From Thermococcus sp. 21S9 (lineage in GTDB: Archaea; Methanobacteriota_B; Thermococci; Thermococcales; Thermococcaceae), in NCBI RefSeq assembly GCF_012027635.1, contig NZ_SNUS01000001.1, positions 1,674,001 through 1,738,000 of the forward strand: DNA of 64,000 nucleotides, given 5' to 3'. The position numbers were made by a program, and so were the translations under genes. The notes under the pieces are model-generated. The model made no database searches, had not been told where the DNA came from, and saw only the letters and a list, made by a program, of their open reading frames with translations. Positions 1 to 64,000 of this stretch are shown piece after piece. The first letter of the stretch is position 1, and every line of letters starts with the position of its first letter.

Positions 1-37
1 CCTCAAATTTCCAATGAGAAACTCAATGAAAAAAGAA

Positions 38-1618
38 TCAGTGGAGGGAGGAACTTAGCACTGCCTCGCTCAGCTTCTTCACGGCCTCAACGTAACCCTG
101 CCAGTCCATCGCCTGAACGGAAGCTGGGTGGAAGAATCTGTCGATTATCACCGGGGCAAAAATGCCGAACGCAACCACGAGGATTCCGAGGACCAAGTTA
201 ATCACTACGAAGAGCGGAACCTCGTGCCTCTCCGGTTCTTCATGTCCTCCGTGCTCATGGTGGTGTCCCTCGACCGGCTTTCCGCGCCAGAGGGTTATGA
301 AGAGCTGGAAGTAGGCCCAAGCCGCTATCGCGCTCGTGATTATCACGACGGAGGCCACGAGCGGGCTCACCTGGAGGAGGGCGTTGAAAATCAGCATCTT
401 GCTGAAGAATACGTTGAGCGGGGGAACGCCGACGAGGCTGAGCGTCGCCAGGCCGAAGAGGAACGTCGTTACCGGCATCTCCCTGCCGACTCCGGCAAGG
501 TCTTCGACCTTCACCGCTCCCCTGCGGTAGATGAAGGCTCCAACCGTAAAGAACAGGAGTGTCTTCGCTATCGCGTGGTTGACGATGTGGAAGTCGATTG
601 CCATCAGCGCGAGCTGGGTTCCGACGCCGAGGGTCATGAAGAGGTAGCCCATGTGGAGTATCGTGGAATAGGCAATCAGCCTCTTGACGTTCTTCTGGAC
701 GAGCATCATAATCGAGCCGAGGAATGCCGTTGCAGTTCCGAGGACGAGGAAGACGAGCGAGAGGGTCTTCCAGAAGGGAAGCCCGTGGAAGAGCGTGTAG
801 GTGTAGCGCGCGAGCAGGTAGATTCCGACGACCTCAACGAAACTGCTGAGTATCGCTCCAACGGGAATCGGCGCGCCTGAATAAGCGCTCGGAAGCCAGT
901 AGTGGCCGGGGAAGATTGCGCTCTTGACTACCACCATCGCAAGGGTCAGCGCGAAGAAGATGGCCAAAGCGAGCGTTGGGTCGCCAAAGAGCTTTGTAGT
1001 TACCGGGAATGAAACCCCGTGGAACTTGGCGCTCAGGTCGGCCATGTTGAGGGTTCCGAAAGATGCGTAGATGAAGCCGAGGGCAAGGAAGTAAAGGCTC
1101 GTCGCCACTGCACCGCTTATTCCGTACTTGAAGGCCCCTTCAACGGCCTCGCTCCTGTTGCGGTAGAAACCGACTATCGCGTAGGCGCTCGCGCCGATGA
1201 CCTCGAGCATGACGAAGGTGTTGAATGCATCACCCGTCATGAAGGCTCCAAGCGTCCCTGCCTCAAGTCCGAGGAGGAAGGTGTAGTAGAACTCGAGGCC
1301 GTGCGTTCTTATGAATTTGGCCGAGTATATTCCCGCAAGGAGGAAGCCGAAAGTCGCCGTTAAAACGAGCGTCGCCGAGAGCTTGTCCACTTCGAAAACT
1401 ATTCCTATCGGAGCTATCCAGTTGCCGAAGGCGTAGACGAGGGGTTCATTGCTCGAATAGGCCCTATTGAACAGCCAGATTCCAGCGAGGAACGTAACGG
1501 TGAGGGCGATGAGCGAGTAAGCTATCACAATCGCCCGTCTCCTGCCGGTCATGAAGGCCACGAAGGGCAGGAAGAAGGCGAAGCCGAGCGGAATTACCGG
1601 AACGAGTCCGACCTGCAT
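38..1618 (-). CDS. mnhD: Mrp/Mnh antiporter subunit D (NuoM/N-like)
   Basis: A 526-residue polytopic membrane protein of the proton-conducting NuoL/M/N-MnhD family, acting in a multisubunit cation/proton antiporter. The two signature charges are present: a helix-5 glutamate (E139, in MLEVIG) and a helix-7 lysine (K232, in VVKSAIFPGHYWLP). A histidine-rich hydrophilic loop (residues about 451-466, GHHHEHGGHEEPERHE) lies near the C-terminus and is not a general family feature. It is the last gene of the minus-strand operon visible here; the operon could continue past the window edge, which is only 37 bases away. Start ATG lies 9 bases after the mnhE stop. Confidence 0.88.
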   Translation of the reverse strand: MQVGLVPVIPLGFAFFLPFVAFMTGRRRAIVIAYSLIALTVTFLAGIWLFNRAYSSNEPLVYAFGNWIAPIGIVFEVDKLSATLVLTATFGFLLAGIYSAKFIRTHGLEFYYTFLLGLEAGTLGAFMTGDAFNTFVMLEVIGASAYAIVGFYRNRSEAVEGAFKYGISGAVATSLYFLALGFIYASFGTLNMADLSAKFHGVSFPVTTKLFGDPTLALAIFFALTLAMVVVKSAIFPGHYWLPSAYSGAPIPVGAILSSFVEVVGIYLLARYTYTLFHGLPFWKTLSLVFLVLGTATAFLGSIMMLVQKNVKRLIAYSTILHMGYLFMTLGVGTQLALMAIDFHIVNHAIAKTLLFFTVGAFIYRRGAVKVEDLAGVGREMPVTTFLFGLATLSLVGVPPLNVFFSKMLIFNALLQVSPLVASVVIITSAIAAWAYFQLFITLWRGKPVEGHHHEHGGHEEPERHEVPLFVVINLVLGILVVAFGIFAPVIIDRFFHPASVQAMDWQGYVEAVKKLSEAVLSSSLH

Positions 1619-1627
1619 GCTATCACC

Positions 1628-2125
1628 TCAGTCGAAGATTTTCCTCGCGTAGTCCTCGAAATAAGCGACGATGTTTTCTTTCACTTCCTTCTCGTCGAGC
1701 GTGGAAACGTCAATCCAGTGGACGTAGAGCCACTTTCCGTCGTCGCTTATGTCCACCACAACCGTTCCGGGTGTGTTTGTTATCGAGTTTGCAACGAGGA
1801 CCTTTCCGTAGTCGCTCTCAACGTCGAGGGGAATTCGCACTATGCCGGGGTTGGCCTTGAGCGTGAAGACCCTCTTTGCCACATCAATGTGCGTCTTGGT
1901 TTCCTCGATGAAGAAGTAGCGGAGGGCGTAGACGATGGCGTAGAACCACCTCCTCGGCGAGAAGAACTTGAGCTCGTTTTCCACCAGCCAGTGACCGACG
2001 ATGAAGGAAACTATGAGAGCGACTATCGAGCCCGTTATTATGTCGTACTCCGTGGCCGAGCCCGTGTAGAACAGGTACGTTGCCAGCACTATGAAGAACG
2101 TCGCCGGTGAAAATCTAACGTTCAC
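1628..2125 (-). CDS. mnhE: Mrp/Mnh antiporter subunit E
   Basis: A 165-residue MnhE/MrpE protein: hydrophobic N-terminal half with two or three membrane helices and a cytoplasmic C-terminal half that carries the family motif NSITNTPGTVVVDI (about residues 114-127). It is a structural subunit of the antiporter and has no ion channel of its own. The start ATG overlaps the stop of the upstream mnhC gene by four bases. In most Mrp operons mnhE precedes mnhF and mnhG; here it sits downstream between mnhC and mnhD, so the order is rearranged. Confidence 0.88.
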   Translation of the reverse strand: MNVRFSPATFFIVLATYLFYTGSATEYDIITGSIVALIVSFIVGHWLVENELKFFSPRRWFYAIVYALRYFFIEETKTHIDVAKRVFTLKANPGIVRIPLDVESDYGKVLVANSITNTPGTVVVDISDDGKWLYVHWIDVSTLDEKEVKENIVAYFEDYARKIFD

Positions 2126-2508
2126 TCGCCCTCACCCCCCATTATCTCGGCCATGTCTCTGGCGTCAACCGTCCCGTGGAGGCGGTAGAACTGTATCGCA
2201 TATGTCGCGAGAAGTATGTTCATGGCCATTCCGATGACTATGGCCGTGAGCACGAGCGCCTGCGGAACCGGGTCAACGGCCCTGCTCAGGAACTCCTCAA
2301 AGGTTATGTGCTTCTCGTAAATCGGCGGGAAGACAGGGAAGACGAGGCGGTAGCCGATTAGGATGAAGAGCATGTTTATCGCGTCGCCCATGACGTTGAG
2401 CATGATGATTTTCTTAATCAGGTTGGAGCGCGTCGCTACGCCGTAGATTCCAAGGAGTATCATGCCGAAGAGCGTCAGCGTGATGTAGGCGAGGAGGAAG
2501 CTAATCAT
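2122..2508 (-). CDS. mnhC: Mrp/Mnh antiporter subunit C (NuoK-like)
   Basis: A 128-residue MnhC/NuoK-like protein with three predicted membrane helices, followed by a short charged tail ending GGEGE. In complex I and Mrp complexes this subunit supplies part of the lateral proton path beside the large antiporter subunits. It overlaps mnhB (8 bases) and mnhE (4 bases), so translation is probably coupled. Assignment rests on length, hydropathy and position between mnhB and mnhE/mnhD. Confidence 0.85.
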   Translation of the reverse strand: MISFLLAYITLTLFGMILLGIYGVATRSNLIKKIIMLNVMGDAINMLFILIGYRLVFPVFPPIYEKHITFEEFLSRAVDPVPQALVLTAIVIGMAMNILLATYAIQFYRLHGTVDARDMAEIMGGEGE

Positions 2509-3268
2509 TGACCTCCCCCCTGAGGACGGTCTTGAATATCCACTCAGAGACGCCGAGCACGAGGAACACCGTCAGGAAGCCGAAGGTTACCGCAGTGTAT
2601 TCGCCGACGTCGAGGTTGAAGAGGCCCGTCTCGCCGGGCAGGAGGTTTATCTCAAGGACTTTGCCACCGTAGAGGAAAACCGGAGCCAAGACAGTGGCGA
2701 GGATTAAAGCTAAGCCGAGGGCATAAGCTGAAATCGTGTGCCTCAGGTTGAGGCCCTTTCTCTCAAGGGTGAACTTCGAGAAGACCGCGAAGAGCAGGAG
2801 GGAAGCAACTGCCATCGCCGAACCGCCCTGGAAGCCACCGCCCGGCGTCAGGTGGCCGTGGAGCGCTATCGAGGCGGAGATAGCGATTATCATTACCACG
2901 ACGAGCTTCGTGGTTGCGCGGGTTATGAGGTCCATCTGCCTGTGCGGTTCCTTCGCCTCGAGTTCCCTTACAATCTTCTCCTGCTCGTCGGTGAGCCTGA
3001 GCACGCTGAAGGCCCCCATTATCGCGAGGAAGAAGACGAAGGTCTCGAAGAGCGTATCGAAACCACGGTAGTTCCAGACTATGGCCGTAACGACTTCAGG
3101 GCTGTGGCTCGTGAGGCCCTCATGGGCGAAGGCGTGGCCCAGGTAGAACTCGCCGAGGGGTCTTAGCTCTGCCCCGCCGAGACCGAGGACGTTGGCGTAG
3201 ACTAAGGCGTAGGCAATGAACGCGAAGGCCCCAAGGAAGGAAACCGCGACGATTACGTCCCTCTTCAT
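2501..3268 (-). CDS. mnhB: MnhB-domain antiporter subunit with MbhE-like N-terminus
   Basis: A 255-residue membrane protein. The C-terminal part (from about residue 110) is an MnhB domain, recognisable by HLTPGGGFQGGSAMA. The N-terminal about 100 residues (AIVWNYRGFDTLFETFVFF) resemble the small MbhE/MnhA-C-terminal segment that is a separate subunit in the Thermococcales membrane hydrogenase. It therefore looks like a natural fusion of two units that belong to the end of a standard MnhA and to MnhB. It overlaps its neighbours by 4 and 8 bases. Confidence 0.83.
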   Translation of the reverse strand: MKRDVIVAVSFLGAFAFIAYALVYANVLGLGGAELRPLGEFYLGHAFAHEGLTSHSPEVVTAIVWNYRGFDTLFETFVFFLAIMGAFSVLRLTDEQEKIVRELEAKEPHRQMDLITRATTKLVVVMIIAISASIALHGHLTPGGGFQGGSAMAVASLLLFAVFSKFTLERKGLNLRHTISAYALGLALILATVLAPVFLYGGKVLEINLLPGETGLFNLDVGEYTAVTFGFLTVFLVLGVSEWIFKTVLRGEVND

Positions 3269-3522
3269 TCTCCCACCTCGTAGCGCTCCGTTTTGCTTAT
3301 GGCGAGGATTACGAGGGCTGTATAGGCTCCAACCGCTATGGCGAGGTAGGCCAAAACTATGTCCGGAGCCGCGAGTATGTAGAAGCCGAGGGCGAAGAAC
3401 GTTGACTGGACGGAGCTCAAAGCAAGGGCCTTGAGCAGGTCGTGCTCCTTCATGGCCAGGTAGCTGAAGGCGAAGCCGAAGGAAACGACTATCGCGAGGA
3501 TTATCAGGTGAATCTCAATCAT
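3265..3522 (-). CDS. DUF4040 (MnhA C-terminal / MbhD-like) subunit
   Basis: An 85-residue protein with about three membrane helices of the DUF4040 type, equivalent to MbhD of the membrane hydrogenase and to the segment that follows the NuoL-like part of bacterial MnhA. In this operon the MnhA polypeptide is split: the NuoL-like part is encoded at 6138-7625, this segment here, and the MbhE-like segment is fused to mnhB. Four-base overlaps on both sides indicate translational coupling. Confidence 0.8.
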   Translation of the reverse strand: MIEIHLIILAIVVSFGFAFSYLAMKEHDLLKALALSSVQSTFFALGFYILAAPDIVLAYLAIAVGAYTALVILAISKTERYEVGE

Positions 3523-3977
3523 CTCGCCAGCCTCCTGAAGGTGAACTTGGGTTCTTCCTCCTCTCCGGGCAACTCCTCGTGCTCGCGGACGAGCTCCGCA
3601 ACGTCCTCTCTCGTTGGTAAGTCCTCCTCGAGCTGGTCAACTACCAAAGGAGGCTTCTTTCCGACCCTTCCGAAGTAAACCGCTGAGACGAGGGAGTGGG
3701 TTCCTGTGGGCGCTATGAGGAGGATTAAGACGCCGACGGTGAAGGCTATTCCGGCCATGAAGAACCTTTGGGCGCCGAGCGGGTAATAGACGAGCGCCAC
3801 CAGACCTGCACCGAAGACCGGTAATGCGGCGCCTCCAACCGTCCCAACGGTCGCGGCGTGGGTTCTCATATAGAAGTCTTTGAACCTGAGCAGGCCTATC
3901 GCCGCTATGAGGTCGTAAATCGCCCCAAGGAGTATCGCGACCGACCCGATGATGAAAATGACGTCCTCGATAATCAT
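3519..3977 (-). CDS. mnhG: Mrp/Mnh antiporter subunit G
   Basis: A 152-residue MnhG protein beginning MIIEDVIFIIGSVAILLG, with three membrane helices in the first 110 residues and an acidic cytoplasmic tail (EELPGEEEEPKF). The family signature is the stretch around FKDFYMRTHAATVGTVGG. A longer reading exists upstream, but the ATG at 3977 has a GGAGGT site at the right distance and overlaps the mnhF stop, so it is preferred. The tail is somewhat longer than in bacterial MnhG. Confidence 0.87.
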   Translation of the reverse strand: MIIEDVIFIIGSVAILLGAIYDLIAAIGLLRFKDFYMRTHAATVGTVGGAALPVFGAGLVALVYYPLGAQRFFMAGIAFTVGVLILLIAPTGTHSLVSAVYFGRVGKKPPLVVDQLEEDLPTREDVAELVREHEELPGEEEEPKFTFRRLAR

Positions 3978-4258
3978 ACCTCCACCTCCCCGTAGAGGAC
4001 GTACTTGGTGTAGTAGATGTCCAGCATGAAGGCCCACAGGGCAAGGATTATCGCACCGCTCGCGAGCATGATTGACTTGAAGTAGATTCCTAATATTACC
4101 ATAAACGCCGCCATGTCGAAGGACAGGCAGTCGACGGCGAGGATTATGTCGGCCGTCGTCGGGCCCTTAATCGCGCGGATTCCATAGAGGACGAACGCGA
4201 ATGTGTAGATGACGGCCGCGAAGTAGAGGACCTCGTTGAAAACGACCTCAACGTTCAT
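3974..4258 (-). CDS. mnhF: Mrp/Mnh antiporter subunit F
   Basis: A 94-residue MnhF protein with three membrane helices; the conserved RAIKGPTTADIILAVD segment between helices 1 and 2 is characteristic. It overlaps the genes on both sides by four bases. In Mrp complexes MnhE, F and G form a peripheral membrane subassembly; here F and G are adjacent while E is encoded further downstream. Confidence 0.87.
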   Translation of the reverse strand: MNVEVVFNEVLYFAAVIYTFAFVLYGIRAIKGPTTADIILAVDCLSFDMAAFMVILGIYFKSIMLASGAIILALWAFMLDIYYTKYVLYGEVEV

Positions 4259-6141
4259 GCAAACACCCCCAGGAGGACTATAAGGACGGCCATCGCAATT
4301 GCAAAGCCACTTATGAGCGCGTTCATGTCGAGGTTCTTTGATTTGCCCCAGCGCGCGAGCCTTTCAACGGCCCTTATGAGTGGCATGAACATCGCCTCGT
4401 CAAGGTGCCTCACAGGGTAGTCGAGCGCGTCGTCGTAGTCCCTGATGAGCGGGAGCTCATGCTTCGGAACGACCTTTATGATTGGGAGAATCCTGTTGAG
4501 GTAAAAGCTCTTGCCCAGAGAGAGGAAGTAGTCGGCCGTGAAGCGCAGTATGTCGCCCATGTTGTAGAAGATTAAAAGGAGCTCGCTGATGCGCTCCGTT
4601 GGCATCTTACCGATTCTCCAGCCGATGACCGCCATAGCCACGAGCGTGACGAGTGCAATGAGCGAACCGGGACTTCCCAGGAAGAGCTGTGACGGAGTCT
4701 CTGGCAGGGGGTAGCCGAGTTCTTCGAGTGACCCCGTCAGCCAGGGGAGCAGGATGAACGGGAATACCGCCACGAGGAAGCTCGCGAGCGAGACTATTCC
4801 CGTGACAGTTCTTATCGCGAAGGGAACCTCCTCCCTCTCAACTTCCCTCTTGCAGATTAGCCTGTTTATCCTCCTGACCTGGATTATCGAGGCCAGAGGG
4901 AATATTCCGAGGAACGCTATCGTGACGACCATCAGCCAGAGGAGGACGTTGGTCGTGCCCATTGAAGCCGTGTAGATGAGCCACTTGCTCACGAAGGCTG
5001 AGAGGGGCGGAATTCCGGCCATCGAAAAGACGGAGAGCGACATCAGGAGTGCGATGACGTGCCCCTTGAGGAGCTTTCTCATCGAGCATATGTTCGGCTC
5101 CTCGCCGTAGTGCTCTATCGCGCCGAGGCCGAAGAAGAGGGAGCTCTTGTAGAGCACCTGATACAGGACGTGGAGCAACGCTCCGAGGAGTGCAACCGTT
5201 CCGAGGAATGTCCCCTGGAGCACGAGGGAGCTTCCGAGGGCAAAGTAAGCTATCCCAACGTCCATGACGCTGTGGTAGGCGAACTTGCGCTTGAGCCGGA
5301 TTTCCTTGAAGGAGTAGAGCGTCGCAAAGGCCGTAACCGTGCCGATAAAGGCCACAGCGTAACCGAGCGCCTCTCCAGACGGGAGGACGAAGTGGGCAAC
5401 CCTGAGGAGCAGGTAAACCCCAAGGGCCTCGCCGAGGAGGAAAACCGGCACGAATGGACTCGGAAGCGAGCGGTAAACCCTCGGAACCCAGACGTGGAAT
5501 GGGAACGCCCCGCTCCTGACGAGGGAAGCTGAAAGGAAGAGGACGAGGAGAAACGCAGGACTGACCGCGAGGTTTTCAAGGTTCTCACGGAGGCCGTGGA
5601 AAGTCAGGTGGTGCAGGTTCCCGACGGCACCGTAAGCCAAGCCGGTCGCTATGAGGAGGGGGATTATGCCAAAGACCTGCGTGAGGACGAGGTAGCGCCA
5701 GGTGGCCTTTCTTGAGCCCCTCGTCTCAGATGCCAACACCATCACTGCCGTAAAGACCGCGAAGAGCTCGTAAAAGAGCGTGAGCCTCTCGATGTTGTTC
5801 GTTGACAGAAAGACCACCGCTGAGAGGAGTGCCATGTTGGTGGCCATCGCCAGGAACCTCTCGTCCCCCTTCACCTCATAGGAGAGCAGGTAGAGCGAGA
5901 GCGTGAACGTGATGAAGGCAGTTACGAGCAGGAAGAGGGCCGAAAGGGAATCTATCCTGATGGTCGTGGGAAGGAAGGGGATTATCTCACCTGAGAGACC
6001 GTTCAAGCCTTCAACGGCGCTCGCGAATAGGAAGACGGAAGAGACAAGGGTAACGTAGTAGGCCCGCTTTCCTGAGGCGAGGCCAACGAGTGAAGCTATG
6101 AATAGCAGTCCGAGGGCCAGCTCCAGGACGTAGAGGCTCAT
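4255..6141 (-). CDS. NuoL/M/N-like proton-conducting antiporter subunit with Arg in place of TM7 Lys
   Basis: A 628-residue membrane protein, second of three large antiporter-like subunits in the operon. The helix-5 glutamate is kept (E125 in LFYELFAVF), but at the position of the near-universal helix-7 lysine it has arginine (R209, in SLVRSGAFPFHVWVPRVY). A long C-terminal extension of about 130 residues carries an amphipathic segment and a last membrane helix. Start: ATG 6141 overlaps the stop of the upstream gene; the longer reading upstream is only an open frame inside that gene. Which of MnhA or MnhD it functionally replaces is not clear. Confidence 0.8.
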   Translation of the reverse strand: MSLYVLELALGLLFIASLVGLASGKRAYYVTLVSSVFLFASAVEGLNGLSGEIIPFLPTTIRIDSLSALFLLVTAFITFTLSLYLLSYEVKGDERFLAMATNMALLSAVVFLSTNNIERLTLFYELFAVFTAVMVLASETRGSRKATWRYLVLTQVFGIIPLLIATGLAYGAVGNLHHLTFHGLRENLENLAVSPAFLLVLFLSASLVRSGAFPFHVWVPRVYRSLPSPFVPVFLLGEALGVYLLLRVAHFVLPSGEALGYAVAFIGTVTAFATLYSFKEIRLKRKFAYHSVMDVGIAYFALGSSLVLQGTFLGTVALLGALLHVLYQVLYKSSLFFGLGAIEHYGEEPNICSMRKLLKGHVIALLMSLSVFSMAGIPPLSAFVSKWLIYTASMGTTNVLLWLMVVTIAFLGIFPLASIIQVRRINRLICKREVEREEVPFAIRTVTGIVSLASFLVAVFPFILLPWLTGSLEELGYPLPETPSQLFLGSPGSLIALVTLVAMAVIGWRIGKMPTERISELLLIFYNMGDILRFTADYFLSLGKSFYLNRILPIIKVVPKHELPLIRDYDDALDYPVRHLDEAMFMPLIRAVERLARWGKSKNLDMNALISGFAIAMAVLIVLLGVFA

Positions 6142-7625
6142 GGTATCACCCCGTAGAAGGTTATCTCCTCGACAAGCGGGTAGGCGAGGTAAGCCGAGAC
6201 CAGCGTCAGGACGATGAGAATCAAGAGCGACGCGGTTATTATCGGGTGGGTGCTGACCTTTTCGACGTTGGGCCTGCCGAAGACGTTCTTGGTAATCCAC
6301 TTGAGACCGACCCAGAGGAAGACGGCCGAATCGGTTAGGACCATTATAATCGGGAGCCAGGCCAGGGCGGAAACCTTGACGAGGCTCAGGTTGGTTATCA
6401 GCTCGGCCTTGCTGAATGCTATGCCCATCGGGGGAAGACCCGCCAGTCCGAGGAGCGCCACCGTCCACGCGAGGCCGTTCACGGGCAGGATTTCCCTTAG
6501 ACCGCTTATCCGCCTCAGGTCGAGGGTCCCGAGGGAGTACGTGAAGGTTCCGGCGGTGAGAAAGGCCAGGCCCTTGACGAAGGCGTGGGTCGTGAGCTGG
6601 AACATCGCGGCTTTGAGGCCGATGTCAAAGCCAGGTGCCTTGCCCGTGAGGCCGAGGACGGCGTAAGTCAATCCGGAGAACATTATTCCGGCCTCGGCAA
6701 CCGTTGAGTAAGCGAGCAGTCTCTTGGCATCTTTCTGAACCGGATAGTTGAGTATCGGGATGAGGAGCGTGAGGGAGACCATGACGGCCATGAAGTAGAA
6801 GACCCAGACCGGGAGGGGTCCGATGAACTGGATAACCCTCGCGACGAGGTAAACGCCCATCTCGACCATCGCCGCACCGTGAAGGAAGGCGCTCGCGGGA
6901 GTTGGGGCTTCCATCGCGTCCGGAATCCACGAGTAGGTCGGGAACTGGGCGCTCTTGGTGTAGCCCGCTATGAGCAGGGCCAGGAACAACCAGGGCTTTA
7001 CCTCGGGGGAAACCTTCGAGAGCGAGAACAGACTGAGGTCGTGGAGCTGGGTGAGGCCGATGTAGATGGCCGTGTAGAAGCCTATCATCGCCCCAACGTT
7101 CGGGATTATGAAGGCCTTGAAGCCAGCCCTCCTCGCCTCCTTCGTGTTGTAATAGCTCACGACGCCCCAACAGGCAAGCCCCATCAGCTCGAAGAAGATT
7201 AACAGGCTGAGGAACGTGGAGGAGTAGATGAATCCGAGGGTGGCGCCTTCAAAGAGCGTCATCCAGGCGTAGAAGAGTCCCCTGCCCTTTCCTCCCGGGT
7301 GCCCGACGTTTCTCTCGCTCATGTACTCGACGCCGTAGAACATGAATATGAATCCCGCAACGGCAACGACCGTACCTATCAAAACGCTCATGGGGTCGAT
7401 TATAAGGCCGTAAACCTCGCCGAACTGGGCGCTCTGGAGGTAGGTAATGTGAATCAGCTCCTCGTGGCCGAGGAGGTAGAGAACGGCAACGCCGAGCTGG
7501 GCAATCATCGCCGATACGAAAGATGCGAGCATTATCGCGTCCGCTTTCCTCTCGTCGAGCCTGAAGAGGATTAGTCCACCGATGAGCGGGACTGTGAAGG
7601 TTAACGTTGCGAGAAGGCCTATCAT
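6138..7625 (-). CDS. NuoL/MnhA-like proton-conducting antiporter subunit
   Basis: First gene of the Mrp-type operon, 495 residues, about 14 membrane helices. The segment YTKSAQFPTYSWIPDAM followed by PTPASAFLHGAAMVE is the NuoL/MnhA hallmark, with the helix-7 lysine K224 and the helix-5 glutamate E146 (FFELMG). It lacks the C-terminal DUF4040 and MbhE-like parts of a full MnhA, which are encoded separately downstream. Start ATG 7625 is preceded by a GGAGGGGG-type site and a TATA box about 50 bases upstream. Confidence 0.83.
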   Translation of the reverse strand: MIGLLATLTFTVPLIGGLILFRLDERKADAIMLASFVSAMIAQLGVAVLYLLGHEELIHITYLQSAQFGEVYGLIIDPMSVLIGTVVAVAGFIFMFYGVEYMSERNVGHPGGKGRGLFYAWMTLFEGATLGFIYSSTFLSLLIFFELMGLACWGVVSYYNTKEARRAGFKAFIIPNVGAMIGFYTAIYIGLTQLHDLSLFSLSKVSPEVKPWLFLALLIAGYTKSAQFPTYSWIPDAMEAPTPASAFLHGAAMVEMGVYLVARVIQFIGPLPVWVFYFMAVMVSLTLLIPILNYPVQKDAKRLLAYSTVAEAGIMFSGLTYAVLGLTGKAPGFDIGLKAAMFQLTTHAFVKGLAFLTAGTFTYSLGTLDLRRISGLREILPVNGLAWTVALLGLAGLPPMGIAFSKAELITNLSLVKVSALAWLPIIMVLTDSAVFLWVGLKWITKNVFGRPNVEKVSTHPIITASLLILIVLTLVSAYLAYPLVEEITFYGVIP

Positions 7626-7670
7626 AGTTCCCCCTCCACGCTGGCCAAAATCCATTAGGTTTGTCTAACG

Positions 7671-7685
7671 AACCTTTTTAAAGTT
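7671..7685 (-). promoter_or_regulatory. TATA box of the Mrp operon
   Basis: Read on the minus strand: ACTTTAAAAAGGT, preceded by GAAAAA as a BRE. It lies about 50 bases before the first ATG (7625), the normal distance for a leadered archaeal transcript. Confidence 0.6.
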
Positions 7686-7743
7686 TTTCGTTCTTTCCCG
7701 AAAGACATTTAGTCAAATGCCCATTTTCGTGAAATCCGATAGG

Positions 7744-8664
7744 CTAAGGGACGACGGCGTTGACCCTCCGAAAGACTCCCTCGAAATAGTCCGAGACGAG
7801 GCTTACGACATCACCTCCATCGAAGGGCAAGTTCCTGACGAGCCCAAGCGCCTCGTTTACGTAGCCCTTCGCCCTCTTAAGGGACTCCTCGAAGACGCCG
7901 GCCTTGGTCATCTTCTCAAAGAGCTCGAGCAGGTCCTCCTCCCTTGGGTTTTTGAGGATTCTCTCGACGAAGGAGGAGCCGTAGCGCTCCGTGTAGAGGA
8001 TTAGCGGGAGGGTTGTTTTTCCGTTGAGCAGGTCCTTGAAGCGGTCCTTTCCTGTTCCCGGGAAGTAGTCGAGCACGTCGTCGACTATCTGAAACGCCCT
8101 TCCCACGAGCGTTCCAGCTTTATCGAGCTCCTCCCAGTAGGGCTTTCCGAGGTAATAGGCGGGAAGCGCGAAGGAAGCGCCGAAGAGCCGTCCGGTTTTT
8201 CCGTCTATTATCCTGTAGTAGGTCTCGATGTCGAGGTGAACGCTCCCGCGCACGGCCTCCTGTAAAAGCTCCGCCTTGACCATGTCCTCGACGACCTTCG
8301 CGACGTAGTCAACCATCTCAACATTTTTGCCGGCTATAATCCTCAGCGCGCGGACGAAGAGAAAGTCACCGCTAAGGACGGCAAGTTCCGGCCCCCAGCG
8401 CATGACTACGGTGGGGTTGTTCCTTCGCTTCTCGGCCAAATCAATGACGTCGTCGTGAACCAGACTCGCGGTGTGGATTAGCTCTATCGCGGAGGCGAGG
8501 TCAAGGGCATCGCTTTCGTCGAGTCCAAGGCCCTCTGCAACTGCTAGGGTTATCCTCGGCCTTATCCTCTTTCCACCGCTCCGGATTATGTACTCCCCGA
8601 TTTTCTTCGCGAGCTCAACGCTCCCCTCAAGTGCTTCAATGAGCCTCTCGTCCAGCGATTCCAT
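7744..8664 (-). CDS. Long-chain-type trans-polyprenyl diphosphate synthase
   Basis: A 306-residue trans-prenyltransferase that condenses isopentenyl diphosphate onto an allylic primer. Both aspartate-rich motifs are intact: DDVID (71-75) and DDVLD (195-199). The residue five places before the first motif is alanine (A66, in ELIHTASLVH), and the block matches hepta/octaprenyl synthases better than archaeal C20 synthases, so product longer than C20 is inferred. It is last in the SQR-ferrochelatase operon, overlapping the preceding gene, which suggests it makes the tail of a respiratory quinone rather than membrane lipid. Start ATG 8664 chosen over GTG 8673 because GGGGGTG is six bases away. Confidence 0.85.
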   Translation of the reverse strand: MESLDERLIEALEGSVELAKKIGEYIIRSGGKRIRPRITLAVAEGLGLDESDALDLASAIELIHTASLVHDDVIDLAEKRRNNPTVVMRWGPELAVLSGDFLFVRALRIIAGKNVEMVDYVAKVVEDMVKAELLQEAVRGSVHLDIETYYRIIDGKTGRLFGASFALPAYYLGKPYWEELDKAGTLVGRAFQIVDDVLDYFPGTGKDRFKDLLNGKTTLPLILYTERYGSSFVERILKNPREEDLLELFEKMTKAGVFEESLKRAKGYVNEALGLVRNLPFDGGDVVSLVSDYFEGVFRRVNAVVP

Positions 8665-9634
8665 CGATGACACCCCCGAGTCTGAGCCCTGCCACTATTC
8701 CCAGAAGGACGAGCAACAGCGAAAGGCCAAGATGCGAAAGCGACTCCATCACGAGCGCGAGGCCCTCAATCAGGGCAAAGAGAAGGAGGAACCTAACGTT
8801 GCGGAGCTTTGAATACGTCCCGGCCGAAAGCGCGTGGAAAGCGGTGAAGGCCAGCGCGAAGAGGAAGGCCCAGTAGGTCGGGCCCGTGAAGGAAACCGGC
8901 AGTTGCATTATGAAGTTCGTCGCCACGAAGGTACCGATGGAAAGGAGGACGTACTGGCCGATTCCAAGGCCGAGACCGAGTGAAAGGCCGTCCCTGTTCC
9001 GGGAGAAGTAGAACTTAATTGCCTCGACCGTCAGCGCGGTTGTACAGGCCGTGAACAGGGCGCGCGCAACCGTTGAATACGCTACGATGAGGGAGATTAT
9101 CCCGTAGAAGGGGATTATAACCGACAGGCCGAGCGCAATTCCAGCACCGAGGACGAGGTCCGGAATCGAGGGCTTCCTGATGAAGTAAAACGCCCCCAGA
9201 ACGAGCAGGGAGCCGAGAATCATGGCGACCATTCCCGCTGGATTGGGCTTTGCCCTCACCCCAAGGCCGATTCCAACGAGCTCGCCGTTCTCATACGTCA
9301 GGGCGACAGGAAAGGTCCCCTTCTCGGCTTTAACTTCGTATTCCAGCTTTACCATGTCCCCTTCACGACTCTCGTTGACGAGGCTGAAGGACAGCAACTT
9401 TCCGTAGTTGGTAATGGTGAACTCCCTCAGCTGGGCGAACTCCCTTTCCCCGAGTTCCTTCTTGAGCCTCTCGCTCATGTATGGCTCTATTAGGGAGTAG
9501 TTGCCGGTGTTCATGGCCTTTATGAAGTTCCCCATGAAGGCGTTTCCCTTTTCGGTGAACTCGTCGGCCGTAACCGGGGCACTGAGGAGTAGAAGCAGGG
9601 TTAAAGTTAAAGCGAGGGGCAGTGCCTTTCTCAT
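8636..9634 (-). CDS. Secreted-domain membrane protein, DUF3887-like N-terminus, unknown function
   Basis: A 332-residue protein with a clear signal peptide (LLLLLSAPVTADEF), an extracytoplasmic domain of about 110 residues resembling DUF3887 (GNAFMGNFIKAMNTGNYSLI), then six or seven membrane helices with conserved-looking HALSAGTYSK. It resembles the fusion of DUF3887 with YhfC-type membrane proteins, but I am not certain of the family. It lies between the 109-residue membrane protein and the prenyl synthase in the SQR/ferrochelatase operon and overlaps the latter by 29 bases. Function unknown; a role in membrane assembly of the respiratory system is only a guess from context. Confidence 0.65.
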   Translation of the reverse strand: MRKALPLALTLTLLLLLSAPVTADEFTEKGNAFMGNFIKAMNTGNYSLIEPYMSERLKKELGEREFAQLREFTITNYGKLLSFSLVNESREGDMVKLEYEVKAEKGTFPVALTYENGELVGIGLGVRAKPNPAGMVAMILGSLLVLGAFYFIRKPSIPDLVLGAGIALGLSVIIPFYGIISLIVAYSTVARALFTACTTALTVEAIKFYFSRNRDGLSLGLGLGIGQYVLLSIGTFVATNFIMQLPVSFTGPTYWAFLFALAFTAFHALSAGTYSKLRNVRFLLLFALIEGLALVMESLSHLGLSLLLVLLGIVAGLRLGGVIDGIAGREAH

Positions 9635-9643
9635 CTTCATCCC

Positions 9644-9973
9644 TCACACCGCTGGGGCAAGGGCCCTAATGAGCTTTTTGGCCAGTCCCTCGATGCCGGG
9701 AATCCTGTAGGTCTCTCCCCTCAGCATCTTCCAGGCCCCGAAGAGGGCGTAGACGTACCAGAGGGCCAAGACGTAGAGCGACCAGCCGAACTCGGGGTAG
9801 CCGGGGTACATGTGCCAGGCTCCCATAAAGGCAATCCAGAAGAAAAACCCCACCACGCTGGAGTAAGCCGCGTGGGTCTTCGTTAGCTCGTCAGTATCTT
9901 TCATGAGGAGCAGGGGAATCCCCCCGACAAAGCCGAAGACATAGGCTATGAAAGCGTCGCTAAGCCTTCCCAT
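9644..9973 (-). CDS. Small membrane protein of the SQR/ferrochelatase operon
   Basis: A 109-residue protein with three predicted membrane helices, vaguely DUF4870-like. The segment FFFWIAFMGAWHMYPGYPEFGW is rich in aromatic residues and contains a histidine and methionine that could contact a cofactor, but no ligand motif is recognised. Its start overlaps the end of hemH by 14 bases, so the two are co-translated. Function unknown. Confidence 0.65.
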   Translation of the reverse strand: MGRLSDAFIAYVFGFVGGIPLLLMKDTDELTKTHAAYSSVVGFFFWIAFMGAWHMYPGYPEFGWSLYVLALWYVYALFGAWKMLRGETYRIPGIEGLAKKLIRALAPAV

Positions 9974-10856
9974 CTTCCCACCTCCTAAGCTCCTGGGCTA
10001 TCGCCGAGATGAGGTAATCGTGCCTGTGGTCAAGTTTAGCCCGGTAAAACCTCAGTCCGAGCTTTTCAGCAAATTCCCGGTATTCAACGTCGAGCTCGTA
10101 AAGCGTCTCGACGTTCTCAACGAGGAAGCTGAGCGGGTAAACCAGAACCTCCTCGACACCCTCCTCCCTGAGCCTTTCCAGGACCTCCGGAACCTCCGGC
10201 CCGAGCCAGTCGCCTTTTCCGAATTTGCTCTGGAAGGCCATCTCCCACTCGAGGTCAAATGCTTTCATAACCCGTTTTGCCAGCTCGGTGTGGCTCCTCA
10301 GGTAGGGGTCACCTCTCTCAATGACCTTCCTCGGCAGGCTGTGGACGCTTAGAATCACGTATGGGTTCTCAAAACCGCTCTCAGCTAAGCCCTTCTCGAT
10401 GTTGTGCCTGACCCAGGCGATGAACCTCTCGTTGTTCCACCACTCCCTGATGTAGGGCCTATCGCTGAAGAGCTCCCTGACCTTGAGCAGACACCTCTCG
10501 GTTGTCGAGCTGGAGTAAACATGGTAGAGCGGAAATACGAGGTCGAAGCCGTCGCTCAGCTCCTCGAGGAGGGGTTTAGAATAGCACATGCCGAGGGTTA
10601 TCTCGTGACCGGTTCTCTCGCTCACCAGCCCTGCAATCTCGCGCATGTAATCCACGAGCGGGCTTTTCCCGCCCATAACCGCGTAGTGGCCCCTAACTGC
10701 CCGGGCGCGGGCCTTGGCTATGCCTCGGATTATCGCCTTTGCCCCGGGCACGTCGAGGCCTATATCCTTCCTCACGTCGTAGAGAAAGCGGAATATGAAG
10801 TCCTCAACTTCATCGGGCGTCGTCGGCGCTCCCATGTAGGTGAAGAGAACCCTCAA
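9960..10856 (-). CDS. hemH: Ferrochelatase
   Basis: A 298-residue chelatase inserting ferrous iron into protoporphyrin IX or coproporphyrin III. The ferrochelatase signature is matched: VILSVHSLP followed by ERGDPY, with the catalytic histidine at H172. Other family blocks are PLYHVYSSSTTERC (111-122), FQSKFGKGDWLGPEV and ENVETLYELDVEY with the metal-path glutamate E250; the usual DH before ETLYE is EN here. Start: TTG 10856, six bases after GGAGGTGA, gives the normal N-terminus (RVLFTYMGAPTTPDEV). Its presence is unexpected because Thermococcales generally lack heme synthesis. A CbiK/CbiX-type cobaltochelatase is less likely given the signature. Confidence 0.88.
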   Translation of the reverse strand: MRVLFTYMGAPTTPDEVEDFIFRFLYDVRKDIGLDVPGAKAIIRGIAKARARAVRGHYAVMGGKSPLVDYMREIAGLVSERTGHEITLGMCYSKPLLEELSDGFDLVFPLYHVYSSSTTERCLLKVRELFSDRPYIREWWNNERFIAWVRHNIEKGLAESGFENPYVILSVHSLPRKVIERGDPYLRSHTELAKRVMKAFDLEWEMAFQSKFGKGDWLGPEVPEVLERLREEGVEEVLVYPLSFLVENVETLYELDVEYREFAEKLGLRFYRAKLDHRHDYLISAIAQELRRWEDGKA

Positions 10857-10885
10857 GGTTTCACCTCCAAAAGAAAATGAAAGGG

Positions 10886-11305
10886 TCACTTCTCGTTTAA
10901 AACCGCGCCGAGGTTCTTCGCGAGGGTCAGGAGGAATCCGAGTCCCTTCTGGACGTCCTCGTCGCGGAGGTAGCCAATCGCTCCCGTCATTCCGACCTTC
11001 GGAACCTCCTTGGGGTTGGTCTCTGCGAGGGCCTTGAGCAGGGCCCTAACAAGCTCCTCGGTGTTCCAGCTGAGCTTTCTGACGTCCTCAACCTCGAGCT
11101 CCCTGACCGGTTCGAGGGCGGAATTTCCTATCGCGGTGAGTCTTAGGACGGCCTTCTCCTCGGCTATGGTTTCAAGCAACTTATCCCCGTTCTCGGTCAT
11201 GGCCTTGAGTATTCCGAGGGTTCCGCTCTTCTTCAAAGCCACGGCAACCTCTATCAGTTCCTTAACGGCGGAAATCTCTTCGGGGGTGAAATTGAGCTCG
11301 CCCAT
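10886..11305 (-). CDS. DUF1641 protein, SQR partner
   Basis: A 139-residue helical soluble protein of the DUF1641 type, a family that is recurrently encoded next to sulfide:quinone oxidoreductases and other flavoprotein dehydrogenases; its biochemical role is not established. The C-terminal half contains the family-like GMTGAIGYLRDEDVQKGLGFL. The start ATG 11305 follows GAGGTGAGG and lies 10 bases after the SQR stop, so the two are one transcriptional unit. Confidence 0.8.
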   Translation of the reverse strand: MGELNFTPEEISAVKELIEVAVALKKSGTLGILKAMTENGDKLLETIAEEKAVLRLTAIGNSALEPVRELEVEDVRKLSWNTEELVRALLKALAETNPKEVPKVGMTGAIGYLRDEDVQKGLGFLLTLAKNLGAVLNEK

Positions 11306-11315
11306 CTTCCTCACC

Positions 11316-12464
11316 TCACAGCCTCAAACTGTCGAGCCAGCCCCTGTAGAAGGAGTCCTTCATCATCCTGACCAGCGGGCTCTTGAAGAGTAGGTAGCAC
11401 TCGCGCCTGTACTTGCTTCCGGTCCACTCGTATTCACAGTTGCCGATGAAACCGGTGTTGTAGCCGTGGCCGACGCACATCGTCGGGGCGTACTCCGCGA
11501 CCGGGAACCCGCCGTGTATCTGGTGGAGTATGCTCGTCGCGGAAACTATCGAGGCGTTGTGGAGCGGAACGCCGGCCGTCAAAAGGCCGAGTGGTGGCAT
11601 GCTCGCTTCGCTGACGACGTAGACCTCATCGTAGCCTGGGTAGCGGAAGTCCGGCCCCTTAACCTTGGCCCAGCGCGGGTCCTTCTCGTCGGCCATAAAG
11701 GCCATGACGTCGGGAATCGCTATGGGTGGCACTTTGATTAAGAGGTCGTACTCAACCTCGGCGTTTTTGGTGATGACTTTGTTCGGCGTTATCTCAACGT
11801 GCCCTTCGTTCCTTATGAAGTTCACCCTGGCCTTCTCCATCTCCCTCCTGAAGAACCTGACGAGGTCCGGGCCGAGGCCGATGGCCGGCTCCTTGTCCGG
11901 GTGAACGACGGTAATCTCGACGTCGTCAATTCCGCGGTGCTCGAAGTACATCCTGAGGTTGAGGCCCATCTCGTAGGGGTATATGCCACAGCGATGTGGC
12001 GCTTCCGGGGTGTAGATGACTATCTTCTTCCCTTTGAACTCGTAGAGGGCCTTCCTCAGCTCAAGGGCTCCTTCAAGGGTGAAGTTGTGATAGCCGTACT
12101 CGGCAAGGCCTTTGTACTTGTCCCAGACGTACTTGACGCCCAGGCCAAGGACGAGGTAGTCGTAGTCGTAAACCTTTCCGTCCTCGGTTTTCACCTGCCT
12201 GTTGTCGAGGTCAATCTCGGTAACCCTATCGATGTCAACCTTGAAACCGTAGACCTTCTCGGCGTTCTTTATCGGTGCCCAGGTCTCGTGACCCTCGGCG
12301 GAACCGAGCGCGACCTCCATGAAGAGTGGTGGCATGTAGTGTCTCTCACTTGCAGTCACCATCGTCACGTCAACGTCGAGCTTGAGTCTGTCCGCTTCCG
12401 CCTTCAGGTAGCGCGCCGCCACGAGTCCGGCGGTACCCCCTCCAAGGACCAGAACCTTCGCCAT
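11316..12464 (-). CDS. sqr: SQR-family FAD-dependent quinone oxidoreductase
   Basis: A 382-residue flavoprotein of the sulfide:quinone oxidoreductase / type II NADH dehydrogenase superfamily. It has an N-terminal dinucleotide-binding loop (VLVLGGGTAGL), the second FAD strand YDYLVLGLG, and an SQR-like C-terminal region with amphipathic end (FYRGWLDSL). Of the three redox cysteines of archaeal SQR, two have counterparts (C159 in HRCGIYPYE, C330 in APTMCVGH); the first is occupied by F128. Extra cysteines C343 and C356 follow. It heads the operon and has DUF1641 downstream, both favouring SQR. Electrons would pass to the quinone pool and on to cytochrome bd. A flavocytochrome-c-like or NDH-2 role is possible. 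Confidence 0.8.
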   Translation of the reverse strand: MAKVLVLGGGTAGLVAARYLKAEADRLKLDVDVTMVTASERHYMPPLFMEVALGSAEGHETWAPIKNAEKVYGFKVDIDRVTEIDLDNRQVKTEDGKVYDYDYLVLGLGVKYVWDKYKGLAEYGYHNFTLEGALELRKALYEFKGKKIVIYTPEAPHRCGIYPYEMGLNLRMYFEHRGIDDVEITVVHPDKEPAIGLGPDLVRFFRREMEKARVNFIRNEGHVEITPNKVITKNAEVEYDLLIKVPPIAIPDVMAFMADEKDPRWAKVKGPDFRYPGYDEVYVVSEASMPPLGLLTAGVPLHNASIVSATSILHQIHGGFPVAEYAPTMCVGHGYNTGFIGNCEYEWTGSKYRRECYLLFKSPLVRMMKDSFYRGWLDSLRL

Positions 12465-12506
12465 GCGTGCACCTCCAGGTCTTCTACCAATGGGAGTGAG
12501 GTTTTG

Positions 12507-12520
12507 GGGTATATAACCCT
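12507..12520 (-). promoter_or_regulatory. TATA box of the SQR-ferrochelatase operon
   Basis: On the minus strand AGGGTTATATACCCC, about 45 bases upstream of the SQR ATG (12464), which itself has GGAGGTG. It is divergent from the TATA box at 12566-12575. Confidence 0.65.
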
Positions 12521-12542
12521 TTTGATTATCGCACCTATTAGG

Positions 12543-12564
12543 TTCGGAAAAAGATTCGTCCGAA
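12543..12564. repeat. Inverted repeat in the divergent SQR / small-protein promoter
   Basis: TTCGGA (12543-12548) and TCCGAA (12559-12564) form a perfect 6-bp inverted repeat with a 10-base gap. It sits between two divergent TATA boxes and abuts the BRE of the plus-strand one. A regulator operator is plausible; part of the right arm may simply be the BRE. Confidence 0.45.
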
Positions 12565-12565
12565 A

Positions 12566-12575
12566 GAGATATAAG
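12566..12575 (+). promoter_or_regulatory. TATA box of the 67-aa gene upstream of cydA
   Basis: GAGATATAAG preceded by TCCGAAA as BRE, 34 bases before the ATG at 12609. Confidence 0.6.
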
Positions 12576-12608
12576 ACCCAAGTTCTGAATTCGAAAGGAG
12601 GTGGTGTC

Positions 12609-12812
12609 ATGGCAGTACAGGCGGAGACTGGTAAGGAGGTCCTTGCCGGATTGGTGGCAATAGTGCTCGCGTTTGTCTTTGTACTGATTGCGTTCTTGAT
12701 GCACAACGTTGTCTGGGTAGTGCCAGGTATGGTCTTTGGAATAGCCTACATGATTTGGGTTTTCCACCGGCACGGCATGCCATCGGTCAACAGTCCGAAA
12801 GCAAAAGTTTAA
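12609..12812 (+). CDS. 67-aa two-helix membrane protein next to cydAB
   Basis: A 67-residue protein with two membrane helices (about 11-31 and 35-52) and a basic C-terminus. Start ATG 12609 follows GGAGGTG at ideal spacing. It has its own promoter and lies 119 bases upstream of cydA. Small single- or two-helix subunits (CydX, CydS, CydH) accompany bacterial bd oxidases; this protein has no recognisable sequence similarity to them that I can claim, but its position makes an accessory-subunit role possible. Otherwise unknown. Confidence 0.7.
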   Translation: MAVQAETGKEVLAGLVAIVLAFVFVLIAFLMHNVVWVVPGMVFGIAYMIWVFHRHGMPSVNSPKAKV

Positions 12813-12865
12813 TTCTTTCTTTTATGTTCTCGCTTAAAGGAAAACATTACTTTAATTAGATGCTC

Positions 12866-12880
12866 CGAAAACATTATAAG
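12866..12880 (+). promoter_or_regulatory. cydAB promoter
   Basis: CGAAAACATTATAAG: BRE plus TATA, about 55 bases upstream of the cydA ATG. The TCCGAAA-n-TATAAG arrangement is the same as in the promoter of the 67-aa gene. Confidence 0.65.
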
Positions 12881-12931
12881 TTTGTTTCCCGGTAAGTTCA
12901 GTTTGAAGGATGAACTAAGGGGTGGTTCGCT

Positions 12932-14455
12932 ATGGACCCGGTACTGCTGTCGAGAATACAGTTCGCCCTGACCGCGGGTTACCACTGGATTTTCGTGCCC
13001 GCGAGCATAGGAATGGCCTTCATGGTCTTCCTGCTCTGGACCATGGCGGCTATAACCAACGAGGAGCAGTGGCACAAGGCGGCGAAGTTCTTCACCAAGT
13101 GGCTGGGAGTGTTCTTCGTCCTCGGCGTCCCAACGGGAATCGTCATGGAGTTCGAGTTCGGTGCAAACTGGGCCAACTACTCGGTTTTCGTCGGCTCAAT
13201 CTTCGGTCCTCCACTGATGCTTGAGGGTCTCTTTGCCTTCGCCCTCGAGTCGACGTTCCTCGGCGTGCTTCTCTTCGGTATGGACAGGCTCCCAAGGGCC
13301 ATAACCTGGATTTCATCGTTCTTCGTGTTCATCGGTTCGAGCCTTTCTGGACTCTGGATTCTCATCGCCAACAGCTGGCAACAGACACCGACAGCCTACA
13401 TCATCAAGGACACACCCCTCGGCCCGAGGGCTGAGCTGACCGACTTCATGAAGGCCGTCTTCAACCCGCTCCTGGTTAGCCAGTACACCCACACCATAAA
13501 CTCCGCAATCCTCACCGGTGCCTACATAGTCGTCGCGGTCAGCGCCTACTACCTGCTCAAGAAGAGGCACGTCCAGGTCGCGAGGAGCGCACTCGCCCTC
13601 GGCATAGTAGTTCTCGCGATAAGCTCGGTAATCCAGCTCTATCCGACCGGCCACGAGGAAGGCATGGTCATAGCCAAGTACCAGCCGACGAAGCTTGCCG
13701 CCGACGAGGGCCTCTTCCACACCGAGAAGGGTGCGCCGATGGTGGTCTTCGGAATCGTTGACGAGAAGAACCAGCAGGTCAAGTACGCCATCGAGATTCC
13801 CAAACTGCTGAGCTGGCTTGCCTTCGGTGACTGGAACGCGCAGGTGCTCGGCCTCCACGACGCGGCAAGGTACGTCTGGTACGAACAGGTTCTCAACAAC
13901 CCCAACTACGAGAACGAACAGGTCAAGAAGCAGGTCATAGACAGCCTCATGCAGGCCTACGGTATAAACCCCAACGACCCCCAGGCCAACGAGAAGATGG
14001 TCAAGGTCCTTGAGGACGCCCTGCCGGTGGCCTTCATGTTCTACGCCTACCGCGTCATGGTCGGCCTTGGAACGCTCTTCATAGCCATCGGCGGTCTCGG
14101 AGTGCTCCTCCTCCTGCTCGGCAAGCTCTACGACGCTCGCTGGTTCCTCAAGGTGCTCGTCGTTACCGTTCCGCTTCCGTGGCTCGCGGGCGAGGCCGGC
14201 TGGTTCACCCACGAGGTCGGAAGACAGCCGTGGATGGTCTGGGGAATGGTCACCGACAAGACCGGTGCCTCCGCCAACGTTTCAGCAACAAGCGTGCTGA
14301 TTACGCTGATAGCGTTCGTCGTCGTGTACAGCATACTGTTCTACATCTGGCTCCACTTCGTCAGGAAGCTCATCAGGGAGGGTCCCGAGCCGGTTGAGGG
14401 TGACGTCACCGCGAAGCCGGTCCCCGCCGTTAGCACCGCGGGAGGTGGTCAGTGA
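12932..14455 (+). CDS. cydA: Cytochrome bd quinol oxidase subunit I
   Basis: A 507-residue membrane protein, the heme-bearing subunit that oxidises quinol and reduces O2. Visible hallmarks: the first heme ligand H18 in RIQFALTAGYHW; the second histidine in SQYTHTINSA; the methionine ligand of b558 in YRVMVGLGTL; quinol-loop residues in KYQPTKLAADEG; and the signature GRQPWMVWG preceded by GEAGWFTHEV. About nine membrane helices. ATG follows GGGGTGG. The stop overlaps cydB by four bases. Length is normal for the short Q-loop class. A bd oxidase is atypical for a supposedly strictly anaerobic Thermococcus. Confidence 0.95.
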   Translation: MDPVLLSRIQFALTAGYHWIFVPASIGMAFMVFLLWTMAAITNEEQWHKAAKFFTKWLGVFFVLGVPTGIVMEFEFGANWANYSVFVGSIFGPPLMLEGLFAFALESTFLGVLLFGMDRLPRAITWISSFFVFIGSSLSGLWILIANSWQQTPTAYIIKDTPLGPRAELTDFMKAVFNPLLVSQYTHTINSAILTGAYIVVAVSAYYLLKKRHVQVARSALALGIVVLAISSVIQLYPTGHEEGMVIAKYQPTKLAADEGLFHTEKGAPMVVFGIVDEKNQQVKYAIEIPKLLSWLAFGDWNAQVLGLHDAARYVWYEQVLNNPNYENEQVKKQVIDSLMQAYGINPNDPQANEKMVKVLEDALPVAFMFYAYRVMVGLGTLFIAIGGLGVLLLLLGKLYDARWFLKVLVVTVPLPWLAGEAGWFTHEVGRQPWMVWGMVTDKTGASANVSATSVLITLIAFVVVYSILFYIWLHFVRKLIREGPEPVEGDVTAKPVPAVSTAGGGQ

Positions 14456-15450
14456 TGGACTACGCGACTGCCTGGTTTTACTTTTCCGCCTTCCTCCTCG
14501 GAATGTACCTGGCGTTTGACGGCTTCGACCTTGGAATAGGAACGCTCCTCGCGTTCATTAAGAACCAGAGGGACAGGGACGTCCTCGTTAACACCATCGC
14601 GCCGGTCTGGGATGGCAACGAGGTCTGGTTCATCACCTGGGGTGCCGGTCTGTTCGCGATGTGGCCAGCGCTCTACGCGACGCTCTTCAGCACGTTCTAC
14701 CTCGCGGTCTGGTTGCTCGCGTTCCTGTTCATATTCAGAGCTGTCGGCTTCGAGTTCAGGAACAAGAACAAGGACCTCTGGGATAAGCTCTTCGCCCTCG
14801 TCAGCGCGTTAATCCCGCTCGTCATCGGCGTCATAGTCGGCAACCTCGTCATGGGAATCCCCATCGACGCCAAGGGCTTCCACGGCTCACTGCTGACGCT
14901 CTTCAGGCCGTACCCGCTCATAGTCGGCCTCTTCGTGCTCTTCGCCGTGACCTGGCACGGGGCCAACTGGGGCGCCTACAAGACCACCGGAAAGCTCCAG
15001 GAGACCATGAGGAAGTACGCCTTCACATTCTGGGTGCTTACAGTGGTCTTCCTGCTCCTGACGGTAATCGGCATGAAAATCTGGGCCCCGCTGAGGTTCG
15101 AGAGGCTCATGACCCCGCTCGGCCTCTTCCTGACGGTCGTAATCCTCGTCGCGGGACTGCTCGACGGCTACCTCATCAAGAAGGGCGTCGACAAGCTGGC
15201 ATTCTACATCAGCTGGCTGGCCTTCCCGCTGGTCGTCGGCCTAATCTACTACACGATGTACCCGTACTGGGTCATCTCGACCACCGACCCGAACTTCAAG
15301 CTCAGCATACACGACCTCGCGGCGTCGCCACTGACGCTCCAGGCGGTCCTTGGAGTCTCAGTAATCCTGGCAGTAATCATCATGACCTACACCCTCTACG
15401 TCTACAAGATGTTCGGCGGGAAGGTCACCGAGGCGGAGGGCTACTATTAG
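14452..15450 (+). CDS. cydB: Cytochrome bd quinol oxidase subunit II
   Basis: A 332-residue CydB with eight or nine membrane helices. The N-terminal block FLLGMYLAFDGFDLGIGTLL with the conserved DGFDLG and the following WDGNEVWFITWGAGLFAMWP are diagnostic. It forms the heterodimer with CydA; the gene overlaps cydA (ATGA). A short inverted repeat and T-run follow the stop, and a new TATA box begins the next transcript. Confidence 0.95.
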   Translation: MMDYATAWFYFSAFLLGMYLAFDGFDLGIGTLLAFIKNQRDRDVLVNTIAPVWDGNEVWFITWGAGLFAMWPALYATLFSTFYLAVWLLAFLFIFRAVGFEFRNKNKDLWDKLFALVSALIPLVIGVIVGNLVMGIPIDAKGFHGSLLTLFRPYPLIVGLFVLFAVTWHGANWGAYKTTGKLQETMRKYAFTFWVLTVVFLLLTVIGMKIWAPLRFERLMTPLGLFLTVVILVAGLLDGYLIKKGVDKLAFYISWLAFPLVVGLIYYTMYPYWVISTTDPNFKLSIHDLAASPLTLQAVLGVSVILAVIIMTYTLYVYKMFGGKVTEAEGYY

Positions 15451-15464
15451 TTCCTTTTCCTTCT

Positions 15465-15486
15465 TTCGATATTCGAACTTTTTTAG
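15465..15486 (+). terminator. Possible terminator after cydB
   Basis: TTCGA-TAT-TCGAA inverted repeat (15465-15477) followed by six Ts (15479-15484). The T-run is the usual archaeal termination signal; the repeat could equally be an operator for the promoter at 15491. Confidence 0.4.
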
Positions 15487-15489
15487 GGA

Positions 15490-15502
15490 AAAGTTTATAA
15501 TT
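15490..15502 (+). promoter_or_regulatory. Promoter of the 12-gene heme/quinone operon
   Basis: AAAGTTTATAATTC, about 50 bases upstream of the radical SAM gene. No other promoter-sized gap exists before 26338, so this probably drives the whole run. Confidence 0.55.
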
Positions 15503-15546
15503 CGTTACAGCAAAGTTCTTTTTGGAAACTAAAGACGGTGGTCGAA

Positions 15547-16749
15547 ATGCACAGAGGCAAATCTACCGGCTGGCCCTACGACAGGAAGCCGGTCCTCGTC
15601 TTCTGGGAGACGACGAAAGCCTGCCAGCTCAAGTGCAAGCACTGTCGCGCTGAAGCGATACTCCAGGCACTGCCGGGCGAGCTGAGCACCGAGGAAGGAA
15701 AGGCCCTCATCAATTCCCTCACCGACTTCGGAAGGCCCTACCCGATACTCATCCTCACCGGTGGCGACCCGCTCATGAGGAAGGACATCTTCGAGCTCAT
15801 CGAGTACGCCGTTGAGAAGGGCATTCGCGTTGGTCTCGCCCCCGCTGTAACACCGCTCCTGACAGAGGAAACAATCGAGAGAATCGCAAAGAGCGGGGTT
15901 AAAGCAGTGAGCATAAGCCTCGACAGCCCGTTTTCAGATGTCCACGACGCAATCAGAGGCATAGAGGGGACGTGGGAGAAAACCGTCTGGGCCATCAAGG
16001 AGTTCCTAAAACATGGCCTAAGCGTTCAGGTGAACACGGTTGTGATGCGCGAGACCGTTGAGGGACTGCCCGAGATGGTGAAGCTCCTCAAAGACCTTGG
16101 CGTCGAAATCTGGGAGGTCTTCTACCTCGTTCCGACCGGGAGGGGCAACTTCGAGAGCGACCTAAGGCCGGAGGAATGGGAAGACGTCACGCACTTCCTC
16201 TATGAAGCCTCGAAGCACCTCCTCGTGAGGACCACCGAGGGTCCGATGTTCAGGCGAGTGGCTATAATGAGGAAAGCGCTGGAGGAGAAGGGACTCGACC
16301 CCGACGAGGTTCTCAAGCCCGGGGAACTCTACTTTAGGCTGAAGAAACGGCTCGTTGAGCTTCTCGGCGAAGGGAACGAGGCGAGGGCACAGACGATGGG
16401 AACACGCGACGGGAAGGGAATCGTTTTCATCGCCTACAACGGCAACGTCTACCCGAGCGGTTTCCTGCCCTTCAGCGTCGGCAACGTCCGCGATAAAAGT
16501 TTGGTTGAGATTTACAGGGAGAGTGAACTTATGAAAAAGCTCCGCTCGGCCGAGTTCGAGGGGCGCTGTGGGAAGTGCGAGTTCAGGGAAATCTGCGGGG
16601 GAAGCAGGGCGAGGGCCTACGCATATCACCTGAACCCTCTCGCCGAAGACCCGGCCTGCCCGTACGAGCCGGGCTCATACATCAGGCTCGCCGGCGAACT
16701 CGGGCTGAACCTTCCAATCGGAACATTCGGAGGGCAAAAGCCTATTTGA
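15547..16749 (+). CDS. Radical SAM/SPASM protein, TIGR04053/AhbD-NirJ-like
   Basis: A 400-residue radical SAM enzyme. The SAM cluster motif is C26-x3-C30-x2-C33 within WETTKACQLKCKHCRAEA; the GGDP motif is in ILTGGDPL. The C-terminal SPASM region has CGKCEFREICGGSRARA and a late cysteine (DPACPYEP) for an auxiliary cluster. The sequence fits the TIGR04053 group, related to heme-d1 NirJ and the alternative heme synthase AhbD that decarboxylates Fe-coproporphyrin. Leading the operon with a porphyrin-type importer and HemG-like protein, it is a candidate for a late heme step, but peptide modification is not excluded. ATG 15547 preferred over GTG 15538 because GGTGGT lies just upstream. Confidence 0.78.
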   Translation: MHRGKSTGWPYDRKPVLVFWETTKACQLKCKHCRAEAILQALPGELSTEEGKALINSLTDFGRPYPILILTGGDPLMRKDIFELIEYAVEKGIRVGLAPAVTPLLTEETIERIAKSGVKAVSISLDSPFSDVHDAIRGIEGTWEKTVWAIKEFLKHGLSVQVNTVVMRETVEGLPEMVKLLKDLGVEIWEVFYLVPTGRGNFESDLRPEEWEDVTHFLYEASKHLLVRTTEGPMFRRVAIMRKALEEKGLDPDEVLKPGELYFRLKKRLVELLGEGNEARAQTMGTRDGKGIVFIAYNGNVYPSGFLPFSVGNVRDKSLVEIYRESELMKKLRSAEFEGRCGKCEFREICGGSRARAYAYHLNPLAEDPACPYEPGSYIRLAGELGLNLPIGTFGGQKPI

Positions 16750-16759
16750 GGTGATGGAA

Positions 16760-17815
16760 ATGAGATGGAGCGGTCTAATCCTGTCGGTCGTTCTTCTCCT
16801 CGCGGTCGTTTCGGCCGGTTGCGTGGGCAACTCAACCGAAACCTCAAGCAAAGCAATGAACGAGGTAACCGTGAAGGACTTCTCGGGAAGGAACGTCACG
16901 GTTAAAGTTCCGGTTCAGCGGGCGGTCGTTCTCTCGACTTCCGCCCTCGAGATAATCCAGCTCCTCAACGCGAGCGAGCAGGTCGTTGGTATTCCAAGGG
17001 AGGCCCAGTACGACGCTTTACTGAGTGAAAGCCTGAAGAACAAGACCGTCGTCGGCGCGAGGCTCAAGATTGACGACTGGGAGAAGGTTTTAGCCCTAAA
17101 GCCCGACCTAATAATTGACCTCGACCTGAAGAAGTTCTACAACGTTGATGAATTACTCAACCGCTCCGCCAGCTACGGAATTCCGGTCGTCCTGCTGAGG
17201 GAGGACAAACTTGAGGACATACCCAGGGCCGTTTCGCTCCTCGGCCAGCTCTTCGGAAAGGAGAAAGAGGCCAAGGCCTTCGACGACTACTTCAACGAGC
17301 AGGTGAAGGAGGTTAGGGCCATAGCCTCAAAGATTCCAGCGGAGAAGAGGAAGAAAGTGGTAATGATACAGCCGATAATGGGCAAGCTCTACCTCGTCAA
17401 CGGCAACGACGTCCTTGCTCAGGCCGTCAGGCTCGTTGGGGCGGACTACCTCGTGAACCTGACCTTCAACGGCTACACACCGGTTAGGGTCCCGATGGAC
17501 AGGGAGAAGATAATCGCGAGCTACCGCGATGCAGACGTCGTAATCCTCCTCACGAGCGCCGTAACCCCGTACGACCAGGTCGAGAAGCTCCGGAAGGAGA
17601 TGCTCAGCGACGAGGCCTGGAGGGGCATTAAGGCCGTCAGAGATGGCAACGTCGTAATCCTCAGGGCGGACATGGGCAAGGACTCCTTCCTCCGCTGGAG
17701 TCCACGCTTAGCAGTGGGAATCTGGGTCATCGGCAGGGCAATCTACCCGGACTACTACCCCGACTGGAACGAAAAAGCTAAGGAATTCCTGAAGAGGTTT
17801 TACGGCCTCTCCTGA
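16760..17815 (+). CDS. Fe/heme/cobalamin-type ABC substrate-binding lipoprotein
   Basis: A 351-residue BtuF/FhuD/HmuT-type binding protein. N-terminal lipoprotein signal (LLLAVVSAGCVGN) with the lipid cysteine, a Ser/Thr linker, then the two-lobed helical-backbone fold (VKDFSGRNVTVKVPVQRAVVLS to SFLRWSPRLAVGIWVIGR). It delivers ligand to the FecCD permease and ATPase encoded three and five genes downstream. Ligand class cannot be read from sequence; context with ferrochelatase, HemG-like and cytochrome bd genes suggests porphyrin or heme. ATG 16760 is chosen for spacing to GAGGTGA; GTG 16751 and ATG 16754 are alternatives. Confidence 0.85.
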   Translation: MRWSGLILSVVLLLAVVSAGCVGNSTETSSKAMNEVTVKDFSGRNVTVKVPVQRAVVLSTSALEIIQLLNASEQVVGIPREAQYDALLSESLKNKTVVGARLKIDDWEKVLALKPDLIIDLDLKKFYNVDELLNRSASYGIPVVLLREDKLEDIPRAVSLLGQLFGKEKEAKAFDDYFNEQVKEVRAIASKIPAEKRKKVVMIQPIMGKLYLVNGNDVLAQAVRLVGADYLVNLTFNGYTPVRVPMDREKIIASYRDADVVILLTSAVTPYDQVEKLRKEMLSDEAWRGIKAVRDGNVVILRADMGKDSFLRWSPRLAVGIWVIGRAIYPDYYPDWNEKAKEFLKRFYGLS

Positions 17816-17836
17816 TTTTCCTTTTGGGGTGGGACG

Positions 17837-18706
17837 ATGATAGCGGTCTTTCCAGCGAGTCTCGCGGAAATCCTCAAGCTCGTCGGGAAAGCCGGGGAGA
17901 TAGCCGGGGTGAACGAGGAAATCAGGCTCGACCCCTGCCTGCCGGAGCTGAAGGATAAGCCGGTCATCGGAAAGTACCTCAAGCGGAGCAAGAGGACCTA
18001 CTGGGACGTTCTGGAGAAGCTTAAGCCGGACCTTATCCTCGACTTCAAGGTTGAGAACCTGCACTCCGGGGACGAGCTGAGGGCCTTTGGGGAGCGTATA
18101 GGGGCAAGGGTCGAGCTGGTTGACTTCGAGACCGTTGAAGGCCTCGTCGAGGAGAGCAGGAGGATAGCCGAACTAACGAGGGGCGACTTTTCAAAGCTCG
18201 GCGGGTTCTATGAGAAGCACCTAACGAGGCTGGGCGAGATAACTGAGGGCATCGAAGAGAGGCCCAAAGTCCTGCTCACCTACCGGAACTTCAACGTCGT
18301 AACGAGGACCAACGTTCTGAGCGACGCGGTTAGAAAAGCCGGGGCGATAAACCTCGGCGAAAGGATACGGACAAAGCGGAAGGTCTATCCGGTAAAGAAG
18401 GAGCGCTTCTTCAGGGCCTTCGGCGATGCGGAGCACCTCTTCCTGCTCACGAGCATAATGACGGACAGGGAGAAGATGGAGGAGATAAGGGACGAAATCC
18501 TTGACTCGGCCGAGTGGAGGGCAATCGAAGCAGTTCAGCTTGGAAACGTGAACATAGTCGGCTCGGCCCTCGACCTTGAGAGCTTCATGCGCTGGAGTCC
18601 CCGCATAATTCCGGGAATCTACCAGCTCGGAAGGTTTATACACGGAAGGGCCTTTCCGAAGTGGGAAAATGTCGCAAAGGAACTCTACTCGCTCTGCGGT
18701 GTTTGA
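17837..18706 (+). CDS. Leaderless paralogue of the binding protein (probably cytoplasmic)
   Basis: A 289-residue protein clearly homologous to the preceding binding protein: both end with LLTS, an I-R-E-L helix, WRxIxAVxxGNV, SFxRWSPR and a GRxI segment. It has no signal peptide, no lipobox and no membrane segment, starting directly with the first strand (MIAVFPASLAEILKLVG). ATG 17837 follows GGGGTGGG. A cytoplasmic binding protein between binding protein and permease is unusual and suggests an intracellular carrier or chaperone for the imported ligand, or a sensor of it. It could also be a decaying duplicate, but the reading frame is intact and densely packed in the operon. Confidence 0.75.
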   Translation: MIAVFPASLAEILKLVGKAGEIAGVNEEIRLDPCLPELKDKPVIGKYLKRSKRTYWDVLEKLKPDLILDFKVENLHSGDELRAFGERIGARVELVDFETVEGLVEESRRIAELTRGDFSKLGGFYEKHLTRLGEITEGIEERPKVLLTYRNFNVVTRTNVLSDAVRKAGAINLGERIRTKRKVYPVKKERFFRAFGDAEHLFLLTSIMTDREKMEEIRDEILDSAEWRAIEAVQLGNVNIVGSALDLESFMRWSPRIIPGIYQLGRFIHGRAFPKWENVAKELYSLCGV

Positions 18707-18707
18707 A

Positions 18708-19643
18708 ATGAAGCGGTTACTCCTGGCAATCCTCCCGGCGGTTGCGGTGCTCCTCGGGGTCTTCGTGGGTAGCTACCCGACCAACCCGCTCCACCTTGAT
18801 GACTTGGCCAGGGCAGTGATATGGGAAATCAGGCTTCCGAGGACTCTTATGGGGGTCTCGGCAGGAATGGCCCTGAGCCTGGGCGGGATGACCCTTCAGG
18901 CGGTTTTCAGAAACCCTCTCGTTGACACCTACATTCTGGGTGTAGCATCGGGAGTGGCCTTCGGCGCGGCACTGGCCGTCGCTTTTCTCCCCTTCATAGG
19001 TCTCGCACCGCTCGCGCTCCTCTTCGGCCTCTTGGCGGTTTTCTTAGCTTATTACCTCGCGCGCGTCAACGGCAGGGTCTCTACCGTCTCGCTAATCCTC
19101 GGCGGAATAATCGTTACTGCCCTTTTCTCCGCACTCCTTTCCCTCCTTGAACTGCTCCTTCCGAGCGAGAGCTTATCCGGTTTAGTCGTCTGGCTGATGG
19201 GAAGCTTGGCGAGCTCAACGTGGAAGACGGTGGTTTATTCCCTTCCCGGAGTCGTCCTCATAGCCGTGCTCCTCTACCTCCTCCGCTGGAACCTGAACGC
19301 AATGAGCCTCGGCGACGAGGCTGAGCTCCTCGGCCTGAACGTTTCCTTCTGGAGAGGGATTTTCGTGTTCCTGTCGGCCATTCTAACGGCGCTCGTGATT
19401 TCCTTCACGGGTATAATTGGCTGGGTCGGGCTGATAGTCCCGCACACGGCGAGAATGCTCGTCGGGCCCGAGCACTCGAAGCTGATTCCCGCAACAATCT
19501 CGATTGGAATAACCGTTATGGTCTTGGCGGATGTGATAGTCCGCCTTCTTCCGGGGGACATCCCCGTCGGGATAATAACGACCCTCGTGGGTGTTCCATT
19601 CTTCGCGTATCTCCTCAGAAAAACCGGAGGTGGTTGGAGTTGA
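18708..19643 (+). CDS. FecCD-type ABC transporter permease
   Basis: A 311-residue BtuC/FecCD-family permease with about ten membrane helices. Family blocks: IRLPRTLMGVSAGMALSLGG, QAVFRNPLVDTYILGVASG, and FTGIIGWVGLIVPHTARMLVGPEH near the C-terminus. Two copies would form the channel for the substrate delivered by the upstream lipoprotein. Start ATG 18708 is one base after the previous stop. The stop overlaps the TTG start of the flavodoxin gene. Confidence 0.9.
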   Translation: MKRLLLAILPAVAVLLGVFVGSYPTNPLHLDDLARAVIWEIRLPRTLMGVSAGMALSLGGMTLQAVFRNPLVDTYILGVASGVAFGAALAVAFLPFIGLAPLALLFGLLAVFLAYYLARVNGRVSTVSLILGGIIVTALFSALLSLLELLLPSESLSGLVVWLMGSLASSTWKTVVYSLPGVVLIAVLLYLLRWNLNAMSLGDEAELLGLNVSFWRGIFVFLSAILTALVISFTGIIGWVGLIVPHTARMLVGPEHSKLIPATISIGITVMVLADVIVRLLPGDIPVGIITTLVGVPFFAYLLRKTGGGWS

Positions 19644-20263
19644 GAATTCTCATCGTTTACACGACCCGCTACGGAACGACCGAAAGGGCCGTGGAGTTGG
19701 CCAAGAGGCTCTTCGAGGAGGAAGGCCACGAAGTGGAGGTAAGGGAGGTTAAGGAGAACCCCTCGCCGAGGGGCTACGACCTGGTCGTCATGAGCGCACC
19801 CGTTTACCGCGACGGCCCGCACTGGGATTTGACGGACTGGATAAGCGAGCACAGGGAGGAGCTGGAGGAGATACCCAAGGCGTTCTTTCTGGTGGCGATG
19901 CACTTGGCGGGCTCGGTCTTCATGGGGAAGCTCCACGGGGGAATAGCCTACTCCCAGCCACTGATAGAAGCCTTCGAGGTTCCGCCCTTCTACGGAACGC
20001 TCATCGGGGGCGAGATTGACGTTGAAAGGCTCAGCGACGAGGACAGAAGGAAGATGAGGAGGTTTTATGCCGTTTTGGGAGAGAAGCTCGAAAGCAAGAG
20101 CCTTTACAGGGAGGAGGACGTTAAAGCGTTCGTGAGGAGGACTCTATTGTATTACGACTGGTTCGGGAAGCACTTCAGGCGGGGCGAGGTCGATAAGGCC
20201 AAGGACTTCGACTTCATGGAGAAGGTAAGGGAGATGGAGGCAAGGCTCGATGCTGAGGGCTGA
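19640..20263 (+). CDS. HemG-like flavodoxin-domain protein (putative protoporphyrinogen dehydrogenase)
   Basis: A 207-residue flavodoxin-fold protein with the FMN-phosphate loop YTTRYGTTERA. Its architecture parallels bacterial HemG: after strand 3 (VVMSAPVYRDGPHWDLTDWI) the segment HREELEEIPKAFFLVAMHLAG aligns with the HemG block around PSAFYSVNLVA, and a late YYDWFGK resembles the YTDWEQ region. HemG oxidises protoporphyrinogen IX using a quinone. It is inserted between permease and ATPase genes of the porphyrin-type importer, strengthening a tetrapyrrole role. TTG 19640 is preferred (eight bases after GGAGGT, TTGA overlap with the permease stop). Other flavodoxin-family oxidoreductase activities remain possible. 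Confidence 0.7.
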   Translation: MRILIVYTTRYGTTERAVELAKRLFEEEGHEVEVREVKENPSPRGYDLVVMSAPVYRDGPHWDLTDWISEHREELEEIPKAFFLVAMHLAGSVFMGKLHGGIAYSQPLIEAFEVPPFYGTLIGGEIDVERLSDEDRRKMRRFYAVLGEKLESKSLYREEDVKAFVRRTLLYYDWFGKHFRRGEVDKAKDFDFMEKVREMEARLDAEG

Positions 20264-21020
20264 AAACCTCTCGTACTCCTACGGGGACTTCGAAATCGAG
20301 GGGGTTAGCCTGGAGGTTGAGACGGGTGAGTTCGTCGCCCTAATCGGGCCGAACGGCGCGGGGAAGAGCACGCTCCTGAGTCTAATCTACGGCCTGTTGA
20401 GGCCCGAAAAGGGACGCGTCATGGTTGAGGGAAGGGACGTTCTAAGGCTGTCCCCCAGGGAGCGGGCGAAACTGCTCGGCTACGTTCCTCAGAGCCACTT
20501 CCCGACGTTCCCATTCAGGGTTCTCGACTTCGTTCTCCTCGGGGCAACCCCTGAACTCGGGGCCTTCGGCTCGCCAGGGAAGGAGCACAGGGAAAGGGCT
20601 GAAAGGTTGCTCAAACACTTCGGCCTCGATGCTTATCGGGAAAAACCCTACACTTCTCTAAGCGGTGGACAGAAAAGGCTTCTCCTCCTCGCGAGGGCGA
20701 TGATGACGTCGCCGAAATACCTCCTCCTCGACGAGCCGACGAGTGAGCTCGACCTCAAGAACGCCCTCCTTGTCCTCGGAACCGTTAAGAGGCTCGCGAG
20801 GGATGGTGTTGGTGTCCTAGCGGTTCTCCACGACCCCAACTTAGCCTACCTTTTCGCCGACAGGGTCGTCCTCATGAGGGACGGAAGGATAGTGGCTGAA
20901 GGAAAGCCCTCGGAGGTCCTGTCCGAGGAGCTTTTGAGCGGGCTTTACGGGGTTAAGCTTAAGGTGATAGAGTGCAACGGGGAAAGGGTTTTGAGGGTCC
21001 TTCCGGAGGTGCTCCCATGA
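20250..21020 (+). CDS. FecE/BtuD-type ABC ATPase
   Basis: A 256-residue ATP-binding protein: Walker A GPNGAGKST, Q-loop around GYVPQ, signature SLSGGQKR, Walker B LLLLDEPTSELD and the H-loop histidine in AVLHDPN. The sequence belongs with ATPases of iron-siderophore, heme and cobalamin importers and pairs with the permease at 18708. It overlaps the flavodoxin gene by 14 bases and ubiD by four. Confidence 0.9.
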   Translation: MLRAENLSYSYGDFEIEGVSLEVETGEFVALIGPNGAGKSTLLSLIYGLLRPEKGRVMVEGRDVLRLSPRERAKLLGYVPQSHFPTFPFRVLDFVLLGATPELGAFGSPGKEHRERAERLLKHFGLDAYREKPYTSLSGGQKRLLLLARAMMTSPKYLLLDEPTSELDLKNALLVLGTVKRLARDGVGVLAVLHDPNLAYLFADRVVLMRDGRIVAEGKPSEVLSEELLSGLYGVKLKVIECNGERVLRVLPEVLP

Positions 21021-22474
21021 GGGACGTGCGCGACTATCTGGAATGGCTTGAAGCGAGAAACGAGCTGATTAGAGTTAGTGAGGAGCTTTCGCCCGAGCTT
21101 GAGATTCCCGCGTTTCTGAGGAGGGCGATGTATCAAAAGGCCGGTGCGGTCCTCTTCGAGCGCGTTAAGGGTTACCCTGAGTGGAGAGTTATCGGAAACC
21201 TCTTCACGAGTGTTGAGACCGTTAGGGAAGCCCTCGGCGTTGAAAGGCTTGAGGAAATCGGCGAGAGACCGCTCAAGCTCATGGAAAGCCTGCCCCTGGG
21301 TTTTGCCGACAAGCTCTCCTCGCTGGGGAAGCTGAAGGAGATGAGCGCCTATCTCCCAAAGCTCGTGAGAAAAGCGGAGTTCACGAGGAACGTTGTGGAG
21401 GACGAGCCCCTGAACTTCGTTCCGGCCTTTAAAACGTGGCCGATGGACGGCTCGCGCTACCTCACCTACCCGCTCGTCTGCTTCTCGGACCCGAAAGGGG
21501 TTAACTCCATCAGCGTCTACCGCGTCATGCTCCTCGACGGCGAGAGGGGTGTAATCCACTGGCAGGTTCACAAGCGCGGGAGTCAGGCCTGGAGGGACTA
21601 CCTCGAGAGGAACGACGGCAAAATGCCGGTCGCGATAGCGATTGGCTCCGACATAGGCACTCTATTGACGGCCGTCTCTCCCGTTCCTTATCCGATGGAC
21701 AAGCTCCTCTTCGCGGGCTTCGTCCGCGGTTCGGGTTTGGAGCTCTACCGCCTGCCCAACGGCGTCCTCGTTCCGGCCAACGCGGAAGCGGTCATAGAGG
21801 GCTACGTTCAGGTTGACGAGCTGAGCGAGGAGGGCCCCTTCGGCGACCACTTCGGCTTCTACGATAAGCCGAGCGAGAGGAACGAGCTCTACCCCATTTT
21901 CCACGCCGAGAGGATTTACTACCGAGATAACCCGATTTACTACGGCTCCGTCGTCGGGAAACCGCCGTTGGAAGATGCCGTAATCGGAAAGGCCATCGAG
22001 AGGATTTTCCTCCCGTTGATGAGGGTCGTTTTGCCGGAGGTCGTCGATGTGAACTTTCCTGAATACGGTGTCTTTCAGGGCGTCGCGATAGTCTCGATAA
22101 AGAAGCGCTACCCCGGGCAGGGGAAGAAGGTTCTCAACGCGCTCTGGGGAACGGGGCAGATGGCGCTGACGAAGGTCATAGTGGTTGTCAGCGACGACAT
22201 CAACCCCCACGACATAGACCAGGTGATATGGGCGATAGCTTCCTTCGTGAACCCCGAGCGGGACGTTTTAATAATCCCGCACGCCCACACAGACGCGCTC
22301 GACCCGGCCGTTCCGAGGCCTCCGCTCGGGAGCAAGCTCGGCATAGACGCCACCAGAAAGCTTCCTGAGGAGATGGACGGCAGGGTCGTGGAGGAGGTTA
22401 AAGAAGACCCCGAAGTCCTTGAAAGGCTCGAAGGGCTTTTCAAGAAATACCTCGGTGGTGGCGATGGCCTTTGA
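21017..22474 (+). CDS. ubiD: UbiD-family prenylated-FMN decarboxylase
   Basis: A 485-residue UbiD-type (de)carboxylase, using prenylated FMN to decarboxylate an aromatic or unsaturated acid. Family blocks: the active-site arginine in VYRVMLLD, HWQVHKRG, ISxDIGTLL-type segment at SDIGTLLTA, and the acidic loop SEEGPFGDHFGFYD; the late DPALDPAVPRP-like segment (TDALDPAVPRPPLGSKLG) is also typical. No UbiX flavin prenyltransferase is in the window. Lying directly before ubiA it most likely acts on a prenylated quinone precursor (UbiD/MqnL role). Alternative: the archaeal anhydromevalonate-phosphate decarboxylase of isoprenoid synthesis is also a UbiD homologue. ATG 21017 overlaps the ATPase stop (ATGA). 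Confidence 0.88.
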   Translation: MRDVRDYLEWLEARNELIRVSEELSPELEIPAFLRRAMYQKAGAVLFERVKGYPEWRVIGNLFTSVETVREALGVERLEEIGERPLKLMESLPLGFADKLSSLGKLKEMSAYLPKLVRKAEFTRNVVEDEPLNFVPAFKTWPMDGSRYLTYPLVCFSDPKGVNSISVYRVMLLDGERGVIHWQVHKRGSQAWRDYLERNDGKMPVAIAIGSDIGTLLTAVSPVPYPMDKLLFAGFVRGSGLELYRLPNGVLVPANAEAVIEGYVQVDELSEEGPFGDHFGFYDKPSERNELYPIFHAERIYYRDNPIYYGSVVGKPPLEDAVIGKAIERIFLPLMRVVLPEVVDVNFPEYGVFQGVAIVSIKKRYPGQGKKVLNALWGTGQMALTKVIVVVSDDINPHDIDQVIWAIASFVNPERDVLIIPHAHTDALDPAVPRPPLGSKLGIDATRKLPEEMDGRVVEEVKEDPEVLERLEGLFKKYLGGGDGL

Positions 22475-23360
22475 CCCCGGAGAGGTGAGGGAAGCCAACA
22501 GGTTTCACGCTCTCATGAGGCTCGTCAGGATAGAGCACACGCTCTTCAGCCTGCCCTACGCCTACGTCGGCGCTTTCCTCAGCGGTTTCCCTGTAACCCT
22601 GAGGGAGCTAATCCTGATGAGCCTTGCCCTGCTCGGGCTCAGGACCTCTGCTTTGGCCTACAACAACATAGCCGACCTCGACATAGACAGCCAGAACCCG
22701 AGGACGTGGAACAGACCGCTGATTAGAGGGGCTGTTAGGGTGAGCGACGCCTGGTGGCTCGTCGTCGTTGGCTCAGTAATCTACTTCGTCTCGGCAGTCC
22801 TATTAAACCGCTGGACAGCCCTGCTCAGTCCGATTCCCTGGTTAATAGCGATGAGCTACTCCGGAGCTAAAAGAAAGCACAGCTTCCCTCATCTCCACCT
22901 CGGATTAACGCTCGCCCTGGCCGTTGCGGGCGGAACGATAGCCGTCGCTGGAAACGCTCCTTTCATGGAAGTCCTCGCGCGGATTCCCTGGGCGTTCTTC
23001 TTCGGTGTCCTCTTCTGGGTGGCAGGCTTCGACACGATATACACGATAATGGACTACGAGTTCGACGTTAAGCACGGCGTTGGAAGCATCCCCGCGAGGT
23101 TTGGCATAGAGAAGGCCCTCAAGATTGCCCTCGCCTTTCATCTTCTCGCTATAGGCCTCTTCGGCCTGGCTGGATTTCTCTACGGCCTCGGCCGGGTTTA
23201 TCTAGCCGGCTGGCTCGTCGCGAGCGCCCTAATCCTCTACGAGAACGCAATCGTCTGGAAGAGCCTTGACAACGTTCCAAAGGCATTCAACCTCAACATT
23301 CCAATCGGCCTAATCCTCACGCTTTCGGCCATAGCGGACAAGCTTTTAGGAGGGATTTGA
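22464..23360 (+). CDS. ubiA: UbiA-family aromatic prenyltransferase
   Basis: A 298-residue membrane prenyltransferase with about eight helices. First aspartate motif NNIADLDIDSQNPRTWNRPL and second motif DYEFDVKHGVGSIP, both required for magnesium-diphosphate binding, are intact; the IDxxNPRT block resembles 4-hydroxybenzoate/MqnP-type enzymes rather than the archaeal geranylgeranylglyceryl phosphate synthase. It should attach the polyprenyl chain to an aromatic acid. It overlaps ubiD by 11 bases (ATG 22464, after GGTGGTGG), so the two are coupled. Confidence 0.88.
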   Translation: MAFDPGEVREANRFHALMRLVRIEHTLFSLPYAYVGAFLSGFPVTLRELILMSLALLGLRTSALAYNNIADLDIDSQNPRTWNRPLIRGAVRVSDAWWLVVVGSVIYFVSAVLLNRWTALLSPIPWLIAMSYSGAKRKHSFPHLHLGLTLALAVAGGTIAVAGNAPFMEVLARIPWAFFFGVLFWVAGFDTIYTIMDYEFDVKHGVGSIPARFGIEKALKIALAFHLLAIGLFGLAGFLYGLGRVYLAGWLVASALILYENAIVWKSLDNVPKAFNLNIPIGLILTLSAIADKLLGGI

Positions 23361-24329
23361 ATGAGAAAAGCTTTGGCGTTGCTCCTAATCGGGCTGGTTG
23401 TGATGGTTTCGGGTTGCATAAGCTCGAACTCGACCACAAACACCTCCACAAAGGCGGAGCTTCCCACCGTTAAAGCCGCGACCCTGCTTGGAGGAATCAG
23501 CACGCTCGATATAATGCAGGCCAAGGGTTTTGACAGGGAGAACGGCTTCAAGGTCGAGGTTCTCAGGCTCGGCAAGACCCCCGACATAATAGCGGCCCTC
23601 GAAAAGGGGGAAACGGACTTTGCGGTCATTCCCGCTGAGATGGCGGCTAAGTTGGCCCAGAGCGGGGTTAGAATAAAAATCATCGGCGTTGACATGTTTC
23701 AGAACCAAGCGATAATCGGGAAGGAGGATATGAACCCCGCCGAGCTGAGGGGTAAGAAAATCGGCGCCGTCGTCGCTTCCGGAACCTTCAAGCTCTTCCA
23801 GGCTTACATGAAGGTCCTCTACAACCTCACTCCAGAGGATTACACCGTCGTGAACGTCCCGCCCGGCTCGGTTGAGGACTCGCTCAAAAGCGTTGACGCC
23901 GTCGTAATCTGGGAGCCGATTGTAAGCCAGCTTATAGTGAAGAACTACACGGTAATAGCGACGTTTTCAGAGCTCTGGAACGAGGCCAGAGAGCGTGGCA
24001 TAGTTCAGGGACCGCCGGTAATGCTCGTCTGGGTCGTCAGGGAGGACTTCCTTGAAAAGCACAGGGATTTGGTCGATGCCTTCATAAAGGCCCAGATTGA
24101 GAGCGCCGAGTTCTGGAAAACTCACCCCGCCGAGACGAAGGAAATCTTCGGAAAGCTCTACCACCTCGATGAAAAAACGCTTGACCTTCTCTACAACAGA
24201 ACAGAAATTAACGACGAGAGGCTCAACGATGAGCTGATAACCGGCATCAAGAGCGAGTGGAAGCTGGCCTACCTCGGGGGCTACCTGAAGGAGAACCCCG
24301 AGAACCTCGACATCTTCTACAGGGGTTGA
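23361..24329 (+). CDS. Tau/Ssu/NMT1-type ABC substrate-binding lipoprotein
   Basis: A 322-residue binding protein with lipoprotein signal (GLVVMVSGCISSN), Thr/Ser-rich linker and an NMT1/SsuA-like fold (GGISTLDIMQAKGFDRENGF, then AVIPAEMAAKLAQSG and VVIWEPIVSQL). Relatives bind sulfonates, taurine, pyrimidine precursors or aromatic acids. It follows ubiA directly (ATG one base after the stop, with GGAGGG) and is the first gene of an importer embedded between ubiA and ubiE; an aromatic quinone precursor is a plausible ligand by context only. Confidence 0.85.
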   Translation: MRKALALLLIGLVVMVSGCISSNSTTNTSTKAELPTVKAATLLGGISTLDIMQAKGFDRENGFKVEVLRLGKTPDIIAALEKGETDFAVIPAEMAAKLAQSGVRIKIIGVDMFQNQAIIGKEDMNPAELRGKKIGAVVASGTFKLFQAYMKVLYNLTPEDYTVVNVPPGSVEDSLKSVDAVVIWEPIVSQLIVKNYTVIATFSELWNEARERGIVQGPPVMLVWVVREDFLEKHRDLVDAFIKAQIESAEFWKTHPAETKEIFGKLYHLDEKTLDLLYNRTEINDERLNDELITGIKSEWKLAYLGGYLKENPENLDIFYRG

Positions 24330-24331
24330 GC

Positions 24332-25060
24332 ATGAGGGGCTGGCTCTACCTTTTCCTCTTTGCACTGGCCTCATGGCTCGTCCTGTCCCACCTGTATCCA
24401 GCCCTAATCCCCACCCCGGCTGAGACTTTGGCGTTCTACCGCGAGGTTGGGCTTTCCCTAATCCTCTCCTCGCTTCTGCTGACGCTCTACCACAGTTTCT
24501 CCGGCTTTCTGGTCGCTTCCCTTCTGACGGGCCTCGCGATGCTTCTGGCGCTCTACTCAAAGGCCTTCAGGGACTTTCTGAACGCTTTAAACGTCTTCCT
24601 CCAGAGCGTCTCGGTCCTCGTCTGGACGATAGTCTTCATAATGCTCTTCGGCGTTACGAGTTCAATCGCGACGATACTCGTTACCGCGATGGCGTCCTTT
24701 CCGGCACTGCTTTCGGCCGGAGTGAGCTCGAGCGAAAAGGTGATAGAAAAATACCGCCCGCTGATAGTTCTTCTCAAACCCTCAAAGCTTCAGCTCTACC
24801 GGCACTTCATCGTCCCGGGAACGCTCCCCGAGATGGTCTCGGCAGGCAGAGTCGCCCTGGGAATAGCGCTCAGGATAAGCGTCGTTGCCGAGGCTTTTGG
24901 CTCCGCTGGCGGAATCGGCTACCAGCTCGTCTACTCCTACGATTTGGGAATTAAAGCCGGAGTCTTCGCGTGGGCACTGCTCCTCATAGCGCTTATGATA
25001 GCCCTCGACCAGCTTTTACTAAGGAGGCTCGAGGAATGGGTGAAAGGCTGGTACTGGTGA
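24332..25060 (+). CDS. Tau/Ssu-type ABC transporter permease
   Basis: A 242-residue inner-membrane permease of the SsuC/TauC family with about six helices. The cytoplasmic EAA-type loop is YRHFIVPGTLPEMVSAGRVALG, which contacts the ATPase. Start ATG 24332 lies two bases after the binding-protein stop; the longer frame upstream only overlaps that gene. Partner genes flank it. Confidence 0.88.
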   Translation: MRGWLYLFLFALASWLVLSHLYPALIPTPAETLAFYREVGLSLILSSLLLTLYHSFSGFLVASLLTGLAMLLALYSKAFRDFLNALNVFLQSVSVLVWTIVFIMLFGVTSSIATILVTAMASFPALLSAGVSSSEKVIEKYRPLIVLLKPSKLQLYRHFIVPGTLPEMVSAGRVALGIALRISVVAEAFGSAGGIGYQLVYSYDLGIKAGVFAWALLLIALMIALDQLLLRRLEEWVKGWYW

Positions 25061-25668
25061 GAAATCTGAAAAAGTCCTTCAGCGAGCCCATACTCGACGG
25101 GGTTAGCCTTGAGGTTAGGGCCGGCGAGGTGGTCGGCCTCATCGGGCCGAACGGGACCGGAAAGAGCACCCTCGTGAAAATTCTGGCGGGAGTTGAGAAT
25201 CCCGATTCGGGCGAGGTCTTTGTGAAGAACCCCTCTGTCCTCTATCAGGAGGACTACCTTCTCCCCTGGAAGAGGTTGAGGGACAACGTCTGCCTGCCGG
25301 CCCGCTTCAGGGGAAGGGAGTGCAGGCTCGAATACGTTGAGAGACTCGGCCTGGAGAACTACCTCGACCTCTATCCAAAGGAAGTGAGCGGGGGGACGAG
25401 GAGGAAGGCCTCTCTCCTGCGCGCCCTGCTCATGGACTTCGACGTTCTAATTCTGGACGAGCCCTTTACCGGCCTCGACGCGCGCTCCAAAGAAGAACTT
25501 CTTTCCATAATTCGGGAATTAGCTAATTCTGGAAAAGGTGTTCTGGTCGTCTCGCACCAGCTCGAGGAGCTCTTCAAGGTCGCCGACAGGGTCTACCTCA
25601 TAGGTGGAAGGCCCGCGAAGATAAAGAAGGTCCTCGGGAGGGAGGAGCTTGGTAAAGGAGCTCTTTGA
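25036..25668 (+). CDS. Tau/Ssu-type ABC ATPase
   Basis: A 210-residue ATPase, shorter than the usual about 250. Walker A GPNGTGKST, Q-loop PSVLYQEDYLLPW, signature VSGGTRRKASL (SGG kept, final residues non-standard), Walker B VLILDEPFTGLDA and H-loop VSHQLEE are present, so it should be functional. The YQEDYLLPW segment is typical of nitrate/sulfonate-type transporters. ATG 25036 follows AAGGAGG. It overlaps the permease by 25 bases and ubiE by 20. Confidence 0.87.
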   Translation: MGERLVLVRNLKKSFSEPILDGVSLEVRAGEVVGLIGPNGTGKSTLVKILAGVENPDSGEVFVKNPSVLYQEDYLLPWKRLRDNVCLPARFRGRECRLEYVERLGLENYLDLYPKEVSGGTRRKASLLRALLMDFDVLILDEPFTGLDARSKEELLSIIRELANSGKGVLVVSHQLEELFKVADRVYLIGGRPAKIKKVLGREELGKGAL

Positions 25669-26338
25669 CAGCATCGCGGAGCGCTACGATTTGACCAACA
25701 GGCTGATAAGCCTTGGTCTCGACAGGCTATGGAGGAGAAAGGCCTGTGAGGAGGTTTTAAAGTCCCTTAAGGTTCGCGAAAGGCCGTTAAAAATCCTTGA
25801 CGTGGCCTGCGGAACGGGAGACATGATGCTCTGCATGAGGAAGAGGCTTGAAAAGAGAAACCTATCCGGCGAGTTCTATGGCCTCGACTGTAGTGAGGAG
25901 ATGCTCAGGATAGCGAGGAGGAAGGTTCCCTTCGCGAGGCTGAGCGTTGGAACTGCCGAGGAAATGCCCTATCCCGATGGGAGCTTTGATATAGTCAGCG
26001 TCGCCTTCGGCCTCAGGAACTTTTCCGACAGGGAAAAAGCCATAAAGGAACTCCACCGCGTTCTGAAGCCTGGCGGAAGGCTCGTAATCCTTGAGTTCTC
26101 AAAGAATCCCTCGCTTCTCGGGAAGATGGCATGGCTATACACGAGAACGGTTGTTCCCATCATCGGAAAGCTGACGACGGGCAACGAAAAAGCTTACGAA
26201 CACCTTGTCAGCTCGATAGATGCCTTTTCCTCGCCGGAGGAACTTAGGGGAGAGTTCGAGAAGAGGGGTTTTAGGGCAAAACGCCTCCGCTGGCTCTTCC
26301 CGAGGATAGCGTTCATTCTCGTTCTGGAGAGGCTCTGA
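25649..26338 (+). CDS. ubiE: UbiE/MenG-type quinone C-methyltransferase
   Basis: A 229-residue SAM-dependent methyltransferase. Both UbiE/COQ5 signatures are recognisable: YDLTNRLISLGLDRLW near the N-terminus (family Y-D-x-M-N ... H-x2-W, with D for H) and RVLKPGGRLVILEFSKNPS near residue 140. Motif I is LDVACGTGDMM. It methylates a demethyl-quinone ring in menaquinone/ubiquinone synthesis. It starts at TTG 25649 inside the ATPase gene with GGGAGGGAGG upstream, and is the last gene of the operon; its 3' end converges on and overlaps by 26 bases the minus-strand methyltransferase gene. Confidence 0.85.
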   Translation: MVKELFDSIAERYDLTNRLISLGLDRLWRRKACEEVLKSLKVRERPLKILDVACGTGDMMLCMRKRLEKRNLSGEFYGLDCSEEMLRIARRKVPFARLSVGTAEEMPYPDGSFDIVSVAFGLRNFSDREKAIKELHRVLKPGGRLVILEFSKNPSLLGKMAWLYTRTVVPIIGKLTTGNEKAYEHLVSSIDAFSSPEELRGEFEKRGFRAKRLRWLFPRIAFILVLERL

Positions 26339-26903
26339 TGAGCCTCACGGCACCGTTGACGAGCCGTTCCTCCTCAACGTTGAAGCCTTCCACCCGAAGG
26401 AGCTGAGCTATGTTAGTTCTGAAGTCAGTTCCCGTGAGCCTTGATGTTAACGCGCTTATCCCGGAGAGCAACGCCCTGAAAGCCCTGTTTTCAGGAGGGG
26501 AACACTCCATAGCGAGGAGAAAGCCGTTCGGCTTTAGAACCCGGTTTATCTCCCGAATGACCCTTTCCTTCTCCGGGACGACGCAGAGGAAGAAGGTAGA
26601 AACCACGGTCTCGAAGCTCTTATCTGAGAATGGGAGGCTTCTTGCGTCCGCTTGAATCAGCTTAACCGGGACTTCGGCTCTTTTCTTTTTCGCCTTCTCG
26701 AGCATTTTTCTGCTGATGTCGACGCCGAGTACTTCCTCAACGTTTCTGTAGAACGGAAGGTTCAGCCCGGTTCCAACGCCAAGCTCTAGGACCCTGCCTT
26801 TAGCCCGGGAAATCAGCCTTTTTCGCGCTTTTCTTATTCCGGTAGGCCTTTCGAGGAGACCGTTGATGGGCTCATAGACGTAGCTCGCTAAGTTATATTT
26901 CAC
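26313..26903 (-). CDS. Class I SAM-dependent methyltransferase
   Basis: A 196-residue methyltransferase with motif I VLELGVGTGLNLPFY, acidic loop GVDISRKMLEKA, and motif RVLKPNGFLLAMECS. It is of the Methyltransf_11 type found in small-molecule and lipid/quinone methylation; the substrate is unknown. GTG 26903 gives a GTGA overlap with the upstream SDR gene and has GGAGGGG at good spacing, better than ATG 26924. Third gene of the ferritin operon. Confidence 0.75.
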   Translation of the reverse strand: MKYNLASYVYEPINGLLERPTGIRKARKRLISRAKGRVLELGVGTGLNLPFYRNVEEVLGVDISRKMLEKAKKKRAEVPVKLIQADARSLPFSDKSFETVVSTFFLCVVPEKERVIREINRVLKPNGFLLAMECSPPENRAFRALLSGISALTSRLTGTDFRTNIAQLLRVEGFNVEEERLVNGAVRLIRASPERE

Positions 26904-27694
26904 CTCAACCCCTCCGCCGTCCATTTAATTGACTCGTCGAGGCTCCTGAGCGCTCCCAAAAGCTCAAGGGCGTCGTTTCTCTCGCAGGTGTTCTCGGTTA
27001 AGGCCATGAGGAGAGAACCGTCAAGCCTCCCGAGGAGCCTTAGGACTCGCTCTGGAGCTGGAAGAAGGAGCATTCTTTTCCCGGCCCCTTCCATAACTTT
27101 CCTCACGAGCTCGCCGAGTGAAATGACTTCCCCTCCGCAGGCGTTGAACTTGCCCTTTTTGCCTTCCACGAGTTTTAGGTGAAGCCCGGCCAAATCCCTC
27201 AAATCAATCGGCTGGACAGGCGTTTTCAGGTTCGGAAAGACCTTAAACCGTATGGCATCGCGGAAGAGCCTCTGCCCCTGACCGAGGACGAACGAGGGTC
27301 TCACTATCGCGTGGTTTTTAACTTCCCTCACGGCCCTCTCGCCAAGGGCCTTGGTTCTGAAGTAAGGAACCCTTGAGTTCTCGTCCGCTCCAAGAGCGCT
27401 CGTGTGAATCAACCGCGAGCCGGTTCTTCTCACGCCTTCAGCGATAAGCCTCGGGATTTCCACGTGAGCCGTTTGGTAGTCGCCCCTGAGGACACCTATG
27501 AAGTTGACCACCACGTCGGGGTTCAGCCTTTCGATTAAGGCCGGTATTTCGGAAGATTCGGAAAAGCGGACAGTTTTAAAGCCCTCAACCGACCTTCTGA
27601 CGGCGAGAACTACTTCGTCAACCCCGGAAAGGCGAGAAGAAACGAAAGAGCCAATGAAGCCAGTCCCGCCGAAGACGAGAATCAACTCACCCAC
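26900..27694 (-). CDS. NDUFA9-like extended SDR, NAD(P)-binding
   Basis: A 264-residue atypical short-chain dehydrogenase with N-terminal GGTGFIGSF nucleotide loop, IHTSALGA and [12 protein letters not shown] (the Y-x3-K pair) and [11 protein letters not shown]. The set of motifs matches the complex-I NDUFA9-like/YwnB-type group of SDRs that often bind nucleotide without classical dehydrogenase activity. Start GTG 27694 overlaps the ferritin stop; TTG 27685 is an alternative. Lying beside a quinone operon, a quinone-related role is conceivable but unproven. Confidence 0.75.
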
Positions 27695-28208
27695 CCTGGG
27701 CTAAGAGCGTTCTCAGCTGGGCTTTCCTCGCGCCCAGCTCCCTGTCGAGCATGAAGAGGCCGTGCGGATTGTCGCCGATTATCCTAAGCTTGTCCACTAT
27801 CGCCTTTGTGCTCGCTTCTTCCTCGACCTGCTCCTCGACAAACCACTGGAGGAACTGATAGGTCGCTCTGTCCTTCTCCTCCTCGGCCAAATCAACGAGC
27901 TTGAAGATGGACTGCGTAACGCCGACCTCGTGGAGGTAAACCGCCTCAAATGCCTTGAGCGGGCTCTCGAAGTCCTGCTTGGGCTTCTCAATCCTCTCAA
28001 GCTCGACCGTTCCTCCCCTGTTGAAGATGTAGTCGTAGAACTTCATCGCGTGCCCGAGTTCCTCCTCCGCCTGTGCCTCCATCCAGCTGGCAAAACCGTC
28101 GAGGCCCTTCTCCTTGAAGTAGGCCGCGATTCCAAGGTAGAAGTAGGCAGAGAAGAGCTCCTTGTTGAGCTGTTCGTTCAGGGCTTTGAGCATCCTTTCG
28201 CTCAGCAT
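27687..28208 (-). CDS. Ferritin
   Basis: A 173-residue bacterial-type non-heme ferritin: four-helix bundle with ferroxidase residues in [28 protein letters not shown] and [12 protein letters not shown]. It oxidises and stores iron and limits Fenton chemistry. ATG is preceded by GAGGTGAT. First gene of a three-gene minus-strand operon. Its TATA box is flanked by two copies of a GGTTCGA element, suggesting regulation. Confidence 0.93.
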
Positions 28209-28230
28209 GATATCACCTCACTCTTTCTTG

Positions 28231-28262
28231 TTTTCGAACCTTATAAGTTTATCTATCGAACC
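28231..28262 (-). promoter_or_regulatory. Ferritin promoter with two GGTTCGAWA elements
   Basis: On the minus strand: GGTTCGATAG (28253-28262), then the TATA box AACTTATAAG (about 28241-28250), then GGTTCGAAAA (28231-28240). The two copies are 22 bp apart, about two helical turns, flanking the TATA. Confidence 0.55.
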
Positions 28263-28432
28263 TTAGAACAGGGCTGTCAGAGTGAATGTATTTGGGCGTT
28301 TCATTGGCAGTTCTCCAAAAACCCACCTTTGTGTAATCAAAACGCCAATCTATCCTTGAAAGTTCGGGAAAAATTTTGTCGTTCTGTCAGAGGCGTTTTA
28401 GATTAGCCTACCAAAAGTTCATTAGGGAAACC
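28263..28432. other. Gene-free stretch between ferritin and the 28510 gene
   Basis: The gap from 28209 to 28509 is about 300 bases. Outside the two promoters I see no ORF, tRNA or box C/D motif. GGCGTTT occurs at 28290 and again near 28394, with its complement AAACGCC near 28340; short and probably fortuitous. Confidence 0.4.
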
Positions 28433-28433
28433 G

Positions 28434-28446
28434 AAAAAGTTATATC
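28434..28446 (+). promoter_or_regulatory. TATA box of the 28510 gene
   Basis: AAAGTTATATCTC preceded by ACCGAAAA as BRE; predicted start near 28463, leaving a leader of about 45 bases that contains a hairpin. Confidence 0.6.
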
Positions 28447-28477
28447 TCAGAACATCACTGGTCAGTATCGGGAACAA

Positions 28478-28493
28478 ACCCACATAAGTGGGT
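28478..28493 (+). repeat. Leader hairpin directly before the ribosome site
   Basis: ACCCAC-ATAA-GTGGGT, a perfect 6-bp stem with four-base loop, immediately followed by AAGGAGGTGA. It could modulate access to the ribosome site. Confidence 0.5.
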
Positions 28494-28509
28494 AAGGAGG
28501 TGATTGGAA

Positions 28510-29121
28510 ATGGCAAAGACTACCTTTGAGGAGGAGATTTACCTTAGGGCCCTGACCGGAAGGCTCGTTGGAAAGGCGCTGGCGGACCTCGGACTCAACA
28601 AGGTTGCCGTCGTGGCAAGCAAGAACATCATCTGCTCAAGCATCGCGACCGCGACCGAGGCGACCTTCATAACCCTCAGCGGGGGCGTTACCTACCACTT
28701 CCTCGCCGAGAAGGGCAGGGAGGCCGAGCTTGCCGAGCGCGTCAAGGAGTTCGCCCCCCAGGTTACCGTCCTCCAGTTCGGCGGTGAAACTCCAATAGAG
28801 GAAACCAAGGGGATATTCGTCGAGACCCTCAGACAGTTCGCCGAGAAGGACGTTCCCGGTGCCTTCGTCGTCCACGTCAGGATTTTCGCCGCTGGCGGAC
28901 TCGCAGAGGCCCTTAAGGACGAGAAGATTAAGGAGTACCTGAGCAAGAAGGACCTCTTCGTCTACACCGTCGGCTTCGACGAGGGCAAGGTCTACGTCAA
29001 CAAGATAATCCTCGACGGCGAGGAGCTCAGGCTCGAGAAGCTCGCGGAGTACCAGGTTACCCTCGAGCACGCCGACCTGCTCAACCGCTCGCTGAAGGAC
29101 AGGAGCGTTACCTTCGCCTGA
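28510..29121 (+). CDS. Conserved-looking protein of unknown function
   Basis: A 203-residue soluble protein that I do not recognise. It has no signal or membrane segment. The central part (NKVAVVASKNIICSSIATATEATFITLSGG, shown in part as VAVVASKNIICSS) looks like an alpha/beta core and contains the single cysteine. The C-terminus is charged. ATG 28510 is preceded by AAGGAGGTGA and the gene has its own strong promoter, so abundant expression is likely. It lies between ferritin and flavin-reductase genes, next to the oxygen-defence region. Confidence 0.6.
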   Translation: MAKTTFEEEIYLRALTGRLVGKALADLGLNKVAVVASKNIICSSIATATEATFITLSGGVTYHFLAEKGREAELAERVKEFAPQVTVLQFGGETPIEETKGIFVETLRQFAEKDVPGAFVVHVRIFAAGGLAEALKDEKIKEYLSKKDLFVYTVGFDEGKVYVNKIILDGEELRLEKLAEYQVTLEHADLLNRSLKDRSVTFA

Positions 29122-29196
29122 TTTCCCGGCTTTTTGTTCCCCATTTTTGTCCCATAAGGTCTTTAAACGCATAACGGTACTCTTCTCGGTGTTGCT

Positions 29197-29742
29197 ATGA
29201 AGGTTAAGATAATCCTCGGAACGGGGAGAGAGGGCAGGGAAAGCGAGAGGGTTGCGAGGTATCTCCTCAGGAAAGCGAGAGAGCGCTTCGACGCCGAGCT
29301 CATAGACGTTCGAGACTACAAACTCTGCCACACCCACCGCTGGAAGGTCCCGCCCGAGGTCGAGGATTACCGGCGGAAGATGCTTGAGGCCGACGCCCTA
29401 ATCATCGTCGCTCCCGAGTACAACGGCGGTTTTCCCGGGGAGCTGAAGGTTCTGCTGGATACGCTCTTCGAGGAGTACGAGGGGTTGCCAGTTGGAATCG
29501 CCACAGTTTCGAGCGTTACCGGCGGGGCGAGGCTTCTGCAGGAGTTAAAGCTCCTCGCGACGAACTACCGCATGCTACCCGTCTCGTGGGTGCTCTTCTA
29601 CAACGTGGGCGAGCTCTTCGAGGGGGACGAGCTGAAGGACGAGAAGTACCGCGAGAGGGTTGAGAGGTTTTTCGAGAGGCTTGAAAAGTACGCAAAAGCT
29701 CTGAAGCCGATTAGGGACGAGGTCAGGAGGGAGCTGAGATGA
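29197..29742 (+). CDS. NADPH-dependent FMN reductase-like flavoprotein
   Basis: A 181-residue flavodoxin-like fold protein of the NADPH-dependent FMN reductase / chromate-quinone reductase type: GTGREGRESERVARYL flavin phosphate loop, VAPEYNGGFPGELKVLLD family signature, and the glycine-rich SVTGGARLLQEL. Substrates may include quinones or flavin. Own TATA (TCTTTAAACG near 29160). The stop overlaps the start of the membrane gene that follows. Confidence 0.83.
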   Translation: MKVKIILGTGREGRESERVARYLLRKARERFDAELIDVRDYKLCHTHRWKVPPEVEDYRRKMLEADALIIVAPEYNGGFPGELKVLLDTLFEEYEGLPVGIATVSSVTGGARLLQELKLLATNYRMLPVSWVLFYNVGELFEGDELKDEKYRERVERFFERLEKYAKALKPIRDEVRRELR

Positions 29743-30470
29743 GAATTTTTAGGGTTCCAAGGGAGCCCGGGGCGGGAGGAACGATAATCCTCGCCATAAT
29801 TGGTGGCTTGCTCCTCAGCGGTGCCAGTTTGGTTGGCTGGGTAATAGGTATTGCCGTCGCTCTGTTAACGTTCTTCACCTTCGACTACGCCTTCGACTCC
29901 TACCGCGCGTGGAAGCTCCGGGATATGGCCGTCGCGCTGGGACTCAACGGTCTGGCGTATCTCCTTCCGGCTCTCTACTGGGGAACGGTCGATGAGCTCA
30001 TCATTCCCCTCGCCATCGTTGGAGTTATCTTCGCCCTCCACTTCGCATTCTCCCGGGCAAAGGGCTGGAAAAACCCGGTAACGTATGCGCTCGGCAACCT
30101 ACTGCCGGCAGTCCCGGCACTCTTCGCTCCGGCCGTGTCAGGTAAGCCCTTCACGGATAAGGTGCTCGTGTTCTGGTTCCTACTGGCTTACTACGAGGCC
30201 ATTGGAGCCGCTTATGTGGAAACAAAGCTCGCCTTCAGGAAGTTCCCGCGGAAGTACCCGCTGATAGCTTGGCTTCCCGCTTTCATCGTGGTTCTCTACA
30301 ACCCCTACCTGGCAATAGCCCTCATCGAGCCAACAATTAGACTCGTGAGGAACCTGAAGGACACCACTTACGTGGCCAGGATAGAGGACATCAAAAAGCT
30401 CGGCTGGAGCGTCTTCAGGAGCGTGATACTCCTCTACCTCCTAACGCTGGCGATACTCTACCTGACGTGA
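29739..30470 (+). CDS. YwiC-like membrane protein
   Basis: A 243-residue membrane protein with about seven helices. The N-terminus FRVPREPGAGGTIILAIIGG resembles the opening PREHGAW block of the YwiC-like family. Function unknown; YwiC-like proteins occur near nitrate and molybdenum genes in bacteria. ATGA overlap with the upstream flavoprotein and TGATG overlap with the downstream methyltransferase indicate one operon. Confidence 0.6.
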   Translation: MRIFRVPREPGAGGTIILAIIGGLLLSGASLVGWVIGIAVALLTFFTFDYAFDSYRAWKLRDMAVALGLNGLAYLLPALYWGTVDELIIPLAIVGVIFALHFAFSRAKGWKNPVTYALGNLLPAVPALFAPAVSGKPFTDKVLVFWFLLAYYEAIGAAYVETKLAFRKFPRKYPLIAWLPAFIVVLYNPYLAIALIEPTIRLVRNLKDTTYVARIEDIKKLGWSVFRSVILLYLLTLAILYLT

Positions 30471-31018
30471 TGGCTATGCCCTTCAATCCCGCCTTCGCGG
30501 ACACTCTCGACAACCCCGAGCGCAGGAGGGCGCTTCCGGTAAAAGAGATACTGCGTTATCTACTGTCCCTGAAGATGGAGCGAAAGATTGCCGTTGATGT
30601 TGGAGCAGGGACCGGCTACCTCACCGTCCCGCTCTCGTGGGTCTTTGAGAGGGTTTACGCGGTCGAGGCTAACCCGACGATGGCGAAGTTACTGAAAGAG
30701 AACATCGAGGGTGGGGGCATCGCGAACGTTGAGATAATCCTCTCCGAGAAACCGCCCGAGCTTCCGAAGAGGCCGAACCTCGTTGCTTTTTCCCTCTCGC
30801 TCCACGAGGTCGGTGACTGGCGGGGCTATCTGAGATGGGCGTCGAGGGCGGACTACGTTCTCGTAATCGAGTGGTGTCCCGAGTCGGAGCGCGGTCCGCC
30901 GAGGGAGGAGAAGATTCCGCGGGAGGAGCTGATTGAGCTTGATGGCTTCGAGGTCGTTCTCTCGAGGGTGCGGTTTCCCTACTACCTTGTGATTCTGAGG
31001 CCAGTGCGAAGAGGTTAA
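30470..31018 (+). CDS. Class I SAM-dependent methyltransferase
   Basis: A 182-residue methyltransferase with motif I AVDVGAGTGYLTVPLS and an acidic second strand YAVEANPTM. The substrate is unknown. The catalytic region SLSLHEVGDW resembles enzymes acting on small molecules. ATG 30470 overlaps the preceding stop; GTG 30467 and ATG 30476 are alternatives. Last gene of the three-gene flavin-reductase operon. Confidence 0.72.
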   Translation: MAMPFNPAFADTLDNPERRRALPVKEILRYLLSLKMERKIAVDVGAGTGYLTVPLSWVFERVYAVEANPTMAKLLKENIEGGGIANVEIILSEKPPELPKRPNLVAFSLSLHEVGDWRGYLRWASRADYVLVIEWCPESERGPPREEKIPREELIELDGFEVVLSRVRFPYYLVILRPVRRG

Positions 31019-31052
31019 ATAAGTGCATCACGAATACACTTCGGTGGGAAAG

Positions 31053-31298
31053 ATGGAGATAGTTATTCCCGATGACGTTCTCGTTTCCCTCAAGCTCCCG
31101 AAGAGCGAGGTTGAAAGGGAGCTGAAGCTTGAGTTAGCGCTGATTCTCTACTCAAGGGGCGCATTATCCCTTGGGAAAGCCGCCAAACTAGCCGGGCTTA
31201 CGAAGAGGGAATTCATTGAGGAGCTTGCAAGGCGGAGAATCCCGAGGCACTACACTGAGAGAGAGCTTGAGGAGGATTTGGACTTTGCCCGTGGTTAG
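31053..31298 (+). CDS. UPF0175-type antitoxin
   Basis: An 81-residue protein with a helix-turn-helix region (ALSLGKAAKLAGLTKREFIEELARR) and the IPRHYTERELEEDL tail that is typical of UPF0175 antitoxins. It should bind DNA and neutralise the downstream PIN-like toxin. The start ATG 31053 follows TCGGTGGGAA; a TATA box (GTTAAATAAG) at 31014-31023 overlaps the end of the upstream gene. It overlaps the toxin gene by 14 bases. Confidence 0.82.
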   Translation: MEIVIPDDVLVSLKLPKSEVERELKLELALILYSRGALSLGKAAKLAGLTKREFIEELARRRIPRHYTERELEEDLDFARG

Positions 31299-31770
31299 CA
31301 ACTCCACTCCCCTCATTCACCTCGCCAAAATCGGCAGGCTCGACCTTTTGAGGGAGTTCTTTGGTGAAGTCATCATTCCAAAGGCTGTTTACAGGGAGTG
31401 CATCCTTGAGGGAAAAGGTTCGAGGGACGCGGAGCTCATTGAAAAGGCCGACTGGATAAAGGTTGTGGAAATAAAGGACGAGACCCTCAAGAAGTCGCTT
31501 ATGCTCGAGCTTGATGAGGGGGAGAGCGAGGCAATTGTCCTCGCGCTTGAAACCAACGCCGAGCTTCTGCTTATCGACGACTACGATGGCAGGGAAGTTG
31601 CAAGGGCACTGGGGCTGAAGGTTACTGGAACGATTGGCGTTCTGCTGAGGGCGAAGTTCCAGGGGATAATTCCGAGTGTCAAAGAAGAGCTTGAGAAGCT
31701 GAAGGAAACCGGCTTCTGGCTGAGCGAAGGGCTTTACAAAAGAATTTTGGAAGAGGTCGGGGAGAGTTAG
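31285..31770 (+). CDS. DUF3368/PIN-like toxin
   Basis: A 161-residue PIN-domain-like protein of the DUF3368 group: N-terminal VVSNSTPLIHLAKIGRLDLL with the (S)N/D-S-T-P-L motif, IPKAVYREC, LDEGESEAIVLAL and LLIDDYDGREVARALGL, which together supply the acidic cluster of a PIN nuclease (the first aspartate is replaced by asparagine as is usual in this group). Start TTG 31285 is eight bases after GGAGGA; GTG 31291 is an alternative. Forms a toxin-antitoxin pair with the UPF0175 gene. Confidence 0.8.
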   Translation: MPVVSNSTPLIHLAKIGRLDLLREFFGEVIIPKAVYRECILEGKGSRDAELIEKADWIKVVEIKDETLKKSLMLELDEGESEAIVLALETNAELLLIDDYDGREVARALGLKVTGTIGVLLRAKFQGIIPSVKEELEKLKETGFWLSEGLYKRILEEVGES

Positions 31771-32135
31771 GTTTCCCTCGCCTTCTTCATGCCGATTTCG
31801 ACGCCCTTGGCGATAGCTTCCTTCATCATGATTTCTTGGAGTTTGAGTTTTAGTTGTTCCCTCCCGTGCCTGAGCCACATTAGTACAATCCCTGTTGCTC
31901 CCCAAAATAGATATCCAATGATAGGGACAATCAATGTCATACCCAAAGAAAAGAGGCTCAATCCAAGCCCCATTGCTACTATGTATTTAAGGCTCCTGTT
32001 GAGAGCATCCTGAAGCTCATAATAATAAGGCTCGGGCTTCTTAATTATCTCACTTGGCCAGTCTACCCATTGTGCATAGAACATAGGAATTATAGCACTA
32101 ATCATGAGGTAAACGGCCGTCGAGGAAATTGCCAT
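31767..32135 (-). CDS. Small membrane protein, AT-rich
   Basis: A 122-residue protein with two or three membrane helices and a basic, lysine-rich C-terminal helix (REQLKLKLQEIMMKEAIAKG). It is noticeably richer in A+T than flanking genes, which suggests a different origin. It converges on the toxin gene (4-base overlap). GGAGGGAGGAGGG precedes the ATG. Function unknown. Confidence 0.55.
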   Translation of the reverse strand: MAISSTAVYLMISAIIPMFYAQWVDWPSEIIKKPEPYYYELQDALNRSLKYIVAMGLGLSLFSLGMTLIVPIIGYLFWGATGIVLMWLRHGREQLKLKLQEIMMKEAIAKGVEIGMKKARET

Positions 32136-32239
32136 TTCCCTCCTCCCTCCGGATACTTATAGATTTCCCTCCTCCCGGAGGGTATAATATCTGGGAGAAG
32201 GCCGTTCCGAAAACCAAAGCTCTCTACTCTCGCGTGAAA

Positions 32240-32262
32240 ACCTTTTTATTCGGAAAACCGAA
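32240..32262 (+). promoter_or_regulatory. Flavodiiron protein promoter with TTCGG palindrome
   Basis: TATA-like ACCTTTTTATT (32240-32250) overlaps the inverted repeat TTCGG-AAAA-CCGAA (32249-32262), 19 bases before the ATG. The position near the transcription start suits a repressor site. Confidence 0.5.
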
Positions 32263-32280
32263 CTAAAACCGGTGATAGTC

Positions 32281-33510
32281 ATGGTGAAGGCCAGAGTTGA
32301 GAAGCTCTGCACCGACCCGGAGCTTTACATCATCAGGATTGACGATGATGAGATTAAGTACTTCGAGGCGACCTGGTACATCCCCGAGGGAATAACCTAC
32401 AACGCCTACCTGATGAAGCTGAAGGACGCGGTTGTGCTCTTCGACACGACCAAAGCTGAATACGCAGACCTCTTCCTCGAGAAGCTGAAGGAACTCGTGA
32501 ACCCGGAGGAGATAACGCACATCATCGTCCACCACACCGAGCCGGACCACAGCGGGGCACTGCCAAAGGTCCTCGAGGCCAATGGCTATAAAGCCCAGGT
32601 CATAGGAACGGCCTTCGCGAGGAACCTGCTCGAGGGCTTCTACGGAAAAGACGTCGGCAAGAACTTCAAGGTCGTCAAGGACGGCGAGGAAATGAGCATC
32701 GGCGGAAAGACCTTCCGCTTCATCACCGTCCCCTGGCTCCACTGGCCGGACACGATGATAACCTACGTCGTCGAGGACAGGCTGATATTCAGCTGCGACG
32801 CCGGTGGTGGCTACTCGATTCCAGAGACGATAGACGACAGCGACGAGGAGGTCGTTCAGCGCTATCTGCCTCACGTCACCAAGTACATCGTCACCGTCAT
32901 TGGCCACTACCACAAGTACATCGTTCAGAACCTCAAGAAGCTCAAGAACCTTGGAATCGTCGAAGACGCCAAGATGATTCTGCCCGGACACGGGATAGCG
33001 TGGTGCCACAATCCGAAGAGAATCTTCGAGTTCTACGAGCGCGTTGGAGCGGGGATTCCCGAGAAGGACAAGGTTCTCGTGGTCTACGACTCGATGTACG
33101 GCTTCGTTGAGAGGAGAATGGAGATAGTGCTCGACGAGCTTAAGAAGCTCGGAAAGAAGCCGGTGGTTTACCGCTTCACCGACAGGGAGGCTCCAGCGGT
33201 GAGCGACATCCTCGGCGAGGTCCCGAGTGCCGAAGCCATAATCATCGGTGCATCAACCTTCGAGGCCGAGATACACCCGCGCATACGCTACACGCTCTTC
33301 GAGATACTCGACAAAGCCAACTACGAGAAGCCCGTCCTAATCGTCGGAGCGTACGGCTGGGGCGGGGTTGCAGGAAGGAAGATAGAGACGCTCATAACGA
33401 GGAGCAAGTTCGACCACGTAGCTACCGTCGAGAGCAGGGGAATGCCAAGCGAAGAGGACGAGGCCAAACTGAGGGAAGCCGTCAGGAAGCTCGTCGAGTG
33501 GGCCTCGTGA
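32281..33510 (+). CDS. fprA: Flavodiiron protein (O2/NO reductase)
   Basis: A 409-residue A-type flavoprotein. The N-terminal metallo-beta-lactamase domain carries the diiron ligands HTEPDH (about 81-86), the histidine of VPWLHWPD, the aspartate of FSCDAGGG and ILPGHGIAW; the C-terminal flavodoxin domain starts at VLVVYDSMYGFVE. It reduces O2 to water with electrons from rubredoxin, the gene for which is nearby. Start ATG 32281 after GGTGAT is preferred to GTG 32272. Confidence 0.93.
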   Translation: MVKARVEKLCTDPELYIIRIDDDEIKYFEATWYIPEGITYNAYLMKLKDAVVLFDTTKAEYADLFLEKLKELVNPEEITHIIVHHTEPDHSGALPKVLEANGYKAQVIGTAFARNLLEGFYGKDVGKNFKVVKDGEEMSIGGKTFRFITVPWLHWPDTMITYVVEDRLIFSCDAGGGYSIPETIDDSDEEVVQRYLPHVTKYIVTVIGHYHKYIVQNLKKLKNLGIVEDAKMILPGHGIAWCHNPKRIFEFYERVGAGIPEKDKVLVVYDSMYGFVERRMEIVLDELKKLGKKPVVYRFTDREAPAVSDILGEVPSAEAIIIGASTFEAEIHPRIRYTLFEILDKANYEKPVLIVGAYGWGGVAGRKIETLITRSKFDHVATVESRGMPSEEDEAKLREAVRKLVEWAS

Positions 33511-33552
33511 CTTCCGCTTCTCTTTCTCTTCTCAACAGCTTTACTCCCCTCA

Positions 33553-33572
33553 GGTTCGAAAAGTGTTATATA
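33553..33572 (+). promoter_or_regulatory. Rubrerythrin promoter
   Basis: GGTTCGAAAAGTGTTATATA: BRE/TATA with the same GGTTCGAAAA element as the ferritin promoter, about 40 bases before the ATG. Confidence 0.55.
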
Positions 33573-33603
33573 CTCTCGCTCCCATCTTAGTACGGTGTTT
33601 TCC

Positions 33604-34119
33604 ATGCCCGTTGAGAGAGCCATGACCAAGAAGTTTTTGGAGGACGCCTTCGCAGGCGAGAGCATGGCCCACATGAAGTACCTGATTTTTGCCGAGCAGG
33701 CCGAGAAGGAGGGCTTTCCGAAGGTTGCCAAGCTTTTTAGAGCGATAGCCTACGCGGAGTTCGTCCACGCTAAGAACCACTTCATAGCCCTGGGCAAGCT
33801 CGGGAAGACCGAGGAGAACCTGAAGGAAGCCATAGCGGGCGAGACCTTCGAGGTCAAGGAGATGTACCCCGTTTACAAGAACTCCGCCGAGTTCCAGGGT
33901 GAGAATGAAGCAGTAAGGAGCACACACTACGCCCTTGAGGCCGAGAAGCTCCACGCCGAGCTTTACGAGAAGGCCAAGGAGACGGTTGCGAAGGGCGAGG
34001 ATATCGAGGTGAAGAAGGTCTACATCTGCCCTGTCTGCGGGTACACTGCGGTCGACGAGGCCCCGGAGCGCTGTCCCGTGTGCGGTCTGCCGGGCGAAAA
34101 GTTCGTGGTCTTCGAGTGA
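33604..34119 (+). CDS. Rubrerythrin
   Basis: A 171-residue peroxide-reducing protein. The N-terminal ferritin-like domain has the ligand helices FAGESMAHMKYLIFAEQAE and YALEAEKLHAELYEKA; the C-terminal rubredoxin-like domain has CPVCG and CPVCGLPG. It takes electrons from rubredoxin to reduce H2O2. Start ATG 33604; GTG 33595 is possible. Own promoter. Confidence 0.93.
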   Translation: MPVERAMTKKFLEDAFAGESMAHMKYLIFAEQAEKEGFPKVAKLFRAIAYAEFVHAKNHFIALGKLGKTEENLKEAIAGETFEVKEMYPVYKNSAEFQGENEAVRSTHYALEAEKLHAELYEKAKETVAKGEDIEVKKVYICPVCGYTAVDEAPERCPVCGLPGEKFVVFE

Positions 34120-34142
34120 TTCCTTCGCTTTTCCATTTCACA

Positions 34143-34166
34143 GGTTTGAACCGCAAACCTTATAAG
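34143..34166 (+). promoter_or_regulatory. Rubredoxin/SOR promoter with inverted repeat
   Basis: GGTTTG (34143-34148) and CAAACC (34154-34159) form a perfect inverted repeat with a five-base gap, running straight into the TATA box CTTATAAG (34159-34166). Confidence 0.55.
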
Positions 34167-34197
34167 TGCTCAATCCTATCCTACATCGGTGAAAGAA

Positions 34198-34359
34198 GTG
34201 GCAAAGTGGAGATGCATAATCTGTGGATACATCTACGATGAGGACGAGGGCGACCCGGACAACGGGATAGAGCCCGGAACCAAGTTTGAAGACCTTCCCG
34301 AGGATTGGGTCTGCCCGCTCTGCGGTGCGTCCAAGGACCAGTTTGAAAAGATAGAGTGA
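34198..34359 (+). CDS. Rubredoxin
   Basis: A 53-residue rubredoxin beginning [19 protein letters not shown] and ending with [16 protein letters not shown]; the four cysteines (C-x2-C twice) hold one iron. It is the electron donor to superoxide reductase, rubrerythrin and flavodiiron protein encoded around it. GTG 34198 is chosen over GTG 34189 because GGTGA lies at the right spacing and the N-terminus then matches known Thermococcales rubredoxins. It is 10 bases upstream of the SOR gene. Confidence 0.95.
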
Positions 34360-34369
34360 GGTGGTTGAG

Positions 34370-34717
34370 ATGCTGAGCGAAACCATAAAGAGTGGAGACT
34401 GGAAGGGGGAGAAGCACGTCCCCGTTATAGAGTACGAGAAGGAGGGCGACCTCGTCAAGGTCGAGGTCAGCGTTGGCAAGGAGATACCGCACCCGAACAC
34501 CCCGGAGCACCACATAGCGTGGATTGAACTCTACTTCCACCCCGAGGGGGAGAACTTCCCGATTCTCGTCGGCAGGGTTGCCTTCACCAACCACAGCGAC
34601 CCGCTGACCGAGCCGAGGGCGGTCTTCTTCTTCAGGACGAGCAAGAAGGGCAAGCTCTACGCGCTCAGCTACTGCAACATCCACGGCCTCTGGGAGAACG
34701 AGGTCGCGCTCGAGTGA
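34370..34717 (+). CDS. sor: Superoxide reductase (neelaredoxin type)
   Basis: A 115-residue class II superoxide reductase. All iron ligands are in place: E14 and H16 (GEKHVP), H41 and H47 (PHPNTPEHH), C102 and H105 (LSYCNIHG). It reduces superoxide to peroxide using rubredoxin. The ATG 34370 follows GAGGTGG just after the rubredoxin stop; the two form one operon. Confidence 0.95.
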   Translation: MLSETIKSGDWKGEKHVPVIEYEKEGDLVKVEVSVGKEIPHPNTPEHHIAWIELYFHPEGENFPILVGRVAFTNHSDPLTEPRAVFFFRTSKKGKLYALSYCNIHGLWENEVALE

Positions 34718-34747
34718 CCCCTTTCTTTTTCCGCCCCACCCCCGTTT

Positions 34748-35716
34748 TTATTTGGAGAGTTCAAACGTTACGGTGGTCCAGTTCTCAACGGTCCTGACCT
34801 CAATCCCGTTCAAGCCCTGGGAGTATTCAACGCCCGTTCTGCAGACCGAGACCGTCACGTTCTCCGGCATCTTCCCGAACTCGAGATGATACCGTATCAC
34901 CGCATCGCCAGGCAGGAACAGAAGGGACTGAAAAGGACCCCAGAAGACCATAAAGTCGTAGTTCTGCCCTACCGCTCGGCCGTCAACATACACCCTAACC
35001 CCGCAGGAGTCCCTGGGAACGGCAATTAGAACGTCCACAACCACGAGGGAACCCGAGGTCTTCCAGTACAGCGCAACCCCGTCGGACCGTGCTGAATGGC
35101 CGTACGACTCAAATGGAACGTGGAAGAGAACCGGCGAGAGGAGAAGGGAAGCCGTGAAAATCGCGATGGCCTTCTTCGGCGAGAAGTTGATGGTAACGTT
35201 GGTCTTCGCTGTCATAGGTAGCTTCCAGTAGGAGTAGGCCTCGACGAAGCGGGCGATGGCCATCAAAACAACGCCAACCAGGATGGGAAAGAGGAGGGCG
35301 CCGATGAGGTAAACGTTTCCGGCGAGGTTGAAGTTCAGCTCATCCGTTGATTCAGCAAACAGGCCCATTCTCACCCGGTACACAAGGGCGTTCGCAACGA
35401 GAACCGGATAAGCCGGCGCAAGGGAGTTGACGAGTTTGTAAAAGCCCCAGGAAGGATTGAGAAGGACCCACTTGGAGCTTAAGGTTAAGAGATAAAGTGC
35501 GACGGCGAAAAGTCCCACCTCAACCGCGAAGAGCTTAAGTGGCCTTGAGTCAACGTCGACGTTCCACAGGTAGAGGCCGAGCAGGTAAACCACGAGGCCG
35601 AGACCCGTGGCGATGAGGGAAAAAGAGCCGAGGAGTGGCGCGAGGAGGAGAAGCAGACTTCCCGCGAGGAGGTATTCCCTTCCACTTATGGGAACAAACC
35701 TTTCTTCAACCGCCAC
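34748..35716 (-). CDS. Membrane protein with DUF996-like N-terminus and secreted domain
   Basis: A 322-residue protein with five or six membrane helices in the first 200 residues (AGSLLLLLAPLLGSFSLIATG resembling DUF996) and a C-terminal extracytoplasmic beta-rich domain with two cysteines (PRDSCGVRVYV, VSVCRTGVEY) and N-glycosylation-type sequons. GTG 35716 after GGGGAT is preferred; the frame extends to GTG 35749. Function unknown. Divergent from the next membrane gene. Confidence 0.6.
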   Translation of the reverse strand: MAVEERFVPISGREYLLAGSLLLLLAPLLGSFSLIATGLGLVVYLLGLYLWNVDVDSRPLKLFAVEVGLFAVALYLLTLSSKWVLLNPSWGFYKLVNSLAPAYPVLVANALVYRVRMGLFAESTDELNFNLAGNVYLIGALLFPILVGVVLMAIARFVEAYSYWKLPMTAKTNVTINFSPKKAIAIFTASLLLSPVLFHVPFESYGHSARSDGVALYWKTSGSLVVVDVLIAVPRDSCGVRVYVDGRAVGQNYDFMVFWGPFQSLLFLPGDAVIRYHLEFGKMPENVTVSVCRTGVEYSQGLNGIEVRTVENWTTVTFELSK

Positions 35717-35806
35717 TCTTATCCCCGGCAAAACTACAGGTTTTAACACTTAAGGTTTTGGGCAAGGTTTAAAGGCTTAACGCCATAGTTTATATGGTTG
35801 AGAATT

Positions 35807-36397
35807 ATGGATTCGTACTCTCTTGTAATGTCCGTTGACGGTCCGCTCGTCCTGGTCGGGGTCTTTCTCACTTGGCACCTGACGAGGCTCGTCGAACGAA
35901 ACCGGCTTGGAAGGGAGAAACTGTCCTGGTTAATCCTGGCAGGAGGATTAATAACGGCCTTTGGCTTTACAGGCTACCTCGCCGGCTTCAATCTCGGAGT
36001 GCTGGTCATAATTGGCCCGGCTATCATCGCGTACGCCCTCTCAATGAGCGGACTCGTCGGGGCAAAGCTCGAAATGCTGGTTCAAATCGGTTTAATGGTC
36101 CTCTCCATACCAATCAGCGAAGAGCCCAAAACATACACAATTCTAATGTTTTCCGACGTCTCCCTTCTCCTCCTTATGGATGCGGTGGCTTTCTACTCTA
36201 ACTCGCCGAAAAAACCTGCCTCAATGGCCCGCCTGTCCGCGTGGCTTCTCGTGGCCTTCACGGTGGTGAACGCGATTTACTACCGCTCCCTGCCGGCACT
36301 CCTGCTTTACACCGCCTCGGTGTCGCTGTGGATAACCGCGTTGCTCCTCTCGTATCCTTCAGCCAAAGTTCTCAACTCTGCCCAGGAAGGCTTATAA
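35807..36397 (+). CDS. Membrane protein of unknown function
   Basis: A 196-residue protein with six predicted membrane helices and no recognised motif. Start uncertain: ATG 35807, TTG 35798 or ATG 35828; a TATA-like TTTATAT at 35789 is too close for the first two, a weaker GTTTAAAGG at 35767 fits them. The stop overlaps the TATA box of the DUF59 gene. Confidence 0.55.
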   Translation: MDSYSLVMSVDGPLVLVGVFLTWHLTRLVERNRLGREKLSWLILAGGLITAFGFTGYLAGFNLGVLVIIGPAIIAYALSMSGLVGAKLEMLVQIGLMVLSIPISEEPKTYTILMFSDVSLLLLMDAVAFYSNSPKKPASMARLSAWLLVAFTVVNAIYYRSLPALLLYTASVSLWITALLLSYPSAKVLNSAQEGL

Positions 36398-36428
36398 CTG
36401 ACCAGTCGAAGGGGAATCGGTGAGGGAA

Positions 36429-36788
36429 ATGAAGGTTTACAGTCCAGACAGGGAGTGGCCCGAGCCATACAGGGCCGTCATCGAGGAGCTGAAGAAAATC
36501 ACCGACCCGGTAACAGGAGGAGATATCCTCGATTCTGGCGTTGTTGCGGGCCTTGAGGTCACCAACGACACGCTCAAAATATGGCTTCGCTTCGAGAGCC
36601 ACGCCGAGTACAACATCATAGGCGAGAGCCCCATAGCGTACTCCAAGATAATTGGAGACATAATGGAGCGCTTTGCCCTCGTTAAGTTCGACAACGTCTA
36701 CGTCTACGACCTCGGCAACCACGTTGTTGGAAAGTTCGAGAACAGGAAGGGTTACAGGGCTGAAGACCTCTCCGGGGAGAAGGTTTGA
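36429..36788 (+). CDS. DUF59/MIP18-family protein
   Basis: A 119-residue DUF59 protein, family of Fe-S cluster assembly and carrier factors (SufT/MIP18). ITDPVTGGDILDSGVVAGLEV is the family core. Promoter TATA CTTATAAC at 36391 lies at the end of the preceding gene. ATG 36429 after GGTGAGGG; GTG 36420 is an alternative. Directly followed by a second DUF59 gene, in a cluster of iron-handling ferritin-like genes. Confidence 0.78.
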   Translation: MKVYSPDREWPEPYRAVIEELKKITDPVTGGDILDSGVVAGLEVTNDTLKIWLRFESHAEYNIIGESPIAYSKIIGDIMERFALVKFDNVYVYDLGNHVVGKFENRKGYRAEDLSGEKV

Positions 36789-37139
36789 ATGCCCCTCCCG
36801 GACTTTTTACGGCCCAGGAAGAGGCCGGAGCCAGGTCCAAGGAAGGACCTCCCCGGGGAAGTTAAGCGCGTTGTGAAGCTACTCGAAAGGGTTAGGGACC
36901 CTGAAACCGGCCTCAACATCGTCGAGGAGGGCCTCGTCTACGGCCTCACCGTTGAAGGTAAGTGCGTCGAGGTCTTTCTCCTCATGGCCCGCTCCACGCC
37001 GGAGTGCCACGCCTGCCAGATGCTGGCGATAAACGTCCAGAGGAAGATACTGGACGAGATAGTTTCGATTCTTAAAACGGAAGGGTTTAATACCGTGAGG
37101 GTGTATAACGAACTTGGACTGCTTTTAGCGGAGGGATGA
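36789..37139 (+). CDS. Second DUF59/MIP18-family protein
   Basis: A 116-residue protein with the same core as its neighbour (VRDPETGLNIVEEGLVYGLTV) but with a C-x2-C-type pair in STPECHACQML that the first copy lacks; the HACQM cysteine is the one usually conserved in the DUF59 family. It starts at the base after the upstream stop, so the pair is co-transcribed. A proline/arginine-rich N-terminal 20 residues precede the domain. Confidence 0.78.
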   Translation: MPLPDFLRPRKRPEPGPRKDLPGEVKRVVKLLERVRDPETGLNIVEEGLVYGLTVEGKCVEVFLLMARSTPECHACQMLAINVQRKILDEIVSILKTEGFNTVRVYNELGLLLAEG

Positions 37140-37142
37140 TGT

Positions 37143-37664
37143 ATGATAACTGAACTCGACGAGGGGCTTCCCCTCGAAAGGATTAAGGACTTCTCGCTTG
37201 AAGAACTCCTCGGAATGGCCATAAAGGCCGAAATCGGCGCGAGGAAGTTCTACGAGAGCCTCGCGGAGAGCGTTGAGATAGGGGAGCTGGAGGAAAAGGT
37301 AAGCTGGCTCGCAGGCGAGGAGAAGAAGCACGAGGAACTGTTGAGGAAGATTTACGCCGACTTCTTCCCCGGAAAGGAAGTGGTCTTTCCGGAGGAGCAC
37401 ATAGGACCGGAGCTCCAGCCCGTTGCCAGGAAGCTCGATAAGGTGGAGGACATAATAGACTTAATCAGGTGGGCGATGAAGGCCGAGGAGATAGCGGCTA
37501 GGTTCTACGCCGAGCTTGAGAACATGGTCGAGGACGAGAGGAAGAAGAGGCTAATGCGCTACCTCAGCGACATGGAGTGGGGCCACTACTACAACCTCAA
37601 AGCCGAGTACGAGCTCCTCCTCGACTGGGCAATGTACGACCAGATGATGCATGTCGGGCCTTAA
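37143..37664 (+). CDS. Ferritin-like diiron protein
   Basis: A 173-residue rubrerythrin-type four-helix protein without a rubredoxin domain. Diiron-ligand helices: LGMAIKAEIGARKFYESLAE, GEEKKHEELL, AMKAEEIAARFYAELE and MEWGHYYNLKAEYEL. The last motif has E-x2-H as in ferroxidase sites. It lies three bases after the DUF59 pair and converges on two further ferritin-like genes. Its role in iron or peroxide metabolism is inferred from the family. Confidence 0.8.
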   Translation: MITELDEGLPLERIKDFSLEELLGMAIKAEIGARKFYESLAESVEIGELEEKVSWLAGEEKKHEELLRKIYADFFPGKEVVFPEEHIGPELQPVARKLDKVEDIIDLIRWAMKAEEIAARFYAELENMVEDERKKRLMRYLSDMEWGHYYNLKAEYELLLDWAMYDQMMHVGP

Positions 37665-37694
37665 TGCGAGCTAAAATGGTAGAAAGGAGCGAAG

Positions 37695-37997
37695 TCAAAG
37701 CTCCACCTTTATCCCCGTTTCTTCTTCAACCTCCTCAAAGCCCTCCTTCATGTACTTCGCGAGCTCCTCGTCAACGGCGAAGAGAACCGCCAGGAACTCT
37801 CCAAAGTGCTCCTTCTCCTCGTTGGCGACGTCAAGGAAGACGTGCCTAATCCTCTCGTCCTCGATGTGCTCCGCCAACTGCTCGTAGAAGCTTATCGCGT
37901 CGAGCTCGGCCTCGATAGCCCAGCGAAGGGCCTGGGCGATTTCCCTCTTGCTCAACGGCCTGTCCTTCGGTAACTCAAACGGGTATTTGGCCAGCAT
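37695..37997 (-). CDS. Stand-alone encapsulin-type ferritin-like domain
   Basis: A 100-residue two-helix protein with ALRWAIEAELDAISFYEQLAE and ANEEKEHFGEFLAVL. Two ligand-bearing helices per chain imply a dimeric ferroxidase. The layout, including the tail GFEEVEEETGIKVEL, strongly recalls, from memory, the ferritin-like domain fused to the N-terminus of the Pyrococcus encapsulin shell protein, but here no shell gene follows. ATG 37997 follows GGAGGTGAT. Second gene after the 158-residue ferritin-like gene on this strand. Confidence 0.78.
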   Translation of the reverse strand: MLAKYPFELPKDRPLSKREIAQALRWAIEAELDAISFYEQLAEHIEDERIRHVFLDVANEEKEHFGEFLAVLFAVDEELAKYMKEGFEEVEEETGIKVEL

Positions 37998-38042
37998 GGT
38001 ATCACCTCCATCAAATCCCTCAGAATCCATAAAAGGAAAGCG

Positions 38043-38519
38043 TTAGTCCACCTCAAGGCTGAAGTCCTGGTAGTCCATCCAGATGCCCGTCTTCATGACC
38101 GAGTCATACTGCGCCTTGAGCAACTCGTAGTGGGCCTTCTCTATCTTCGCCAGCTCCTCAAAGAGCCTTTTAACCGACTCGTGCCTTGCTTCCTTCGCGG
38201 CCTTCTCGTAGAACTCCCACGTGAGCTTTTCCTGCTCCATTCCAATCCTCACGGCATCGACTTCGCTTTCAATCTCCCCGGCCTTGACGAGAAGCTTTTC
38301 GAGGAGCTCTTCGCTTACGGCCGGTAACTTGCACTCCTCCGCAACGCGCTCAAGGAATTTCTCCTCGAACTCCTCCCAGTGGTCGGCCTCCTCCTTGGCC
38401 AGGAAAAGGAACATCTTTCTGGCCCTTTCGTCCTTCGTCCTCCTTGCGAGGTCGAGGTAGAAGCGCATCTCTGCCTTCTCAACCTCCAGCGCTAAGGCCA
38501 ACGCCTCAAGCTCGTCCAT
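38043..38519 (-). CDS. Ferritin-like diiron protein
   Basis: A 158-residue four-helix protein: ALEVEKAEMRFYLDLARR, AKEEADHWEEFEEKFL, GMEQEKLTWEFYEKAAKEA and LAKIEKAHYELLKAQ give the E/H ligand set. It lacks a rubredoxin domain. It is upstream of the encapsulin-type ferritin gene with a 45-base gap and divergent from the acetyltransferase gene. Confidence 0.8.
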   Translation of the reverse strand: MDELEALALALEVEKAEMRFYLDLARRTKDERARKMFLFLAKEEADHWEEFEEKFLERVAEECKLPAVSEELLEKLLVKAGEIESEVDAVRIGMEQEKLTWEFYEKAAKEARHESVKRLFEELAKIEKAHYELLKAQYDSVMKTGIWMDYQDFSLEVD

Positions 38520-38572
38520 AAAACCACCACAGTTATTTTAACCCCGACCCTAATAACCTTTGGGGGACGGAG

Positions 38573-39103
38573 ATGGGTATCGAGATGGTCAAAGACCCGC
38601 TCGTCCTGAAGGAGGAGCTTTTGAGGTTCGTCTTCGACGTTTACCGCTCAACGAACGGCGCTTATCCCGCCCTGGAGTGGGTCGAGAAGAAGCCCTCACC
38701 GGACGACTTCGAAGGTTTCAGGCGGGTTTACGAGCCGTTCCTTGAGTTCAGACTCGGAGAGGAGTTCGATGAGCTCTACCTGCTGAGGGAAGGTGGAAAA
38801 ATCGCGGGGACCGTGGCGCTCGTCTACAACCTCAAGGGCAAGGAAATTCACTGGGTTCCCGATGAGCTGAAGAACGAGAGGACGGGCCTAATTGAGTTCT
38901 TCATGACCGGCCCGGAATACAGGGGAAGGGGATACGGAAAGGCCCTGCTCGATTTCGCGGTGAAGAGACTCCTTGAGCTCGGAAAGACACCCTACGTTGT
39001 AACGTTTCCCTGGCTTGAGGCCTACGGCTACTACCTCCGGAAAGGCTTCGAGAAGGTCATGGACTACGGGGAGTTCGTGGTCCTGAGATACGTCGTTCCG
39101 TGA
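38573..39103 (+). CDS. GNAT-family acetyltransferase
   Basis: A 176-residue N-acetyltransferase. The acetyl-CoA loop is PEYRGRGYGKALLDFAVKRL (R/Q-x2-G-x-G/A), followed by the family-typical YGYYLRKGFEKV. The substrate is unknown. ATG 38573 lies close to a GGGGGACGGAG stretch; ATG 38585 is an alternative. Single gene. Confidence 0.8.
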   Translation: MGIEMVKDPLVLKEELLRFVFDVYRSTNGAYPALEWVEKKPSPDDFEGFRRVYEPFLEFRLGEEFDELYLLREGGKIAGTVALVYNLKGKEIHWVPDELKNERTGLIEFFMTGPEYRGRGYGKALLDFAVKRLLELGKTPYVVTFPWLEAYGYYLRKGFEKVMDYGEFVVLRYVVP

Positions 39104-39171
39104 GATTTTCTCTGCGCTCCATACCCATTTTTGAACCACTGACAATTCCGCTCGGATTATTCTTCAAACTG

Positions 39172-39187
39172 TCGAAAAGTCTTCGGA
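39172..39187. promoter_or_regulatory. Candidate his operator at the BRE
   Basis: TCGAAAAGTCTTCGGA lies immediately upstream of the his TATA box. A nearly identical element (14 of 16 bases) occurs at 39341-39356 before hisZ. Both are semi-palindromic (TCGAA...TTCGG). Confidence 0.4.
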
Positions 39188-39189
39188 TA

Positions 39190-39198
39190 AGTTTATAA
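39190..39198 (+). promoter_or_regulatory. his operon TATA box
   Basis: AGTTTATAA; transcription start expected near 39218-39222, upstream of the leader ORF at 39239. CACACC (39211-39216) and GGTGTG (39229-39234) form an inverted repeat across the presumed start. Confidence 0.6.
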
Positions 39199-39238
39199 CT
39201 CTCTTTGAAACACACCAATGCCACAGGTGGTGTGAGAG

Positions 39239-39316
39239 ATGAAAGCGGAAAGCGTTACAACTCGGAGATTTGAGAGGAAATACACCGCTCTTCTGAGGGT
39301 TAGCCTTCATCATTGA
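39239..39316 (+). CDS. Candidate 25-codon his leader peptide ending His-His
   Basis: ATG at 39239 preceded by AGGTGGTG; the frame runs 25 codons to TGA at 39314 and reads MKAESVTTRRFERKYTALLR then VSLHH. The position, between the his TATA box and hisZ, and the terminal histidines make it a candidate regulatory leader. Two histidines are far fewer than in bacterial his leaders, and no leader attenuation is known in archaea, so it might just be a small protein or chance ORF. Confidence 0.4.
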   Translation: MKAESVTTRRFERKYTALLRVSLHH

Positions 39317-39340
39317 CTCTTCTGCCGGACTTGTAGTTAG

Positions 39341-39356
39341 TCGAAAAATTTTCGGA
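39341..39356. promoter_or_regulatory. Second his operator-like element over the hisZ ribosome site
   Basis: TCGAAAAATTTTCGGA: palindromic CGAAAA/TTTTCG core; its last bases are the start of the hisZ GGAGGTG site. It may be a second operator or an mRNA hairpin. Confidence 0.35.
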
Positions 39357-39366
39357 GGTGTTTTGG

Positions 39367-40248
39367 ATGGTCCTTAAGGGGATTAGGGAGTACTCTCAAC
39401 TGGCGCTCGTTTCAAGCTACCTTAGGAGAACCTTCGAGCTCTGGGGCTACGGCGAGGTTGTCCTGCCCACGATAGAGCCCTACGGGGAAACCTTGAGGGG
39501 CGGAACGAAGTTCGCCTACAACAACCGATTCTACCTGATAAAGCCCGACGTGACGAGCAGACTGCTCAGGAACTACGACATCGACTTCGGCAAGCTCTAC
39601 TACATCGGCGAAGTCCTCGACGGCGGAGTTGAGGGAAGGTGGCAGGCCGGAGTTGAGTTCATCGGCGGTGAGCCGGCCTTCATGACGGCCGAGGTTCTGA
39701 GCGTCCTCATAACAGCATTGGAAAGCCTTGGCATCGAGGAGTTCTACATCGACCTCGGGAGCCTTGAGGTCTGGAGAAGGGCAACGGAGGGAATCGAGGA
39801 TTTCCGGGAAACAATCTGCAGGGCCCTCGAAAGGAGGAACTTCGGGCTCATAGAGAAGCTCCCGCTCGATGAGGAGAAAAAGGAGGAGCTGTGGCGCCTC
39901 TTCAACTTCCGCGGGAGGGAAACCGACTACGGCAAGCTCGCCCGGATTCTCGGGCTGGTCGACGACGAGAGGGTCTTCGTGGATTTGGGCACGGTCAGAC
40001 CGCTTCCCTACTACCGGGACGTAATCTTCGAGGTCTATTCGCCCGAGATTGGCAGACCGATAGGCGGTGGAGGGGAGTACTCCTTCAGGGGCAGACCGGC
40101 GGTCGGCTTCGCCCTCGACCTCAGGGCCCTCATCGGGCTGGCAAAGGTAAGGGAGAGGGGGAGCAGGAGGTTCCTCAGGGGCATAAGCTCGTTCAGGGAA
40201 GCGAGGAAGCTCGTCTCGATGGGCGTTCCCGTGGAGGTGGAAAGATGA
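39367..40248 (+). CDS. hisZ: ATP phosphoribosyltransferase regulatory subunit
   Basis: A 293-residue class II aminoacyl-tRNA synthetase-like protein lacking tRNA-binding parts, the HisZ partner of short HisG. Motif-like blocks are [23 protein letters not shown] and [14 protein letters not shown] with PAVGFALDL. HisZ binds histidine and activates HisG. ATG 39367 lies six bases after GGAGGTG. First structural gene of the his operon; overlaps hisG by four bases. Confidence 0.88.
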
Positions 40249-40862
40249 GGTTCGTCCTGCCGAAGGGAAGGCTTCTCAGGGGCTCGCTGGAAATCCTGAG
40301 GAAGGCCGGCTATAACATCGACAAGCCTGGCGAGAGGAAGCTAATCGAGAGGTTCAACGGCAACGAGGTTCTCCTCGCGAGGGCCTTCGACGTTCCCGTT
40401 TATGTCGAGCACGGCGTTGACGTGGGTATAGCAGGAAGCGACGTCCTTGAGGAGCGCGAAAGTGACGTTTTCGTCCCGTTGGAGCTTCCCTTCGGAAAGT
40501 GCAGGCTCAGTTTAGCGATGCCGGCTGAGAGCGTCGTCCCACCGGAGGACATGGACGGTTTCAGAATAGCGACCAAATACGAGCGGATAGCGAGGAGCTA
40601 CTTCTCAAGGCTTGGCGTCGAGGTCGAAATCATAAAGCTCAGCGGGAGCGTCGAACTGGCTCCCAAGGTCGGCGTGGCGGACGCGATAGTGGACATAGTA
40701 GAGACCGGCGAAACGCTAAGGGCGAACGGCCTCGTCGAGGTCGAGAAAATCATGGACGTTTCGGCCCAACTGCTCGTCAACAGGATTTCCCAGAAGACTA
40801 AGTTCGATGAAATCAACGCCCTGATTCTCGCGATAAAGGAGGTAATTGGAGATGGAGCTTGA
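40245..40862 (+). CDS. hisG: ATP phosphoribosyltransferase, short form
   Basis: A 205-residue HisG of the short type that needs HisZ, consistent with hisZ just upstream. [14 protein letters not shown] at the N-terminus, [14 protein letters not shown], and the PRPP loop [20 protein letters not shown] are diagnostic. It catalyses the first committed step, coupling ATP with PRPP. ATGA overlap with hisZ. Confidence 0.93.
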
Positions 40863-41979
40863 GGAGTACGTTGCGGGCATTTTGAGGGACATACGCGAAA
40901 GGGGAATCGAAGCGGTCAGGGAGTACTCGCGGAGGTTCGACAACTACGACGGCCCATTCCGCGTGACGGATGAGGAGTTCGAGGAGGCGGAAAGGCTCGT
41001 TCCCGAGAAGGACAGGAAAATAATCGAGCGGACGATAGGGCGACTCTGGGACTACCACGAGAGGCAGAAGCCGGGGGACGAACTTTTCGTCAAGAACGGC
41101 TCGCTTTACGGCCTTATCTACCGCCCGATACGGAGGATAGGAATCTACGTCCCCGGCGGAAAACCGCTCCCCTCGACGCTGATGATGGTCGCCGTTCCCG
41201 CGAGGATAGCGGGCGTCAAGGAGATAGCGGTCACGATTCCGCCGAAGGACGGCAGGGTGAACCCCTACGTGCTCTACGTGGCGAAACTGCTCGGCATAGA
41301 CGAGGTTTACAAGCTCGGTGGAGTTCAGGCGATAGGGGCGATGGCGTACGGCGTGGGGATGAAGAAGGTCGACAAGATATTCGGGCCCGGAAACAGGTTC
41401 GTCAACGAGGCCAAGAGGCAGGTGTTCGGCGTCGTGGGAATAGACAGTTTGGCAGGGCCTTCGGAGATAGCGGTCATAGCCGATGAAACGGCCGAGAAGG
41501 ACTACGTTCTGGCGGACCTCCTCAGCCAGCTGGAGCACGGGAAGGACAGCAAGGCATGGCTTCTGACGACCTCGGAAGAGCTCGCCGACTACTGCTCCCG
41601 CGACGGGGTTGAAGTTATCCTCTGCGAAAGCCTCGCGGAGTGCACCGAAAAAGCGAACGAGATAGCGCCGGAGCACCTCGAGATAATAACCGAGAACCCG
41701 CTCAGCCTGGTTGACCTCATCGAGAACGCCGGGGCGATATACCTCGGCCCCTATACTCCGGTTCCCTCGGCGGACTACTTCCTCGGCGTCAACCACGTCC
41801 TTCCGACCGGAGGAACGGCAAAGTTCAGCGGGGTTCTAACGGTGCGGGATTTCCTCAAGCCGATAACCCTCGCCCGGGTGAGCAGGGAGGAGTTCCTGAG
41901 CGAGAGAGAGCTTGGAATAAGATTGGCGGAGATAGAGGGCATGGAGCTTCACAGGAGGAGCATGGAGGTGAGGAAATGA
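40852..41979 (+). CDS. hisD: Histidinol dehydrogenase
   Basis: A 375-residue zinc enzyme oxidising histidinol to histidine in two NAD-dependent steps. Blocks: [59 protein letters not shown] and [12 protein letters not shown] with zinc and catalytic histidines including the late EHLEI and [10 protein letters not shown]. It is somewhat shorter than bacterial HisD (about 430). ATG 40852 after GGAGGT; overlaps hisG and hisB. Confidence 0.93.
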
Positions 41980-42512
41980 GGAGAACAACGAGGGAGACCG
42001 ACGTAACAGTGGACCTCAACGTCGCCGGAGAGATAAGGACGGGCGACAAAGTCCTCGACCACATGCTCACCGCTCTGTTCCACTACATGGGCGTTGATGC
42101 CAGAGTTAAGGCCGAATACGACCTCAGGCACCACCTCTGGGAGGACGTGGGCATAACCCTCGGGGAGGAGCTACGCTCGAAGCTTCCAGAAAAATTCAGG
42201 CGCTTCGGGAGCGCGATTATGCCGATGGACGATGCCTTAATCCTCGTTGCAGTGGACATCTCGGGGAGGCCCTACGTGAGCGCTGAACTGAGCTTTGAGG
42301 AGGGTGAGGCGGGATTCGAAGTTTCACTGGTCAGGGAGTTCCTCTGGGGATTAGCAAGGTCGCTGAAGGCGACAATCCACGTGAAGACGCTGAGCGGAGT
42401 AAATGCTCACCACGTCATCGAGGCGACCTTCAAGGGGCTCGGCGTTGCGCTGGGGCAGGCGATTAGGGAAAGCAAGATGGTTGAGAGCACGAAGGGACTG
42501 CTGGAGGTGTGA
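41976..42512 (+). CDS. hisB: Imidazoleglycerol-phosphate dehydratase
   Basis: A 178-residue monofunctional dehydratase. Metal-binding histidine blocks: [25 protein letters not shown] and [16 protein letters not shown]. The usual fused phosphatase domain of enteric HisB is absent, so histidinol phosphate must be dephosphorylated by another protein (see the HAD gene at the end of the operon). ATGA overlap with hisD. Confidence 0.93.
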
Positions 42513-42514
42513 GC

Positions 42515-43105
42515 TTGATAGCGGTGGTCGATTTGGGAATAGGTAACCTCGCCAACGTGAGGAAGGCTCTGGGGGGCGTCGTCACGAGCGACCCCTACGA
42601 GATTGAGAAAGCTGAAAAGCTTGTCCTCCCGGGGGTTGGGAACTTCGGGGCCGTTATGGAGAGGCTCGAACCGCTGAGGGGCGTTATACTCGACGCGATA
42701 AACGAGGGGAAGCCCTTCCTCGGGATATGCCTTGGATTACAGCTCCTCTTCGAGGGGAGCGAGGAGAGCCCCGGAAGGCCCGGCCTCGGCGTGTTTAGGG
42801 GAAACGTCGTCAGGTTTCAGGGGGTTAGAACGCCCCACATCGGCTGGAACCAGCTCTGGAAGCGGAAGGACTGTCCGCTCTTCGAGGGGATTAAGGATGG
42901 AGCGTACTTCTACTTCGTCCACTCCTACTATGCCGAGCCGGGTGAGGAGGAAATAATCGCGGGGGTTACCGACTACGAGTCAAAGGGAAGGAAAGTGGTC
43001 TTCACATCGGCCGTTTGCAGAGAGAACGTTTACGCTGTCCAGTTTCACCCGGAGAAGAGCGGGCGGAACGGTTTGACCGTCATGAGAAACTTCAGGGGGC
43101 TTTGA
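42515..43105 (+). CDS. hisH: Imidazole glycerol phosphate synthase, glutaminase subunit
   Basis: A 196-residue class I glutamine amidotransferase: nucleophile in LGICLGLQLLFEGSEE, the oxyanion strand PGVGNFGAVM, and the catalytic His-Glu in AVQFHPEKSG. It feeds ammonia to HisF. TTG 42515 is preferred because GGAGGTG ends at 42509; GTG 42509 would overlap the ribosome site. Confidence 0.92.
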   Translation: MIAVVDLGIGNLANVRKALGGVVTSDPYEIEKAEKLVLPGVGNFGAVMERLEPLRGVILDAINEGKPFLGICLGLQLLFEGSEESPGRPGLGVFRGNVVRFQGVRTPHIGWNQLWKRKDCPLFEGIKDGAYFYFVHSYYAEPGEEEIIAGVTDYESKGRKVVFTSAVCRENVYAVQFHPEKSGRNGLTVMRNFRGL

Positions 43106-43106
43106 G

Positions 43107-43805
43107 ATGGAGGTTTATCCGGCAATCGACATCATGAATGGAAGGGCCGTGAGGCTCTACAGGGGGAAGAGGGAGAGGGTTAAGGTCTACGGCGACCCGG
43201 TCGAGATAGCGGAGCGCTTTGCTAAGCTCGTTGATAAAATCCACGTCGTGGATTTGGACGGGGCATTCGAGGGCTTTCCAAAGAACCTCGGTGTGGTTGA
43301 GAGGATAATCCGCGAGACCGGGCTGGGGGTCCAGCTCGGTGGCGGTTTGAGGAGCTACGAGGCCGTCGAGAGGGCCTACGAAATCGGAGTCGAGAACGCG
43401 ATAATAGGCACGAGGGCCTTTGATTTGGAGTTCCTGGCCAGAATAACCGACGATTTCGAGGGAATAACCGTCAGCCTCGACTCGAAAGACGGGAGAATAG
43501 CTGTGAAGGGCTGGCTTGAGGAAGGAATTCCAGTTAGAGAGGCCTACGAGACGCTGAGGGGCTACGTTGACAGGTTCATCTACACCTCCGTCGAGAGAGA
43601 CGGGACCTTAACCGGAATCGAGGAAATCGAGCGCTTTTGGAATGACGAGGAGTTCATCTACGCGGGGGGAGTTTCAGGTATTGAAGACCTGCTGAAGCTT
43701 GAGGAAATCGGTTTTTCCGGCGTCATCGTCGGGAAGGCGCTCTACGAGGGCAAGGTCAGCCTCGAAGAACTGCTGGAGGTGGCGGAATGCTCGCGAAGAG
43801 GATAA
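43107..43805 (+). CDS. hisA: ProFAR isomerase
   Basis: A 232-residue (beta-alpha)8-barrel isomerase. The first catalytic aspartate is in [17 protein letters not shown]; phosphate loops are [14 protein letters not shown] and [27 protein letters not shown] carries the second acid residue (D in ERDGT). It starts two bases after hisH and overlaps hisF by 19 bases. Confidence 0.93.
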
Positions 43806-44545
43806 TCGCGGCGCTGGACATAAAAGAGGGCAGGGTCGTGAAGGGGATAAAGTTCCGGAACATACGCGATGCGGGAGACCCGGTGGAGCTCGCAAAGCGC
43901 TACGAGAGCGAGGGAATAGACGAGATAGTCTTCCTCGACATCACAGCATCATATGAGAAGAGGGGAATTCTCCTCGACCTCGTTGAGAGAATCGCGGGGG
44001 AGATATACGTCCCCTTCACCGTCGGAGGGGGCATAAGGACGGTTGAAGAGGCGAGGGAGATAGTCAAGCGCGGGGCCGATAAGGTCTTCGTGAACACCTC
44101 TGCGGTCGATAGGCCTGAACTCGTGAGGGAGATGGCCGAGCTGATAGGAACGGCAAACACCGTGGTTGCCATAGACGCCAAGTGGAACGGCTCCTTCTGG
44201 GAGGTCTACACCCACGGCGGAAGGAAGGCGAGGGGGATTGATGCCATCGAGTGGGCGAAGACCGTTGAGAGGCTTGGAGCGGGAGAAATCCTCCTCACGA
44301 GCATGGACACAGACGGGACGAAGGAGGGCTTTGACATAGCGCTCACGAAGGCCGTTGCGGAGGCTGTGGATATTCCTGTGATAGCATCCGGTGGGGCTGG
44401 AAAGCCCGAGCACTTCTACGAGGCCTTCAAAGCCGGGGCCGAGGCAGCTTTAGCCGCTTCAATCTTCCACTACGGGGAATACACCGTCGGCGAGCTGAAG
44501 GAGTATCTGGCTGAGAGGGGAATTCCGGTCAGGCTGGACTACTGA
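43787..44545 (+). CDS. hisF: Imidazole glycerol phosphate synthase, cyclase subunit
   Basis: A 252-residue barrel, paralogue of HisA. Catalytic acids are in [15 protein letters not shown] and [14 protein letters not shown]; phosphate loops [13 protein letters not shown] and [14 protein letters not shown]. With HisH it makes imidazole glycerol phosphate and AICAR. Length is normal. Confidence 0.94.
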
Positions 44546-44554
44546 GGTGGTAGC

Positions 44555-45184
44555 ATGGGGGCTGAGGAGCTGATTGAAAAGGTCGACTGGGAGAAGAACG
44601 GCGGAATCGTTCCCGTCATAGTTCAGGACACGAAGGGGGAGGTTCTAACGCTGGCCTATATGGACAGAGAAGCGCTGAGGAGGACCCTTGAGACGGGCTA
44701 CGCCCACTACTACTCCCGCTCGCAGGGCAGGGTGAGAATGAAGGGTGAAGTCAGCGGGAACACCCAGAGGGTTAAGGAAATCCGGATAGACTGCGACGGC
44801 GACGCGCTCCTGCTCATAGTCGAGCAGAAGGGCGTTGCCTGCCACACCGGGAACTACTCCTGCTTCTACCGGAAGCTTGGTGAGCCTGAGCGCGTTCTGC
44901 CGATGGACTACTCGCTCACAATCCTCAGGGAGCTTGAGGAGCTGATACGGAGGAGGAAGGAAGAGCCGGTCGAAGGTTCCTACACCTCGGAGCTTTTCAA
45001 AGCTGGAAAGGAGAGGATTTACAAGAAGTTCGGCGAGGAGGCGGTGGAAGTCCTCGTTGCCGAGACGCGGGAAGGCCTCATCTACGAAACCGCCGACATG
45101 CTCTACCACCTGCTCGTTCTCCTCGCTTACAACGGCGTTTCCCTCGGGGAGGTTATGGCCGAGCTGAGGAGGCGGAGGAAGTGA
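44555..45184 (+). CDS. hisI: Bifunctional PRA-CH/PRA-PH
   Basis: A 209-residue fusion: N-terminal phosphoribosyl-AMP cyclohydrolase ([22 protein letters not shown], then DCDGDALLL and the zinc cysteines in [13 protein letters not shown]) and C-terminal phosphoribosyl-ATP pyrophosphohydrolase ([20 protein letters not shown]). ATG after GAGGTGG. The stop overlaps the hisC GTG. Confidence 0.93.
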
Positions 45185-46185
45185 TAAGCGAGCTGGTCAA
45201 GTCATTTCAGCCGTATCGCGTCGTGGAGGGGAACTACCGGATAAGGCTCGACAAGAACGAAAGCCCCTACGACCTGCCGGACTGGGTGAAGGAGGAAATC
45301 TTCGAGGAGCTGAGGGAGCTTGACTTCAACCGCTATCCGAGCATAACCTCCCTGCCGGCGCGGGAAGCTATAGCGGAGTTCTACGGTCTCTCGCCGGACA
45401 ACGTGGCCGTCGGAAACGGGAGCGACGAGCTGTTGAGCTACCTCGTGAGGCTCTTCGAGGGGAACCACATAATCACGACCCCACCGACCTTCGGAATGTA
45501 CTCCTTCTATGCGAGGCTGAACGGCGTTCCGGTCGTTGAAGTGCCCCTTCGGGAGGACTTCACGATTGACGGGGAGGCGATAGCCAGAAAAGCAGAAAAC
45601 GCGAGGGCAATCTTCATAGCGTCGCCCAACAACCCCACCGGAAACCTCCAGCCTGAGGAGGAAATCGTCAGAGTTCTCGAAACCGGAAGGCCTGTAATCC
45701 TCGACGAGGCCTACGCGGAGTTCGCGGGAAAGAGCCTCTGGAAGCTCATCGAGGATTACAAGAACCTCGTGGTGCTGAGGACGTTCTCCAAAGCCTTCGG
45801 AATGGCCGGAATCAGGGCCGGCTACATGCTGGCGGGCGAAGAGGTTGTAGATGCACTCTATCGGGTAAAGTCCCCCTTCAGCGTTGGAATCATGACGATG
45901 ACCGCTGTGAAGGTGGCGCTTAGACATGCAGACCTGATGGAGAGGCGCGTTAGGAAAATCGTCGAGGAGCGCGAGAGGATGAGGAGAAAGCTCGGGGAGC
46001 TGGCCTATCCGAGCGACGCCAACTTCCTCCTCGTTAAACTCGACGCCTACGAGGAGCTTTTGAAGAGGGGCATAGTGGTGAGAAAGCTCTCGGGAAGGCT
46101 GGAAGGCCACATACGAGTAACCGTCGGCAGGAGATGGGAGAACGACGCCTTCCTGAAGGCCGTGAGGGAAATAGTGGGTGGTTAA
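45181..46185 (+). CDS. hisC: Histidinol-phosphate aminotransferase
   Basis: A 334-residue fold-type I PLP aminotransferase. Blocks: [46 protein letters not shown] and the PLP lysine in [17 protein letters not shown]. Starts at GTG 45181 in a GTGA overlap with hisI. Length and motifs are typical of archaeal HisC. Confidence 0.93.
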
Positions 46186-46186
46186 A

Positions 46187-46927
46187 GTGTGGGTGGTCTT
46201 TGATGTGGACGGGACGCTGATAGACGTGGGCAAGAGCTACGACATGGCCGTCAAGCTGACTGTGGAGTACTTCCTCCGGGCCTTCGGGGTGGAGCGGGAA
46301 ATCGAGCTTGAGTGGGTCAGAAAACTGCGCTCCAAGGGTCGCTTCGGCGACGACTTCAAGGTGAGCGAGGCGCTGATTCTTTTCTCAATGGCGGGCGACG
46401 TTGAGGCCTTAGTGGAGGAGTTCCCGGCTGGAGAGGGCATAGAGTGGGTTCGGGAGCGGTTCGGGATTGGAATGTACCGGGGGAGCATAGAGAGGGTCTT
46501 TAACACCTTCTACCTCGGGGAAGCCTATCCCGGAAGGCTCTTCGACTTTCCGGGCCTCTGGAGGAAGGAAAAACCGCTCATCGAGGCGGAGCTTTTAAGG
46601 GAACTTTCGGAGAAGTTCAGAGTTGGGGTCGTCACGGGCAGGAGCGAGCTTGAGCTTAAGCTGGCCGAAAAAATCCTCGGCTTCCGCTTTAAGAACGCCA
46701 TAACGAGGGAGCTCGGCCTAAAGCCGAACCCAGACCTGCTCTGGGAGCTGGTGAAAGGTGAAAGAGGGGTTTACGTCGGCGACACGCTCAACGACGAGCT
46801 GTTCGTGGAGAACTACCGGAGGAAATACGGCGATTTTGGTTTCGTCATGGTCGGGCGGGACGTTGAGAACGTCTCGGAATTCGTTGAAAACCTGCTGGGG
46901 GACAACCTTAAAAACGGCCCCGAATAG
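46187..46927 (+). CDS. HAD-superfamily hydrolase in his operon, candidate histidinol-phosphatase
   Basis: A 246-residue subfamily IA HAD phosphatase: motif [14 protein letters not shown] (nucleophile D6 and D8), motif II VVTGRSE, motif III lysine in LKPNPD and motif [10 protein letters not shown]. The his operon lacks any other histidinol-phosphate phosphatase, so this is the natural candidate; HAD proteins of the TIGR01548 type occur beside his genes. GTG 46187 is spaced four bases from GGGTGGT; GTG 46178 overlapping hisC is an alternative. The specific role is inferred from context only. Confidence 0.72.
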
Positions 46928-46935
46928 TGAAGACC

Positions 46936-47934
46936 ATGCTCTACGTTGAGATACTCGGAAACCTGCCGGAGATGGCGAGGGACGAGGTAAATGCGATGCT
47001 CGAACTCGGGGGAGGGACGATAGTCGGCCAGGACTACCTCTTCCTGAAGGTTGACGCCTCCGAGAGGGCCTTCCCCTTCCTCGACCGCCTCGGCCTTGCC
47101 CACGAGTACGGTGAGCTACTGGTTGAAGCTGATTCCGTTGACGAACTACTCAGGAAGGCCAGAGAGGTGGAGTGGCCGATTGAAGGCACGTTTAAGGTTG
47201 ACACTGAGACGATGGCCAACTGCAGGCACGACGTCCTCGACCTGCCGAGGAAGCTTGGGGCGGTGATTCACTCTCAAGGCTTTCGCGTGAACCTCTCAAG
47301 GCCGGACACGCTTGTTCGCGTTTACTGTGGTGAGAAGCTCTACGCGGGGATAAAAATACGCTTCTTCGACCCCAAGGACTTCGAGAGACGAAAGGCCCAC
47401 CACAGGCCGTTTTTCCGGCCGATTTCACTTCACCCGAGGGTTTCGCGCGCGCTGGTGAACCTGACGAAAGCAAGGAAAGAGTTGCTCGACCCCATGATGG
47501 GAGCCGGCGGGATACTCATCGAGGCGGGCCTGCTCGGGCTCAAGGTTTACGGCGTTGACATAAAGCCCGAGATGGTTGAAGGGGCCGAGATGAACCTTCG
47601 GCACTACGGAGTCAGGGATTTCGAGCTTAAACTCGGAGACGCGACAAGACTGGAAGAGCTCTTCCCGGGGAAGGAGTTTGAAGCTGTCGCCACAGACCCC
47701 CCCTACGGAACGGCAGCAACGCTTGCCGGGAGGAAAAGGGAAGAGCTCTACAGGGCCGTTTTGAGGAGTATCTACAACGTCCTTAGACCCGGTGGAAGGC
47801 TCGCGATAGCTTTTCCGACGAGCTTCGACGGAAAGGGCGAAGCCGAAAAGCTGGGCTTCAAGATGCTTGGACGCTACTACCAGAGGGTTCACAAGAGTCT
47901 TGAGAGGTACTTCTACGTGTTTGAAAAGGCCTGA
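46936..47934 (+). CDS. tRNA (guanine10-N2)-dimethyltransferase
   Basis: A 332-residue Trm-G10 type enzyme: N-terminal THUMP-containing RNA-binding part ([20 protein letters not shown], about 1-150) and a Rossmann methyltransferase domain with [19 protein letters not shown] (motif I) and the amino-group motif [13 protein letters not shown]. It methylates G10 of tRNA. ATG 46936 gives the known family N-terminus; GTG 46927 overlaps the HAD stop. Confidence 0.88.
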
Positions 47935-47957
47935 ATATCCGGGGTCGGTGCAAAAAC

Positions 47958-47976
47958 AAAAGTTTAGAAAACTTTT
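47958..47976. repeat. Inverted repeat before the DUF257 gene
   Basis: AAAAGTTT-AGA-AAACTTTT, perfect 8-bp arms and three-base loop, overlapping the TATA-like CTTTTTAG of the DUF257 gene (ATG 48013). Could be an operator or the terminator of the upstream gene. Confidence 0.4.
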
Positions 47977-48012
47977 TAGAAGTTTCTTTACAAAAATCTA
48001 AGGGGGTGCGCC

Positions 48013-48660
48013 ATGGAGGCAATGGGTTTCTCTGGGTATTTCTGTAGCATTCAGCCCGGTGAGGACGTGATTATCGAGTACTCCTCCCACGACCCCGCCT
48101 ACGTTCTGCTGAAGACGCTGATTGACTGCCTAAAGGAACACGACATGCCGATTCTCATCGTCGATGAGCTGGACCAGTTGCACGTCTTTAAGACCCATAT
48201 GATGCTCGCCGGCTTCGACACAACGGCCATCGACCAAATCAAGGTAATAAAAATCGGGGGGCTCATCCAGACAGGGGACGTCGTCGGATGGATTGAGCTC
48301 AGCAAGGAGTTGCCAATAAGAAAGAAGCGCTACGAGGAGGCCCTCAGGAAGGCAAACCTTGACTTCTCGTTCAGAATAGTCCTCGGCTTTGACAAGGTGC
48401 TGTCCATACACGAAGAGGACAGACGCGACCTGGAGTCACTCTTCAACCACATGATTCGCCCGTACCTGGGGAGCAGGAGTAGAACAACGGTTTACTTCAT
48501 CAACACCGACTTAATAACCGACAGAACACTGAAGGAGTTCAGGGAGCACGCTAGCAGGGTCTTCCGTGTCAGGCATGAAATCGACAAGATAGTTCTCAAA
48601 ATAATGAAATCCCCGCACATAAGTGAGTACGGGGAAGAAATAGCGGTTCCCCTTGAATGA
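48013..48660 (+). CDS. DUF257 family protein
   Basis: A 215-residue soluble protein of the Thermococcales-specific DUF257 family of unknown function. The fold looks like an alpha/beta ATPase-like or KaiC-like module (DVIIEYSSHDPAYVLLKTL, PILIVDELDQLH) but without a P-loop. ATG follows AAGGGGGTG. Single gene with its own promoter region. Confidence 0.78.
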   Translation: MEAMGFSGYFCSIQPGEDVIIEYSSHDPAYVLLKTLIDCLKEHDMPILIVDELDQLHVFKTHMMLAGFDTTAIDQIKVIKIGGLIQTGDVVGWIELSKELPIRKKRYEEALRKANLDFSFRIVLGFDKVLSIHEEDRRDLESLFNHMIRPYLGSRSRTTVYFINTDLITDRTLKEFREHASRVFRVRHEIDKIVLKIMKSPHISEYGEEIAVPLE

Positions 48661-48678
48661 CACGTTTCAACATTCAAG

Positions 48679-49320
48679 TCAGCCTTCAAGCCAGATTTCC
48701 AGCCTCTGCTTTCCCTTTCCAAGGCTGGAGCGCTTGAACTTCTTCAGGTGACCGATTTCCTTTATGTCCCTCACGTGTGTTCCACCGCAGGGAATGACCT
48801 CGAAGTCCCTTATCTGGGTGTAGCGGGTGTCACCTTCCCACCATATCTTCATCTCTCCGCCTTCGTCGACGAGCCTGTTGAAGGTCTCGATTATCTCCTG
48901 CTTCCACTTGTTCACGTTCTCCGGGTAAACGATGTCGAGCCTGCCCTTCTCGGCGCTCATTCCGCTTCCGTAGGGCTCCCACTTCTCGGGCAGGACGACG
49001 TTGAGGACGTGCTCGAGGAGGTGCATAGCGCTGTGGATTCTCATGAGCTTGTAGCGGTAGTCCCAGTCGAGCTTGAGTTCAACCTCGTCGCCGGGCTTGA
49101 ACTTCTCCGGCTCCGCAACGACGTGCCAGACGTTGCCCTGGTCGTCTTTGTAAACGTCGAGGACCTCGACGCCGTTTATCGTTCCCCTGTCGTGGGGCTG
49201 ACCCCCGCCGGTTGGGTAGAATATCGTCTGGTCGAGGAGCAGGGCGTTATCCTTCACCTCAAGAACCTTCGCCTTGGCATCCTTGAGGTAGGCGTCCTCA
49301 TAGTAGAGCTTGCGGGTCAT
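48679..49320 (-). CDS. alaX: Alanyl-tRNA editing protein AlaX
   Basis: A 213-residue AlaX-M type trans-editing enzyme that hydrolyses mischarged Ser-tRNA(Ala). Zinc/active-site motifs are H-x3-H in RIHSAMHLLEHVL and C-x3-H in IPCGGTHVRD; the N-terminal domain has TIFYPTGGGQPHDRG. Single gene on the minus strand, convergent with DUF257. Confidence 0.92.
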   Translation of the reverse strand: MTRKLYYEDAYLKDAKAKVLEVKDNALLLDQTIFYPTGGGQPHDRGTINGVEVLDVYKDDQGNVWHVVAEPEKFKPGDEVELKLDWDYRYKLMRIHSAMHLLEHVLNVVLPEKWEPYGSGMSAEKGRLDIVYPENVNKWKQEIIETFNRLVDEGGEMKIWWEGDTRYTQIRDFEVIPCGGTHVRDIKEIGHLKKFKRSSLGKGKQRLEIWLEG

Positions 49321-49385
49321 TTAAACCACCGTAGAAAAGAGGGCACGGGAGTTTAAATGGGTATCGAAAAGGAAAGAATGAAAGG

Positions 49386-51860
49386 TCACTTCCTCCTCCT
49401 GAGGAGGAGTGGCAGGACGGCGAGTCCGACTATGAAGGCCGGACCACAGATTCCGCCACCGCTTGAAGTGCTCGAGGTTGAGGGTGCTTCCGTCGAGGAC
49501 GCGCTTCCGGTGGTTTGTCCACCGGTAGTTGTCGTCTTCTCAGCTGAAACCGGCTTGACTGACCTCGCCGAAACGAAGCTACCGACACCGCTTATGGGGT
49601 CCGGCATTCCAACGGTTATCCTGCTGTTGGTGAGGAAGAACCTCCAGGTCTCTACCGTGTAGACCCTTGGCGAGTTGTAGAGGTGAAGAGCGTAGGCGAG
49701 CTTGTAGAGGTCCCAGAACTGGTCGAGGTTGTCTATGCTAACGGTCTCACCGTTCTTCTCCCAGCTGTTCTGGAAGAGGAGCATGTCGAAGTCGTAGCCG
49801 GTCCAGTTGAGGAAAGGCCTGAGCTTGTCGGGGGTGTTGTAGTAGGTAAGCCCAAGGGCCGTGATAAACTTGCCAACGTCGCCGTTTGAAACTGCATCAA
49901 CGACTTGGCGCAGGGTGTACGGGTTCTTGCTTCCCGCTCCGAAGTTCGGGGCAACGTAGTAGTCAAGGAACCAGAAATCCGTTGCGGTGCTGGTAACGGG
50001 GTGAATTCCCCTGACAACCCAGCCCTCGGTGTACACACTCCACTGAAGTGTCGCCGGGTCACTGCTGTAAACGACCTTGTTGGCCTGGCTCCTCTGCCAC
50101 TGGAGGAGGTCAACCTTGAAACCAGCCTTCTGAAGAACCTGAGCAACGTACTTACCTTCATCAAGCCTCTTATCCTCGACACGGGCGATTACCTTGACCG
50201 TCACGGGCTTTTCATCAAAGTACCAGACGCCGTCCTTCTTCTCAAGGGTGTGACCCATCGCCTTCAATCTCTCAGAGGCGGTGGTCATGGCGTGGTCTAT
50301 GAGCTCTATCGCGTAGTTCTCGTCGCCCTGGGGGGTTATACTCATGGCCTTTGCGACGGTTGAAATCCGGGCGTATGCGTCTATCTGTCCACTGACCTCA
50401 GGGCCAAAGAGGGGAGCACCGCTTCCCTGGAGTATCTGGCTGACGATGTACTGCCTGTTGATGAGCCAGTTCATGGCATACCTAACCTCACGGAGCGCAA
50501 ACGGGTTGAACTGGACTCCGCTTGGAGTGTCTACGAGGCCAGTGCTCTGGTTGCCCGCAAAGTTGATGTTGAGGCTCCACCAGACGGCTATGCTCTTGAT
50601 TGGCTTGAGGTTGTTGCCGTACTGCTCAAGGATGTTCTGGAACTCGTTGTAGGTCACCGCGTACCAGTAGAGGTCGTACTCGCCCTTGGCAACCGCAAGG
50701 ACGGCAGTCTGTGCGCTGAGGGTTCCGTAGATGTCGATTTCCTTCCAGTACGGGTCCCACGGAAGCTTCTTACCGTTAACCTCACCCGGATAACCAATCC
50801 TCTTGTTATTGGCGAGTTTGAGAACGAGGGTCATTCCCTTGGGGTCGTATTTCTCAACGTAGTAGGGACCATCGCCGATTATGGCGTTGTTGTACTTGTC
50901 AATCCAGCTGATAACGGCCTCATAACCCTTCTTGGCGATATCCGCCGTAATTCCCGCCTGGGCCTCATCCACTCCCCACATCTTTAAGTACGCGCCAATA
51001 CCGCTCTTGTCACTGAGCCAGAGGGGTATTGGGTTCTCAGTGAGGCGCTGGGCCTCGGCCTTGAAGTACTTCATCTGGTCCGGGTCAATCATATCAATCT
51101 GGTAACCGTTCTGCGGCTGCTCGCTCCAGGAGAAGGCCTTGTCCTCAACACCGTTGGCAACCATCTCGCTCATAACGTTGTAGAGCTCCCACGGGAAGGA
51201 GGGTTTAACGTAGTAGTTCCCAACGGCAGTTCCCCACTTGCTGTACGGGACGACGTAGTCCTGGTAAACGGTGTACTCGATGTAGTCGTCGGTGACCTTG
51301 TCAACCTTGAGACCAAGGACCTTCGAGAGAACGCTCTGGAGGGCGTTTGCCCAGTCCTGGCTGTAGTACTTGTCGTCCTTGCCGTCCTGATAGGCCCACT
51401 CCCAGTCCATCGCGTAGCTGAACAGATAGTCGGCGAGGGTTATCCTCTGGCCGTCAACCCAGGTTCCGAGGCCACACTTCCAAGTGACGGCACTCTTCGC
51501 CACCTTCCCAGTGTTTGGAGAAACCCACTTCTTTTGGGTTCCGTTCCAGACCACGGCACCGCTTGGAACCTGGACGTTATACTTGACATCAATGAGCTGG
51601 CACCTGTAACTGTGATACTGAACGTCCGAGCCAGTCACAACCGCTGGGTCATTGAGGAAATACCAGACCCTGCTTGTGTACGTGTCGGTCATTCCACTCG
51701 GGGACGGGTTAAAGACGCCCATGAAGAGACTGCCCTGAGCGGCAAGCTGTACTATTCTGAGCTTGTCCCCCTGAACGCTCTGCGCCTTAACGGGATTTGA
51801 GACTGCAAGTGCACCCGCGAGAACCAGAAGCACGAGCGCCATTCCAACACCTCTTTTCAT
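49386..51860 (-). CDS. Family 5 (peptide-type) ABC substrate-binding protein with CGP-CTERM tail
   Basis: An 824-residue extracellular binding protein. Signal peptide (ALVLLVLAGALAVSNPVKAQ), large SBP family 5 domain, a Thr/Ser-rich stalk (TTTGGQTTGSASSTEAPSTS) and the CGP-CTERM anchor SGGGICGPAFIVGLAVLPLL followed by RRRK, which is characteristic of Thermococcales surface proteins. Relatives bind oligopeptides or oligosaccharides. No permease or ATPase gene is adjacent, so it is an orphan here. ATG 51860 follows GGAGGTGAGCGC. Confidence 0.9.
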   Translation of the reverse strand: MKRGVGMALVLLVLAGALAVSNPVKAQSVQGDKLRIVQLAAQGSLFMGVFNPSPSGMTDTYTSRVWYFLNDPAVVTGSDVQYHSYRCQLIDVKYNVQVPSGAVVWNGTQKKWVSPNTGKVAKSAVTWKCGLGTWVDGQRITLADYLFSYAMDWEWAYQDGKDDKYYSQDWANALQSVLSKVLGLKVDKVTDDYIEYTVYQDYVVPYSKWGTAVGNYYVKPSFPWELYNVMSEMVANGVEDKAFSWSEQPQNGYQIDMIDPDQMKYFKAEAQRLTENPIPLWLSDKSGIGAYLKMWGVDEAQAGITADIAKKGYEAVISWIDKYNNAIIGDGPYYVEKYDPKGMTLVLKLANNKRIGYPGEVNGKKLPWDPYWKEIDIYGTLSAQTAVLAVAKGEYDLYWYAVTYNEFQNILEQYGNNLKPIKSIAVWWSLNINFAGNQSTGLVDTPSGVQFNPFALREVRYAMNWLINRQYIVSQILQGSGAPLFGPEVSGQIDAYARISTVAKAMSITPQGDENYAIELIDHAMTTASERLKAMGHTLEKKDGVWYFDEKPVTVKVIARVEDKRLDEGKYVAQVLQKAGFKVDLLQWQRSQANKVVYSSDPATLQWSVYTEGWVVRGIHPVTSTATDFWFLDYYVAPNFGAGSKNPYTLRQVVDAVSNGDVGKFITALGLTYYNTPDKLRPFLNWTGYDFDMLLFQNSWEKNGETVSIDNLDQFWDLYKLAYALHLYNSPRVYTVETWRFFLTNSRITVGMPDPISGVGSFVSARSVKPVSAEKTTTTGGQTTGSASSTEAPSTSSTSSGGGICGPAFIVGLAVLPLLLRRRK

Positions 51861-52051
51861 GCGCTCACCTCCAGACGTGCTATTCCTGGTGTTCATGCAC
51901 ATTCTTAAATCTTACTGTTATGATTTTTAGGTAATTTTATCACTAATAGACACAAAAATACTGCAATGGTTCCAACGTCAGACCGGAGAATCAATAAGTC
52001 TTTGAATGGCGGATGTATTAATGTGGACACCTATTCATTCCAGTACGGACT
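51861..52051. other. AT-rich intergenic between divergent genes
   Basis: The gap from 51861 to 52129 holds the divergent promoters of the binding protein and the PAPS-reductase-like gene. No small ORF with a ribosome site and no RNA gene is visible. A weak TATA candidate for the minus gene is TAAAATTACC near 51930. Confidence 0.4.
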
Positions 52052-52077
52052 TAAGTTTTACAAAGATGTAAAACTTA
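52052..52077. repeat. Perfect 11-bp palindrome upstream of the PAPS-reductase-like gene
   Basis: TAAGTTTTACA (52052-52062), loop AAGA, TGTAAAACTTA (52067-52077). It lies 10-15 bases upstream of the TATA box GGGTTTATAAAC (52089-52100) of the downstream gene, the position expected for an operator or activator site. Confidence 0.6.
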
Positions 52078-52129
52078 GGACGCCACCGGGTTTATAAACC
52101 CACTCACCCTTTCAGCCTCAGGTGAGAGT

Positions 52130-54025
52130 ATGGGGAGACCGGTTTTCCTTGGAAAAGCCTACATAAACTGGTGCGAGAAATGCAACGTTCCGCTCATAGG
52201 CGATAGCTGTGCCGTTCACGGAAAGGAGGGCGTCTTCAGGCTGAACATAACCCCTCCCGGCGATTTGAGGTTCGCCTTTGAGAAGGATTTGGAGTTCATA
52301 AAGGAGGTCTTCAAAGGGCACTTCGGAGTGGACGTTGGAGAAGTCCTCGACGGAAAGGTCGTCCTCCTCAACAAGCTCCCGAGCGAGGACGAGGCCTATG
52401 AAATCATTGTGGACGGCTACGTCTTCGGCTACGTCAAGTTCGACCCGGTTGAGCTCCGCTGGAGGGCCGGCCTGAAGGTTGAAGGTGCAATAGCGCTCTG
52501 GAAACGCTTTGGAAAGAGGATGAAGAAGTGGGTTATAGTCGATAAAGGCGCCGTCGAGCCGATAAAGAACGGTGCGAACCTCCTGGCTGTCGGCGTTCTC
52601 GAGGCAGACCCGAGCATAAGGGTGAACGATGACGTGATTCTCGTCTCTGAGGACGGCGAGGTCTTTGCAACCGGGATAGCGAAGAAGGACTACGAGGCCC
52701 TAATACGGGGCGAGCGCGGAACGGGGGTCAAGCCCAAGAGGCAGAAAAGCGTCAACTACCGCGAGGGAAGAAAGGCAACGATGGAGGACGTTCTGAGAGC
52801 CAATTCGATAGCACTCGAGGAGAAGGTCATGAAAAGCCGGGAGTTCATGCGGAAAGTGGCGAGCAGGTACTCGGACTTACCCGTTGCCGTTGCCTTCTCC
52901 GGCGGGAAGGACAGCCTGGCCGTTCTCGGTTTGGCCCTGGAGGAGTTCGGAAGCGATTTCACGGTGTTCTTCAACAACACTGGAATCGAGTTCCCGGAGA
53001 CGGTGGAATACGTGGAGAAGCTGAGGAAGGAGCTCGAGCCGAAGGGTATAAAGTTCGTCGTTGCAGACGCTGGAGACGCCTTCTGGAGGGCGCTCTACGT
53101 TTTCTCGCCACCAGGTCGCGATTACCGCTGGTGCTGTAAGGTCACCAAGCTCGGGCCCATAACCCTCGCAATAAAGGAGAATTACCCAAAAGGAGTGCTC
53201 ATGTTCGTCGGTCAGAGAAAGTACGAAAGTATAAAGCGCTTCAAACAGCCGAGGGTCTGGAGGAACGAGTGGGTGCCAAACGAGATAGGCGCGTCGCCGA
53301 TATTCCACTGGCGCGCGATTGAGGTGTGGCTCTACATCTTCAGTAGAAACCTGCCCTACAACCCGCTCTACGAGCGGGGCTTCGACAGGATAGGCTGTTT
53401 CCTCTGCCCGAGCGCTTCGCTGGCTGAATTCGAGAGGCTCAAGCGCGAGAAGCCCGAGCTCTGGGAGAAGTGGAGGAATGCCCTGGAGCACTGGAGGAAG
53501 CGCTTCGGCCTCCCGGAGGAGTGGATTACCTACGGCTTCTGGCGCTGGAAGAAGCTTAGCAAAGGTGAGAAGGCCATAGCGAGGAAGCTCGGCGTCGATA
53601 TTCCCGAGGAGCGCTCCTGGGAGCCAGTCAGGGTTAAAATTGAGGAGACAGGTGAGGGCTACGAGCTGGAGTTCAACACAATCCTCAACAAAAAGCGCCT
53701 CCTGCAGGTCGCGCCGATACTTGGCGAGGTAAGCGTTGAGGGGGACGTCGTAAGGGCTGGAAACATCGAGTTCTTCACGGGGACGAGGAAAGCTAAGGCG
53801 CCAGACGAGGGGGAAGCGGTCAGCGCCTACCACCTCGTCAAGAGGGCCTACGAGTGTGTCGGCTGTGGTGTCTGCGTCGGCAAGTGTCCAGAAGGGGCCC
53901 TAAGCATAGACCCAAGGAGCAAAAAGATAGTGGTAAACTACGAGCTCTGCACGCACTGCAGGGAGTGCATGGAGGTTTGCCCGCTGTTGAAGATTAAGAA
54001 CCCCGAGGAGGGGAGCCAGCTCTGA
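52130..54025 (+). CDS. PAPS-reductase-like Fe-S protein with PUA domain
   Basis: A 631-residue multidomain protein: N-terminal zinc-binding cysteines (C15, C18, C27, H30), a PUA domain at about 150-235, a PP-loop domain of the phosphoadenosine-phosphosulfate reductase family (AFSGGKDSLAVL near 257) with a CC pair (RDYRWCCKVTKLG) and GCFLCPSAS, and two C-terminal 4Fe-4S motifs (CVGCGVCVGKCP near 575 and CTHCRECMEVCP near 606). The PUA domain suggests an RNA substrate, so a tRNA thiolation-like or sulfur-transfer role is as likely as sulfate reduction. Own promoter with palindrome upstream. Confidence 0.83.
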   Translation: MGRPVFLGKAYINWCEKCNVPLIGDSCAVHGKEGVFRLNITPPGDLRFAFEKDLEFIKEVFKGHFGVDVGEVLDGKVVLLNKLPSEDEAYEIIVDGYVFGYVKFDPVELRWRAGLKVEGAIALWKRFGKRMKKWVIVDKGAVEPIKNGANLLAVGVLEADPSIRVNDDVILVSEDGEVFATGIAKKDYEALIRGERGTGVKPKRQKSVNYREGRKATMEDVLRANSIALEEKVMKSREFMRKVASRYSDLPVAVAFSGGKDSLAVLGLALEEFGSDFTVFFNNTGIEFPETVEYVEKLRKELEPKGIKFVVADAGDAFWRALYVFSPPGRDYRWCCKVTKLGPITLAIKENYPKGVLMFVGQRKYESIKRFKQPRVWRNEWVPNEIGASPIFHWRAIEVWLYIFSRNLPYNPLYERGFDRIGCFLCPSASLAEFERLKREKPELWEKWRNALEHWRKRFGLPEEWITYGFWRWKKLSKGEKAIARKLGVDIPEERSWEPVRVKIEETGEGYELEFNTILNKKRLLQVAPILGEVSVEGDVVRAGNIEFFTGTRKAKAPDEGEAVSAYHLVKRAYECVGCGVCVGKCPEGALSIDPRSKKIVVNYELCTHCRECMEVCPLLKIKNPEEGSQL

Positions 54026-54063
54026 GCCGGCCTGTTCTCGCTTCCCTCTTCTGGTTTTTGGCA

Positions 54064-54106
54064 AACTTGACTTTACAATTTTTGCAAAATTCGGTAAAGT
54101 TGAGTT
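54064..54106. repeat. Nested inverted repeat in front of the zinc-finger gene
   Basis: Outer arms AACTTGACTTTAC (54064-54076) and GTAAAGTTGAGTT (54094-54106) match at 11 of 13 positions; the interior holds AATTTT-TGC-AAAATT (54077-54091). It lies 15 bases upstream of the TATA box CCTTTATAAG (54120-54129). May be a terminator of the upstream gene or an operator. Confidence 0.5.
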
Positions 54107-54163
54107 GGCCATCTAAAGAACCTTTATAAGTCCCCCCGCCACTCTTCCCCTCTGGTGAGAGAC

Positions 54164-54778
54164 ATGGAGGAGTACTTCATCTGTCCCGAGTGCGGTAGCG
54201 ATGACGTCGAGGTCATCAAAGAGCGCGGAAGGGAGCTTACCCTTCGCTGTAACGAGTGCGGTAACGTCTGGCACGTGACGCTTCCGAAGCTCATCAAAGT
54301 CCCGCTCATCGTCAGCAAACACGAGAGGAGCTTCAAGAGCGAGGCGGAGCTTCCAGAGGGCGAGGAGATTAGAGTCGGAGACATCGTCGAGACCGAGGAG
54401 GACGAGGTAAGGATTACCGGAATCGAGCTGGAAGGCGGAAAGAGGGTGAGCCGGGCGAAGGTCGGCGAGATAGTGACTCTCTGGGGCGAGAGCCTGACCT
54501 ATCCGAAGGTCATCAAGGTGTCGGTTTACATGCCGAAGGGACTCACGCAGTCCTTCCGCGTGAAGGTGCCGAGGGACGAGGAGTTCGCGGTCGGAGAGGT
54601 CGTGGAAGTTGGGGGCTACACCTTCAAGATTGAGAAGATTAAGACCGAGCGGAAGATGCTCCACCACGGGAAGGCCAGAGCCGACGAGATAGTCGCCCTC
54701 ATGGGCCATCACATTCCCCGCGCGAGGGCGAGGAGGAGTCTTAAGCTTTACCGGGGCTACGACAGGGAAAACCGCTAA
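54164..54778 (+). CDS. HVO_0476-type zinc finger protein
   Basis: A 204-residue archaeal protein with an N-terminal TFIIS-like zinc ribbon (CPECGSDD and CNECGNVWH) and a beta-rich domain (RVGDIVETEEDEVRITGIEL) conserved in euryarchaea. A nucleic-acid-binding role is presumed; none established. ATG 54164 follows GGTGAGAG; GTG 54155 is an alternative. Confidence 0.8.
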   Translation: MEEYFICPECGSDDVEVIKERGRELTLRCNECGNVWHVTLPKLIKVPLIVSKHERSFKSEAELPEGEEIRVGDIVETEEDEVRITGIELEGGKRVSRAKVGEIVTLWGESLTYPKVIKVSVYMPKGLTQSFRVKVPRDEEFAVGEVVEVGGYTFKIEKIKTERKMLHHGKARADEIVALMGHHIPRARARRSLKLYRGYDRENR

Positions 54779-54790
54779 TCGCATGATGCC

Positions 54791-54845
54791 GTGATGAGTT
54801 TCTTTATTTTCTGACCTCCGGGATGATGAGCTTGGCCGCTCCTGA
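54791..54845 (+). ncRNA. C/D box sRNA
   Basis: Ordered boxes: C GTGATGA (54791-54797), 13-base spacer, D' CTGA (54811-54814), 8-base gap, C' ATGATGA (54823-54829), 12-base spacer GCTTGGCCGCTC, D CTGA (54842-54845). Spacer sizes are those of archaeal box C/D guide RNAs. The D guide predicts a target reading GAGCGGCCAAGC with 2'-O-methylation at its fifth base (G). It lies 12 bases after the zinc-finger gene stop and may be processed from that transcript. Confidence 0.72.
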
Positions 54846-54954
54846 GCGCTCGAGCATTATCGGTTATCTGCCCTTCGAAGGGCATTTTTCTAATGTTCGT
54901 CGTACTACACGCAAAGGTTATAAGAAAGCCCGTGGAGACCCCAGAGGTGATAAA

Positions 54955-56136
54955 ATGCTATCACTGGGAGTGAAACAGCTCAACGACATACTGGGGGGTG
55001 GTGTTGAGGAGGGCTCAAGCGTCGCCTTCGTTGGCTCAATAGAGTACGATAACGTCATCTTAATGCATCAGGCTGTTCTAAAGGCACTTGAAAGCGGTAA
55101 AAGAGTTCTCGTGGTTGATTTTAGACAGCCTCCTCCGACGCTTCTCAAGGAGCTGAGGAGCCACGGAATTGATTACGAGCCATTTCTCGACGATTCCCTG
55201 ACGATACTGGACGGCTACTCAAACCTCTACGGCCAGGGCGTTCAGGGCGGGCGAAACGTCCTCCCAAACCCGCTGGATTTGGGTATAACTACTGCAATCA
55301 TAAGAGAGGCCCTCCAGGGAGATGAGTACGATATTCTGGTCATAGACGACGTCACGGCCCAATACACCCTTCAGTCGAACCCTAAGATTTACATAAAGGC
55401 TATCGTCAGGCTTGTCAACTCCGTGAAATCCCTCGGGAAAACCACCTTCGTTGCCGTTTGTTCGGACGTCTTTGAAAAGTCCGACCTGGCGGCAATACTG
55501 ATACCATTCGACTACGTGATTGAAGTTGCGGGCGGGAAAGTTGAGATAAAACGTTCCCTCCAGCCACTCCGGGTTTTGGAGCCCAAATTCGCGTACATAC
55601 GAACTCGGAAGGGCATAAATCCAACGAAGGAGCATTACCAGAGCATAGAGGGGCTGAAGGCCCAGCTCAGGGCAGGGGAGGACGGAACAATCTGGCTCAA
55701 GGATACGAGAGTTCAGATAGTTGAAGAGGCCACGGAAAGGACTCTTATCGAGACGGTTTACGACTTCCTTGGGCTGGACAGGGGAAAGGAGTTGCTGTAC
55801 ACATGGGGGAAGAAGCAGTTCCTTGGGTACGGCGAGTACTCCAAGAGGCATAACACGAGCATCGCCGAGGCCCTTGAGGACATATTCAAGTTCACCATGG
55901 CCGGAGGAGGCGGAAGGCTTGAACTCGTCGAGCTCTCAGATTCAGTCGTCATAGTGAGGGGCACCCACCTGTTCCCGGGCGGAAAAGGCTATCCCTACCC
56001 GTTCCATCCAAACTACGCAGGCTCACTTGCCCAGTTCCTCACTGAGTTCACGGGCGAGCGCTGGGAGGGAGAAGAGACCAAGTGCGAGGCGATGGGCGCG
56101 GAACACTGCGAGTTCGTTTTGAGGAAGGTGAGATAG
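54955..56136 (+). CDS. KaiC/RecA-like protein with C-terminal V4R domain
   Basis: A 393-residue protein. The N-terminal 230 residues have a RecA/KaiC-like layout (LGVKQLNDILGGGVEEGSSVAFVG then VLVVDFRQPP and DILVIDDVTAQ) but the P-loop GxxxxGK[ST] is missing (GSIEYDNVI), so ATP binding is doubtful. The C-terminal domain (about 310-393; PYPFHPNYAGSLAQFLTEF, and KCEAMGAEHCEFVLRKVR) is a V4R ligand-binding domain. A sensory or regulatory function is inferred. ATG 54955 follows AGAGGTGAT; TATA GGTTATAAG at 54916. Confidence 0.75.
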   Translation: MLSLGVKQLNDILGGGVEEGSSVAFVGSIEYDNVILMHQAVLKALESGKRVLVVDFRQPPPTLLKELRSHGIDYEPFLDDSLTILDGYSNLYGQGVQGGRNVLPNPLDLGITTAIIREALQGDEYDILVIDDVTAQYTLQSNPKIYIKAIVRLVNSVKSLGKTTFVAVCSDVFEKSDLAAILIPFDYVIEVAGGKVEIKRSLQPLRVLEPKFAYIRTRKGINPTKEHYQSIEGLKAQLRAGEDGTIWLKDTRVQIVEEATERTLIETVYDFLGLDRGKELLYTWGKKQFLGYGEYSKRHNTSIAEALEDIFKFTMAGGGGRLELVELSDSVVIVRGTHLFPGGKGYPYPFHPNYAGSLAQFLTEFTGERWEGEETKCEAMGAEHCEFVLRKVR

Positions 56137-56142
56137 CGAAAC

Positions 56143-56154
56143 CCTTTTAAATTC
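56143..56154 (+). promoter_or_regulatory. Promoter of the L7Ae gene
   Basis: CCTTTTAAATTC TATA region at the end of the V4R gene; start expected near 56175, giving a leader of about 40 bases. Confidence 0.5.
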
Positions 56155-56177
56155 TCGCCCAAACTCCCCTCGCAAAA

Positions 56178-56200
56178 CCGGATGAACGATGAGGTTTCGG
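56178..56200 (+). promoter_or_regulatory. Candidate K-turn/K-loop in the L7Ae leader
   Basis: CCG (56178-56180) pairs with CGG (56198-56200) around an interior containing two GATGA elements (GGATGAAC and CGATGAGG). Paired UGA elements are the core of the kink-turn that L7Ae binds in box C/D RNAs. L7Ae autoregulation through a leader K-turn is known in other archaea; here the structure is my reading. Confidence 0.4.
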
Positions 56201-56211
56201 AGGGATGAAAG

Positions 56212-56583
56212 ATGGCGAAGCCGAGCTACGTGAAGTTTGAGGTTCCCCAGGAGCTTGCCGAGAAGGCCCTTGAGGCCGTTGAGATAGCCAGGGACACCGG
56301 AAGGATAAGGAAGGGTACCAACGAGACCACCAAGGCCGTCGAGAGGGGCCAGGCCAAGCTCGTTATAATTGCCGAGGACGTTGACCCCGAGGAGATAGTT
56401 GCCCACCTTCCGCCACTCTGTGAGGAGAAGGAGATTCCGTACATCTACGTTCCGAGCAAGAAGGAACTCGGCGCCGCCGCTGGAATCGAGGTTCCGGCCG
56501 CGAGCGTCGCCATCATCGAGCCCGGCAAGGCCCGCGAGCTCGTTGAGGAGATTGCCACGAAGGTTAGGGAGCTCATGAAGTGA
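56212..56583 (+). CDS. rpl7ae: Ribosomal protein L7Ae
   Basis: A 123-residue L7Ae, also the K-turn-binding core of box C/D and H/ACA RNPs and of RNase P in archaea. RNA-contact block [23 protein letters not shown] (shown here in part as [12 protein letters not shown]) and [16 protein letters not shown] are typical. It heads the L7Ae-S28e-L24e-Ndk cluster. Confidence 0.97.
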
Positions 56584-56650
56584 GCTCCTTTTCCTTCCTT
56601 ATCACGAAAGGTTTAAGGTTCATCCCGCGAGTCTTTACGAGGTGTGAGGT

Positions 56651-56863
56651 ATGAGCGACGAAGGCTACCCCGCCGAGGTTATCGAAATCGTTGGAAGAAC
56701 CGGCGTCACCGGTGGCGTTACCCAGGTCAAGGTCAGAATCCTCGAGGGGCGCGACAAGGGTCGCGTCATCAGGAGGAACGTTAAGGGTCCCGTTCGCGTC
56801 GGCGACATAGTCATCCTCAGGGAGACCGAGCGTGAGGCGAGAGAAATCAGGAGGAGGCGTTGA
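56651..56863 (+). CDS. rps28e: Ribosomal protein S28e
   Basis: A 70-residue S28e: [20 protein letters not shown] and the [12 protein letters not shown] strand of the OB-like fold, ending in an arginine-rich tail. A TATA-like GGTTTAAGG at 56608 suggests an extra promoter. Coupled to L24e by overlap. Confidence 0.96.
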
Positions 56864-56865
56864 AA

Positions 56866-57072
56866 ATGGCCCGCTGGAACGTCTGCTCCTACTGTGGAAG
56901 GGAGTTCGAGCCGGGAACGGGCAAGATGTTCGTCAGGAACGACGGCAGAGTGCTCTTCTTCTGCTCCAGCAAGTGCGAGAAGCTCTACTTCATGGGCAGG
57001 AACCCGAGGAAGCTCAAGTGGACCAAGGCCTTCCAGGAGGCTCGCCTTCAGAGGGCCAAGAGGAGGAAGTGA
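56866..57072 (+). CDS. rpl24e: Ribosomal protein L24e
   Basis: A 68-residue L24e with the zinc motif C-x2-C ... C-x3-C ([10 protein letters not shown] and [10 protein letters not shown]) and a basic C-terminus. ATG 56866 follows AGGAGG and overlaps the region of the S28e stop by proximity (two bases after it). Confidence 0.96.
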
Positions 57073-57167
57073 TTTCTTTCTTTTCACTCATTTCCAACTT
57101 TGACGTTTCTGCCAGGACTCCAAAAAACCTATTAACCGCGCGCCCCATTCTATAAGCGGTGTTGCCG

Positions 57168-57692
57168 ATGGCCGACAAGCAGATAGAGAGAACCCTCGTT
57201 ATTCTGAAGCCGGACGCCGTTGTCAGGGGCCTCATGGGCGAAATCATAAGCCGTTTTGAAAAGAGGGGCCTCAAGATAGTTGGAATGAAGATGATATGGA
57301 TTGACCGCAAGCTCGCTGAGAAGCACTACGAGGAACACAAAGGGAAACCCTTCTTCAACGCCCTGATAGACTACATCACCAAGGCCCCGAGCGTCGTGAT
57401 GGTCGTTGAAGGCAGATACGCCATAAGCGTCGTCAGGAAGATGGCCGGTGCGACCGACCCGAAGGATGCGGAGCCGGGGAGCATAAGGGGCGACTACGGC
57501 CTCGACGTTGGCGATGCGATATACAACGTTATCCACGCCTCCGACAGCCCCGAGAGCGCCGAAAGGGAGATAAGCCTCTACTTCAAGCCAGAGGAGCTCT
57601 ACAGCTACTGTAAGGCGGCGGACTGGTTCTACCACACCCACGCGAGGGCAAGGAAGGAGTACCTTGACACGATAGACTGCCTTGAGAGGTGA
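57168..57692 (+). CDS. ndk: Nucleoside diphosphate kinase
   Basis: A 174-residue NDP kinase, longer than bacterial Ndk (about 140) because of an archaeal insertion in the C-terminal half. Active-site histidine in [17 protein letters not shown]-terminal [18 protein letters not shown]. Part of the conserved archaeal ribosomal cluster; converges on the membrane gene that follows. Confidence 0.96.
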
Positions 57693-57696
57693 AGCG

Positions 57697-58563
57697 TTAG
57701 TCCACGATAAATCCCCGCCGTTTTCTCTTCTTCTCCTTGAAGAACTCGGCGTATTCCTTTGCAATAGCCCTGCACTCACCCCTCAGGGCCCTTCTCGTCA
57801 GCGAAACCGACAGCTTCAGAGTGGTGTAATAGGAGAGCAGGAGTAGAATTAGCAGGGGCAGCATCGTAGTGATACCCCTCCCCAGCAGGACTCCTATGGG
57901 GACTGCCGAGAGGTATATTGCGTGGAGGAAGAGATTGACATTTCGCCCGGGCTCGCGAACTTTGGCAACACATTCGATTAACTTTTTCCAGCGGGGAAAC
58001 TCCCTAAGCCGACCCCCAACGAGGAGAGTTCCCTCGAAATTGTAAACGCCGTAGCTTTTCTCGTCAGTTAGACAACCGAGTCCGAGCTTTCTGGAGAGCT
58101 CCTCAAGCTCACCGGAGCAGGGGCGCGCGTTGAGAATCCAGAAGGGATTCTTCCAGCCCCTCCATGCGAGGAGCGCGTAGATTATCAGCCCTGGGAGGGC
58201 CAAGGCGGGCCATGCACTCGCGGAGAGCCCGAGTCCGAAGGCAGTTATTGCCCAGAAAAACGCGAAAAGGCTGGGGAACTCATCAATTTCAAAGGCACCC
58301 CTACCCCTAATCCGAACGTAAACGAGCATAATCAGCCACGCAAGGAACGTCTGAAGTCCGATGAATTCAGAGGTTGTGAAATCGCCGAGGGGAGTTGAGA
58401 AGTAGACGTAATCGCCGAATCCGCCGTAGATGCCGTTCGCCATCTCGTAGGTCAGAAGGGGGAGTAGGAAAGACACCGCCAGCTCCGACTTCCGGTCCTT
58501 GAGCTTCCCGAGTACGAGGGCCGTCCCAAGGCCAACAATCAGACCGAGTGTGAGCGCTATCAT
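57697..58563 (-). CDS. Membrane protein of unknown function
   Basis: A 288-residue protein with about eight membrane helices, a mid-protein cytoplasmic segment with three cysteines (ARPCSGELEE, GLGCLTDE, ECVAKV) and a strongly basic C-terminus (FFKEKKRKRRGFIVD). It lies antisense between ndk and infB, which are adjacent in many archaeal genomes. ATG 58563 follows GGTGGTG. Function unknown. Confidence 0.6.
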   Translation of the reverse strand: MIALTLGLIVGLGTALVLGKLKDRKSELAVSFLLPLLTYEMANGIYGGFGDYVYFSTPLGDFTTSEFIGLQTFLAWLIMLVYVRIRGRGAFEIDEFPSLFAFFWAITAFGLGLSASAWPALALPGLIIYALLAWRGWKNPFWILNARPCSGELEELSRKLGLGCLTDEKSYGVYNFEGTLLVGGRLREFPRWKKLIECVAKVREPGRNVNLFLHAIYLSAVPIGVLLGRGITTMLPLLILLLLSYYTTLKLSVSLTRRALRGECRAIAKEYAEFFKEKKRKRRGFIVD

Positions 58564-58608
58564 TTCACCACCGGCAGAAGTTACCACCAGCCTTTTTAAT
58601 CCTTGCCC

Positions 58609-58620
58609 CGAACCCTTTAA
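58609..58620 (+). promoter_or_regulatory. infB promoter
   Basis: ACCCTTTAAAAG, about 40 bases before the infB ATG at 58655. Confidence 0.5.
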
Positions 58621-58654
58621 AAGGCCAGCCATGAGTTATGCTCAGGTGATGAAG

Positions 58655-60451
58655 ATGGCAAAGAGAATTAGACAGCCCATCATAGCGGTTCTCGGTCACG
58701 TTGACCATGGAAAGACGACGCTCCTGGACAGGATTAGGCGGACGAACGTCGCCGGCAAGGAAGCGGGCGGAATAACCCAGCACATCGGAGCGACGGAGGT
58801 TCCGATTGACGTCGTCAAACAGCTCGCCGGACCGCTCATAAAGCTCTGGAAGGGCGAGATAAAGCTTCCGGGCCTGCTCTTCATCGATACACCCGGCCAC
58901 GAAGCCTTCACGAGCCTGCGCGCGAGGGGAGGAAGCTTAGCGGACTTGGCCGTTCTCGTTGTTGACATCAACGAGGGCTTCCAGCCCCAGACGATAGAGA
59001 GCATCGAGATACTGAAGCGCTACAGGACGCCCTTCATAGTCGCCGCCAACAAGATAGACAGAATCAAGGGCTGGGTGGTTGAGGAGGACGAGCCGTTTTT
59101 GGTCAACATCAAGAAGCAGGACCAGAGGGCCGTTCAGGAGCTCGAAACCAAGCTCTGGGAGCTCATCGGCAAGTTCTACGAGCTCGGCTTCCAGGCGAAC
59201 CGCTTCGACCGCGTTCAGGACTTTACCAGGGAGCTGGCGATAGTCCCGATTTCGGCCAAATACGGCATAGGCGTTCCTGAACTGCTCGTTCTCATCGCGG
59301 GTCTCAGCCAGAAGTATCTGGAGGAGAAGCTCAAGATAGAGGTCGAGGGACCGGCGCGCGGAACGATTCTTGAGGTCAGGGAGGAGCTGGGCCTTGGAAC
59401 AACGATAGACGTCATCATCTACGACGGAACGCTGAGGAAGGACGACACAATCGTCGTCGGCGGAAAGGACAAGGCGATAGTTACGAAAATCCGCGCGCTC
59501 CTTAAGCCCAAGCCCCTTGATGAAATTCGCGACCCGCGCTTCCGCTTCGACCAGGTTGACGAGGTAACAGCCGCGGCGGGTGTGAAGATAGCCGCACCGG
59601 GTCTCGAAGAGGCCCTGGCCGGTTCACCGGTAATAGCCGCGAGGAGCGAGGAGGAAGTAGAGAGGGCCAAGCAGGAAATCCTGAACCAGATACAGAGCGT
59701 CGTCATAAGCACCGGTAAAATAGGCGTCATCGTCAAGGCCGACACCCTCGGAAGCCTCGAAGCTTTGAGCAAGGAGCTCCAGGAGAAGGGCATTCCGATA
59801 AGGAAGGCCGACGTTGGGAACATCAGCAAGACCGACGTTATGGAAGCCTTGAGCGTCCGCGAGGAGGGGCCGAAGTACGGAGTGGTTCTCGGCTTCAACG
59901 TCAAGGTTAACGAGGACGCGGAGGAGGTCGCGAAGGCCAAGGGAGTGCCGATTTTCGTCGGGAACATCATCTACAAGCTCATAGAGGACTACGAGGCCTG
60001 GGTGAAGGCCGAGGAAGAGAAGAAAAAGCGCGAGCTCCTCAAGAACGTCACCTTCCCGGGCGTCATCAAGCTCTACCCGGACGAACGCTACGTCTTCAGG
60101 AGGAGCAAGCCGGCAATAGTCGGCGTCGAGGTCCTCGAGGGCAGGATAAGGCCGGGAGTGGCCCTCATTAAGGAAACGGGCGAGAAAGTCGGCGTCATCA
60201 AGTCCATCAAGAACAAGAACGACTTCGTCCAGGAGGCCAGGAAGGGGGACGCCGTGGCCGTTGCCATCGAGGGGGCGATAGTTGGCAGGCACATTCACCC
60301 CGGTGAGACCCTCTACGTTGACCTCACCAAGAACGACGTCATAGTGCTCCTCAAACAGCTCAGGAACGAGCTCGACGAGAGCGACCTGAGGGCCCTCAAG
60401 ATGATTGCGAAGGTAAAGGCAAAGCAGGACCCCTTCTGGAGGGCGGTTTGA
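58655..60451 (+). CDS. infB: Translation initiation factor aIF5B/IF-2
   Basis: A 598-residue GTPase promoting subunit joining. G1 GHVDHGKT (14-21), G2 GGITQHIGA, G3 DTPGHEAF, G4 NKID, then beta-barrel and C-terminal domains (TFPGVIKLYPDERYVFRRSK). No intein interrupts the G1 loop, unlike several Thermococcales IF-2 genes. ATG 58655 lies six bases after AGGTG; ATGs at 58631 and 58649 are less likely. Confidence 0.95.
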   Translation: MAKRIRQPIIAVLGHVDHGKTTLLDRIRRTNVAGKEAGGITQHIGATEVPIDVVKQLAGPLIKLWKGEIKLPGLLFIDTPGHEAFTSLRARGGSLADLAVLVVDINEGFQPQTIESIEILKRYRTPFIVAANKIDRIKGWVVEEDEPFLVNIKKQDQRAVQELETKLWELIGKFYELGFQANRFDRVQDFTRELAIVPISAKYGIGVPELLVLIAGLSQKYLEEKLKIEVEGPARGTILEVREELGLGTTIDVIIYDGTLRKDDTIVVGGKDKAIVTKIRALLKPKPLDEIRDPRFRFDQVDEVTAAAGVKIAAPGLEEALAGSPVIAARSEEEVERAKQEILNQIQSVVISTGKIGVIVKADTLGSLEALSKELQEKGIPIRKADVGNISKTDVMEALSVREEGPKYGVVLGFNVKVNEDAEEVAKAKGVPIFVGNIIYKLIEDYEAWVKAEEEKKKRELLKNVTFPGVIKLYPDERYVFRRSKPAIVGVEVLEGRIRPGVALIKETGEKVGVIKSIKNKNDFVQEARKGDAVAVAIEGAIVGRHIHPGETLYVDLTKNDVIVLLKQLRNELDESDLRALKMIAKVKAKQDPFWRAV

Positions 60452-60460
60452 TTCTGACAG

Positions 60461-60470
60461 ACTTTATATA
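60461..60470 (+). promoter_or_regulatory. TATA box of the frameshifted small gene
   Basis: ACTTTATATA, about 30-40 bases before the ATG at 60502; leaves a very short leader. Confidence 0.55.
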
Positions 60471-60501
60471 TTCTTCTTTCCTATCATTCGTGGTGAACAT
60501 G

Positions 60502-60677
60502 ATGAAGGGCAGACGGCTTAAGTGCCCTCTCTGTGGGAGAACTGATTTCCAGGTTGAGGGGAAAAGCTCGACAACAAGTGGGGCTTTACTGTCCATAAGG
60601 TCAAGATTGTGATATACAAGAACTACAGTTATGTCACGATGTTCTACAAGGAAAGAACAATATATGACTTCGATTAA
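60502..60677 (+). pseudogene. Small zinc-ribbon-like gene interrupted by a -1 frameshift
   Basis: From ATG 60502 (GGTG six bases upstream) the frame reads MKGRRLKCPLCGRTDFQVEG and then runs into TGA at 60610. At the GGGGAAAA run (60558-60565) switching to the -1 frame continues with EKLDNKWGFTVHKVKIVIYK and NYSYVTMFYKERTIYDFD to TAA at 60675. The joined product would be about 57 residues. Both halves look like real protein, so this is a one-base deletion, a sequencing error in a homopolymer, or a frameshift site. One C-x2-C pair (CPLC) is present. Confidence 0.6.
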
Positions 60678-60690
60678 AATCGAAAGAATG

Positions 60691-61479
60691 TTAAAGCCGG
60701 CCCTGAAGCCAGCCTACAAGCGTCAAGCTTGAACCGTTCTTGATTTTCCCCGCCAGGTTCTCCTTTAGGACGAACGCCCTAATCTTCCCGAGGGGCTCGT
60801 TGCTGAGGAGCATTACGTAGCCGTCGCCACAGGGCGTCGAGACCTCCCCGAGTTCAAGCACGTGGGCAGTCATGATGTAGTCATCTATAAAAGCCCCCTG
60901 AAGGCTTATCTTTGCTGGAAGGAGGATTTCCGCCTCGTTAAGGTCAACGATGACATCCTTGCCGTCGGGCAGTTTTGTAGTTTCCCTCTGAAGTCCCTCC
61001 GCCGTCCCGGTGTATGCGAGAAAGGCCAGCTTAACGTTGAGATTCTCAGAGGTCAAGTATGTTTCCTTTTTCTCCATGTAGTCGGTTGCATAGAATGTAA
61101 CCTCGGGGGAATATTCGTTCAGAACCACCCCAGAGACGTTAGCTTCGGGCCACTTTTTCCACTCAAGGACTTCTTTAATCTCTACCCCAACTTCCACACC
61201 TTCAAGGGCAGGAAACGCCGTAACGGGTTCCATGTCACGCGTCACGACTCTTATGGAAAGTCCATCTGCAAGAGAAACGTCCACAACCTCGTAGGCAAGC
61301 CTTTTCGTTCCGAGGGACTTTTTCTTTTCGAACTCGACGCTCCTGGTCGGGTACTTCCCGAGAACGGCATCCTCGATAAGATTCAACCCCTTTCTCTGGG
61401 AGGCGCAGATGGTGTCGAGGTGATTCCCGTGATGGATTCCGTTTATGAATTTTAACTTTTTCTTTCTGCCCAAAATCAT
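60691..61479 (-). CDS. Protein of unknown function
   Basis: A 262-residue soluble protein with no signal peptide or membrane helix and no motif I recognise. It is beta-rich in the centre (VEVGVEIKEVLEWKKW, VTFYATDYMEKKETYLTSEN) and ends SSLTLVGWLQGRL, perhaps an OB-like strand. Start MILGRKKKLKFINGIHHGNH follows GGTGGGA. The region has lower GC than its surroundings. It converges on the frameshifted small gene. Confidence 0.55.
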   Translation of the reverse strand: MILGRKKKLKFINGIHHGNHLDTICASQRKGLNLIEDAVLGKYPTRSVEFEKKKSLGTKRLAYEVVDVSLADGLSIRVVTRDMEPVTAFPALEGVEVGVEIKEVLEWKKWPEANVSGVVLNEYSPEVTFYATDYMEKKETYLTSENLNVKLAFLAYTGTAEGLQRETTKLPDGKDVIVDLNEAEILLPAKISLQGAFIDDYIMTAHVLELGEVSTPCGDGYVMLLSNEPLGKIRAFVLKENLAGKIKNGSSLTLVGWLQGRL

Positions 61480-61520
61480 ATAATCCCACCGACGTTAGTA
61501 CAAAAAGGGACTTAAAAAAC

Positions 61521-62783
61521 CTAACGTCTCCGGGTGAGCTTGATTGTCGCCTCGACGTGGGGCGTGTGAGGGAACATATCCACAAGAACCGCTTCCTCCA
61601 CGCGGTAAGCCTTCCGCAGGTGGTTCTCGTAGTCGAGCCTGAACGCCTTTGGATTGCAGGAGACGTAAACGACCCGCTCAACCCCGCTCCTCACGAGGAG
61701 TTCTCCAGCTTCCCTCAGGCCCCTCCGCGGTGGGTCCACTATCACGGTGTCGTAGTCACCTATCGTGGTCTCCTCAGCCCTCCCAACGCGGAATTTGGCA
61801 TTTACTCCGTTCAGCTCGGCGTTTCTGTTGGCCATCTCAACCGCGAAGGGGTTAACCTCGATTCCCTCGACGGCAAAGCCTCTCTTGGCCAGCCAGACCC
61901 CGAAGGTGCCGACGCCCGAGTAGAGGTCGAGAACCCTCTCGCCGTCGGTGAAGTCCTCAACGGCCCTGAGGAGAAGCTCAAGGGCGTAGCTGTTCGTCTG
62001 GAAGAAGCTGTTGGGGTGAATGAGATACGTTACGTCGCCGATTCTCTCCCGTATGAATGGGTTTCCATCGACGAGCTCCGGCTCCCCGCGCGGGTCGTCT
62101 CTGTCGTCAGCCTTTAGACTCCAGTAGAGCGAGTCCGCGAAGGAGAAGTAGTCCCTAAAAGCTTCGGCCGTTTCTTCAGCGGGACTGCGATGGGCTATGA
62201 GGTTCACCATGACCTCTCCAGTGAACTTGCCCTCCCTGACCTGGAGGTAGTGAACGTCGCCGGTTTTCCGCTTCAGACTCCACGGCCTAAGCTTCGTTTC
62301 TGCCAGAAAATCGCGGAGGGCGCGCAGGTATTCGGGGGTTCTCTTCGAGAATACCGGGCACTCCGAAAGGCCCACAACGCCGAAGGGGTTTCCGTACTCC
62401 TTGAGGCCAACGCCACTCGTCGTCACGATGAAGTTGCTCACGTTGCGAAATCCCCAGATTTTGGGCGAGCCCTTAATCTCGGCCCTTATTCCGGTGATTC
62501 GCTCGAAGAGTTCAGCCTTGAGTTCGAGCTGGGCCCTGTATTTTAATCCCTGCCAGAGACAGCCACCGCACTTCTCGAAGTGTCGGCACCTCGGAAGAAC
62601 CCTCAGAGGGGAAGGCTCAAGAAGCTCGAAGTCCCTCGCGATTAACCTGCCGAAGCGCCTTCTCGTTGATTTAACCCCAACCATGTCGCCGGGGTAAGCG
62701 AAGGGGACGTAAACGGTTTTGTTCCCGGCTTGAAGAACCCCGAGGCCGTCGTCACTGAGTCCGCGGATTCTTCCAGAGGGCAT
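61521..62783 (-). CDS. RNA (uracil-5-)-methyltransferase, TrmA/RlmD family
   Basis: A 420-residue m5U methyltransferase: N-terminal TRAM domain (GRIRGLSDDGLGVLQAG), a 4Fe-4S cluster site (CRHFEKCGGC and GLSECPVF), motif I VLDLYSGVGTFGVWLA, VDPPRRGL and the catalytic cysteine of YVSCNPKAF. Pyrococcus has two such paralogues, one for tRNA U54 and one for 23S rRNA; the sequence alone does not let me decide. ATG 62783 is chosen as the only start near the TRAM domain. Confidence 0.87.
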   Translation of the reverse strand: MPSGRIRGLSDDGLGVLQAGNKTVYVPFAYPGDMVGVKSTRRRFGRLIARDFELLEPSPLRVLPRCRHFEKCGGCLWQGLKYRAQLELKAELFERITGIRAEIKGSPKIWGFRNVSNFIVTTSGVGLKEYGNPFGVVGLSECPVFSKRTPEYLRALRDFLAETKLRPWSLKRKTGDVHYLQVREGKFTGEVMVNLIAHRSPAEETAEAFRDYFSFADSLYWSLKADDRDDPRGEPELVDGNPFIRERIGDVTYLIHPNSFFQTNSYALELLLRAVEDFTDGERVLDLYSGVGTFGVWLAKRGFAVEGIEVNPFAVEMANRNAELNGVNAKFRVGRAEETTIGDYDTVIVDPPRRGLREAGELLVRSGVERVVYVSCNPKAFRLDYENHLRKAYRVEEAVLVDMFPHTPHVEATIKLTRRR

Positions 62784-62862
62784 GTTCTTCGCTTGAGTGT
62801 CCCGCTTAAGAATCCTTCGAAGCCGATAATGCACAACTCTGCACGTGTGAACAGGTGTGGTA

Positions 62863-62873
62863 AGGTTTATATC
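62863..62873 (+). promoter_or_regulatory. glyA TATA box
   Basis: AGGTTTATATC, 35 bases upstream of the glyA ATG, which has GAGGTG. Confidence 0.6.
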
Positions 62874-62906
62874 CCCGTCGTTCGAAGCACAACCGAGGTG
62901 TCCACG

Positions 62907-64000
62907 ATGAGCTACCGCGAATACCGCGATAAGGTTTTGGAGTTTATTGAGGACCACGAGAACTGGAGGGCCCACACGATAAACCTCATAGCGAGCGAAA
63001 ACGTGACTTCTCCAACCGTTACAAGGGCCGTCGCGAGCGGTTTCATGCACAAGTACGCCGAGGGCTGGCCGAAGCAGAGGTACTATCAGGGCTGTAAGTA
63101 CGTCGATGAAGTCGAGCTCATCGGCGTCGAGCTCTTCACTAAGCTCTTCGGGAGCGATTTTGCCGACCTCAGGCCGATTTCCGGAACAAACGCCAACCAG
63201 GCGGTCTTCTTCGGCCTCACCCAGCCGGGCGACAAGGCGATAGTTCTCCACACCAGCCACGGTGGCCACATAAGCCACATGCCCTTCGGAGCGGCTGGAA
63301 TGAGAGGATTAGAAGTTCACACCTGGCCCTTCGACAACGAGGAGTTCAACATTGACGTTGACAAAGCCGAGAAGCTCATCAGGGAGCTCGAGCCCAAGAT
63401 AGTCGTCTTCGGTGGCTCACTCTTCCCGTTCCCGCACCCGGTCAAGGAGCTCGCGCCCGTAGCTAAAGAGGTCGGTGCCTACGTCATGTACGACGGCGCC
63501 CACGTCCTCGGACTCATCGCAGGAAAGCAGTTCCAGGACCCGCTCCGCGAGGGTGCCGACATAATCACCGCCTCGACCCACAAGACGTTCCCCGGACCCC
63601 AGGGCGGTGTCATAATTTACAAGCGCTTCGGCGAGACCGAGGAGATAGCCAAACTCCAGTGGGCGATTTTCCCAGGAGTCCTTAGCAACCACCACCTCCA
63701 CCACATGGCCGGAAAGACCCTCACCGCGGCCGAGATGCTCGAGTACGGTGAGAAGTACGCGGCCCAGGTCGTCAAGAACGCGAAAGCTCTGGCCGAGGCT
63801 TTGGCGGAGGAGGGCTTCAAGGTCATCGGCGAGGACAAGGGCTACACCGAGAGCCACCAGGTCATCGTTGACGTCAGCGACCTCCACCCCGCTGCCGGAG
63901 GCTGGGCGGCACCGCTCCTCGAGGAGGCCGGCATAATCCTCAACAAGAACCTCCTGCCCTGGGACCCGCTTGAGAAGGTCAACGAGCCGAGCGGTCTGCG
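62907..64000 (+). CDS. glyA: Serine hydroxymethyltransferase (cut by window end)
   Basis: The first about 364 codons of GlyA; the gene continues beyond the window. N-terminal NLIASENVTSPTVTRAV, GCKYVDEVELIGVE, the PLP-contact YDGAHVLGLIAG and the PLP lysine in ITASTHKTFPGPQGG are diagnostic. It interconverts serine and glycine with a folate-type or methanopterin-type C1 carrier. Own TATA box and GAGGTG site. Confidence 0.95.
   Translation, partial: MSYREYRDKVLEFIEDHENWRAHTINLIASENVTSPTVTRAVASGFMHKYAEGWPKQRYYQGCKYVDEVELIGVELFTKLFGSDFADLRPISGTNANQAVFFGLTQPGDKAIVLHTSHGGHISHMPFGAAGMRGLEVHTWPFDNEEFNIDVDKAEKLIRELEPKIVVFGGSLFPFPHPVKELAPVAKEVGAYVMYDGAHVLGLIAGKQFQDPLREGADIITASTHKTFPGPQGGVIIYKRFGETEEIAKLQWAIFPGVLSNHHLHHMAGKTLTAAEMLEYGEKYAAQVVKNAKALAEALAEEGFKVIGEDKGYTESHQVIVDVSDLHPAAGGWAAPLLEEAGIILNKNLLPWDPLEKVNEPSGL

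Follow-up and report, generated by a model that had tools for sequence, protein, structure and literature searches.

A leaderless paralogue of an ABC importer's binding protein in Thermococcus genomes with cytochrome bd: a possible cytosolic tetrapyrrole carrier

The movement of imported heme or porphyrin inside the cell is poorly known, and a Thermococcus with cytochrome bd and without HemB and HemC needs such a path. In the 64,000 nucleotides of Thermococcus sp. 21S9 analysed here (the window), two adjacent genes encode homologous binding proteins, the first a lipoprotein and the second, referred to here as the twin, a protein that begins without a leader. This raises the question of what a second copy of an importer's receptor does, and on which side of the membrane. 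A literature search found no paper on this Thermococcus cluster, on TIGR04053, or on cytochrome bd together with ferrochelatase in Thermococcus.

The gene pair and its surroundings

The features of the locus, with coordinates in the window, are:

9960-10889, - strand: ferrochelatase HemH (TIGR00109, 169.7 bits, passing the cut-off of 124.6)
12932-14455, + strand: cytochrome bd oxidase subunit I (cydA), a heme user (PF01654, E = 5e-148)
14452-15450, + strand: cytochrome bd oxidase subunit II (cydB), named from its position and a reading of its sequence; it adjoins cydA in relatives too
15538-16749, + strand: radical SAM/SPASM protein TIGR04053 (522 bits, cut-off 395)
16760-17815, + strand: lipoprotein substrate-binding protein, paralogue of the twin, with lipobox AGC (PF01497, E = 9.9e-25)
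17821-17836, + strand: Shine-Dalgarno stretch of the twin, ggggtgg type, just 5′ of the start codon
17837-18706, + strand: the twin, a leaderless Peripla_BP_2 protein of 289 aa (Pfam match, ATG start, 16 leaderless orthologues)
18708-19643, + strand: FecCD-type ABC permease (PF01032, E = 7.4e-78)
19634-20263, + strand: flavodoxin-domain protein, a distant HemG relative (PF12724)
20250-21020, + strand: ABC ATPase, scoring best with the model for the heme ABC transporter ATP-binding protein (219.8 bits, cut-off 261)

Six of these genes form a block in the order AhbD-like radical SAM, lipoprotein, twin, FecCD permease, flavodoxin and ATPase, with the cytochrome bd genes on its 5′ side and UbiD/UbiA quinone genes directly 3′ of the ATPase. 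The lipoprotein gene probably starts at the ATG at 16760 rather than at the listed GTG at 16751, and its stop codon lies 21 nt before the twin, whose ATG is preceded at ~5 nt by the ggggtgg stretch; the permease ATG (18708) is one base past the twin stop codon. For the radical SAM protein the next-best model is the AhbD heme b synthase, at 306 bits below its cut-off of 500. The earlier note had placed the twin next to ferrochelatase and HemG-type genes. The flavodoxin is indeed two genes downstream, but the HemG name is weak (30.2 bits against a cut-off of 142), and HemH lies ~7 kb off on the opposite strand.

Two further features flank the block. An NMT1/SsuA-type binding lipoprotein with its permease and ATPase (23361-25668) is situated inside a cluster of UbiD, UbiA and UbiE genes and is conserved in relatives; it is possibly an importer of a quinone precursor, in which case the region would be one for the salvage of both heme and quinone. 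Just 5′ of cydA there is a small membrane protein ORF (~12610-12812), 60-65% conserved in two other genomes (G019 and G057) and without a family match, which is a candidate for an extra cytochrome bd subunit.

The twin matches the Pfam model Peripla_BP_2 (PF01497) over residues 3-241 with E = 1.4e-6 and 28.3 bits against a gathering score of 27.5, and with the scores of two orthologues (30.1 bits in G030, 19.9 in G048) the match is borderline; it has no NCBIfam match. With the lipoprotein of the preceding gene it shares 33% identity, and a profile-profile comparison of the two gives a probability of 100% and E = 1.4e-45 over 277 columns. The LLTS, WRxI/VxAVxxGNV and RWSPR blocks, from which the pair had been recognised as homologous, align and are largely invariant in both proteins. 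By these comparisons the twin is a class III (Peripla_BP_2) binding-protein homologue. The best NCBIfam match of the lipoprotein is IsdE, at 53 bits far below the cut-off of 298.65. In a tree the twins group as a single clade with a long stem (1.72 changes per site), adjacent to the lipoproteins together with the binding proteins of genomes G018 and G023, from which the duplication looks old and single.

A binding protein without a leader

The lipoprotein carries a signal sequence and a lipobox (AGC) in 16/16 genomes and its partner has no leader in any of them, so that the earlier description of the pair, made from the window, holds across the set. In all 16 cases the twin begins with the strand that corresponds to 'AVVLSTSA' of the lipoprotein. 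It lacks the signal peptide or anchor of the extracellular binding proteins of ABC importers, with a stop codon or another frame just upstream, and its hydropathy over 19 residues peaks at 1.40, compared with 2.52 for the lipoprotein. A GGGGTG or GAGGTG stretch is found just before the start codon in every genome, and the start codon itself is TTG in three relatives. An upstream in-frame signal, to which the earlier note had pointed as evidence against its proposal, is present in none of the 16 genomes at the level of sequence. A hidden leader or membrane anchor is ruled out by the 16 leaderless starts and the hydropathy, and the twin is very probably cytosolic.

The twin could nonetheless reach the outside if stop-codon read-through joined it to the lipoprotein; the product would then be a two-domain binding protein outside the cell, comparable to the tandem fusions found in other Thermococcaceae. 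Both ORFs are in frame in the window, with a single TGA between them. However, the pair is out of frame in seven of the 16 genomes and two genomes have a TAA stop, which excludes read-through or frameshift fusion as a conserved mechanism, and a Shine-Dalgarno stretch precedes the twin in all; we regard such a fusion as scarcely credible. It is also very improbable that the twin is a decaying, functionless duplicate. Only ~33% identity to the paralogue is left, as decay would predict, but pairwise dN/dS is 0.08-0.33 (in the lipoprotein range or somewhat higher), and the gene is full length without internal stops in 16/16 genomes. These values rule out a pseudogene, and the twin is a real gene under purifying selection.

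Distribution and the supply of heme

Among 94 Thermococcaceae genomes the twin is present in 16, each time paired with a lipobox-bearing lipoprotein, while cydA is present in 18 and HemH in those 18 plus one fragmentary genome. The twin occurs in 16 of the 18 cydA genomes versus 0/76 without cydA (Fisher p 3e-16, for counts within one genus and uncorrected for relatedness), an association that is in part due to common ancestry. Strong scores for the TIGR04053 radical SAM protein are likewise seen in Thermococcaceae genomes solely alongside cytochrome bd and HemH.

The two cydA genomes in which no twin was seen differ in kind. In G057 the contig breaks off within the radical SAM gene. The complete genome of G019, which UbiD, cydA and HemH place next to the window genome, lacks exactly the six-gene block. 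At its cydB-UbiD junction (L038 ~7341-7500, - strand) the 3′ end of the ATPase gene is left as the codons for VRVLPEVLP and a stop; this scar and the junction indicate that the six genes were lost together as a unit, with cytochrome bd and HemH staying. Judged from its genome, the import block is dispensable in G019. Loss in related genomes, which the earlier note had also held to count against its proposal, is thus limited to this one true deletion, the other absence being a contig end.

Outside Thermococcus no twin was found among 115 genomes of the phylum. A pattern scan of 84,980 species, which detects near relatives only, returned just two close Thermococcus relatives, and a plasmid search with the lipoprotein gave distant binding proteins only.

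HemB and HemC are absent from 11/11 genomes tested, with positive controls, which agrees with a published survey table (PMC3004389) that gives no heme-pathway genes for Thermococcus or Pyrococcus. Cytochrome bd needs heme, and without HemB and HemC the cell has to import the ring. G018 and G023, in which cytochrome bd, HemH and the twin are all absent, also have a relative of the importer; its identity to the window importer is 51-53% for the lipoprotein, 64% for the permease and 61% for the ATPase. It directly follows a radical SAM gene that scores best with the ChuW/HutW model (180 bits, below the cut-off of 400), with FeoB just upstream (L039, L040). ChuW/HutW is an anaerobic heme-degrading enzyme, and the cluster is probably one for anaerobic heme-degrading iron uptake. 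The importer therefore occurs both where heme is used and where it is presumably degraded, suggesting that the twin goes with use of the ring and not with import as such; its occurrence only where the ring appears to be used is evidence from context, not proof. The homologue of the HemG-like flavodoxin in G023 is split over two frames (L040 8667-9208), as if recently broken, and G018 has no homologue.

A possible carrier and the alternatives

The co-occurrence of the twin with cytochrome bd and ferrochelatase in organisms without HemB and HemC makes a link to imported tetrapyrrole the best reading. We suggest that the gene for the importer's binding protein was duplicated and that the leaderless copy became a cytosolic ligand-binding protein. 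The lipoprotein would catch an external tetrapyrrole (heme, coproheme or metal-free porphyrin) and the FecCD permease and ATPase would move the ring inside, where the twin would take it up, keep it soluble and out of harm, and pass it to the AhbD-like radical SAM protein, the HemG-like flavodoxin, ferrochelatase or cytochrome bd. A free porphyrin would require HemH, and coproheme the AhbD-like protein. We infer the cytosolic location, the ligand and the hand-over, and judge the chance that the twin is a cytosolic carrier for importer-delivered tetrapyrrole to be somewhat short of even. More tentatively, if the copy shed its leader yet stayed in the operon to receive the same tetrapyrrole inside the cell, a single ABC importer would be flanked by an outside and an inside catcher of one fold, and this in an organism whose heme comes entirely from salvage. 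If the twin does carry the ring, it would be an intracellular carrier built from the importer's own receptor, and the locus would offer a compact, heat-stable gene set for testing heme salvage step by step.

The intracellular porphyrin or heme carrier proposed in the earlier note fits a protein that is very probably cytosolic, conserved, under selection and linked by co-occurrence to cytochrome bd and ferrochelatase, but no conserved pattern of axial heme ligands was recognised. Invariant residues are enriched in the cleft loops of the twin (0.47 versus 0.30 elsewhere, shift test 0.011, with loops positioned from the lipoprotein AF2 model and chosen by hand), and a ligand site therefore seems to be kept. 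Cys34, Cys287 and Tyr47 are invariant in the twins and missing at the equivalent places of the lipoprotein, and Tyr47 sits in a loop aligning near the 'GQPM' stretch of IsdE. Tyr47 and Cys34/Cys287 are only candidates for heme ligands. A conserved His/Met/Tyr pair as in known heme-binding proteins was not recognised in the alignment of either twin or lipoprotein; for the lipoprotein this would fit a metal-free ring and proves nothing.

The AF2 model of the lipoprotein has a pLDDT of 91, and that of the twin is only fair, at 70.8 with the first 53 residues below 50; the poor N-terminus may stem from the six-row alignment, although the lipoprotein still reached its value with the same rows. A sequence search with the alignment of 16 twins found no solved chain. 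A mixed alignment and a fold search returned class III proteins of several ligands (iron-siderophores, B12, metals, heme), with none singled out.

Since the fold neighbours of both proteins include binders of iron-siderophores and B12, the twin might instead carry or hold another ligand, such as a corrinoid, an iron chelate or a quinone precursor, with the importer serving something other than a tetrapyrrole for heme use. The best-scoring model for the permease is BtuC, and a quinone-synthesis cluster lies directly 3′. This is unlikely, however, as the importer stands beside the ChuW/HutW-like gene and FeoB in G018 and G023 and with cytochrome bd and HemH elsewhere, and the block loss in G019 left the quinone genes intact.

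Rather less probable is that the twin has turned into an enzyme, or into a scaffold on which the radical SAM protein, the flavodoxin or ferrochelatase works, the fold then serving for catalysis or docking rather than for carriage. Structural classifications group this fold class with ferrochelatase, and the two invariant cysteines peculiar to the twin and the long stem branch could be taken in this sense, but the interlobe blocks LLTS and RWSPR are common to the lipoprotein, which fits retained binding. Weaker again is the case for a sensor that would detect the imported ligand in the cytosol and feed back on the importer from inside. The gene lies between those for the lipoprotein and permease with almost no spacing and its product has the fold of the external receptor, but we know of no precedent for the Peripla_BP_2 fold in such a role, and G018 and G023 keep the importer without the twin.

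Among known systems, the twin resembles IsdE, HmuT/ShuT, BtuF and CeuE, extracellular class III proteins (PF01497) with the same fold, domain model and operon setting of FecCD permease and ATPase, but differs from them in having no signal peptide or anchor and in sharing its operon with a second, leader-bearing copy. A leaderless family of Peripla_BP_2 proteins annotated as 'cobalamin-binding protein' (L057-L059) shares both the domain and the leaderless start; as annotated, its members in Thermus oshimai, Haloferax larsenii and Qipengyuania citrea begin at the first strand or a few residues from it. To call the twin a new use of this fold, as the earlier note did, was therefore too strong. 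A FecCD importer always accompanies the twin but is missing next to the three loci that were inspected, and BLASTP of the twin against one member, that of Thermus oshimai, gave no significant similarity (E 4.9). What is new is the pairing of a leaderless copy with the binding protein of the importer itself. CgdH2 of Campylobacter jejuni is a cytosolic heme chaperone that takes heme from ferrochelatase (PMC10320005); what it has in common with the twin, a protein known from sequence, is only the proposed job of holding a tetrapyrrole inside the cell near ferrochelatase.

Fused tandem Peripla_BP_2 proteins (L026-L037, L043) are common in Thermococcaceae, with 635 aa in the window genome and 706-774 aa in others, and FecCD and ATPase genes adjoin the one in G092, where a single neighbourhood was read. 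Their binding domains are duplicated as in the twin and lipoprotein, but unlike that pair both are in one chain, and they form a separate duplication in the tree, such that duplication of the binding domain arose more than once in Thermococcaceae.
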